Positions 1-64,000 of a stretch of 64,000 nucleotides of DNA are shown here, piece after piece. This stretch comes from Daphnia pulex (lineage: Eukaryota; Arthropoda; Branchiopoda; Diplostraca; Daphniidae), in assembly GCF_021134715.1 (NCBI RefSeq), contig NC_060017.1, forward strand, positions 5,580,001-5,644,000, in the 5' to 3' direction. A model generated the notes under the pieces. The model was not told the DNA's origin. It searched no databases and was given only the letters and a program-made list of their open reading frames with translations. Every line of letters starts with the position of its first letter. Positions within the stretch are counted from its first letter, which is position 1. Position numbers and translations under genes: made by a program.

Positions 1-879
1 GTAGAAAAACAAGTAGCTGGGACTTTGTTGTTGTCGTTTTTTTTTCTTTAGCCCGTCGGTTCGGATGGTTGTGCACGCATGCGGAGCGAAACGACCGGAG
101 AGATAAGAGAAATGATTCCAAATGGCGACATATTGACGACCCTTTCTTTCCTACACATAACTTTTCTTTTCTTTCTTTAGTTTATTTTGCGCTGTTATTT
201 TTCAAAACATATCGAAGCTGTGAGGCTCTGACGCCCGTGATCAACGACATTGAAAAAGGGCGTTGGCCGGCAAATAAATGACACGTAACGGCGTGAAAAG
301 AAAAATTTCTAAAAAAAAAAAAGGAAAAAGAAATGTTTGGGGGGCGACAAAAAAAAAATAAAAATGTGGGCACAATTTATACAAAAATATCGGCGTGAAC
401 AACAACGGAAGGCGAGACGGAACACACGTGTAGGAGAAATTAGTTAAGGATGTTTTTAACCATCCGAGCGCAGTTTTTTTTTCGTTTTTTTTTGTAGACA
501 TTTTGTTTCTTATATTTTTTCGATTATGTTTAATCATTGAAATTGTCACGAAACGACAAACGACAACGGCGGCGCGAAATTGCAAAAAATAATCGAAACT
601 AAAAGGAAAAATTGTGTAAAGAAAGAAAATGTGTACCCAAAATAATTCCTCAAATCAACTATTGTTTTTGTTTTAGTGTGTTTGTTTGAAACTAACAAGG
701 CAATCATTCAACATCGGGAAGTGATTTTTGAAAAAAAAGAATTGAAATTATTCTTTTTTTGTTTGTTTTACAACAACCGTTCCCCATTTTGTGGATATGA
801 CCAGTTTGTTTTTGTTATTTAACGCGGATTCATTTCACATGTTTGCGCTGTTGCTGGCTGGCTGGATGGATAAAATCAA
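1..879. other. 3' flank of the FAM102/EEIG1-like gene
   Basis: AT-rich stretch with many A and T homopolymers, downstream (in gene direction) of the stop codon at 880-882. It should include the 3' UTR of the minus-strand gene. No coding exon, RNA gene or repeat family was recognised; open frames here look like chance. Confidence 0.5.
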
Positions 880-9045
<8,166 letters not shown>

Positions 9046-11833
9046 ATGCCAATTCAAGCTCCTCAGTGGACTGAATTCCTTTCTTGTCCCATCTGCCGTC
9101 ACGAATTCGACCGTGTCCAGCGTCAACCCATCAGCCTCGCATGTGGACATACACTCTGCAAGGTATATTAGTCATCTCCTCATCCTCAATTCAAACTAAT
9201 TTGTTTTAAATTCTCCTTTATAGACATGTCTTTCGAAGCTGCACCGCCGACAATGTCCATTTGACCAAAGCAGTGTCAGCATCGAAGCTGAAGACTTGCC
9301 AGTCAACACAGCCCTTTTACAACTCATCTCGCCATCTGGTATCCACCACAATGGCGACCATAACGAAGAAAATCATCATGACGATCAAGACCAATCAATG
9401 GAGGAAGAAGTGCAGTCGTCGACGACGCTCCTCTCATCTTTGGACAAGGACCAATGGCAGTTGTATCGCTCCAGTCGTCGCTGCGTCGAGGAGCTGGCCC
9501 TGTTCTTGAAGATTAGTGGAGGCGTGCCACTCCTATCACGACCGATGCAACGCAAATTGGTGACTTTGATTACTTGCCAACTGGCCGAATCAGAAGGACG
9601 GGCCAGAGCTGTTCGTGCAGCTCGATCCTTGGGCGAACGCACCGTCACCGAACTCATATTGCAACATCAGAATCCGCAACAACTTTCAGCTAATCTTTGG
9701 GCTGCCGTTCGGGCTAGAGGCTGCCAGTTTCTTGGCCCGGCCATGCAAGAAGAAGTCTTGAGGCTTGTTCTCCTCGCCTTGGAAGATGGATCGGCTTTGT
9801 CACGTAAAGTTCTTGTCATGTTCGTCGTCCAGCGACTTGAACCTCATTTCCCACAAGCATCCAAGACTAGCATTGGTCACGTTGTCCAGCTACTTTACCG
9901 TGCCTCCTGTTTCAAAGGTACTTATAACTCATCCTAATTTATTAATCAAACAATAGTTAATTTGTTTTCTCATCCAGTGTCTAAAAGAGAGGGCGATTCG
10001 TCATTGATGCAATTGAAAGATGAATTTAGGACTTACGATTCTCTTCGACGAGAACACGACGCCCAGATTGTGCAGATCGCCACCGAAGCCGGACTAAGGA
10101 TCGCCCCCGATCAATGGTCGTCGTTACTGTACGGCGATTCGGCCCACAAATCGCACATGCAAAGCATCATAGACAAATTACAGACCCCCCAGTCATTTGG
10201 CCAATCAGTGCAGGAACTGGTCATCGCCCTGCAGCGTACAGGTGATCCGCACAACCTGTCCAATTTACGACCTAGTCTGGAGCTTCTTGCCGCTCTCGAT
10301 CCTTGTCCCGATGCCACTCTTCCCAGCTGGGCAGAATGCGACGGGGCTCTGGAAGCGGCCCGGATGACTGTTCGAGGTTTGATTGATTTCGTCTCTTCAC
10401 ACGGCGGAGGCGGCCGATCCAACGGCCGACAGTCTGAGCAAGCCGCCCACGGATCGCATGGCATCAAGTACAAAACCAGTTTGTGTCGCGATCTTCTTCG
10501 TGGTGGCTGCCCCCGTGGATCCAATTGCACTTTCGCCCACTCGGAAGAAGAGCTGGACCGGTATCGATCCCGTCACCGAAAGAATTCCGGCAAACTGAGA
10601 AACGGAACTGGCGAAGGAGGAAGTTTAGGGTCTCAAGAAAATTTGGTGGTGGGTGTAGACGCCGGCGGAATCGCCATGATCACCGAAACGGACCCAACCA
10701 GCTTTTACTACAATCCAGCACCTGCGGACGGCACAGCCCCCATGATGAGCCGTGGTCGTCCCAACTACGCCGGCCCGCCTTACACTGCCGCACACGTCCC
10801 ATTTCGTTCGCGCGGACATTATGGAGCTAGTGCCTATCCGACTCCGCCGCCACCAACCTACGGTGCTGGACCGCATCTCTACGGAGCGCCTTCGATTCCG
10901 CCTCAACCCGAGTACGGAATGCAGGCACCAATGGCTGACTATCCAAGTCGGCCCATCGAAACTGCTCGCTTGATTCCCTCTCTGGCCAGTCAAAGTTTGG
11001 GCGTTTTGCAGAGTCGAAAGCAAGAAATTTTAGATCAACTTGAGAAAATTGGCACTGCCACCAACAGCAGCAGTAGTCAAAATTATTCCATCTGGAATGG
11101 ACGGGCGGCGGCAGCAGCAGCCGCTGCTGCTGCAGCTGGAACTACTTCAGGTTATGGCCGGGCGGATGGGTTGTTTGACGATGATTTCATCCCGTTTGGC
11201 GCACCCCTTTGCAGCAAGTACGGCCCTATATCACGTCTTTCGAGGATCATCCCTCGGCAATCCAATCCCATCCAGGCGACTTCTGCATTTGGCCATTCGC
11301 TCATTTCGACCCCGATGAAGCGAACGCCGTTAAGTTCCACTGGACGCGACTTGGATGACTGGACCGAAGGCCAAGATGAAGACGACGCTGATGGTGGGCA
11401 AGAACCTAACGGTGACTCCGCACCGCCAGCTGCTGAACCGGTTCGCGATTTCTACGTGGAGTCGGAACGGATGAAATACGAGCTGGAATTAATCAAGCAG
11501 CAAATTGACGAACTGAAAATGGCTACCCGTGAAGCTTCTATAGGTTGTATGACGGAAGGTCGCCAGCGTTTATCGCGTGAGCTCCATTTGATCGAAGAAA
11601 ACATCCGCGAGAAGGAGCGTCAGCTTCGATTGACGCAACGCAAACGCCGCAATGTGGCCACTCCGGTCCACGGGAAGGCCCCCATCGACTGGGATGTGAA
11701 ATTCTTCAACGGTTTCAACGATCCCTTGGTAGGGACCGTTACCACAACGGGTGACGACGAGGATACAGGAATCGCAAACGGTATGAGGGAGCTGGAACTT
11801 CGTCTCCAGCATGATTTGGAGGAACAAGAATAA
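9046..11833 (+). CDS. RC3H1: Roquin, RING/ROQ/CCCH RNA-binding E3 ligase
   Basis: Three exons (9046-9162, 9224-9917, 9978-11833) give 888 codons plus stop. The N-terminus [18 protein letters not shown] starts a C3HC4 RING (CPIC at 14-17, CGHTLC, CPFD). The ROQ region is highly conserved (VLSRPMQ-like block, [67 protein letters not shown]). A CCCH zinc finger follows near residue 436 ([19 protein letters not shown], spacing C-x7-C-x5-C-x3-H, one residue shorter than the usual first gap). The C-terminal half is Pro/Gly/Tyr-rich with an Ala run near residue 650 and a charged helical segment before the end. Roquins bind stem-loop decay elements in mRNA 3' UTRs and recruit the CCR4-NOT deadenylase. 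The start matches family N-termini exactly. Confidence 0.96.
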
Positions 11834-12600
11834 TGAAGAAGAAAAATTGACGTTTTGTGCAGTTCACAAACAAAACATTTGAGTGGTTGTTTTTTCAACG
11901 AAGTGCTACGTTTCCTCATTTTTTTTTTCCAAACTTCTTTCCTAATTTCACAGACCTGATCCCTGTAGGATCATTTTTGACAATTCGTACACTTTCACCC
12001 AAATGTCATAATTGTGTTATCACCCCCCCTCCCCCCGCGTAATTACGTCTTGAAAACTATACAAATCCTTACATGAGTCTTCTCTCTTCACATGTGTGTT
12101 ACGGTCAATATTTCTCTGCATTATATTAATGCGAATCGTTACGACGGCATTGGCGGACTGTGGCAGAGTTATATAGACACTTTCTTTTTTTCTCCTTTAT
12201 TCGCGAGAACCCACACTCGGACGTCGCTCTCCTCACAATTGTCTGACCTAACCGATTCACATATTCGTTACAAGAAAAACCAATTTAGTTATTTTTCATC
12301 CACCTTTCGGCTATTGTATTTTGCTCCCCTATGGCTCTATACTTTTATTCGATTTTCTTAATTCGTGTCAGGATTTCACTAGTTAACAAGAAAAAAGAAA
12401 CGAGTATGGAAATTACTGTAGCCTTAAAGATTCCGGAATGTTAATTCCCCTTTTTCACCTTAACGCGATTGAACGCATCGTGGGTGTATATCGCAATCTT
12501 TAATTCTTTTCTTTCAAATGCATCTGTGGTTTATCGTCTTTTGCGTGTGTAACAAGACGTGCTTGATAAATAATTTTCGAATAATGAAAATACACAAATC
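11834..12600. other. 3' flank of roquin
   Basis: Probable roquin 3' UTR and spacer, AT-rich with T and C runs (CCCCCC near 12025). No coding exon seen. No canonical AATAAA was found for roquin; GATAAA near 12565 is a possible variant. Confidence 0.4.
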
Positions 12601-13468
12601 AAATCGTCATTTCATTTTATTTATTATTTCTTACAAATTTTAGACACAACAATCGGCAATATAAGGATTCCACCTGCAAACAAGAAAATCTATAAGTAAC
12701 TTTGAAAAAACACAAAATGTGTTATCAATATTTAACAGCCTCAGAAAGTGATTGGTGGTCAAGGCTGTCGTCATTCAAACAGTCAAGAGTAGCAAATATA
12801 GGTTCCATCATTTACAAAACAAAGTTACTTAAAATAAACTAAAGCCAATACCTTCAGAGGCAGTTTGATTGCCGCAGACAACAGCTCCTAAAAATGAAAG
12901 GATACGACGAAATTAAATACCATGTCATGCAACTAACAATTGGAAAAACAATTAATATGCCTCAGATCGGCAAATTATTTATATCTTCCTTTGTTTCAGA
13001 TGATTATAATAATCATCATAAAATTGCACGTTTCTGGCACACGACCAAGAGTAAAATAATCACCTCCACGACGAACTTCTGGCCACACCTGCAGAAATAA
13101 AAAGACTACTGTAAAATCAACAACAACCAAAGAAACATAATTTTCTAAATAGTAAATCAGATCGCAATATCTTCCTTAGATTCAGATGACCTATGCTAGA
13201 TTATCATCATTTAAAATTATAAAATAGGAATTCATCAAATCAACCCACCTTCAATGATGGAGCAAATCCAGGCAAAGGCAGCTGTCAATTCACTAACCTG
13301 CAAGAAATGAAACTGGTTTACTACAAGAAACACAACCACCATACTTGAGCTCACTATGACAAAATTGGTCAGTTAGAGCTAATACATGCTTCCTCCACAA
13401 TAAATGTCAGGAATAATTTTGGATCATCATGAAAATTTTTTTACAATGATTAAACATGCATGCTTACA
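12601..13468 (-). other. Spliced, apparently non-coding tail downstream of the METTL6 stop
   Basis: On the minus strand a donor (GATGAT|GTAAGC) lies one base after the METTL6 stop. It is followed by four small blocks bounded by good acceptor and donor signals: 13297-13249, 13088-13064, 12887-12852, and a terminal block from 12673 ending near overlapping AATAAA signals (TTTATT on the plus strand near 12617). Joined, they give no frame longer than a few tens of codons. The simplest reading is a spliced 3' UTR or alternative 3' exons of METTL6; a separate small gene is possible. Confidence 0.45.
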
Positions 13469-14503
13469 TCATCTCTTGATGAATTTCCCTTGAACAAAGA
13501 CCCGCGGTTCGTCCACGCCTTCCTTTTTGTTTACCGTTCTCCTGTTCACATAATGGCAACTGGAAACGTCAAATCCGGCGTCGGCCACTAAGTTTGTTAG
13601 GCGCTCAACAGAAAAGAAATACGACCTACAGAAATAAAATATTTTAGAATAATGTATACATAAAATAGTAAGACAATGAAATTTACCTTGTACCATCCTG
13701 CCTAACATAAAAATTGTCCCCAATCTTGTTTCCCCTTCCAAAGCGAAGTTGGGCCATATCATAAAGACCATAGTCTCGAAATACCAAGACCCCACCAGGC
13801 TTAAGAATAGCAGAAGCTGAGTGCAGAGCTTGTTGGAATTTGTCTGGGTGAATGGCTGAAAGAACGAAGATGAGGCTCACCACATCAACCAACTCCGGAA
13901 TATTATCCTCCAATCTAGAATTGCCAAAAGAAAAAGGTTAATGTGGAAAAATTTATGGAAAAGTCTTTCTTATTAAAGCAAAGTATCAGATAGGGGCGAA
14001 AGACTAAATGCCAATTTCCTGCACTGTCATTAGGACAAAGTTGTGTCATCACATTTAATCAAAAAATAATACAATTTGAATAATTCTCACCTGTCTTTTG
14101 TAATGTCACAGACAAAAACTTTCATCCTCTCTTCATTAAATCTGAGATCACCCTTGACGAACTCAACCGCCCTCGGGGAAAAGTCGCAGCCGTAAATGTA
14201 GAGGTTAGCATTTTCTTCCAATAACGGAAACAGGAAATTTCCGACTCCACACCCGATTTCTAGAAGAGTTTTCTTGGTATCACCATCGATTCCGACCAAC
14301 AGCTCAAACTCTCGAGTAGTCCAATGACGATCCCGGAAAAACCTCGTATCATTCCTCTTGTAAAATAGGTCCCAATTCTTTTGAGCTTCGGCTTCTAGCT
14401 TCGATCTCTTGAATTCGGATACAACAGTCTCATCTTGTTTCTTCAATCTGTTCTCTTCTTCTTCTGTCAAGACTCGATGTGTGTTCGAGGCAATGCCCTC
14501 CAT
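13469..14503 (-). CDS. METTL6: METTL6, tRNA N3-methylcytidine methyltransferase
   Basis: Three coding exons (14503-14091, 13914-13687, 13625-13469) encode 265 residues, close to the ~280 of animal METTL6. Conserved blocks in order: [29 protein letters not shown]-binding motif [65 protein letters not shown] and NKKEG...PRVFVQGKF near the end. The family methylates C32 of serine tRNAs to m3C, helped by seryl-tRNA synthetase. The chosen start gives an N-terminus collinear with vertebrate METTL6. An upstream exon (ending 14667) carries an ATG whose frame overlaps this start. The stop is followed at once by a splice donor, so transcripts may have a spliced 3' UTR. Confidence 0.93.
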
Positions 14504-14679
14504 GACGGAACGACACGTGGGATCTTCATCCCCACTAGACACGACTGCACATCTAAGCAAAACATATCCATGAAAATCATAAACATCCAAATACATACAT
14601 TTACAAATAATATTCCGCTTTCACACAATTATACAAAGCGTTTAAAGGCGTTTAAACAAAACTTACCAGATTTCTCCAT
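14467..14679 (-). promoter_or_regulatory. Overlapping upstream ORF of METTL6
   Basis: A 5' exon (14679 down to 14667, ATGGAGAAATCTG|GTAAGT) spliced to the acceptor at 14552 opens a 32-codon frame. It is out of phase with METTL6 and ends at 14467, inside the METTL6 coding region. If this exon is used, ribosomes starting at the first ATG would terminate after the METTL6 start, which would lower METTL6 translation. Role inferred from sequence only. Confidence 0.4.
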
Positions 14680-15618
14680 GATGAACAAAGTCTACTCGCA
14701 TTAAAAGACGAATTCAAATTCAGTACTCTTGCTTCGGCTTTCAGGGCTTTTATAGAGAAACAGAAAGTCGTTCAACTAAGGCCTCTGGCACTCTGGGGGG
14801 GGGGTCAGCGTTGCCAATATGATTCTTTTTGTTCCTATGGTTCGCGCACAGGAGAGTAATTTTTCATGATTCAAAATATCTCTTCCTTTAGGCAGTTCTT
14901 GTTGGAAAAAAAATTTACTTTCGTTTTTTGTAGCGGAAGCGGCAGACAAAATTAATTGAAAGTTACACTTGTTATTAGTTTTCTTGTATTTGACTCCAGA
15001 GAAAGTAGAGATAGAATCTTTGGTCAAGGGCCAATTGCCAAACACAGCATCAATGTATTGATCCAACATCCAACTGAAGCTAAGCCATTTCTTAAACACT
15101 TAATTTAGATTTAGAAAGATGAAATTTAATTTAATCAAAATTTTATCAATGAAATCAGGATACAGGCTTTGCCCTACGTTCTTGCAGTTAATTTCTGAAT
15201 GATGTACAAAATGTAACGAAACTGCTAAAGGGTTTAAACTTAAATAATAACAAATCTAAATTGCATCGAACAATGGTTTACTTTATTCAACGATGACCGC
15301 TTCCGTTAGAAAATGGTAAAGCTGAGAAGGGTCATTCTACTTTTTCTAGAAAACAACGCTCGTTCGCGCTACGCTTCATGCGCAACAAAAAATATTAAAC
15401 CACGAACGAGAAACAACCAATCAGCAAGAGTTTTACTTGCCGCATCTGACCAATCCGAACATTCCAAGTGCCGCATTTTACCAAAAGAATTTTCCTTTTA
15501 CGTTAATTTCGAGAACCTTGTCACTTCACCACGGAACGGCATCCTTGTTAGGCCTTTCTGCGCGAAGATTTTCTAAATTTCCTTTCGTTCCAATTTCATT
15601 CCAACTTAATTAACCAAG
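14680..15618. other. Divergent promoter region METTL6 / alpha-tubulin
   Basis: About 0.9 kb between the first METTL6 exon and the tubulin start codon. A run of nine G lies near 14797. No recognisable coding exon; short minus-strand open frames at 14776-15099 look like chance. The tubulin leader ends with AACCAAGATG, a reasonable initiation context. Confidence 0.4.
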
Positions 15619-17602
<1,984 letters not shown>

Positions 17603-18121
17603 AGAATCTGGATCCTGATCTTTCTGCATTCTGAAATTTGCATGCTTCTTATACGATTTGTTGTGCGAATTTTACTTCACTGCTAATAGCCTCTACTCCA
17701 TTATTTGCCCAAGCTTTTCAATACAGGCATTTGAAAATCTAGCTGCTTTTGTTACCAGTTTTAACAGTCAGATAATATCACAAGTTATGTAGAAACACCC
17801 CTTACATCCGTCAACACCTGACACTTGGAAATGAAACTCAAACCGTGGGCAAGCCTTACAAGGCTCTGTTACAAGGTTGCTGTCTGAAGGGTACTGATGG
17901 AGCGGTTGTATTCTTGGCAAGTTAACAAAGAAATGCTTATCGTGAAGTTTTCAACCAGTTATTTTGTTAACTCTGTTTCAAATCAACAACAGCAGTACAG
18001 CCGAAATTGATGGGAATGATGAAGCGCAGAGTTGTCGAATTAGTTTTATTGCGCATTTTGAAAGAATCAAACAAATCGAACTATAAAAAACCGCGAATTT
18101 GATTTAAGAATTTTCCTAATA
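17603..18121. other. Convergent 3' region of alpha-tubulin and TRC8-like copy A
   Basis: Holds the tubulin 3' UTR and, on the opposite strand, the end of the TRC8-like gene. TTTATT at 18045-18050 on the plus strand reads AATAAA on the minus strand and is a likely poly(A) signal for the latter. Nothing else recognised. Confidence 0.5.
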
Positions 18122-20618
18122 TCAATCGATACTCGAATTTTCTGAAGGATCCGAGTCGTCGTGCGAGGGACTCAATTCTGGCCACAAAGTTTGATGACAC
18201 ATAGGGCAACGATCTTGAACATACAGCCTAGAAAAAAAATATTAAAATGAATACAAATTAAGAGCCCAACAACTAATAAATGTTTACCATTTGCGGAGAC
18301 AAACGGCGTGATAGTAATGCCTGCACGGGGTGACTTTGATTAATACCTAATAAGGTAAATTGTGATAAGAATTCGTCAAATGAAAAGGCGTTTGTAGCTA
18401 GTAGGCCTACTTACTTTGTTTCCTCGATTGTTTTTCAGGTGATTAAAACAAATAGCACAAACATCATCAATTTCCATGTGTTCTTCAACTGATTGGAGGG
18501 TAGCAATTTTACAAACAGCTATTCTCCGTTTCTGGTAAATCTCCCATCCCCTTAGCGCTTCATCCCAGAAAAAGGAAAGGTTAAAGTACCCGTGCAGTCC
18601 AAACAGGATTGCACGACAAGTACCGCCACTTTCCAAAATCAGCGCGATTCCCGAATTGATCATCATGACTAATCCAATTACATATTCGATGACACGCCCA
18701 ACGAACCTAGGGGAAGAATTCAATTCAAGAGTTATATCCATCACCAAGACGACTAAACGTTCACGAAATACTTGATGCGGTAAACGTGATCATCCAATTT
18801 GTCCCATAATTCCTGATGCCTTGCGTCTACTAAGAAGACAATGTAGAGAGCCAAAGATATGGCGATTTTGCATAGAGCCTCAACGCTAAATCCGCTGACG
18901 GCTAATAACCAGGTACTTATTGAATGTGTGGTCCACAGCACATAAAGACCACTTAATAACGCTAAGGTTAACGATCCGCTAACCAATAGCGCTCTTGCGT
19001 GTCGTTTAAAATCCAGGTTGGCACTGTATAAGGAAGCCGTAAAATGTAAAATTGATATCCGATTAAAATGATCTTTCTACTCTACCTGGCGGCAAGAGAC
19101 ATCAAGACTGTATCGACTGAAGTGTAGGTAAAATGTAAAAAACATGTAGTTATGAGTACTAAAATCCGCATGAGGCGAACAATGCGGGAAGCTGGTTTTA
19201 ATGTGCTTAATCCGTATTGAAATGAAAAAATTACGAATAAGGTGGCTGCAAGTGGTCCGATATGAGTCGATCTCTCACCAGGTATTTGCATAAACTCTTG
19301 GCTCTTTATATAGACCTACAGTATAACATATACACAAATGTAAAAGTAAAAATCTGGTTGCGTTAAAATTTACAGGTAATCTAATTACCTTGGCACAAAT
19401 ACATGAGAAAACTGAAGCCATGCCCAATAGTGCCGGCAAAGTTTCACATCCGCGAACCATCACAATTTTCAGTAGTGTTTTAAGACTTTCGACATCAGTC
19501 CATGCCAATTCGGATGAGGCCAAATAGATGTAGATGTGGATTCCGCAACGCATTAGCCAAAAACTGCGGAATATTAGCGGAATATTCAAACGAAGCCATT
19601 CTGATTCGAAGAAAGCCAAAATTCCATCATTTCTGATACCCCAAATGATATGCGCAATTTGTCCATTCACCACTTTGCACACCTAATAATTAATAAAAAA
19701 TTAGTAACAGACTCTGTGATTGCTAAATTATAAAATTAGCCTACGTACTAAATTATAATTCATCAAACCAACACTGATATAATGGGCTACGAGGAGATAA
19801 TAGCACCTTTGTATGACAGTGTCCATTGGTAATAAAGTGGTAAAACTGGGTAATAAAAAACAAAGCCCCAATGTTCCCTGCAGCCAACTGTTATTGATTG
19901 GCGGATACTGACAAAAAAAAAGATATGCGATTGCCAAAAATATTTGGAGCGCAAGGTTACCAACAACATCTGTCAACACCGTCAAGGCTGTTAATGCATC
20001 GAAAGCAGTTCCGTCAAGATTCAAAATTGCTCCAAAAGATGCGGTGGAAGAAGCCGATGACAAATGGTTGAAAACTTTTAGATTGAGATTTCGGCTCAGA
20101 ACCACCATTGAGATAGATAGCAAAAATGAATATAATTTGATAAGATGTTGCGTCCATAATGTCAAAGCAAACATAGAAACACACGAAGCTGAAAAGTAAA
20201 AGTTTATGATTAAAACTCATGGCATACAAAAGTAATGGTATATTCTACCTGTGAATAAGGTAATTATCTGCAGGAGAAGTCCGCAAGATCCATTACATCC
20301 TTCAAGGCCAACATCAAGGAAATTGGAGAGCGTCGTTGAAACGTTAAATTCTATCACATTAATAGCATTTTGATTCAACTTTGGGAACATGGAAGAATTA
20401 TACATGTCAACTAAAGAATGATGCGCTTCGTACAACAAAGTATGATATGACTCTCCCGTCACATCATCGAAATCAGATTCCTTGTGCAACGGAAGCAATG
20501 TACATGGATATATTCCAAGGTAAGCAATTCTAGACTGGAAGACTTCATCTAGCAAAAATAAAGCAGGAATCCTAATAAGTATGTCCATATAACTAGCAAG
20601 GACTTGTCTGGTGTCCAT
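18122..20618 (-). CDS. RNF139: TRC8/RNF139-family multi-pass membrane RING-H2 E3 ligase, copy A
   Basis: Eight exons (20618-20249, 20188-19749, 19682-19389, 19315-19086, 19023-18772, 18706-18415, 18346-18288, 18227-18122) give 680 residues. The first ~590 residues are a series of hydrophobic segments. A RING-H2 follows: DDVCAICFNHL, TPCRHYYHAVCLRKW, and DRCPMCHQTLW. This layout is that of TRC8 (RNF139)/RNF145, ER membrane ligases acting in ER-associated degradation and sterol-linked turnover of HMG-CoA reductase and related proteins. The tail is short and acidic. It is a clear paralog of the gene at 31.8-34.7 kb: all seven intron phases are the same, and so is total length. Whether it is nearer RNF139 or RNF145 cannot be settled by eye. 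Confidence 0.9.
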
Positions 20619-21818
20619 GTCGAATGATTTCTTCTTTAAACACTTTCACTGAACGTTTACTGATGGATCCAGATTTTCCGAATTAATGCGCTTGGATGCC
20701 ATCATCCGAAATCCCGACCGCATAGCAACAACAATGAAACAACACTACCAAGTAGTTCTAATGTATATCCACCATTTCTCCTTGGTAGCTGCTGGGAAAT
20801 TGAAGCAGTGCATTTTTGAGGTTGTTTGTTAAGTTTGTTTTTTATTCTTTACTTTGGAGCTATACACAGAACACGATAGGGTGATACATATCTAGAAACC
20901 GGAATGCGCGGTATAAACCGGTTCTACAAACTCCACCTTTAGCCTCAGGTACTTTCCAGCCATTGACGATTCTGGTTCGCTTGAGAGAAAAATTCCGAGA
21001 GACTTTCATACGAAAATTTTCTTGGTCAGTTCGGTTTATTATTTGAAAACGAATCAAGAACCGATCGATATCGAACAAAAGATCGTGTTTCAAAGTATAG
21101 AAAACGGTCAGACTTTGGCTAAATTAGAAACTAACTTCTGAGTCCTTAGAGTTTGAAAGACCACTGAGAAGTTCCGATTGAAACGAAAATTCGGTTGAAA
21201 ATCAAAACCCAATTGAAATATTTATCATTAACCACATCCTACTTTGAAGGAAACTGGTCGATGTGGTCAAGGGATAGCACAAATAAATAGGTCACGTAAT
21301 ATAATAGATCATATTCCTATCTCTATCTCAAACCCCCAGTTGTTTAAAAATGAAAATGCACGCACGTAAAAGAAGTGTCAAAATTACCCGCCATTTTTCC
21401 ATGTAACCGTGTCGACTAGGTGCACAGGATTTTTAAAATGTATAAGAAGGTTGAAGTTAGTTAACAATAGTACCGTAGTTGATGATTATAAACGAAGAAA
21501 CATAAGCAAGACATAAATCTTAGTTTGAATGAAAATCCCAATTAAAAAAGCCACAAACAGATTTGTAAAGATCATTCACTCATGTATTACCCCTCCAGAT
21601 AAACTTCACAAAAACAGACAGAAAATGTTTCATCTCATTCACGCAAAATGAAAAATAATAAAATAAAATCAGGGACCAAGGGATAAGTTAATTTTTTATC
21701 CTATAAACAGACTCGAGAATTACGAAGTAGGACGCATCGACCTCCGCACACATTGGAAAATGATTCGAGCTCTCAAGAAAGTGTTTTTGTAGCAATTTTG
21801 TGTAAATTAGTTATTAGC
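20619..21818. other. Spacer between TRC8-like copy A and the BiP 3' end
   Basis: Contains the upstream region of TRC8-like copy A and the 3' UTR of BiP. AT-rich. No coding exon, RNA gene or clear repeat recognised; the open frame at 20860-21093 (-) has no recognisable domain. Confidence 0.4.
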
Positions 21819-24107
<2,289 letters not shown>

Positions 24108-24377
24108 TTTCAGTTTGTTACAAGAGGTGGTGTAGAAGAAATTAAACTCTGAAATCAAAAAGAATACTACGTCAGCACTTTTATCAAACGTGGCCAGGTG
24201 AATGAACTGCCGTGACACGACATAAAAGCCGGTGAGACAATATTTATGAAAAAACCAACTTCTACTTCACAAAAAAACTACACAAGCATCAATAAATCGA
24301 AAGATTACATATTGAAATAGACTTACTCAAACAATAAGACAAATACGAATATTGGACGAGGAAGAATTCGCAGGACT

Positions 24378-24763
24378 ATCTTATAACTTTTTACCGGTGT
24401 TGAGGTTGACGTTGTAATGACGTGAAATTGTTCTCGAGCAGATTATATGTAGAAGTCCACCAGAGGAGCCACTGCTCTATTCGAATGTGTTGGCCTTCTC
24501 TGATTGGTCCACGACAGAGAAAAAACATGTGTTGGACCAATAGGAAAAATAAGAGTAACAGAGAGAAAAAATCCTTTTTCTCAAATCTAACACTGCCACG
24601 CAGCTAATCATTTCATTGGCATTTAACTGACGAAATAATCTAATTTCAATATTCATACGATTGTTTTCATTGCCAGATATTTCAATTGATGACATCGATT
24701 TTGCTATTACAGCAGGATGTTGTGACTTGTGACGTTCGTTGTGACGTGGAGCCATGTCATTGG
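24378..24763 (-). promoter_or_regulatory. BiP promoter with ER-stress response elements
   Basis: A TATA-like box (TTATAAG on the minus strand, 24386-24380) lies before the 5' UTR exon. Upstream are an exact ERSE-II, ATTGGTCCACG (24503-24513, plus strand), and a near copy ATTGGTCCAAC (minus, 24541-24531). There is also an exact ERSE-I, CCAAT-N9-CCACG (minus, 24763-24745), and TGACGTG cores of ATF6/XBP1 type at 24418-24424 and 24742-24748, the latter overlapping ERSE-I. These are the elements through which ATF6, NF-Y and XBP1 raise BiP transcription during ER stress. The spacer is shared with SRP68, so both genes may be affected. Confidence 0.8.
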
Positions 24764-25430
24764 AGGCTCTCGCAACCATCGAACGACTAATATTCTAAAG
24801 AGGAGGAAATCACCGTTATTTCTGTTTTATTGTAGGGGAAAAATTGTTCTTTCTGGTATAAGCAAATAAACTGCAAAAGAAAAACGGTCATGGTAATATT
24901 CAGATTGAATTCATTTTCCACAGAAAACAAACGTGTGTAAAATAAAATGAAAATGGCACTTGTTTCAAAAAGGAAAAGTGTTCTTCTGCATGAATCATAT
25001 GATAGCTAGGTTTTAAAGTGTGCATTAAATCGACTACATCTAAATAGAGTATAACTGAAATTGCAGGACAATTTAAACATTTTTTTTAGTTTATACGAAT
25101 TTTTAAAAAGTTTTTTTGTACTGGTCATTGTTAAAAATCAAATATGCCAAATATTGATTTTAATGAAAGTGAAAATAAAAATTAATGAAACATTCAATTA
25201 AAATAAAATATTTCATGGGATCAGCAGGTTCGTAACTTATTATTAGATTCCAGAACTATCTTTGACTTCCGGTTACATAAAAATCAAAGAATTACATATC
25301 GAGCGAAAAAAATATATCGAGTAGCTTTTTGAATCGATTGTAGTGATCGATTGTGTGTGTTGGCACTTCTGCACATGTCAGACTTTCTCAGTAAAACATA
25401 TTAATTAGATATAAAAATATATATTTCATC
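24764..25430. other. Upstream region of SRP68
   Basis: AT-rich spacer. ATCGAT-containing motifs near 25333-25350 sit about 90 bp before the SRP68 start codon and resemble DRE-like core promoter motifs of arthropod housekeeping genes. No coding sequence seen. Confidence 0.35.
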
Positions 25431-27562
25431 ATGACGGAAACCAAGTCAAATGATTCTGAAAACAATGCCAATATACAACCGACACAACAACCATCGAATA
25501 CTAAAAACGGTACAGTGATTCATTTTATTGAAATGTTATCTGTTCCAACAGCTGTGACTCTATTCCAATTTTGTTGACACAGATTCAAGCAAAGGACCAG
25601 AAAGTATTTATACTATACCACTGTTGAAATTAATCAAAGAGGCGCAACAACAACATGGCCTTCGACACGGAGATTATCAAAGATATCGAACATACTGTTC
25701 TAGCCGTTTGCACAGGTAAATAGACTTGATTTTGAAGTGCGAGTTGTATTGCACTTTCTAACACAGTTTCTTTGCTCAGGTTGAGAAAAGTCCTGCATTT
25801 TCCTCAAGGAGATAAAAAAGGATTCAAGAAGAGGGTAAAAGTTCATATCTCAATGTTGATTTGATTCTTTAAACAATTTAAGATTTTCGCAGGAAGTCAC
25901 TTTGGACAATTTAAAGGATGAAAAGTTTGTTTATCTTCCCTTAATTCAAGCTGAAAGGGCTTGGGGATATGCAATGCAGCTGAAACAAGAATCCAATACT
26001 GAACCTCGGAAAAAGTTTCATTTGGTTGCCAGACTACGTAAGGCTGTAAGCCACACAATTCATTTGGAATACATTTGCCAGAGTCCTCTATGTGATGCAA
26101 GAACTAAACTGGAAGCTCAAGCCTATTCAGCTTGGATGCAAGGGACTCTTTTCTTCGAACTTCAAGAATGGAAGCAGGCCAGTGAAAAACTTGTGCTATC
26201 CCAAACCATTTATGAAAAACTGGCATCCGCCCTTAATGAGGACGAACAAATCTTGTACAAACAACGCGTGGAAGAGCTTAATCCTAATTTGCGTTATTGC
26301 GCTTACAATATTGGCGATTCCAGCGCCCAGCAAGATCTTTTGAATATGCGCAGCAAGGGTGGAAAATCGGAATTGGATGTCTTGATCGCTCAGACTCGTG
26401 AAAAGCAAGCGGCTAGCCTTCTGGAAGTAACGTGGCGAGGCCGTACAGTTCCCGTTCGTTTGGAGAAAATTCGTGTATTCTTATTGGCATTCCAAGCTCT
26501 TGATTCTAGCATGGGAAAAGCCAATGACTTTGAAGCAAAATTGTCGGGATACGAAACTATTTTGCTCGATTGTAAAGAAGCTATTCAGTCTTTAAAAGAG
26601 GATTTGGCAGCGGTCGCGAAAACCAAGGTTGATGTTCAAACACCTCAATTGGGCTCGCAGCAATACCTGCTGAGTTATTTGACATTTTTGCGAGCAACGC
26701 TGACTATTGATCGAAATTTAGTGATGGTTGAAGTATTCAAGAAAAATTTCGCCGCTTACCAGGTATTTCAATTTAAATCTCAATTTGAATTAGAATTTCA
26801 TTCGTTTATTTATTTTTCTATGTAGAGCGGTGAATCGAAAAAAGTTGCCAAACCGCAAGAGGGTGTGAAACTTTATGAAGCAATGGTTCAATTGTCTGGC
26901 GAGTTGCAAAGCCTGCAAGGAATAGAGAACGACAAGAAATTTCAAAACGACCTGGAGTTGTTTGTGAAAATTTTCAAAGCCTTCCGTTGCTATTACATGG
27001 CGTTGACATGCCAGGGCAACCGTCAGTGGGCTGAAGCTTTGGCTTTGTACCAGCGAGCTGAAACTTACATCAACCAGACAGAAGGGAAAAAGCTCGGCGA
27101 CTCTGAATTTACCAAGTACAGCCGTGTGGGCCAAGATTTAGTTCATCTGCGCAGTCTCGTAAACTCAGGCAAATGCGCAGCCCACGCCCAGAATATCCTC
27201 GGAGTAGAGGATATCAATGCTGCCATGAGTGGACTTACCGTGCGCTCTAAAAAGGTATGCACCTGATATGCTCATGCCCTGTCTGCAATAATTTCTACAA
27301 ATCCTTGTGTTGTTACTTGCAGAGTTTATCACTTCGCCTGGACGAGTTTGTGGAAGATTTAAGCTTAACAACCGCAACCCCTAATGTCATCAAGTTGCCA
27401 CCGACTATGGCACCCGTGCCTTGCAAGCCGCTGTTTTTCGATCTTGCTCTTAACCATATTAGTTTCCCATCATTGGCGGAGAATATGGAAAATAAGAAGA
27501 GTACAGGAGCCGGAATTACTGGATTCGTCAAAGGCTTGTGGGGTTGGGGCGGAAAGAAATGA
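25431..27562 (+). CDS. SRP68: SRP68, signal recognition particle subunit
   Basis: Six exons (25431-25509, 25583-25715, 25780-25834, 25893-26762, 26826-27254, 27323-27562) encode 601 residues (vertebrate SRP68 about 627). Conserved blocks: QQQHGLRHGDYQRYRTYCS in the RNA-binding region, AERAWGYAMQLKQE, EPRKKFHLVARLRKA, TKLEAQAYSAW, RVEELNPNLRYCAYNIGD, and TPR-like helices through the middle. The C-terminus (GITGFVKGLWGWGGKK) resembles the basic tail that contacts SRP72. SRP68/72 bind 7SL RNA and are needed for targeting of secretory proteins to the ER. An AATAAA lies at 27585-27590. It is divergent to BiP and shares its spacer, which fits the common ER role. Confidence 0.96.
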
Positions 27563-27764
27563 GATATCCACCAGGTCAACGAGAAATAAAGGGAACATTT
27601 ATAGGTTCTCAATTACTATTGGTGTATTGGTGGAAAAAAAATACAATTTCATTTCAACCTTAACTTCATCAGATCGATTTCGTTATAGATGTGGTAGCGA
27701 TGGATAAAACTGGTTGAGAGATCACAGGGCGAGTCAAAATAGTAGCGATATTTTAAAATTTGCA

Positions 27765-28106
27765 TCAATGCCGGAAATGGAGATGCATGGGTCTGTCGCG
27801 TTCCATGAATTGGTCAACATGTCGAGAGAGAAGAGGTAGGAACATGGGCGGATTAACGCCGTTTAAATCGGAACAATTATGAGTTGGAGCGTACAATTGC
27901 AAATGAATTCTAGTGACGGAAACACCGAGAACCACGATAATGACGAGGTACTGCAAACAACAGTATATCAAACAGATCATGAAAAGGACTTGTGGTGAAG
28001 GTTGTGTCAATATCGAAGCCATCATGAGCGAAAATATCAGCTCAGAGGAAGGTAATGCAGACGACATTACATGTCGTATTTGATGAAATTTAGTCGTGAG
28101 ATTCAT
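27765..28106 (-). pseudogene. Possible relic of a Cys-loop (nicotinic-type) receptor, TM2-TM3 region
   Basis: A 113-codon frame contains a long hydrophobic segment followed by VTRIHLQLYAPTHN. The order (end of one helix, ILTQPSP loop, second helix, then a V-x-R-I-H ... P-T-H motif and PPMFLPLL) is similar to the end of TM2, the TM2-TM3 loop, TM3 and the start of the cytoplasmic loop of nicotinic-type subunits, where VLN-HHRSP-TH and W-R-FL patterns occur. No ligand-binding domain, TM1 or TM4 could be found nearby on either strand, so if real it is a fragment or pseudogene. Chance resemblance is possible. Confidence 0.3.
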
Positions 28107-29347
28107 AACTGTTTAGTGCACAAACAACAGAACGTTATTATACATTATATAAAACAAAAACTCAAGAGCAAGGTTAAAACTTGTGTGTGTACTGTTCTTA
28201 CTAAATTTCATGTTGTGTGTGTGTGGCAGTTTTGTGTCTATAGCATGAGCTACTCCAATTACCAGTTTCCAGACTGAACTGAGCCAACAAATTCTTTTTC
28301 CTACCATTTTTGTCTTTCTACCCACGGTATTTATACATTTCCTTTTTGGGCAAAAATTTGCTTCAGGGCAAACTGGTCTTTTTGAAGACTATAAAGGTCT
28401 TTCGACGTTGTGACAACGTTATTTGCTTAAAACAAAAATTCCACCCTCTGCATGTTTTAGACGGACTAGAAAAACGGCCAAACCGATGCCAAAGTAGACG
28501 GAACTTTTCTAGCTCTACGTGACCTGATTTCCTTTTCCGACTGATACCTAACAACGGAAACTATTTTTAAATGCGAGCTCCCCGACGTCAGGGTAAAATA
28601 AAAAAAACAATTATTGAAAATAAGACTAAATGTTTTAAAGGTTTTAATAGAGGAGAACAACTAGTTGCAATTCTGGTTACTTTTTCTTTTTAAGGACATG
28701 GACGCTTTGATATGCTACCTTTGCAATTATTTTGGATAGCAGGTTGTTTTAAAGCGTCATTTTAGCAGGAATTCTCAAAGTCAAATGAATTCCTATGGGA
28801 CAATTTTACCTACGCCCTTGCAAGTGTATGAACTTTTTGTCCATTTTAAGGGGTAAATCGTTCTTTAATTGAGGAAATCTTGACCTCGGCAATAACATAA
28901 CCTCTATATTTTTATTTTTAGATGGAAATCGTATCTTCTAGAGAAAAAGAATTTCTCCGAATTCCACCGTTCAATTTCTATAGGCTTATTTGGCAAATTG
29001 TTCTTTAATAGTCGACAAGTGCACCTCTCTTAAACCGATTTCCGTTTAATAACCCCAAATGAATTTAGAAATCCACAAGGACTTAAAGTGGCTTCCTTAT
29101 TCATCCGCTGGTAACTCTCGAAGTAAAATACTATTTATAGAATTAGTGTTAATCTAGCCTATATCGCATACGTCGGTAGACATGAAGATGTCGAATCCAG
29201 GACATTGACGTCAAAATTCTAATTAAAAAAAAATTAAAACAAGTAAATGTTGAGCAAATATTTAAATAGTTGGTTAAAATGAAAGAAAACATATTGTTTT
29301 TAGAAAGATTGACGCGTAGGGTCCATCTCATCAATGTGCGTTGGCAG
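28107..29347. other. Spacer upstream of the muscle light-chain gene
   Basis: AT-rich with GT-rich stretches near 28180-28225. No convincing exon, RNA gene or transposon. Short open frames on both strands have no recognisable motifs. Confidence 0.4.
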
Positions 29348-29560
29348 CTATATATGGAGCTGGGAAACGTTTCGGATTGGCTATTGGCTGCAATGGACGC
29401 GAGCTGAGACTGCTGTTTCTAAGTTTACACGGGCTTTTGCTTCCGCGCACGCTATGGATTGTGCCGGGCTACTGTAAGCGTGTATACGGGGATTGGCATG
29501 TAGGAACCCGAGCCGGGCGTCGGCGACGGGTTAGCCTATAGTTAGCCAGGGTATATAAAG
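29348..29560 (+). promoter_or_regulatory. Muscle light-chain gene promoter
   Basis: A strong TATA box (TATATAAAG, 29552-29560) sits about 25-30 bp before a likely start site near 29585. CTATATATGG at 29348-29357 is one base from a CArG box (CC(A/T)6GG) and also resembles an MEF2-type AT core. Such elements are usual at muscle genes. The leader then runs to the ATG at 29653. Confidence 0.55.
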
Positions 29561-29652
29561 GACGGACGCCGAGATGTTCATTGCCCAGTTCTCTCTCAAG
29601 GAGCTACTGGAACATACTCGACCTTCTCTCCTTTTGAACTAAATCTTTCATC

Positions 29653-30711
29653 ATGGTGAGGCCCATTCTGCATCAAAATTCTTAGCACCTGTGATCTTTA
29701 AATTTGTTCGGACTTGAATCGAAAACAAAATCAGTGTTTGTGAAAATTTTCCATTTCGTCTTTTAAAAGCCAAACAAATTGTGTTTCTCTCGAGTACCCA
29801 TCGTGATCGGCACCTCGTATACAGTCCAACAACTCTATACACAGTTCCGGTTCCGAAAATAGAATCGAGGGTGCCTCACGACGGGCACTACAATTTGACT
29901 AGTGTACAACTTCTATAGTAGCTCGGAATAGAAATCTTTCTTAAACAGCTGCCTTGTTTTCTGGAAGATGTGAATAGCTTTTTAACCCTCCAAATTTTTC
30001 CAAATTCGACAGGGTGATGTAGAGAAGAAGAAGAAGAAGAAGAAGAAGGAAGAGGAACCCGCCGCTGATGCCGCTCCCGCCGCCGCTCCCGCTCCGGCTC
30101 CCGCAGCTGTAATTCATTATTACCTAATAGTTTCATTTTTTTTAATATCCCAATAATAATAATTGATTGAATTATTTTAGAGTTCTACCAAGTCTGGTTC
30201 GACTGGTGGCTCCAAGAAGCAGGCCGCTCGCTCTGGCAGTAATGTCTTTTCGATGTTCAGCCAGAAGCAGGTTGCCGAGTTCAAGGAAGGCTTCCAGTTG
30301 ATGGACCGCGACAAGGACGGAATCTTGGGCAAAAATGATTTGCGCGCCACTTACGACGAGCTGGGCCGCATCGCGTCCGAGAAGGAATTGGACGAGATGC
30401 TCAAGGATGCTCCAGGACCCATCAACTTCACCGCCTTGTTGATGATGTTCGCCGAAAGGCAATCTGGAGGTGCCGATGAAGATGAAGTTGTTATCGCTGC
30501 CTTCAAATCTTTCGATGATGGCACCGGTCACATCGATGGTGAGAACTTGCGACACGCCCTCATGACCTGGGGTGAGAAGTTCTCCGCCAAAGAAGTCGAT
30601 GATGCCTACGCTGAGATGACCATTGACAACGCCAACCGCATCGATTGCAATGCACTCATCCAGATGTTGACCTCCTCTCCAGCTGAGGAAACCGAAGGCG
30701 AGGCTGCTTAA
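29653..30711 (+). CDS. Mlc2: Muscle myosin regulatory light chain (Mlc2-type)
   Basis: Three exons (29653-29655 with only the Met codon, 30013-30108, 30181-30711) encode 209 residues. A Lys-rich start (GDVEKKKKKKKK) and an Ala/Pro-rich stretch form the N-terminal extension typical of insect flight-muscle Mlc2. Then come SNVFSMFSQKQVAEFKEGF and the Mg/Ca-binding first EF-hand DRDKDGILGKND. Two to three degenerate EF-hands follow (GPINFTALLMMFAER, DEDEVVIAAFKSFDDG, EVDDAYAEM). It binds the myosin heavy-chain neck and tunes force and stretch activation. The kinase-site region reads RSGSNVFS; Drosophila Mlc2 has paired serines here (GSSVFS), so one phosphoacceptor appears to be Asn. The Met-only first exon echoes many muscle genes. 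Confidence 0.93.
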
Positions 30712-31791
30712 ATTCTTTTTTCCCCACCACCTCAAAAAAGTCGTTGTTTTCTCTCCTTTTTCTTCTTCTGTCTTTTCTCTATCATTAAAAAAACAAAACA
30801 AAAAGAAATTCACATGCAATCTGCAAGATCATCAGCAGAATAACAACAACAACAACAACAACCTAAAAAATAAACTGTTTCAAGAAAATCCTTCCTGCTA
30901 TGATTTTTTCCTTCATTTTGTGCTATGGGAGTTGTTTGAGTCTGGTTCCTATCAACACCAGTTTAAAATAGTGATGACTTCCAAATACAACTACTCTTAG
31001 ACCGGAATTGGAGGTATTGTGAATATATCATCCGTCTTAATTGTCTCTTTATTTATTTCAACTCTAAAAATCCTACTAAACTATAAAGCTACTTTTTCTG
31101 GAGCGATATGGTTACATTCAAAAGTTTCGCGGGTCATTTCATTTTGGTTTTTCGCCTCGAGAGGCCAGGAGGGTAGGCTAATCACAATCTCAATGTCAAC
31201 AAAAATCGCAGATTACCGTTTACGTCATCGTGAGTCTGCATGTTTTGTTGTAGGTTCACTTTTTCCGCAAAAAATTCATGGGAATGAGCTTACTGAGCTG
31301 TGTGTAATATGCTCGGTGAAAGTATACTAAAGACCATAGGCTGGAAAACAACAGTAATCGAGGACGTTGAGTGAAAATACAAGTCGGCCTTCAGACGTTA
31401 ATGCACAGTCGTTCTCAGCGTTACTATGTCATCCGTTGTTGCATTTTCGGCCTTGATCGAAAAAAAGAAAGTGATGTAGAGTTTGTGGAAGGTACATATT
31501 TGCTGCTGTTTAGTGTTGAATTGAACTTCAGTGTATGAACGATATTGCTGGTGCCCAAGAACATCTTTGTGCAACAGATCACGACATTGCTTTAGTTTAC
31601 TACAATTCCATTGAAGAATTGTATCTCCACATTTGTCTAAACTTTGGTCAATAATCAGAGATTTTGGTGTTGTACTGGTTGGGCTTATCACTTACTTGCC
31701 ACATCAGTGATAAACGTTATTGTGGTATGTGTAAACATGTGGAAATAGGGTCCACCAGATGACAAACTGTGATTTCAAAGGGTAGTTTCTA
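30712..31791. other. Mlc2 3' UTR and spacer to TRC8-like copy B
   Basis: Pyrimidine-rich start, a (CAA)n run at 30842-30862 and an AATAAA near 30868, the likely poly(A) signal of the light-chain gene. The rest (about 0.9 kb) includes the promoter of the next gene. No coding exon recognised; open frames at 31019-31330 (+) and 31398-31691 (-) have no motifs. Confidence 0.45.
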
Positions 31792-34702
31792 ATGGATACC
31801 AAACAGATTATTATTAATTTCATTGACATTCTTCTGAGGGTTCCATCCCTGTTTATTCTAGATGAAGTATTCCAATCTAGTTTAGCTGATCTTGGATTGT
31901 ATCCATGTTCGCTACTCCCATTGCACAAAGAGGCAGATTTCGATGATGTAGTGGGGGATTCTAACCACACATTATCCAGGCCTCTCCATTCAGTAGCAAA
32001 TTACGATATAGGAGTGTTTGGTAATCTAAGCCAAAGTCTCATTAAGGTCATTGAGTTTGATGGCTCTTCATTGTCATTGTTCAACATCGACATTGCTGTT
32101 TGCCAAGGGTTATTGGGCTCCATCCTACAGCTAGCCCTGTTACTTTCAGGTAAATTCATTCATTCACTTCTACAAATTCAGTTAATTCAATCTTAATTCT
32201 ATTCCAGCAACATGTGCCGCGTTGTTTACATTGACATTATGGACGAAACATCTTGTGAAAATCTACGAATTTCTTTTCTCCTTGTTGCTGGTGACTGCCA
32301 GCTATCATTTTAACCAGCAAGCCTCCATCAGTTTAGCAACAGCTACTATTGTACCTTTGAGATCGTTATGGAGGCTCGAATTGGAAGTCGTTTTCCGAGC
32401 GATACCTGGTCTATTTTTTATTATTTTGAACATCGGTACTCAGTCAGTATTGGCGTCGGGCTATCTTGTGGTCAACTTTGGTCCTTCTATTCCTGTTCTG
32501 CAAGGATTGCTGGCGTTATGTTTCCTTGTACCTAGTTTGACTGTGATGATTCCTATGGAGAGAAACTCTTTCCCTCTATGGTGTTTTATACTACTCTCAC
32601 TCCACATTGCACTTGTGGTTTGGATCAACTTTTCTCTGGTACTTAATACTTTCTATATTTTATGATGCTCACTTAAACGAAAAATTATTTATTTATTTAT
32701 TTATTTCATCATCATCATTTATGGATATTGACCCTATCGTAAACATTATTTAGGTCTATAAAGAAGTAAAGGAGCGGATTTCTTATGTCGTTTCTTTTAT
32801 TCGAACGGAGGGATTCATGGCTTTCGCCGAAGCAGAATGGCTTCGCTTAAACATCCCACTTATTTTCCGTACTTTTTGGATGATCCGCTTTGGAATGCAT
32901 CTGTACATATACTTGGCTTCTACGGAGTTTGGTGACTGGGCTGATGGCGATAATTTAAAAACATTATTTAAAGTCATGCTTATCCGCGGATGCGAAACTT
33001 TACCCGCCATCCTAGGGATGTCGTCCATTTTCTCGTGGTTCGCCGGAAAGGTACGATCCATATAAAACACCCGTAAATTATATTAAATATCTAATAATAA
33101 TGTCTGTGTTTTCCTTTCTCCAGTTTTACGTCATGTGTCAGCTCTTTTTAATGATACCACACGATGAGGTTTCTCACGTCGGTCCCGTTTCGGCAGTACT
33201 TTTCATCATTTTGGCCTTTCAAAATGGATTGAGCACATTGCAACCAGCGGCTCGGCTCGTCCGTTTAGGACGTAATATTGTTCTCCTATTGGCTTGCTTC
33301 CTCCATTTTGTACATAACGCTGTCGACCCCGTTTTGATGTCTCTTGCGGCCAGGTTTCTATCCATTTACCAACTTTTACATATTTTTTTTAAATTACTGA
33401 TATTTAACTTTCATTTACAGTGCTAATCCCGATATGACTCGTCACGCGCGAGCACTCGCTGTCAGCAGTATTCTTACTATCGTCGCCTTTTGCGGTCTAT
33501 ACTTTCTCTGGACGACTCACTCAATCAGCACTTGGTTATTAGCTGTGAGTGGTTTTAGTCTAGAAGTCATCTGCAAAGTTTTCGCTTCTCTAGCCCTCTA
33601 TGGACTTTTCCTGATCGACGCAAAGCTCAGTGAATTCTGGGATAAATTAGATGACCACGTCTACTGCGTCAGGTAAAAATATTTTGCTACATTGTCTTCG
33701 ACCATAAATGTCTACTACAATTGGTCGATTTGTCACTTACTGAATTGCTGTTAGGGATGCCATAAAAAACTTTTCAGAAATATGGTTTTACCATATTACC
33801 ACTTGAAAATTTTATTGCCTCTTAAATCGTGACTACTGCTGAGTAGGGATAAGGAATAAGTCGTAAATCGACTGTCATGCTGTGAATTGAAAATGTTGAA
33901 TTTAATAGTCGTTTAGATGAATTTACCAATAATTGGTGCGAACTCGATTTACTTCCATACGTTTTGCGCAGTGATATAAGGGATTTGAGTCGTGACTAAA
34001 GCTATTTTTTAACCGACAGAGAAATTGTTTTTAGCTTCTGGTTTTGCTTTATTTATACAAAAGAAGCGTGGTAACTAACCCAAATCGTTTTGTTGATTTC
34101 AGATTTGCCGGTCGAGTATTAGAGTTCCTCGTCGGTTTATTTCTACTCTGCAATTCTGCCTTCATTTTGATTTACGAAAATGGTGGAGCCATTCGTGCCG
34201 TGCTGGTGGGTTTGCACGCTTATTTCAATTTGTGGTGTGAAGCACGAGTCGGTTGGAAGATTTTCACTCGGCGTCGGACAGCCGTTCATAAAATCGCCAC
34301 CCTCGAGACAGTTAACGAATTGGACAAACTGGATGACGTTTGCGCAATTTGCTTTCATGACCTAAAGCCAAGTGGCCCTAATAATGTAAGTCAAATTTCG
34401 CCGCCAAATAAGATTGACAATGGCCTATAACACATTCAATTATTTTATTAGGTGACGGTCAAAGTAGTTGTTACTCCGTGCCGACATTACTTTCACGCCG
34501 TCTGCCTCCGCAAATGGTAATTCTCGGTATGAAATTATCACTGACACGATTTCGTAATGGTTTTTTAATTCACAGGTTGTATGTGCAAGATCGTTGTCCC
34601 ATGTGCCACCAGACTCTTTGGTCGCAACTGAATTCTTCTGTCGACGAAGCCGCCGGTCCACGCTACGAAGATCAACTTCAGGAGCACTTACACTTGGATT
34701 GA
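31792..34702 (+). CDS. RNF139: TRC8/RNF139-family multi-pass membrane RING-H2 E3 ligase, copy B
   Basis: Eight exons (31792-32149, 32208-32638, 32754-33050, 33124-33353, 33421-33672, 34103-34385, 34452-34516, 34576-34702) encode 680 residues. Shared with copy A: start MDT-Q...DILLRVPSLF, DEVFQS..A.LG.YPC.LLPLHKE, TLTLWTKH, WLRLNIPLIFR.FW, RGCETLPA.LGM, LWTTHSISTWLLAVSGFS, WDKLDDHVY, and the RING-H2 (DDVCAICFHDL, TPCRHYFHAVCLRKW, DRCPMCHQTLW). About ten or more hydrophobic segments precede the RING. The role is inferred as ER-membrane ubiquitin ligase in ER-associated degradation or sterol control. Exons 4 and 5 have exactly the same lengths (230 and 252 nt) as in copy A. AATAAA at 34829-34834 is the likely poly(A) signal; the MAEA stop on the other strand is only about 200 bp away. 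Confidence 0.92.
32685..32706. repeat. (TTTA)n microsatellite in intron 2 of TRC8-like copy B
   Basis: About five tandem TTTA units directly after the second exon, followed by an ATC run. Short simple repeat with no other feature. Confidence 0.8.
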
Positions 34703-34897
34703 ATGAACCACCTAATGTGTATGCAGTCTATAATTTGCCGAATAGTTGATTGAATTGCTGAAAACTAGTTTAGAATGATCGTCAAGAACGCGTATTAAAA
34801 ACCCGTCTTTCAAAGTCCTCGCATCATCAATAAAAACTGTCCGTGCACGAAAATAATGCTCAAGAATTTTGTATTGGAAGGTAGGGCCAAAAACAAG

Positions 34898-36491
34898 CTA
34901 CATAACATAGACTTTCTCTGCATCTTTGACAGCGAAGACTTCCTTGGTGCGAGGACATGTGACCATTCCATTGTTGCTCGATGCCATAGTCCGCAAGGCC
35001 TGTCGATTTAAAACAAACATAATAGGGTTGGACTGGTGCACGAAACCTGAAATAAATACCTGCTCTCCGTACACACGGCCGTTGGGTAGCATCATAGGTA
35101 AGTTATGTTCGTTGAGAGGTAAGCCCGAAAGGCGGCAGATCAATCTTGATTGTGAGCAATGAGCGTGAGGTAATCGTTCAGCCAACTTGTTCAATGGTTC
35201 TTGGCACACGGGACATTCAGCATTCCTCTGATCCATTGGGCGATAACATTGCCTGTAAAAATTCAATCGATTAAAGTGAAAAATTGGAAATGGCGTTAAA
35301 ACTTACGGAGTTTTCATTGCGGAGAGTCCAGCTTGCAACGCAACAGCCAACACAGACAATGGAGCCAACTGGTAGAGGCGGAAATAGTCTTGACGGAATT
35401 CTTCAGTCAAAGCATTCCACCTTGACGTATCGAGCAACTCCTTGTATGGTGATACCTCTGAAATGCGTACACGAATTAGTATCCTTAAATATATCCGGTT
35501 ACATTTTTCTAGAACTCACGAGTGTCAGAAGGGAACGCAAGGAGGGCGAGAGCGTGTTGAAGTTCCTCCCAGGGCACATCGTCCATGTTGGTCAAGTACT
35601 TCCGGGCGTGCCGTACAGCGTCCATTCGGCGATCAGACCTGATGAGTTCGACAAATTCTTGTTGTCGGAGATGAAATTCCAGGGTAGATTTAATTTTCCT
35701 CAGTTTGCTTTTGTGATCGTGAATCCAGGCCAAAGCAGCTTGAGTCTGTTGCTGGGCCAGGGTCAATTCAACATTTCGTGCAACCAAGAAAATGTCCAAG
35801 TTAGTAAGCTCTGCCAATTCTGGATTCTGCTCAACCATTTTCTGAGCTGTTCAAAAAGAAACTGATTATAAGGAAGATGTTGGTATCCTAAGGATATTTA
35901 CCAGTGTTGTAATGACCAGCTCTCAGTAGATGTTCAACAAGGTACCTTTCTACTCGAGTTTTTTTCCAGAGTGAGTATGTGATGGAAGAATCAGTAGTTG
36001 GAATAATACCAACAGCTCCCAATTTGAGGTGTTCCACCCTTCTTTTGCAGTTCTGAGCAGCATCCAGCTCATCACTGATGGCTTCTTCAACCTACATCAC
36101 ACATTCCATGTGAGTAAAATTATTAAATAATTATTAATTATTTAAATATTGGTGTAAAGGGATGCCAAGTTGGAACCTTTCGTTTCATTGTCTGTAGTTT
36201 GTCAACAGTAGCTCCAAGCAGACTGCATATTTGGTCTACTTGGACAGGTGTTCGAAACAAGCTTTTTTCCAACTCAGTGATTGAATTTTGTACATGTGAC
36301 ACTTCCCTGTCAACAGTTTTCTGCCCTGCACGGAATTTTTTATTCAAGACTTCGTATGGGACCTGCGGGTGGTGAACAAAAGAGAACCCAACGTAAGACA
36401 ACCGATCCTTGTTAATGAAATAAATATTTTGAAAAACTGAAAGATTCATCACCTTGAGCGTTGGATGTTCCAACGACTTTAAATCAGCCAT
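34898..36491 (-). CDS. MAEA: MAEA, RING-type subunit of the CTLH (GID) E3 ligase
   Basis: Seven exons (36491-36453, 36362-36177, 36091-35902, 35846-35520, 35457-35307, 35252-35060, 34999-34898) encode 395 residues, against 396 in human. Order of parts: N-terminal coiled coil (MADLKSLEHPTLKVPYEVLN), LisH (VERYLVEHLLRAGHY), CTLH/CRA helices (LAWIHDHKSKLRKIKSTLEF, ELIRSDRRMDAVRHARKYL), and a non-canonical RING (CPVCQEPLNKLAERLPHAHC, then CPRTKEVF). The end KVYVM matches the family. MAEA pairs with RMND5 to form the catalytic core of the CTLH complex, which degrades metabolic and developmental regulators. It is convergent with TRC8-like copy B and divergent from CtBP. Confidence 0.96.
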
Positions 36492-37250
36492 GACTAAAGG
36501 AAAATGGCAAGCTCTTCAAAATACTGCCTAATGTGATGAAAGTTGAAGAAGATTACAAGAACTTTGGGGGGAGAGGGTTGGATGAGAAGAAAGAGAAAAG
36601 TAAATAGTCGATAAATAACGCCATCTACTGGTGAGCAAAGTAACACCAAACCGTGTCATCTAGCGGTAATAAATATTTGTTTTCTTACGTCATAGTATAC
36701 GAAGCCGAACCGTACAGCAGAGATATTTGGACTGGGTGGAAATATTCACGGTTGATTTCGTTGTCCGTCTCGAACTTAAAGTTCTGAATGTAGACACGTC
36801 CCGTACCCTAGCGTTTTCTCTCGAAAAGTTGGGAAGCCGGTTATGATCTCAACGAAAGCGTCCGTTGTGCGCCGGAGGGTGTCTGGTTTAAAAAAATCTA
36901 ACCGCGACCACCATTTCCAAAGCTTACGGTTAATTTACACCACTTTGTAGATCCGTATCAAATTGTATCATTGTTACTGAATAATGCAAAGCACAAGTGA
37001 TTGAAACGAAAGTTTCACAAACTTTGCTTTACTCTGTGTTGGTCCTATACTTGTCCATCTGCAAACTTTGTTATACTCGATGCTTTTATCTCTGTTGATC
37101 TCATCGGTTGGAATTCCATTACAGTTGGATGCAACCGCAATGAAGAAGAACAAAAGAATTCAGATTGGTCTTATCAAAGAAGTATATTTTTCGTGCGATA
37201 AATAACAAGGATGATAAGACGGTTAATAAGAAATAAATTGATTGTCCATC
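36492..37250. other. Upstream region of MAEA
   Basis: Promoter side of MAEA. No TATA box or coding exon recognised. It merges on the right with the inverted repeat. Confidence 0.4.
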
Positions 37251-37869
37251 GGCGCCGTCATCATCTCTATTCTCTTGTCAGACGCGCCGAGAAGGAGAAA
37301 GGAATAGTAAACTATCAAGAAAAAGTTTTCCCCTTTATTATTTCGTTTCCTGGCGAATATCCAAGGACAACCGGACTTTACAAAGAGACGAAGAGGACCG
37401 GTCTCGGATACGCCTAGTATATAGCATAGCAGACTGTGGTCTTTATGTATTTTTGTTTCTCTTCCTAGATGTCGCTAGTTGAAAATCGACCATTTTCATA
37501 CCGTATGCTTAGCACTTGGACGGCATTTTGGTCATGCTAAGTAACAAAAGTACGTCTAGAGCATTAACCTTAAACATTACTGAGAATGGAATGACTAATT
37601 AAAATTCTACAACATTCAAGCTATCCGATATGCTAAAATACTTGTTAATTAAAGGTAGGCAACAGGGAGTTTTCTAGGAAACAAAGATTTGGCGATTTAG
37701 TGTCTGTGACCAATTTACGTGTGCCGTATAGCGGTCGTCGCATCAGTCCAGTCCCGGTTGTCCTTGGATATTCGCCAGGAAAAAATAAAACTTCTACAAT
37801 AGTTTTCCCCTACCCCGGCGCGTCTGACAGAAGCTGAAGAATAGAAACGATGATGGTGGCGACGGACAG
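37251..37869. repeat. Imperfect inverted repeat (fold-back element) between MAEA and CtBP
   Basis: Two arms of roughly 120 bp in opposite orientation: left about 37251-37375, right about 37748-37869. A 26-bp block is perfectly inverted (37349-37374 against 37754-37779; core GAATATCCAAGGACAACC). A second block carries GTCAGACGCGCC against GGCGCGTCTGAC. About 370 bp of AT-rich DNA lies between the arms. No transposase frame is present; it may be a MITE or fold-back element. Confidence 0.7.
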
Positions 37870-39083
37870 CCAAATTCATATACTATTCACTTTTTCATTC
37901 CTTATTCTTATCAGATATTTCTTCTATAATACCTTTTTCTCATTTTTTTCCTTTAGATTTTTTTTCTCTTTATTAAATAATAATTCGCTGTACATTGTGT
38001 GATACGACCAAGAAACTTTATGTTAGAAATCCAAACTTTTTTGAGAAAAAAAAAATAAAACTATTCCAGAAAACGCTAGATTACACGGTAGAGATTTTTA
38101 AATTTAGCTTCGGACAACAAAATCCAGCAAAAATATTTACCCGCTCCAAAATTTTCCCGTGTTTCGTGCGCATTCGATATAGCCCAAGGCTTTTCTTTTG
38201 TGATCACAGCACACGTGTCCTGCCTTTAGCCAACCTCCTCCTCCTTCTTTTCACCCCCCACCTCCTCAAAAACTCTTTGCGCGCACTCTGCCGAGTGTGT
38301 GAACAAACACATTTTTCCTATTGGGGATTCACTATATATTTTTCTTTTGACTCTTTTTCACTCAGAGAGCGTCTGCCTCCCACCCTCCCACTTTTTTCTG
38401 AGGTGGCGGTCTGTCGATTTGAGTCGGTCATAGAAGACTGTGGCGCGTTGTGTAAGCTTGAATATTGCTCTTTGTAAAGTTTGCCAAGGATTTTTCATCC
38501 ACATCTTCCAGCCCAACACGAGAGTCAGGTAAGAAAATAAAAGTAGCCATTTCGCTAGTGTGTCTTGGCGCCCGTTTGCCAAACAAAAAGAAAACCGCCT
38601 CGAATAAAACTCCCTCCTTTTTGTTTCCCCTATCCCGCCGGCACAGAGAGACCAAACCCTCTGCTCAATGCCTTGAGTACGCGCTCAGTGCTTTGCAGTG
38701 TTGTAGCGAGAGAACTCCACGCCGACAGCCATTCTACGATTATCTCTCTCTGTGTACAGTGTGTTGTGTGTCTCACTCATCTATAAAACGTTGTGTGCGT
38801 CTTGTTCTTCTTCCGCGTGGTGTTTCAGCCATTAAAGACATTCAAGTGTAATTGATTCTTGAATTTATACATTTATTTAGAGGGTTTTTATTAGCAACCA
38901 GTGAAAGTTTGACTAGTTTGGACATGGCATAAAACAGGTTGATTGAATTTATTTTCTTGACATTGACAGGTTCGTCGAGGCGGGATTTGAACTTTTAGAC
39001 GAATAAACAAATTTTGAAAAATTTCGCTGCGTCTGGCCGGCTCGTCTTTCGGGGTAGGTGCTGCTGCTGCTGCTCCTGTCGAC
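37870..39083 (+). other. CtBP promoter and 5' UTR region
   Basis: Contains a likely 5' UTR exon ending at 38528 (GAGAGTCAG|GTAAGAA), with a matching acceptor (ATTGACAG|GTTCG) at about 38969, leading into the exon with the start codon at 39084. The plus-strand frame 37995-38477 shows no protein features. Confidence 0.5.
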
Positions 39084-41333
<2,250 letters not shown>

Positions 41334-42085
41334 AGGTCCCTTGTTCCCTTGATCCCTCCACTTTTACTCAATGGACGCCAAGTACAAAATTTAAAAAGAG
41401 ACTCTGAGGAGAGCCTGTGAATTACTATATCGTGGCCGTCATTAATCCAAAAACAGAAAAAGTTTAAAACAATGTGTGTCAGTGGAGAATTGGTCATCGT
41501 CGTTCCGGGGGGCAACACATCAGCCACTTGTGTTAAATAGACGATGACGAATCTCCCGCCACCTTTCGTCTACGCCATTGACAGAATTTCTTCCATTGGG
41601 ATACTTAGTGCAACTGTTTGTTTGTTTTTTTCCTCGCCGCACTCCATCATGTAGCCTCTCGATAAAAGTGACGATGGTCACCACATCACGGCCATTTTAA
41701 GTGTATCGACCACTGTGTTAATTTTTTTCCTTCAAGTCCTTTTGCTGATCGTCCTCCAAACACAGACAACATCGTATCTTTAACTGTGTACAATTTAACA
41801 CGTTTCCCAACCCCGTTCGCATCATGTTTTCTTTTTTGCCATCCTTTCTTTCTCCCATCCCCTCCCTCCCGTGTTGATGTGACCACGCGGATGTCCTAGG
41901 TTAAAAATATGGGTACTGCGCGTCCGTCTGGCTATTATACTCCTCAATCAGGATTTACACGGATTACAAAGAAACGAAAAAATACATGAACCATTTGTAC
42001 ATGGATTACCTCTTACTTTAGATGAAAATATTGCCATTATCATCGTGTTTATTTTATTTATTATTTCGTAATAATTGTAATTAAT
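41334..42085. other. Convergent 3' UTRs of CtBP and CDC16
   Basis: CtBP 3' UTR on the left. On the right a cluster TTTATTTTATTTATT (about 42050-42065) reads as overlapping AATAAA signals for the minus-strand CDC16 gene. No other feature seen. Confidence 0.5.
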
Positions 42086-44684
42086 TTAACGCCTTTGGAT
42101 AATGTCTGGCGTATCTTCTTCAATAGTTTCTGTGGCTTGCCGATTATGTCCACGATTTCCAAGCTCACCAGGTCGAAATCCGTAACCAGTGGTACCACTA
42201 GTTGCCACTGGAGTGACCAAGGCATCTGAAGGTGTTCGTAACGGACCAATTCCACTCATTGCTGAGTCATCTGCCCTAGCATCTATTTCAAACATAAATT
42301 AATATGAGAAAATTAAAACAAAACGATTACAAATGTGAAAATTGTACCTAAATAATAACCAGGGGTATCCATCTGAATCACATCCTCTTCACTAATGTCT
42401 GGCATCGACATGTTGCTCACTTCCATGGCGGATGCCGAAGCCATGTGTCGCTTGCTAACACCAGGAGTGACCATTAAATGACTGTTTGATGTGTCAGCCA
42501 AGTTGGTGATGGGCGGTGGGATATCTTTCGGAGCTCCTATTGAATTCAACAGGTTTAAAAATACAATCGAAAAGATTGATTATCGGTCTTACCGAGAAAA
42601 GCTGGTGCTTCGTTGAGATATGCATCCAGCACGGAATTCAGCATCGTTGTGGAAAAGGTATCATCTCTTTTAAGGGCTAGGGCTTTCTGGAAATATTCAA
42701 TCGCCTGATCGTACTTGAGTGTCAAAGCATAAACGTAGCCCAGAGCTGCGAATGTGCTTGCTCGCATAGGACTAACGAGTAATGCTTTTTGGTGGAAATC
42801 AATGGCTTGTTCGTATTTCTTCAACTTGCGAGAGACATGGCCTAGATTGTTCAACAAGGGCTCCCAAGTGTCGTCCATGGGGAAGTCGTTACAATCGTTA
42901 TTAGATGTTGTATGGCGAAGGCGAGACACCATATCAACCGCTTGTAAAAAACACTTTTCCGCCAATTGATAGTCATTGTTCTGATAGGCCACAGCACCCA
43001 GTTCGTGGAGAACAAAAGGGTCGTCTGGTGCTAACGAATTGGCTTGATTAAAGAAACTATTGGCTAACCGTACGTTGCTCATCAATCCGTGCTCTAGGCC
43101 GACATACAACATCGGAAGATGGGAACTAAAAATAAATAAGAATTAGCATACTTTCGACCAAGTATAATGAACAGAAGAGGAAATTACCCGCGCATCAACT
43201 GTGAAGCTTTGAAATAGGCAGCCATTGCTTGATCGTGTTCGTTTTCGGCAGCAAAAGCGTGTCCACGCATCAGCCATGCAGCTCCGAGATTCCGATCCAG
43301 TGTTGTTGCTTTATGAAGGTATTTACGAGATTCTTCGTACCGACCAATGACGTAGTAGTAGCAACCCACAGCGAACCACGACGTGGCATTATCGGGCTCA
43401 GAATCGACTAACCGGTGTGACAATGTGAACAAACCTATAAACAAATCAAGAGAGCATTTATGGCTGCATCTGTGGGAATGTTCTTGAATGAATAATACTT
43501 TGTGAATTTTTCAGTGCCACTAGACAGGTGACGTAGATAGGTAGACACGCTTGGTGATTTTGATCTGCTTTCATAATCCTGCGTCAAACTCTGTATATTA
43601 AAAACTAACAACATTAATATGGAATAATAATTCGACTTACTCTTGGAGCATGTTGTAACATCCACGATAATCACATCCATTGAGCATCCTCTGAGCGTGA
43701 TTGACCCGAATCGACAGATTTTTGCGCAAAGGAGCCAACTCGCTTGATGGAGCCCTTTCTTCGGGTTTGCAGTATTTTCTGACTTGATCAGTGTAAAGAG
43801 CTCTCAACAATGTCGCTTCATCATCGTAGCTAGTGCATTGTTCATCAAAGGGAAGATGTTCTAGCAAATCATTTTCTATTGAAATAGGAAAAAATTGGTT
43901 AGAGCCTTTAAACTAAAAAAAAAGTTCGACACCTTCTTCTGGAGTGAGCATTTCGTGACGAACCAACATCTCGAAGGCTTCATTGCAGTAAACATCAAGT
44001 TTCAGTGCCATTTTGTAGTCTTCAATGGCTGGAATTCGGTTGTCCATTGCTTCATGGACCTTTCCTCGAAGTAGATACATTGAACTATGAACCTAAATAA
44101 TTGTATAGTCAGGAAATGAATAAACAAAGAAAAACTGTGTCAGAAACCAACACTTTGCTGCTGAGTTGCTGAAGGGAAAGTGGAATCCATCTCTTGATTC
44201 TTTTGTGTTAGCACAGCTGTGTCATTCCATATGTGGTCATTTTTCAGTAACTGCAGAGCTTCAGAATACATTTGTGCTTCATACAAAGATTGAGCAGCAA
44301 GATGTTTGCAGATAAGATGTTTCTAACATAAATTTTGTATAAATGTTATGTGTAGTGATGGTGAAAAATAAAATACTTCATGCAAATGTGCTTGTGTAAT
44401 GAGTTGGGCAGCCCGATGATATTGCTTGCAAAAATACATGCATTTCCCCAGCATATAAACATCCTGGAATGCTCCATCAGATGCAGTGGCTGCTTTTTCA
44501 GCCCAGTACAGAGCTGTCTGGAATCTTAGCTGCATGACATGGGGAAAAGAAAGTGAGACAGAAAAAGATATCTACTTGTCAGAATTTTGGGACAAACAGT
44601 GATAAGAATACTGTAAGTACGTACAGCATCAATAGAGGTAGCCGTTTGTGACCGGAATTTCTCAAGCATTTCTTCGATCTTCAT
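42086..44684 (-). CDS. CDC16: CDC16/APC6, TPR subunit of the anaphase-promoting complex
   Basis: Ten exons (44684-44625, 44529-44377, 44322-44152, 44092-43933, 43875-43641, 43578-43499, 43434-43188, 43125-42593, 42536-42348, 42282-42086) give 674 residues. TPR blocks match CDC16: TALYWAEKAATASDG, YMLGKCMYFCKQYHRAAQLI, LKLDVYCNEAFEML, ACLPIYVTCLVALKNS, LFTLSHRLVDSEPDNATSWF, AVGCYYYVIGRYEESRKYL, HAFAAENEHDQAMAAYFKA, LYVGLEHGLM, WEPLLNNLGHVSRKLKKYEQ. Exon 6 uses an acceptor at 43579-43580 so that MKADQNHQACLP stays in frame; a longer open frame over the same place is not the coding one. The C-terminal 130 residues are acidic/Ser-rich and poorly conserved. In the APC/C, CDC16 dimers scaffold CDC27 and CDC23. 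Confidence 0.94.
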
Positions 44685-45523
44685 TCTTCAAAATGACACA
44701 AATTTCGATAACTATTTAAGAAAAAAGCAATAACAAAAATTGGACTTAAACAACTTCATTCAATCGGCTGCACATGATATTTGAATCAACAACGTTGCCA
44801 AATTTATGTGAGTAACGGACATAATGCATGCCGTAAATTATATCTATTTGAAATTTGACTTGTTATTTATTTATTTGTCACCCATGACAAATGGTAAAGC
44901 AATTATTTACAACGAATTCATCTCCAATTCTCTTTTTATTGGCGACAAACACGTTAGACTTGGAGAGAATAACAAAGTGAGCGACATTCGGTTACATTAC
45001 ATACAAAAAAATAGACTTGTGTAATTCTCATGGCCTCGAAAATTTAACAGACAAGATTAAAGTATAATTTTCAAAAGCTGAAACTTATGTCACCGATTGA
45101 TTTATTGACACTGTTGTAATAAATGTAAAAATTCACTTAAGGAGTCAGTATAAAAATCTGGTATCAGAAGGTGTTGTTGTTTATTATTTTGGTTCTGTTC
45201 AACTTGTCTCAGGCTTGTAAGTTGTAACGCCAGTTAAGACAAGAGAGTTATTCAACAGTTCTTTTCAAAACTTGTGTTTGTATTGCACTTGTAAATAGTT
45301 GCATAAGTTATTGCCTTTTTTTATTCCCCTTTGAAGCTACTTTACTTGCGTTTTCCAGATTACTCTCAAGAGATTCAATGAAAAGCAAAAATAACTTGAT
45401 TCCCCTATTTCTTATTTAGGTTTTTATTTTTCTCGCGCGGTTGTTCGCGTTGCCATTTCGTTCCCACTCGAGCTGAGCAACATGTAATGACAAATTAAAA
45501 TTTATATTTCATTCTACTGTCGT
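44685..45523. other. Divergent region upstream of CDC16
   Basis: Holds the CDC16 promoter and the likely start region of the plus-strand non-coding transcript. A GC-rich patch with pyrimidine-rich start (TTTTTCTCGCGCGG, about 45425-45440) would fit a 5' oligopyrimidine-type start site, as snoRNA hosts often have. No coding exon. Confidence 0.35.
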
Positions 45524-46508
45524 TTAATAATTTGAAAAATATTTTATTGAAGCTAAAGCCTAAAAATAAAACATATTAGTTTATTCATATGATTAATGAT
45601 AAATGATTTTATATGTTGGGAAACTCACCGGTAGAGGGAATCCGTCATACTCGAAGACGTGAGTGACAGGCACATTTGACTTCACTTGAACATTGGCAAT
45701 GAGACAGAGACAGTCAAGGTCTGTTAGTTCTGCAAGGAAAGTTACTTAAAATCGTTTTTGAGATTAGTGTTACATTCTGTTATTTTGTTGAGTTAACTGA
45801 AGGGTGTCCAAGTTTTCTGTAGTGTAGTTATTTATAGTATGCTTGATTTCAATGTGATTCACATCGTTTCGTATTATATCATCGCCATGCTTCCGAACGT
45901 GGTAAACGTGGTAAACGTGGTAAGTAATTTCCTGGCTTGTTGCAGTCCTGATGTTAGATGATGTTCTTTCGAGTCTCGTTCGTATGAATATGACAAGGTC
46001 AATTTATTGATTCCAAACTAAACTCATCTGATTTTTTAAATACTGTTCTCACTTTCCATCTTTTTTCTTCACTGAGCTGATCTATGCATTTTTATTTAGG
46101 TAATTCAGCTGTAGGAGTTGTAACTTCGTGAAACAATCTCTGGAGATTTGCTCAGGTAACTTTATTCTCATTATGTAAAGAAATAAATGAGTGATGAAAC
46201 AACTTACCCAATCTGAGGTGGAATGATGTATCACTTAATTCATCCTTACCTACATTCTCTGAAGTGCATTTAAATTTAAAAATATTGTGTTGTCCACCCC
46301 AGTTCTTATACATGTCTGTTCTCACAGGTAGTGCATCTACCTGTCTCATGCTGTGAAAGGAAAATGTAGAGGTGTGTATTATTTTCAATTCTAACTCGTT
46401 TTCTTGTACTATGTGATGATTTGTTATCCCTGTCATACAAAATGTTGGTGACATCTTAACAATGGTAACTGTAAAATTCTGAGAATGTTGTAGGTTTAAA
46501 GCAGTCAT
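45524..46508 (-). CDS. Unrecognised small three-exon gene model (tentative)
   Basis: A 100-codon open frame (46508-46208) ends at a perfect donor (TTGG|GTAAGT). It joins in phase to 45729-45629 (acceptor CTTTCCTTGCAG, donor CCG|GTGAGT) and then to 45559-45524, with a stop, giving 145 residues. Segments include NWGGQHNIFKFKC, LTDLDCLCLIANVQV and PVTHVFEYDGFPLP. An AATAAA sits inside the last exon, close to the stop. I do not recognise a family. The model lies antisense to the candidate snoRNA host and overlaps two snoRNA-like elements, so only one of the two readings may be right here. Confidence 0.3.
45897..45923 (+). repeat. Three tandem ACGTGGTAA units carrying repeated splice-donor-like sites
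   Basis: Three perfect head-to-tail 9-bp units. Each contains G|GTAA; the last runs into GTAAGT, a full donor consensus, and is the likely 3' end of an early exon of the plus-strand transcript. The other two give GTAAAC, weaker donors. Confidence 0.75.
46184..46272 (+). ncRNA. Box C/D snoRNA candidate 1
   Basis: Box C GTGATGA (46191-46197), D' CTGA (46213-46216), C' ATGATGT (46223-46229), box D CTGA (46259-46262), with a 6-bp flanking stem TAAATG/CATTTA. Lies in the host intron 46156-46550. It overlaps the tentative minus-strand exon ending at 46208, so the two readings compete. Confidence 0.45.
46408..46488 (+). ncRNA. Box C/D snoRNA candidate 2
   Basis: Box C GTGATGA (46413-46419) and box D CTGA (46479-46482) are 70 nt apart end to end, a normal size. 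A C'-like GGTGACA lies between. The terminal stem is weak. Same intron as candidate 1, and likewise antisense to the tentative minus-strand coding frame. Confidence 0.3.
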
Positions 46509-46848
46509 GCTCTTGGTTTTTTTTTTTCTAAACTGATGTTCTGGTTACAGGGCTTCCGATGGGAGGCGGGGTCGACCGTTTTTCGTTTCCTAGTCAGCGA
46601 CGTGTCCCACAGGTAAATTTAGTGTCTCGTTGTGGTGGTTTGCAGCGAATGATTATTTTCTTATACCGCCCCAGTCTGAAGGACAGTGTTGATTGGTTTT
46701 TTCTCAATGACAATTTTTATCGTCTATTTTCCCTCTGGTTGAGTTTTTTAAGGTTTTAATGTGGTCTTGTTTTATTTTTGCAGGATTGTCTTTTGTTGGT
46801 GGGATGTTGGATGACAGGTAATAGTGGAATCTTTTTGTAAATCATATT

Positions 46849-46940
46849 TTCTTTAATTGATGATAGCTAAGTACGATGCATCCGTTATACGCGATGGCTC
46901 TGCAACAAAATCATGAAATCTCTTGCCCTCACTGAAAGAA
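46849..46940 (+). ncRNA. Box C/D snoRNA candidate 3
   Basis: Box C TGATGA (46858-46863), box D CTGA (46932-46935), closing stem TTCTT (46849-46853) with AAGAA (46936-46940). A C'-like ATGAAA precedes the presumed guide CTCTTGCCCTCA next to box D. Sits in host intron 46818-47001. Confidence 0.55.
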
Positions 46941-47569
46941 CGACTTTACTGCATAGTTGGACTTGGGTAGGAGTTAATTAAATTATCTTTTTTTACTTCA
47001 GGTGCTTGCAGCTTGATTTTCTGGATTTCATTCTGTGGAGGCTTATGTGACCGAGTGGTGGCTGTCGTATGTCTTTCAGGTACTGAGTTGGCTAAGGAAA
47101 ATTAATTGGGCTGTAATGTTCTTAAGCATATGCCTGATAAACCACACGGTTTTGATCTCAAGCAGGCTATTGAGCTCATTACTTCGGATTTCTAAGGATC
47201 ATTTGATCTAACTTTGTATTTTATTGTCTCGGGTGATGGTGTGCAGCTCTCGATTCTACAATGCAGAAATTTTTGAGGTAATTACAAGTCTTGTCAATAA
47301 ATTACTATTCCGATCGCCACGCCTCCTCCTCAATCGATGGGGAGGAAGGTGCCTAAATTACGAACGGGGAAATTATGGTCACGTAGGAAGCAACTGAGAT
47401 TGCATTGATCTTCAGGTTGTGCCTTAAACGGAGACGACACTGGGCGTAGATGGACATTTAAGTTTATTGTTAACTTTCTATTTCAGTCTTTCTGTACCGT
47501 GTGATGCCGTGCCGCCGAAGTATTAGTGAGTGGCAGGTAACTGTTAATTTCCTAGTTTTTCCACTTAAC

Positions 47570-47638
47570 GTCCCATATGATTTTTCATCTTTCGGGTCTG
47601 AATGTATTTGGATGACAACTTATTTTTGCTGATGGAAC
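47570..47638 (+). ncRNA. Box C/D snoRNA candidate 4
   Basis: Box C-like ATGATTT (47577-47583), D' CTGA (47598-47601), C'-like GGATGAC, box D CTGA (47629-47632). Closing stem GTCCCAT/ATGGAAC with one mismatch. Sits in host intron 47537-47703. Box C departs from consensus at the end. Confidence 0.5.
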
Positions 47639-47846
47639 ATTGTATTAAGTTTCATCATTTCTTTTATATGATACTTTTTAACGTGGTAAATTTTTTTCGA
47701 AAGGTTGCGATGTGGTGCGGTTTGCAGCTAGCTTTGTCAAGGCGGATCTTCTCAGGTAATGTTTACAGGGCTTGCTGGTTTTTGCGTTTCGTCCTGTTGC
47801 CAAACGTGTATTTTTATTTTAGTATTGCTAAGTATTGTCAGTTTAG

Positions 47847-47923
47847 AGAATAGTGTGATGGAAGCTTAGCATTTGTGCATTGGGTTCTGAATTTCACAAT
47901 AATTGTTATTTCTGATTTATTGT
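47847..47923 (+). ncRNA. Box C/D snoRNA candidate 5
   Basis: Box C GTGATGG (47855-47861), D' CTGA (47887-47890), box D CTGA (47912-47915), closing stem AATA/TATT. In host intron 47756-48245. Confidence 0.4.
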
Positions 47924-48344
47924 TTTGATCGTTTCGTGCATGGACGAACTGAGGAAGTATTGAGTTAGCATCAAAATTAAGTTGAAATGCTTGAAATGCT
48001 CTCGTCTTGTATCTCACAGAATTCCCTATTAGTCTTAACCAGTGAATATTTGTTATCTAGACGGTTATCCTAGAATTGTGAGATGAGACTGGAGGATTTT
48101 AGGAAATTTACAACAAAGGCACAAAGGTTTCTGAAGTCAATCAAAATATTAGACATGCATGACTCTGAGGAAAGCTATTTTTTTTGTATTGAATGAAGTC
48201 TTGATTCCTATTAATCCATGTGTTTTGAAACCTTCATTTATTTAGGTGCCAAGAAGAAGAGGTTGCTTTGGGGTTTCCTGTGGGTGCCTTCTGTATGATG
48301 TGGAGGTATGTTATATACTCATTAAAGCAGGGTTCTGTGTTGAT

Positions 48345-48427
48345 TTAAAGTGATGACATAAGATTTCTGTGTCCAGGCCAATGATCATTAATGATATTAA
48401 ACTATTTTGGTGACTACTGATTTTTAT
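48345..48427 (+). ncRNA. Box C/D snoRNA candidate 6
   Basis: Box C GTGATGA (48350-48356), C'-like ATGATAT near 48391, box D CTGA (48417-48420), AT-only closing stem of about 4 bp. In the host intron after 48305. Good box spacing. Confidence 0.5.
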
Positions 48428-48936
48428 ATATTGGAAATACTAGTAGCCATCTTCTGCACAATATTAACTGTTTCTATTTGGGTATTAGGTTGTTTTTGGG
48501 TAATAGCCTGGTGGACTTCAACCCACAGGAGCTGCTGGACCAACAGCCTAGGATGTTGCTGCTGCAAATATTCTGGTATGGATAGTTAAAATTTATTCGT
48601 CGATTTACCCATGACGATATCATATTTCCAGAGATACAATGGTGGTACAAACTGATTTATTGAGACTGAGAAAACTACACTTGTCAAAATACGAGACATT
48701 TCGTGTAACTCGTTTTAACGAGTTTTATTTTAGGCGGCCGCGCATATTAAGGACTGAACTGTTACTGTACAATTGCAAACGATATAGTCTTCCTTTAACA
48801 GGCGAGAAACAGGCCGTCACAGTAATTCAAGTATTCGTCTTCTGAAATTCGCTCAATCCTTAATCTGTCGTCCTTAGATGCCGTGTTATAGTGGGAAGTC
48901 AACGTACAGGTAATTATCAGAACTTTGTGCATTTGG

Positions 48937-49014
48937 AAATTAACATGATGGATTGTAAAACTTTCTGACATCTCTTCTGAGTTCATCATTGAAGATATCT
49001 TTACAGCTGAATTT
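48937..49014 (+). ncRNA. Box C/D snoRNA candidate 7
   Basis: Box C ATGATGG (48945-48951), D' CTGA (48965-48968 or 48977-48980), box D CTGA (49007-49010), closing stem AAATT (48937-48941) with AATTT (49010-49014). In host intron 48910-49078. Confidence 0.5.
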
Positions 49015-50401
49015 TTGAATAAACTAATAGTTATGGAGTGAGGCTTAGGTAATGGTTCAAAAATTTGTTTAGTTTCAGGTCAATACTTCGCAGCTTCATC
49101 TAGCATTACCTTACAGCGCGACATGTATTCAGGTTGGTATAAGTTTGTTGGCATACCCCACTAATTAAGCCGATTGATTAAGTCCCAAACTGGCTATTCT
49201 TTGGTATACGGTGGGAACAGTAAATGCTATTCCGTGTAAGGTCTTCTACCCAATTGCTTTGGTGGGATATCTAAGGGTTGAATCAGCAATATATTATAAT
49301 AATAAGCTAATTGTTGTATTCGAATTCTTGCTTTCAGTTCGGAGGCTGCTATTCTTTCGTGGAACGTTGTCTGAGTCGGTTTCTAGCTCATTCTTGGATA
49401 TCCTTTCATTGTTGAATTAAATTGGAAATTCACTTAATTTGTTACACAGTTAATTTTTTGTATCATAACTTTGTTTCTCAAATACAAATTTCAGGGAATT
49501 TCTAAAGGATGTGTGTGATTTTTATAAACTATCTCTGTTATGTACTAAATTGTACTATGACTGTTCAAAAACATTTGGTCTGTGGCAAAGTCGATTGTGA
49601 ATGTCAGTACTGACCGTTCGTATTGGTCGCTCTTCAATACCTTTAGGCAAATGGAAATGACACCTCCCTTGGCTAATACAAAAGGAGTTCAAGAGTCAAG
49701 ACAAATGAAAATAAATGTAAAAGAAAATGGAGAATACTTCATTCTACCTTACAAATTTAATTAGATGCCCATGCAGTTCTTAGAGTGAAAATGATTGAGC
49801 TAGGCTAGGAATATGCTGTTGTTGTGAGACAGGTAACAGGTTTTAGTGTGGAAATGATTTTTCATAATCATATCATTTGTGATTGACATGACATTTGTTG
49901 TTGCTTGTGCTTGTTGTATTATGCCACAATGAATAGAAACACATTCTGAATAACTGGGAGGTTTACCTTACGAACTGGGTGTTTTTCCTTTTAGAAATCC
50001 ACTGTCCAAGCGATGTTGCCCGGGTTACTTACAGATGGCAAGGCACATGGATGAACGAATATCACGCCTTCTCCTCATTGCTGTAGAAGTTATCATCTTG
50101 GGGATTTCGTCTGTTGTGATGCTGCGTGGTGGCTTGAAATTTGGCAGGGAGAATGTCACGTGAGTATCAAAGTTATTTGTTAACTTTGTTTGTTAGTTTT
50201 TTCAACTGAGTGTCACCGAACTTCAGCGAACAATTGTTTTCATATATACTTTTTATAAACGTTTCTCCTTTCTGTCGCTAGACTGCATTGATCATTTTTT
50301 ACCTGTCAGAATCAGTTAAGTTACGTTTACTTTGCACATCTCTGAAGAAATTTCTCTCTGCTACTTCAAAGAAATTTTGTGTGATAGCAGTTAGTTTGTG
50401 T

Positions 50402-50806
50402 TTGAGCAAGAGCAAAGCTCACTTATTATATTTTAGATTTTTAATAATGGAGATGTTTTTTCTACTTCCGATTTTCTCATTTCTGTCAGTAGTTCAGTAA
50501 ATATTCATCTGACTCATAAAATAACCACATATTCGTGATCCTCGTCAAAATTTGTTGTAAAGTTAATGTTTTTTGTACGTACGCGTACTTCCGGTTTCGA
50601 GAATTATCCCTGTTCAGGAAAATTCTGGATTTTGACCAAATTCTCGATTTCGTTTAAAATACACTTCATCGTCCCAAATTTCACGTAGATCACGAATATT
50701 ATTTGGTTTATTTGGTCGGAAGCTCAATGTTTGAGGCGCTATCACTTACTTCCGGTATACTTCCGAAAAATTTGCATAAAACTAGCAAGTGAGCTTTGTT
50801 CTCTGC
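50402..50806. repeat. Short inverted repeat in a host intron
   Basis: AGCAAAGCTCACTT near 50408-50424 recurs inverted as AAGTGAGCTTTGTTCT near 50785-50802. About 360 bp with several ACTTCCGG motifs lies between. It may be a small non-autonomous element; no coding capacity. Confidence 0.5.
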
Positions 50807-52283
50807 ACAATTCTAAAGACTCCTTGCCAGTTTAAACAAACTAAAATAGTCATTTTGATTACTTCTGTGACTATCTATAAGGCCGGTTCTTTAGATAGTG
50901 AGTTTTGGACGTGTCGAATAGATGGCGTGAAAGAATATTATGTTGTCAGATATGAGCTTTGTCTAAAGTTAAGCAACAGCTCTTTTCTTCGAAAATTACA
51001 AATGAATTCGTATGTAAATTGGATAGATTTTGTGTTCAATTTGTTTGATATGTGTTCTTTTCTGTTAATGTGTTTAATAACTTAAATATTTCTCATTAAT
51101 TTTTTCCATGAGAAAATGTGAAAGGAGCGAGATGCAGCCTACTGTCAACTATTGTGTGAAAAATCCTGGTATCATCCTACTGAATATGTCATCCAAATGA
51201 CAGAGGTGGTGAGTGGTGACAGAACCAACACTAGCTTTAGTACAAATTTTGCTGGAACTATATTGTTCTTTTTTTTTATATTAGGATTTATCCAAAATAT
51301 TGGCTGATTCTATTGGACATGCTAGATCGTTTTATCCCTAGAATAGACCAATCTTTCATTCAATCTTCTAGAGAACCTTGGATAACTGATTGGTGGTTTT
51401 GTGTTAGTTTATTTGTCATGTCACTGAACTTTCTTTGTTGCAGTCTAATAATATGTATTCAAATTATCGATCTAAAAGTAGAACTTTTCTAAAAGAAAAT
51501 CTTTTCTAAAAGTAGAACTTTAGTTAAAGTAGCCCTCAGCCCCTCACATCTATCTAAAAATGTTTAAAAAGACTCTTTCAACTGTGTACTGATTACTGTT
51601 CAATTATTCTTTTAGATCATCGATGTCAAGCACATTGTTGAAAACTAATTATAAACAAGGTGACTTAATTTTCTTGTTTTTTATTTACAGGTTTTAAACT
51701 ATAGGTATCTAAATTTGCACGACGTCCTTCAACGTTCTTGGACTGACGTCAGTCAGCAAGGTAGGCTACCTTGTTTGGTAACCTGTTGGCTGCTTCCCTT
51801 GAATCCCCCTTTTTGCTTCTTTAAGCTTGATTTGAGGTATTGCTTTCTGTCGCTCAAATATTGTTGAAAATTATTGTCAAATTAATAAATGTTCATTCTG
51901 CCTACAGGGTAACTCCTTCACTACTTATCATGGACTTCATCCATTGGTGATGCTGTAATTCGATTTCAAGACTGATAAATTGTTTAGTCAGATAAAACAA
52001 GTGCATATCTGGGCTCCCTGCTTTTCTGTGGCCCCGTTTCCCTAACTAACCACTAACCAACGCCCGCCGGTGGTCACTCACCCGCTGTGAAACCAGGAGG
52101 AGGGGAGGGCTCTGGTCGAACGGGGACTTGGAAGGCGCATGATCCGACGAAAACTTTTAGAGGGTCATGAGTCTAACCCGGAAGCCTAGTAGTGACTAAT
52201 CGCTCCCCAGTAAAACTTGCCTCGCACTCTTCTCTCCTCTTCCATTTCCAGGTAATCTCCCTGGATCTACGCCGACACTGCAT

Positions 52284-52805
52284 GTGTGAGTTTTGGCGAG
52301 CAATCCGCCACCCAATTTGACAAAAAGTGATAGTTTGTTTTCACGGAAATTGCGTCAGACGGTTAAAAAATTTCTAATTCAACAATCTCACGTAGAAATT
52401 AGCATCTAGTCTACTGGTGCAAATTGTGATTCTTTAAGCTTGATTAATTTATGTGATGTGTTAAAAGCTATTGTGAGTAGCCAATAAATTGAACTAATTC
52501 GCTTTTTCAGAATAATTTGAAGAAAGATCACAAGAAAATTTAAAAACAACAGTGATCTAAAACCAAAATATTCAGAAAAGTGGATTAGTTCAATTTTTTA
52601 GCTACCCACAATCGCTTTTAACACATCACCTAAATTAATCAAGCTTAAAGAATCGCAATTTGCACCAGTAGACTAGATGCTAATTTCTACACGAGATTTT
52701 TTAACTAGAAATTTTTTAACCGTCTGACGCAATTTCCGTGAAAACAATCTACCACTTTTTGTCAAATTGGGTGGCGGATTGCTTGCTAAAAAGCCTCGCA
52801 CGAAA
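52284..52805. repeat. Large fold-back element with ~220-bp inverted arms
   Basis: Left arm about 52299-52516 and right arm about 52565-52783 are near-identical in inverted orientation, with a spacer of about 50 bp. Weaker pairing extends outward to about 52284 and 52805. Shared landmarks: GCAATCCGCCACCCAATTTG at the outer end, GTCAGACGGTTAAAAAATTT, and CTTTAAGCTTGATTAATTTA. The arms differ at scattered sites, so the element is not new. No transposase frame; best read as a MITE or fold-back transposon. Confidence 0.9.
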
Positions 52806-55104
52806 AAAAATTTTCTTGAACCGGACGCTCTGTTTAATGAATTTTTTATTTTGCAAGTGTTCGAGAATAAATATAGTTACACACATGTTATATACAATGC
52901 ATTTTATTTATTAAAATATATATATGCATATAGGTATACAACAATTGGATGTTGGAGATTGTGGAATTTGAGGAATGGATGTGAGTGGATGTGGGATTTG
53001 ATGTTGGGGTTTATGGAGTTTGAGGAATGGATGTGTAAGTGGGATTGGAAAAGGTTATATGGGTTAACACTGATTTTATCACCAAGTACTGCATATTCAT
53101 TAAAAATATACCTCACTTCTTTTAGTAAATCATAACCAAATATCCCAACCCAACTTCCTCCTCATTCCCCCATCCTGGACATGTTTATTATTTGTTTGAC
53201 ATAATCCTCCCATATTACTTTTTTTTGTTTCTTCTCAATATGTAAAAGGTAGACTGCATAGACATGAATAGCAATTATACACAATACTGAATGCAACTTC
53301 TGTAGCACAAAACCAGCACCTTGGATGCACAAGGAACAGCAACTTGATGCAGATATCTTTCACCACCATAGGCTGCAACAACACACCACATTGGACAGCA
53401 ACACCACTGCTCCGTAAACATGAACCTATAACCAAAATAAAATTAATCTTCATCATCATTGGAAATCCTGTATGAAACTAAAAATAATATGCTACATTAT
53501 ATCACTCAAATATTCAACCCAAATATTATATGGCAATATTAACTTATACCTATTGTTGAAACTCAAATTTACATGAAACTAGACAACTCATTTAAGATTT
53601 AAATACAAATTCATTTAAACTTTAAAGAATACTCTTCAGTGGAACCAATAAACAAAACCTCTTTCAGTATCTGCCTTTCTTGCTTACAACAAACTCCCCT
53701 TTAAAAAATCCATAACAGAACACATGACTGAAGGAAATAGCTGTTGACTTCACGAAATCCCAAAATGTTAAAACTAACCAATGGATGCAAAGTTTGATCA
53801 CATTTAAATTGTAAAATCTAAACTGGATAAGATTGTCACCTTCAAATAGTGTAAGTTTTCATGATGTTTGCAGCAAAGGTAAATGAGAACTCCACGAAAC
53901 CTGCATAATTAGATGCAAGTCCTAGACTGGTTGGCGAAAGCTCCTTATATTATAAGATGCCTGCAATCAATCATTACAAATGTCATGATCAAAATTTCAG
54001 TCAGTTTAATCAATGATTTTACCATTCAGATCTTTCCACATGTAAAATGTTACTCAGCTTCTGGATGTGGTGGACAGCATGTTTCCAAGTCATTAAGCAT
54101 CAAAATTCATCTATAGATAAAAAATTACATTTAACACAGGCAGCTTTCAGGGCACTTTCACTGCGCGACAATTTAATCGAATCCATACCAAGAATAATAG
54201 CGAGATCACCAACCGCCAACCCAAACTAACTAAAACCCATCACAAATTCTAAGAAATGCCTAGCAACTCGTGGACTTCTTCCTTGCGATGAATGACTGGT
54301 GCCATCTTGGATTTGCGACATTGCCATATCGAAAAAACACAACTGCCATTACAGCAACGTCCGCTAGATGGCAGCATGACTCCATTATACTTCATGGTAG
54401 CAGCGCTCAGTTTTACTCAGATTTGAAAAATCGTGACCTAAATATTAGGAAACTTACAAGTTATAAGTTACAACTTAAAAGAAACAAAATCATGTATAAA
54501 CCACACTGAGAATTCTAGTATGCGTGATCAGATGATCAGTTCAAACGGGAATTATAAGCTGGATTACCACTTTACCAGTAAATTGAATTGATTGTTAGAC
54601 AATCTATTTATTTAAACTGAAAGACAAGACTGGAAAACATCAATAAATAGTTTTAAAACCTTACTGATATAACCTACCCTAAAACCTTTTAATGCTCTCC
54701 TAACAACAATGTGAATGTTGATGCCAAATTATGATCTTTATTGAAGAAAATGACCCTGTAACAGGAAACAATAATTTCTTTTGTCTAAAGTATATTTGAT
54801 TAGACCAAGAGTTAATGACTAATGAAGGGCATGTAGTTACTGGTACTCTATTAAGACAGAAAAAATAATAATAAAGAGATGAAGAAATTAAAAGCTAACT
54901 TTCAATTGTTTCAAGGAAAATCTCGATCAAGCAACACCAACGTTATCTAAACACAGTTGGTGAAGTTATAATAAGGTTACCATTTTTGAAGACAGCTGCC
55001 AGACACGATAGTTAAATAGGGGCAAACGAAGATTGGGATAAATGCAAAGCAAGTCTACTTGGAAGCTAAGCTTACACTACAGTTTAAAATTATGAGAAAA
55101 TGCG
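52806..55104. other. Spacer and alpha-spectrin 3' UTR
   Basis: The right part includes the alpha-spectrin 3' UTR; TTTATT at 54737-54742 reads AATAAA on the minus strand and may be its poly(A) signal. A direct repeat of TTTGAGGAATGGATGTG occurs twice near 52967 and 53018. Minus-strand exon-like blocks (for example 53900-53840, acceptor ATGCAG, donor GAAG|GTGACA) suggest a non-coding transcript, but only weakly. No coding exon recognised. Confidence 0.4.
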
Positions 55105-58100
55105 TTAATTTTGGAATAAGGTTCGGGTAAAGTCCATATAGTCTAACGCGCCCAGCACCGGTTTCCCGGACTTGGAATCGACGTAGGGATTCATACGCGA
55201 AACACAATAATCGGCCATCTCTTTCGTGAGGTTCTAAAAAAGTTTTTAAAGTTAGATTTATCTTTCCAATAATATAAAAAAAAGCACCAGATAAACTTAC
55301 AGCATATAATTCTTCCTTAGTGACGTAGGGTCTTTCGCCGTTGGTGATGGCACGGAAAGCGTTTTCAATCTCCTCTGAGCTTTGAACGTTTTCAGTTTCT
55401 TTGCTAATCATGAATGCCATGTATTCTTGGAGGGATACATATCCGTCACGATTAGGATCGACGATGTCTGGATGATAAGAAATTATTTTTTAATATTTGA
55501 TACGAACCATGCATTTAAGATAATTGTTTTGTAAACAAAAGTTCACTTACCAACAATGGTCTCGAATTCTGGATCGACCTGCCCTTCCTCTACCATGGGA
55601 AGGTCGTATCCAAGCGCACGAAGGCAAGACTTGAATTCTTGGTGATTGAGACGGCCGGTCTTCTCCTTGTCAAAATGCCTAAGAACATAACAAAATAAAA
55701 ATTTATATTTCATCTTCTTCACTATTGTGAGCCACTTACTTGAACATCATAGAGAATTCCTTAAGCGCGTCTTCGCTAACACCCGACTGATTGCGGGCTT
55801 GGATTTGCTGCTCTAAGTTGTGTTGCATGCGCATTCCCAGTTGGTCGAGCTGATCCCATTGCTGAGCCAATCCAACAGTACTGAAAATGGAAAACATTTA
55901 GAAAAAAAAAACAAGCGAAAAATTCAAACACTTTAAGTACCTGTGTTCAGTATAACGATTATCAAGAATTAGATGTTCTTCCAAGATAGCTCCAAGGTCT
56001 TCAATTTTCTTAAGATCTTGGCGACGGGCTCGGACTTCGGAGGCTTTACGCTGCACGGCAATCAATCGAGTTAGTACTACAAACACTTAATATTATTTTT
56101 AATGTATGTACCTTTGTTGCTTCAAGCTGTTGTTCCAAGGTTCCAGAACCTTCCATCATGGATGCCCTATTGAAAAATGTTGTTTTTTATTATTCTTTCT
56201 TTGTGGGAACTAAGACATGCTTTTCAAAATACACGGGCTGTTAAATTCTCGTGCCAATCAATATACACTGATAATTAGTTTTGGTTAGAGGTTTGAATAA
56301 GGTCTAGTTATCGTTAATTTGATTCAACCAATATTGTTATTCTAATAAAAGTGTTTTAGAAGATTCAATCAGATGCAAAAATGTCATAAAAATTCACCCG
56401 TCCCAGCCCAGAAGCCTCAGCCTAAACCAGCCATTAAAGGAGAATTTAATAACTTGAAATAATTCGTCGTATTGAGAAGCACCATAAAGGATCGATTACC
56501 AAATGAACAGAAATAGCGTACCTCGTTTCAGTTAACCATTGATGGAAAGCATTCGCGTGGCGTGCAAATTCTTTACGAAGGCGATCGTTATCTTCTTGGC
56601 GTTGGGCCTCCTTCAGGAGTTCAGAGTCACGTTCAGATATGATCTTTTGCAAGTTGCGCCAAGTATCTTCAAGGGCTTCCATAGTAAACCATGTATACGG
56701 GTTTGGACCGACTTTGAAGCTCTTAATCTCAGCATCCAAGGCCGCCAACGATTCGAAGTCAACTTGGGCTGACGACAAAGAAGCCTGTATATAATACATC
56801 GAAAGAAATAACGGTTACACAAATGTATAAAATATCATTGAAACCAATAATTTTAACCTGAAATTGGGCGTGAGCCTCTCGAAGAGCACGAATCTCTTCA
56901 ATAGAATTGCAGCGAACTGGATCAGTAAGATCTTCTTCAGCATTTTCAAACCACGAGTTAAAAGCTGATGCCTTCTTCGCAAAGGTAAGATAAAGCTCTT
57001 CAATCTGTCTGAATTGATCCTGCATGCGGAGCAAACGTTGTTTGCGCGAGTTGGATGCTCCTAAAAGTGAATTCCAGCGGGATATGACATCCCCGTGACG
57101 ATTCAAAATTGTTGCTGTCTGATCATGACCGGCGCTCACTAATTGATCTTTTAGAGTTGTGATGTTTTGAATGCCTTCTTGCTCAAAAGCGTGCAAACCT
57201 TTTTTCAACGCAAAAACAACAAATGTTATTATCTTGTTAAACTAAAAACTAGCTAAAGAGTGACTTTACCTGCATCGAAGGTTTCTTGTTTTGTCAAAAG
57301 AGTTTGAACTGAAGAAAGATCGCGTCCGAAATCCTCTGATCGTACGTGATTTTCTTTGTCAGCAATCCAAGATTCGACTACGTCGGCCTTCCACATGAAC
57401 TGCAAATATGCCGCGTTGTCTAGCAAACGACCCTTTCTGCGCTTAGCAATGGATCCGAGAGTATCTAGCTTGTCCTTTTACAATAAAATATAGGAAACAA
57501 TTAGTTGGGTGACTAGTTAGCCTATAAGTTAATAAAAACGTACCTGCAATTGTTGACAGCGTTGGCCGACTGAAGTAGAATGATGATTTCCATCCCGGAT
57601 AAGACTATTACCAGCGTCACATATTTCGTTGCATCGATCACGATGGACGGCAAGGTCAGTCTCGAAAGCGTCGTGCTTCTTCAGTAAACCTTGGACAGCG
57701 GCCATGTTGTCACCAAAGTCTTCGACGGAGAGCAACTGCTGCTTTTCGCTAATCCAAGCCTCCTCTTCCTCAACTTTAGCCAAAAACTGTTGATATGTCA
57801 ACGATTCCTCCAGTTTTGTGCCACGGGTAGCTGCCATCAATTTTAGTTCGTCCCATGCCTGCAAGTATAAATTATTATTTTCGAATCCATTTTTTTTTTA
57901 AACACACTCATTTAATAGATTTATAGGTACGTGGTGCGTGGCCTAAGGTACCAACCTGATTAAGCATTCGAAGACGCTGCTCGATCTCTGGCACTCCCAG
58001 ATTAGAGACGTTCATCAACTGCTGACCAGCATCTTGAACAGCTTGAATTGCTGGCTCGTGAGAAGCCAGTTCAGATTCCAGACGTTTGTGCTTCTTCTTC

Positions 58101-61100
58101 AAATTTTGAACCCCAGTTAAATCGCGGCCATAATCGTCGGATGCGACCAATAATTTCTTTTCTTTGATCCAAGACTCTTCGTCCGCAATGTCACGGAAGA
58201 ACTGATGTAGAGTCATCGCCTCGTTCAATCGTGCTTGACGATGAGCGGCCAAATTCTTAATACGTTCATATCGTTCGTTGATGGATTGGCGTTTCTCCTA
58301 GTTAACAAAACAATAAAAACATTAGCACAATTCACACCTGATGAGCGTACAACACAAATTTACTTGAATGGCTGCAGCGTCAAACTGTCCGCTTTCGATC
58401 AAGGAATCGGCTTGATCGTTCATATCTTTAATGCGATCTTCATGGGCCTAGTAAAAAATAGTAAATGAAAATTAGTATTCGAAATAGCAACTGAAGAATA
58501 TTGAACATGAAATACCAAGATGTCAGCATCAACAAGTTGATGCTTCTTCATTAGGTTCTGTACTGAAGCCAAATCTTTGCCAGCATCTTCGGAAGTCAGC
58601 AGAGACTCAACTTCTCCTAACCAGAAATCAAGATCTTTAACAGCAGCGATGTAAGTGCGTTGTTTGTTAGCTTCTTTAAGTTTCATCGATTTCTCGGCTG
58701 TTTTGTGCGTTAGGAATTCCCATTGATCGGCGATGGAAACCAAACGGCTTTGAACGGCTTCTTCGGATCCAGCACACTGATGCTTGTCAATCAGATTTTG
58801 GCCCATGGCAAGAACAGCCTACGAAGAAAAGGGCAAATGTCAATACAAATCCGACATAAGCTTTTTATTTAGTGAAATTTACCTGAATTCGATCAGCATT
58901 AGCAGCTAACTCGGCTTCAAAAGCTTGATGTTTTTGGTGCTTCGATTGGATATTAGCAGGATCACGGTAGCTTTCTTCCGTGGCTAATTGCAGTTTTTCT
59001 GCCATCCAGTTTTCAACCTAAATAACGTATTCAATTGCATGTATTACAAATAACTTAAAGAATATCTTAATTTTATGTCTACCTCGTCAGCATCACGAGA
59101 GAACTGTTGCAGTGTTTGCGATTCCCCAAGCTTGGAGCGTTTCTCAATCAAGGCTTCCTTCAAGTTACTCCATCGGTCCAAGACTTGGACCTTTTTGCCA
59201 TCAATGGCATTACTAGCGTAGTGTTCAGCAGCAACCAATTGATCGGCAAATGTAGCAAGAGCTGTAAATGCGTTACACACGGAGAATCAGGAACTGAAAA
59301 TTCGAAATCTCACATTTAAAAATTTACCGGCAATTTTTTCCTCTTGAGCGTTGATAGCTTTATCGAAATCTTCATGTTTCTTGATAAGAGCTTCCACGTT
59401 GTCTCCTTGACTATCCAATTCCTCAGCAGCAAGGAAAGCTTCACGGGCTGACATCCAGTTTTCAGCTTGTTCGCAATCGCGATAGAACAGTTGCAGTTCC
59501 AAGCACTGATCCAGCTCCATACGACGAGCGATCCAAGCTCTTCATCATTAAATTCCAATTACACCATTAGAACATTGCACTCTTCTTCATTAAAAATTTT
59601 AAAAAGGTTGAAATTACTTCTCAAGTTCTTGGCGTGCAACATTCATATTCTCCAATTTTTCCTGGACTTCTGGGGAAGCATAATGGTTAGACTGCAAAAG
59701 ATGCTGCCCGAACAACTCGAAGGCTTGAAAGGTACCAGCCCTAGCATCAATTTCGGTACGGTGCTCCTGCAAAATTTACCAATGAAAAGTTAAATTTTGA
59801 TAGCATACGACTAAAGCAACCCATGGAAAAATCCATGCTTGTTATCTAATTACGAGCTGGGTTAATTGTGGTATAGACTCTGATTTTCCGTTGGCCCTGA
59901 AATGTTTGTTAATCACAACGACAATGTCGTGCATCAATTCACACGTAAAAAAAGGAACAGACAAACAAAACGAAGTGTTAGAAGGGTGTAACAATTCTTT
60001 TGACCCTAAACGCAACATGCCGCTCTGACCTGCGGAATACCGTAGTGGGCATCGATTTCGTTCCGATAATTCTAAAAATCCCAATTTAATCAGTAAACCT
60101 TGCTTATTTTTAAAACAAAACTGAACGCGACTTAATTCAAGAAATGCAAAGAGATCACAAACCTGATGGCGTTCCAGAAGTGCTTCAGCTCCCGTAACAT
60201 CTGATGCCAATTCGTCTGACGCAACCAGCCCCATCATCGATTGTATCCAAGCAGTCAAGTCGCGATAATCGCTCAAGAAACGCTGCAGATCGTACGAGTC
60301 CAGCAGTTTCTCCTTTCGTGCGTTTGCTTTGGCAGTCAACTGGGTCCATTCATCATGAATTTCTTCTTGTTTTGAATGGATGGTATCAGCCGAATCGGGG
60401 TGTCCCTGCACCAGGCGAGCGGCAGCTTCATCCAATTGGCGAATCTGAAAAATTTTGAAAGCACGGTTAGAATATAAGGAACACACATGTCGCAAAGTGT
60501 GTTTATTTTTACTTTATCGCCGAGAGCGGCAAGGTCTCGCTCTAGTCCTTCGTGTTTACGTTGAAGAGCTTGAACACTGCGAAGATCTTTGCCCAGATCA
60601 TCGTTATTGAGGGCTTCGTCTTTCTCATGAATCCAATCTTTGGTTTCATCAACATCACGATGGAAGCGCTGAACTTCATGAGCCGATCCTAGCTGTTGAG
60701 CTCGTTCAGCCGTAAGTTGCTGAATCGATGCCCACTTTCGATTTAAGTCTTCCATTTGAGTCTGAATCTTGAGGGCGGCTTCCGTTTGACCGAGACTCAT
60801 CAACTGCATGGCGATTTCGTTCATCTCTGCCAAGCGTACTTCGTTGGCTTTCAAATCGGCGTTGAAATCGTCGAATTTCTTTTGCATTACTTCTACTTGT
60901 TCCAAATCCTCGCCAACATCTTCGATGTGAGCGTATTGTTCCTATTTATTCGCAAAGGTTATGATTCCAGTTCGCAATCTTTTGGCACAATTAATTTTAA
61001 GCACAACATACCTTATTCTTAATCCACTGCGCAAGTTCAGCTGCTTCGCGAACCAAAACGTACGCTTTGCAAGTTTCCGACAATTTACGTTGGCGTTCGC

Positions 61101-64000
61101 GAGCCAAAGCCATCAACGATTGATACTGGCTATCAATTTGGACTTGACGTGCAGCAATCGAACTCTGTTCCGCCAAAGCCTGTTGTGAGGCCGACAATCC
61201 TGGCTCAATTTTCTTCACATAGGCAGCCGGAACAAATCCTTGGCGATCGTTTACTTCGACTTTCCACCAATCCTGTAAAAACAAATATTTAAAATGTTAT
61301 GAGTTAATGACGAATAGTTAAAAATGACACGAAGAAATATTACCTTGTTGTTGGAATTCAATAGTGTGAGAACATCTCCTTTGCGCATGGAGACTTCACG
61401 GGGTGACTTTTCGGTGTAATCGTACAGCGCAACAACACATTCCTTGCCAGACACATCAGACACGGGAGCTTCTTGCTAAATTTGGTTAGAGAGAAAATAA
61501 ACAGTTAGTATACACGCTAAACCTAAATAAAAAGCACCATTCTTACCGGACAACTTTGTGCCTGATCTCTAAGGGCTACAATTGTCGATCCAAATGCTTC
61601 AAGATCAGACATTAATGCTTCGTGTTTCTTCAGAAGAGCTTCAGACGAATCTTCATCTTTGCCATAATCGATACTTCCCGACAGCGGCTCTTTTTCTTTA
61701 ATCCAGGATTCGGCTTCGTTCGCATCCGCAAAGTATTGGTGAGCTTGGAGCGAATCTTCCAAATCTTGCTTCCGTTGGAACGCTTTCTCTTTCAAATGAG
61801 CCCAATGATCAGCAAGCGCTTGGATGCGCTTACGTACCTCATCGGCAGCAAAATGACCATCATCAGCCATTTGGAAACCAGCTTGACAAACAGCCAAGAC
61901 ATGGGGCTCATGATTATGCATTTCAGCTAAGACAGCTTGGTGTTTCTTGATCAGATTTTGAACACCAATAAGGTCGCGACCGCGATTGGTTGATGCTGCA
62001 ATTGGCTCCTTTTCGCGAATCCAAGCTTCTTCGTCTTCCACATCGCGGAAGAGTTGTTGAACGCGAAGAGAATCTAAAAGCCGCTGTTTCCGCAAGCCCA
62101 TCGGATTTTGCAAGGCATCATAGCGCTCAGTTACACCAGCCTATACAAATAAATTACGAAAAGAGAATAAATTATGTAAAAGATAAGCAATTTGTGTAAA
62201 TGTATAGACAATTTACCTGTTTGGTGAGAATACTGTCAACATCAAAGTGTCCAGAGTCGATAAATTGTTGGGCAGCCGATTTAATGGCATCAATACGATC
62301 CTGATGAGAAGCCACATCTGCTTCCAATAGCGCATGCTTCTTTTGCAAGTTCTGAACGCTAGTCAAGTCTTTCCCATAATCCTCGCTCAAAAGCTGGCCT
62401 TCTACTTCACTTAGCCAGATCTCCAAATCTTCAACACCTCGGTTGAATTGCTGCTGTTGGGAGGCCTGGGCCAGTCTAGTTCCCTTGCGTTCGGTGGCAG
62501 CTAGAAGGGTTTCCCACAAACGAACAATTTCTTCCAGACGAGCATGAATCCTATCAGTTGCCCAATGATTGCCTTCAATCAATTCTCGACCCACAGCATC
62601 AAGTTCTTCAATGCGACTCTTGTTTGCAGTCAATTCTTGCTCAAAAGTCTGGTGTTTCTGGACTTTGCCGTTCAAGTTAGTAGGGTCTAGGTAGCTGTCA
62701 TCAGTGGCAAATTTCAGTTTCTCGTTAATCCAGCCTTTGGTTTCATCACAATCTCTTTCAAATTGCTGCAAACGGAAAGAATCCTCTAGCAATACGCGAC
62801 GTTGGCTGGACTTTTCAAGCAAAGCTCCGCGGCGATCTAATAAAAGCGCACGACGCTGGGCAACGTCCTCAGCAGCATAATGTTGGCCTGTTAATGGAAA
62901 ATTATAAGCAACCATGCTGATGTTATAAATTATTCAAATCTTGAAAATACCTTCGATCAGTTTTGAAGCAAATTCGTCCAAAGCTTTAATTTTCTCTTCT
63001 TGCGCCGCCAATGATTTCTCAAAGTCTTCGTGTTTCTTGATTAGCGCTTCGACAGAATCTAGAGAATCACCCAAATCTTCGTTCGACAGGAAAGCCTCTT
63101 GTTTAGCCATCCAAGTATCAGCTTGCTCCGTATCGCTTTAAATTAAAGGGAAATTGGAATAGAAGCATAAAAAAGGTATCTTTTGGTAGAGCTTACCGAT
63201 AAAAAAGTTGAAGATCCATGCACTGTTCGTACAAAATCCGTCGCTCTTCCCATAAAGTCAACAAATTTTGTTTCTCGTTGGACAAGGTAATCAGCTTTTC
63301 GTTGACTTCCGACGCAGCCCAATGTTCTTTTTCTACTAAGACCTGGCCAGCGTCAGCTGTAGCTCGGAAGCTATCTTCCCTTGCATCAATTTCGCCCTAC
63401 TCAAACAATTGTAAAATAAACTTGATGGCTATGCAACTTTACTGACGAACAAAATAAACCATACCCTATGTTCTTGATGACGTTCCAGCAAGGCCTCAGC
63501 GCCTGCAACATCTTTAGCTAATTCATCAGCAGCGATAATGGCTTTCATGTCATGAATCCATGAGACTAAGTCACGGAAGTCTGACAAGAAGCGGTGCAGG
63601 AAGTAAGAATCATCCAAACGACGTTTGCGTTCCTATTTATAAAAGGATCAAACTCAATATAGTAGTCATATTGAAGCAATTTGGCGCATGTTTAGATTAC
63701 CTTAGCTTTACCAGTTAACCTCTCCCAATTGTTTTCAATCTCTTGATGCTTGGCTTTGATTTGATCTGCATGATCGGGATGAATGCCGCATAAACGAGCA
63801 GCTTCTTGGCCTAAAGTCATCACTTTATCTTCCAAAGCTGCTAGATCACGCTCAACACCCTCATGCTTCCGCTGCAGTGTCTGAACACTAGCTAAATCGC
63901 GACCGAAATCGTCCGATGACAATACGACATCTTTTTCGGTGATCCAGGCAACTGTTTCATCAGCATCACGATTAAAACGCTGGATTTCGTGAGCGCCAAA
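55105..64000 (-). CDS. alpha-Spec: Alpha-spectrin, C-terminal 2159 residues (runs off the right edge)
   Basis: At least 27 exons join in phase from 64000 down to the stop at 55105-55107, 2159 residues out of about 2415 in Drosophila; the N-terminal ~250 are outside. Exon bounds include 64000-63701, 62887-62217, 62140-61547, 61475-61344, 61272-61012, 60941-60513, 60444-60163, 59766-59618, 59539-59328, 57198-56858, 55880-55740, 55467-55301 and 55233-55105. Spectrin repeats recur ([26 protein letters not shown]). An SH3 domain spans two exons ([34 protein letters not shown]). The C-terminus is calmodulin-like with EF-hands ([37 protein letters not shown]). The vertebrate calpain/calmodulin insert is absent, as expected for invertebrates. 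With beta-spectrin it forms the membrane skeleton tetramer. Confidence 0.98.
60030..60071 (-). other. Candidate 42-nt cassette exon in alpha-spectrin
   Basis: Between constitutive exons 60444-60163 and 59766-59618 lies a 14-codon block. It has an acceptor (GATTTTTAG), a donor (CCGCAG|GTCAGA) and phase 0 at both ends, so it can be inserted without frame change. It encodes [14 protein letters not shown], which resembles the start of the next exon, [14 protein letters not shown], at seven of 14 positions. It looks like a duplicated alternative exon adding one short segment in a helix-linker region. Confidence 0.5.

Follow-up and report, generated by a model that had tools for sequence, protein, structure and literature searches.

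Short exons and intronic RNA candidates

Within the window, a 64,000-nt stretch of the Daphnia pulex genome (contig NC_060017.1, positions 5,580,001 to 5,644,000), a chain of about 14 short exons (28–176 nt) runs on the plus strand from approximately 45,890 to 49,132, and 12 of the 13 introns that alternate with these exons in the host model are 158–209 nt long (Table 1). The splice signals, with GT-AG introns on the plus strand, bear out the preliminary description, which had proposed very short exons with strong splice signals. We traced the exon chain by eye and noticed a number of the snoRNA boxes in the process; the start of exon 12 at 48,734 was chosen over 48,880 only once the D-box spacing was known. 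The acceptor of exon 9b also conforms to an independent acceptor-choosing rule.

C/D-like elements are present, as had been claimed earlier, but the count of seven candidates does not hold: we found one snoRNA candidate per intron, of the C/D type in 11 introns and H/ACA-like in one (8 of 15 introns under a strict rule). The RNA of intron 7, whose 3′ end was placed by motif, consists of a hairpin, an H box, a second hairpin and an ACA three nucleotides from the end (fold z −2.58). Because no pseudouridylation pocket matching the rRNA was found and only partial rRNA was at hand for this comparison, we term this RNA only H/ACA-like. Intron 13 was rejected as a second source of H/ACA RNA; its two-hairpin fold has no ACA tail and a z of 0.02, and its best target score was 16.9, compared with a top score of 16.8 in 25 shuffles. 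In intron 9b, a 13-nt run to 18S rRNA (CATGCATGTCTAA) precedes a CTGA located 77 nt from the 3′ splice site, but because the spacing-test rule described below finds no C box there, this intron was left out of the parts.

Table 1. Exons of the host model and intronic RNA candidates (positions in the window)
Feature	Position	Strand	Basis or motifs
Candidate exon 1	45890..45919	+	5′TOP-like start CTTCC, strong donor GTAAGTAATT; position predicted
Exon 2, 56 nt	46100..46155	+	splice signals
Exon 3, 44 nt, weak donor (GTGTGT)	46328..46371	+	splice signals
Exon 4, 62 nt	46551..46612	+	splice signals
Exon 5, 34 nt	46784..46817	+	splice signals
Exon 6, 78 nt	47002..47079	+	splice signals
Exon 7, 31 nt	47247..47277	+	splice signals
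Exon 8, 50 nt	47487..47536	+	splice signals
Exon 9, 28 nt	47728..47755	+	splice signals
Possible exon 9b, 58 nt, donor GTGAGA	48020..48077	+	acceptor proposed from D-box spacing
Exon 10, 60 nt	48246..48305	+	splice signals
Exon 11, 87 nt (start alternatively 48,529)	48489..48575	+	splice signals
Exon 12, 176 nt (start alternatively 48,880)	48734..48909	+	splice signals
Exon 13, 54 nt, weak donor (GTTGGT)	49079..49132	+	splice signals
Intron 1 C/D candidate	45953..46036	+	C ATGATGT 45958, D′ ATGA 45984, D CTGA 46028; 68 nt to 3′ splice site
Intron 2 C/D candidate	46186..46267	+	C GTGATGA 46191, D′ CTGA 46213, C′ ATGATGT, D CTGA 46259; 65 nt to 3′ splice site
Intron 3 C/D candidate	46408..46487	+	C GTGATGA 46413, D CTGA 46479; 68 nt to 3′ splice site
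Intron 4 U31 candidate	46641..46715	+	C ATGATTA 46649, D′ CTGA 46676, D merely ATGA 46707; 73 nt to 3′ splice site
Intron 5 C/D candidate	46852..46940	+	C TTGATGA 46857, D CTGA 46932; 66 nt to 3′ splice site
Intron 6 U27 candidate	47108..47178	+	degenerate C GTAATGT 47113, D′ CTGA 47134, degenerate D TTGA 47170; 73 nt to 3′ splice site
Intron 7 H/ACA-like RNA	47309..47442	+	two hairpins, H box AAATTA 47370, ACA 47437
Intron 8 SNORD2/snR39B candidate	47570..47638	+	C ATGATTT 47577, D′ CTGA 47598, D CTGA 47629; 95 nt to 3′ splice site
Intron 9a C/D candidate	47850..47957	+	C GTGATGG 47855, inner CTGA 47912, D CTGA 47949; 67 nt to proposed 3′ splice site 48019
Intron 10 C/D candidate	48345..48425	+	C GTGATGA 48350, C′ ATGATCA, D CTGA 48417; 68 nt to 3′ splice site
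Intron 11 U57-like C/D candidate	48606..48674	+	C ATGACGA 48611, D CTGA 48666; 64 nt to 3′ splice site 48733
Intron 12 C/D candidate	48940..49015	+	C ATGATGG 48945, D′ CTGA 48965, D CTGA 49007; 68 nt to 3′ splice site

Placement of C and D boxes

A position about 70 nt ahead of the 3′ splice site is the published placement of C/D snoRNAs, as in Drosophila mfl (PMC1821038). Our spacing rule combined a C box of at least 6/7 with an exact CTGA D box ending 64–68 nt before the 3′ splice site. By this rule, C+D pairs occur in 8 of the 15 model introns versus 0.15 expected from shuffles (P = 2.7 × 10−13), which confirms the earlier claim of C and D boxes at proper spacing. Without the distance condition, the eight pairs compare with 0.68 expected (P = 4.4 × 10−8), and the antisense strand of the model introns yielded one pair. 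For the 11 introns whose ends had been fixed before the spacing test, five pairs were found versus 0.10 expected (P = 1.8 × 10−8). The distance between D box and 3′ splice site averages 66.8 nt over the eight introns (sd 1.5); the degenerate outer boxes of introns 4 (ATGA) and 6 (TTGA) lie at 73 nt, and intron 8 stands at 95 nt.

When acceptor-like sites were chosen by rule, 6 of 33 were positive on the plus strand of 45,432–52,000, five at model introns 1, 2, 5, 9a and 10, and a sixth, at 50,281, that lies beyond the model, compared with 4 of 224 elsewhere on this strand. The minus strand gave 0 of 22 in the same interval and 8 of 193 elsewhere, and seven of these eight (from 12 sites) fall in a second snoRNA cluster. 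The proportion of 6/33 differs from that in the rest of the window both with the second cluster excluded (5/427; Fisher P = 3.1 × 10−5) and with it included (12/439; P = 7 × 10−4).

A terminal stem is usual for C/D snoRNAs, yet often weak in animals. Terminal stems, which the preliminary description had claimed, do not stand out from background in the candidate set, with a mean score of 2.55 versus 2.31 at random anchors (P = 0.28), and scores of 4–6 were reached singly for introns 6, 8 and 10. A C/D scan requiring such a stem returned five candidates on the plus strand and none on the minus strand in 45,001–52,400, and a further 13 across the remaining 113 kb, both strands included. Of our candidates it recovered only those of introns 1, 5, 9a and 10; the fifth, at 47,501, has a C box inside exon 8.

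Searching Rfam over the 64-kb window gave no family at or above gathering score. Under that score, a search of 7.4 kb matched SNORD31, SNORD2, SNORD57, SNORD60, snoR38 and SNORD34, all on the plus strand, and a single snoRNA family, snoR104, on the minus strand. The E-values in the 7.4-kb and the whole-window search were 0.0037 and 0.032 for SNORD31 (intron 4), 0.068 and 0.58 for SNORD2 (intron 8) and 0.098 and 0.85 for SNORD57 (intron 11); weak matches fall in intron 12 (SNORD60, whole-window E 1.9) and intron 3 (snoR38), and both snoR38 and SNORD34 were absent from the whole-window search at E 5. ARAGORN with bacterial settings found no tRNAs.

Guide complementarity to rRNA

The rRNA reference consisted of a provisional human sequence for 28S past 441 nt and part of 18S, and for the rest of locus L082 from another eukaryote, apparently a protist. 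L082 was the sole match to an exact 18S or 28S motif among the 122 loci listed from a 5.8S motif scan (42 stretches from viral contigs; at least 112 from genome contigs, 80 of them listed as loci); two scans of viral contigs yielded no 28S motifs.

In six introns, guides of 10–13 nt fit the published sites 18S A27 and A1383 and 28S G4166, U2824, G1509 and G4362, whereby the 18S N5 positions (A27, A1383 and also G601) were computed and the 28S positions fitted by hand. Two further introns carry guides to G601 and to the presumed site A99, and three are without a known site. The D′ guide of intron 1 (ACGAACGAGACTC; N5 = A1383, the 18S site of SNORD30) spans 13 nt against the provisional human 18S and 11 nt against L082; that of intron 6 (GCATATGCTT; N5 = A27) spans 10 and 9 nt, respectively. 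Guides to 28S rRNA were found at the D box of intron 2 (13 nt, AATGTAGGTAAGG, the SNORD34/snR62 site by manual fitting) and at the D′ boxes of introns 4 (12 nt, ACTGGGGCGGTA, the Gm4166 site) and 8 (12 nt, ACCCGAAAGATG). An 11-nt run to 28S in intron 3 (ACAGGGATAAC, the snR38 site) lies ahead of a hand-chosen and very degenerate D′ (CATA, 2/4), and the guide-scoring script picked a different, weaker guide. The D box of intron 5 carries a 9-nt guide to 18S (GAGGGCAAG, N5 = G601), and intron 11 a guide to 18S with one mismatch (CTCATTAAATCAGTTT), whose target we take to be A99. The inner CTGA of intron 9a is accompanied by a 10-nt guide to 18S (AAATAACAAT, N5 = A525), a position at which we know of no methylation site. 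No convincing target was found in this partly provisional rRNA reference for introns 10 and 12. The weak spots among these candidates are the degenerate outer boxes of the U31 and U27 candidates and the degenerate D′ of the snR38 guide in intron 3.

CTGA boxes with an rRNA guide of at least 10 nt make up 5 of 30 on the plus strand of 45,432–49,132 versus 7 of 447 elsewhere (P = 4 × 10−4); a control scoring identity instead of complementarity gave 2 of 30. Runs of at least 12 nt complementary to rRNA number seven on the plus strand of 45,401–52,000, one on the minus strand and 25 elsewhere on both strands (P = 7 × 10−4). Three of the seven correspond to guides assigned above (introns 2, 4 and 8); the other four match no assigned guide. 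At 48,022, inside the proposed exon 9b, lies a run of 12 nt to 28S, and a run of the 12-nt class at 48,957 (intron 12) fits 18S of L082 only. The guide script reached its minimum P (0.010 with 100 shuffles) in 6 of 16 introns, gave P = 0.050, 0.069 and 0.089 for I9, I12 and I11, and returned no candidate in 7 of 16 introns, including introns 6 and 8.

A candidate snoRNA host gene, its limits and its relatives

We put at roughly 0.93 the probability that the locus is a UHG/SNHG-type host gene, like Uhg in the fly, which is non-coding and carries snoRNAs in its introns. This reading, already offered in the preliminary description, is supported by the layout, by boxes 64–68 nt before the 3′ splice site and by guides fitting published methylation sites. 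Box pairs, their spacing, guide complementarity and the model's lack of any long frame are seen in the DNA itself, and from them we infer a promoter, transcription, splicing, snoRNA maturation, methylation and the fate of the spliced RNA. RNA polymerase II would transcribe a long RNA from about 45,890, and splicing would join short exons without coding value and free the introns. C/D proteins would assemble on each intronic snoRNA with its D box 64–68 nt before the 3′ splice site, and debranching and trimming would release the snoRNAs, whose guides would direct 2′-O-methylation of 18S and 28S rRNA; one intron would yield an H/ACA-type RNA. The introns rather than the exons appear to be the product of the gene.

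Two other accounts of the whole locus have to be weighed. Under the first, the transcript would be an ordinary non-coding one or wrongly drawn, its AT-rich introns would contain boxes by chance, and real snoRNAs would be limited to a few, such as U31 and SNORD2. The boxes are short, several guides measure only 9–10 nt, the terminal stems do not exceed chance, and the identity control still found 2/30 boxes where complementarity found 5/30. However, pairs at the fixed distance are about 50 times as frequent as in shuffles and the eight distances are tight, so we regard this account as very improbable. A protein-coding gene with intronic snoRNAs, resembling ribosomal protein genes and encoding a small or fast-evolving product, appears somewhat less remote but still improbable. 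Two ATG frames, 78 and 69 aa long, survive in the spliced model, and the downstream stretch 50,035–50,159 starts with a membrane-like frame of 42 aa; on the other hand, 78 aa is the longest frame in 870 nt, exon lengths are of mixed phase, and neither the 78-aa frame, the 42-aa frame nor any of the 18 ORFs within 45.4–52 kb that are 50 aa or longer reached the Pfam cut-off. Three of these ORFs gave weak matches (E 0.045–0.085). The 69-aa frame overlaps the ORF at 48,639–48,842 and entered the Pfam scan in part.

The outer limits of 45,424–52,000 given in the preliminary description were not supported. The host gene more likely starts nearer 45,890 than 45,424, with 45,424–45,483 as a possible alternative exon 1: in a search of the sequence for a 5′TOP/TCT start, CTTCC at about 45,890 was found to precede a strong donor, and no CACGTG E-box occurs in 44,701–46,200. 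At the other end, none of the five acceptors modelled beyond 49,132 has a CTGA at the right distance. This, together with a putative polyadenylation signal at 49,710 and a fresh ATG frame beginning at 50,035, gives a little under even odds that several separate transcripts are present instead of one host, for example with 49.1–52.0 kb as a gene of its own, perhaps coding. Splice signals are nevertheless unbroken from 46.1 to 49.1 kb, the rule-chosen acceptor at 50,281 has a C+D pair, and the question concerns the 3′ limit only. This pair (CTGA at 50,206, C box at 50,116) is accompanied by a 12-nt run to 18S of L082; it was not counted as a part; the frame from 50,035 contains its C box, and the matching 18S segment lies outside the human portion of the reference. 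Another CTGA, at 51,972 with a 10-nt guide, was rejected for want of a C box at 6/7.

Among the literature matches listed, no title concerned a crustacean snoRNA host gene. Drosophila Uhg1 holds U27, U29 and U31. The number of snoRNAs given for Uhg1 is 16 (PMC4430873), and fly clusters Uhg1–Uhg8 have been described (PMC13228274); for one fly host, PMC5932544 names the combination of H/ACA with C/D RNAs as one of its atypical features. The Daphnia locus resembles these Uhg genes as a predicted arthropod-type non-coding host with many intronic snoRNA candidates, Uhg1 having been compared by description only. For vertebrates, it is reported that UHG carries U22 and U25–U31, all C/D, and is a 5′TOP gene (PMC7277114), and that SNORD27, 30 and 31 of SNHG1/UHG address 18S A27, 18S 1383 and 28S G4166 (PMC6466398). 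The Daphnia locus shares with UHG/SNHG1 a host predicted to be non-coding, intronic C/D snoRNAs (here candidates) and the sites of U27, U30 (18S) and U31. Unlike UHG/SNHG1, it adds an H/ACA-like RNA as well as guides that fit the U34, snR38, SNORD2, U57 and G601 sites; U30's 28S A3804 guide was not seen, and U22, U25, U26, U28 and U29 were not recognised among the candidates from the general searches.

The second C/D cluster in the window (12.7–14.1 kb, minus strand) lies in a METTL-like gene and resembles the mfl (minifly) arrangement, in which snoRNA introns lie in the 3′ UTR, after the coding region; the host in mfl is the pseudouridine synthase gene, and its introns past the coding region contain snR60 copies (PMC1821038). 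The window also contains a muscle myosin light chain with best matches to PDB 3dtp and 3jbh, which presumably are from tarantula.

The A27, A1383 and G4166 guides occur together, and we put forward tentatively, as a possibility somewhat less probable than its converse, that the locus is the same ancestral host as UHG/SNHG1 and fly Uhg1 since the bilaterian ancestor, with exons and other cargo replaced and an H/ACA-type RNA captured. Rfam curated cut-offs missed every snoRNA here, whereas intron layout alone finds most, and the 64–68 nt spacing offers a practical rule when looking for hosts in arthropods with poor annotation. Whether a snoRNA host gene passes down as a unit or is put together anew is a question prompted by the picture of snoRNAs as still mobile (PMC3511168), and the common U27, U30 (18S) and U31 sites are relevant to it.

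Gene content and limits of the proposed host gene

The window is animal nuclear DNA from an arthropod-like source, and Pfam matches were obtained in 8 of the 10 stretches scanned across it (see Table); gene names going beyond Pfam families are our own reading of the sequence. At 44.5-53.5 kb we read a plus-strand chain of short exons, with exons 2-13 measuring 28-176 nt. The preliminary description had placed the limits of this gene at 45,424 and 52,000; a chain of candidate exons is there, but the start is more likely near 45,890, and no C/D pair was found at the modelled acceptors of 49.1-52.0 kb, a part whose exons, like the 42-aa frame at 50,035, may come from a different unit. With donor GTAAGTAATT at 45,920, intron 1 spans 180 nt, like the neighbouring introns, and exon 1 is set directly after CTTCC at ~45,890, a 5′TOP-like start. 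The exon 1 proposed earlier (~45,432-45,483) has a donor weaker than GTAAGTAATT, and both starts are putative readings.

The longest ATG frame in the 870-nt spliced model, built with the earlier exon 1, is 78 aa. The 45.4-52 kb interval contains 18 ORFs with a length of 50 aa or more (13 on the plus strand, 5 on the minus strand), and none of them reached the Pfam cut-off; weak matches below it were to Cas6b_C (E 0.045), Pox_D5 (0.075) and DUF5071 (0.085).

Table. Features of the window, predicted guide targets and Rfam matches
Feature	Position	Strand	Evidence or remark
Roquin, SRP68, CTLH protein			Pfam
2-hydroxyacid dehydrogenase fold (CtBP-like)			Pfam
CDC16-like gene, TPR + ANAPC3 repeats	up to ~44.7 kb	-	Pfam
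Spectrin-like gene, calcium-insensitive EF hand	55 kb		Pfam
Muscle myosin light chain	30.2 kb		Best matches PDB 3dtp and 3jbh, tarantula structures
Membrane-protein gene, resembling the next by eye	~18.4-20.6 kb	-	In one of the pair, TRC8_N under Pfam cut-off; scanned stretch of the other without match
Membrane-protein gene, opposite orientation	31.8-34.4 kb	+	
Exon-like stretch between CDC16-like and host genes	45,629-45,729	-	Acceptor CTTGCAG, donor GTGAGTTT, open for 33 aa; Pfam scan without match
42-aa ATG frame, membrane-like segment, then strong donor GTGAGTATC	50,035-50,159	+	Pfam scan without match; possible beginning of a distinct small coding gene
Long inverted repeat, arms up to ~200 nt	52,290-52,800		Found by eye; perhaps a small transposon
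snR60/U80-like	13,978-14,063	-	18-nt guide to 28S ATAGGGGCGAAAGACTAA
SNORD44-like	CTGA 13,372	-	17-nt guide to 18S TAGAGCTAATACATGCT
Two C/D copies resembling each other by eye	~13,140-13,219, ~12,960-13,025	-	
SNORD24-like	12,737-12,816	-	
Intron 1 guide			18S A1383, fifth-nucleotide rule
Intron 5 guide			18S G601, fifth-nucleotide rule
Intron 6 guide			18S A27, fifth-nucleotide rule
Intron 9a guide			18S A525, fifth-nucleotide rule
Intron 2 guide			28S Um2824 (U34/snR62), hand fit
Intron 3 guide			28S Gm4362 (snR38), hand fit
Intron 4 guide			28S Gm4166 (U31/snR67), hand fit
Intron 8 guide			28S Gm1509 (snR39B, Rfam RF01299), hand fit
Rfam SNORD31		+	E 0.0037, below gathering score
Rfam SNORD2		+	E 0.068, below gathering score
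Rfam SNORD57		+	E 0.098, below gathering score
Rfam SNORD60		+	E 0.22, below gathering score
Rfam snoR38		+	E 5.2, below gathering score
Rfam SNORD34		+	E 9.9, below gathering score

Box C/D pairs and an H/ACA-like element in the introns

A pair was scored when a C box matching at least 6 of 7 letters with a TGA core was followed 48-112 nt downstream by an exact CTGA ending 58-82 nt upstream of the 3′ splice site. Such pairs are present at 8 of the 18 modelled acceptors, in introns 1, 2, 3, 5, 9a (which precedes a possible exon 9b), 10, 11 and 12, at distances of 68, 65, 68, 66, 67, 68, 64 and 68 nt, respectively (mean 66.8, sd 1.5). Among the 15 introns with defined ends, which were drawn by eye with some boxes already noticed before the spacing test, 8 were positive compared to 0.15 expected (1000 shuffles each, P 2.7e-13), or 0.68 expected when the spacing rule was dropped (P 4.4e-8); their antisense strand gave 1 positive. 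A stricter set of 11, leaving out introns 1, 9a, 9b and 11, which had their ends fixed or revised later than the first drawing, contained 5 positives versus 0.10 expected (P 1.8e-8).

We also performed a model-free test on all acceptor-like sites in the window picked by rule. Positives numbered 6/33 on the plus strand of 45,432-52,000 (46,099, 46,327, 47,001, 48,019 and 48,488 in the model, plus 50,281, which falls outside it), 4/224 elsewhere on that strand, 0/22 on the minus strand of the same interval and 8/193 elsewhere on the minus strand, 7 of which come from 12 sites at 12.6-14.1 kb. Compared with the remainder, 6/33 yields Fisher P values of 3.1e-5 when this second cluster is removed (5/427) and 7e-4 when it is included (12/439). 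The available text of PMC1821038 puts the C/D snoRNAs of vertebrates and of one fly cluster ~70 nt upstream of the 3′ splice site, and that of PMC8162545 gives ~50 nt upstream of the branch point. The intronic boxes at proper spacing reported earlier are borne out at 64-68 nt, but the terminal stems ascribed to them are no better than chance. The candidates in introns 4, 6 and 8 rest on their guides, with outer boxes degenerate or misplaced.

Intron 7 carries the order hairpin, AAATTA, hairpin, ACA at 47,309-47,442, which folds with a z of -2.58 (equal stability in 0/200 shuffles) versus -1.28 for the full intron. The H/ACA-like arrangement reached -42.8 kcal/mol compared to -32.6 for the best of 20 shuffles, and the partial rRNA set yielded no target pocket for it.

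Complementarity to rRNA and a second cluster

L082 1188-4122, a eukaryotic contamination in a Chlamydiae metagenome bin record, supplied the reference 18S and 5.8S together with the 28S up to nt 441; segments of human 18S and 28S, entered by hand, were added to these. Watson-Crick guides of at least 10 nt beginning 0-2 nt upstream of CTGA were found at 5/30 boxes on the plus strand of 45,432-49,132, at 0/12 on its minus strand and at 7/435 elsewhere in the window (5/30 vs 7/447, P 4e-4); the second cluster accounts for two of the seven (17 and 18 nt), and the sense-identity control gave 2/30. Using the shorter rRNA set, complementary runs of at least 12 nt numbered 7 on the plus strand of 45,401-52,000, 1 on the minus strand and 25 in the rest. 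Three of these 7 coincide with the intron 2, 4 and 8 guides, and the other four (48,022, 48,149, 48,957, 50,194) match no assigned guide. A combined score gave the minimum attainable P (0.010) for 6 of 16 introns, followed by introns 9 (0.050), 12 (0.069) and 11 (0.089), with no candidate in 7.

The second box C/D cluster (12,650-14,090, minus strand) occupies one intron and apparent 3′UTR introns of a gene that we read as METTL-like, and its Rfam matches were under the gathering score. SNORD44 resides in GAS5 (PMC6466398, available text), and the apparent 3′UTR introns resemble the 3′UTR snoRNA layout described for fly mfl in the accessible part of PMC1821038.

Putative snoRNA identities and possible relation to UHG

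The methylated rRNA position is fixed by the fifth-nucleotide rule (PMC8162545, in part); our 18S numbering by this rule depends on the hand-entered rRNA segments. For introns 2, 3, 4 and 8, the 28S guides were fitted by hand, numbering not being computed, to sites as they appear in excerpts of PMC8817022 and PMC3511168. For intron 3, the fit requires a D′ box with 2/4 letters and the combined-score script picked a different guide; a weak Rfam snoR38 match at this position supports snR38. The U57 site fits intron 11 with one mismatch. Rfam matches to snoRNA families over 45.0-52.4 kb, all under the gathering score, numbered 13 among those listed, with 12 on the plus strand and one (snoR104) on the minus strand; the six in the Table agree with this picture.

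The available text of PMC6466398 lists SNORD27, SNORD30 and SNORD31 in SNHG1 and gives the SNORD30 18S site as C1383. Because the accessible part of PMC3511168 credits A1383 to a family other than SNORD30, we regard intron 1 as a candidate guide for the 18S 1383 site and not as a proven U30, whose 28S guide was not seen.

With C/D pairs in excess of shuffles and guides that fit published rRNA sites, the UHG/SNHG-type layout put forward in the preliminary description holds, and a host gene of this type is by far the best reading of the locus. UHG carries eight snoRNAs, whereas the guides found here match the sites of only three of them; because of this, we go no further than stating that the host gene may be an orthologue of UHG, like which it would work.
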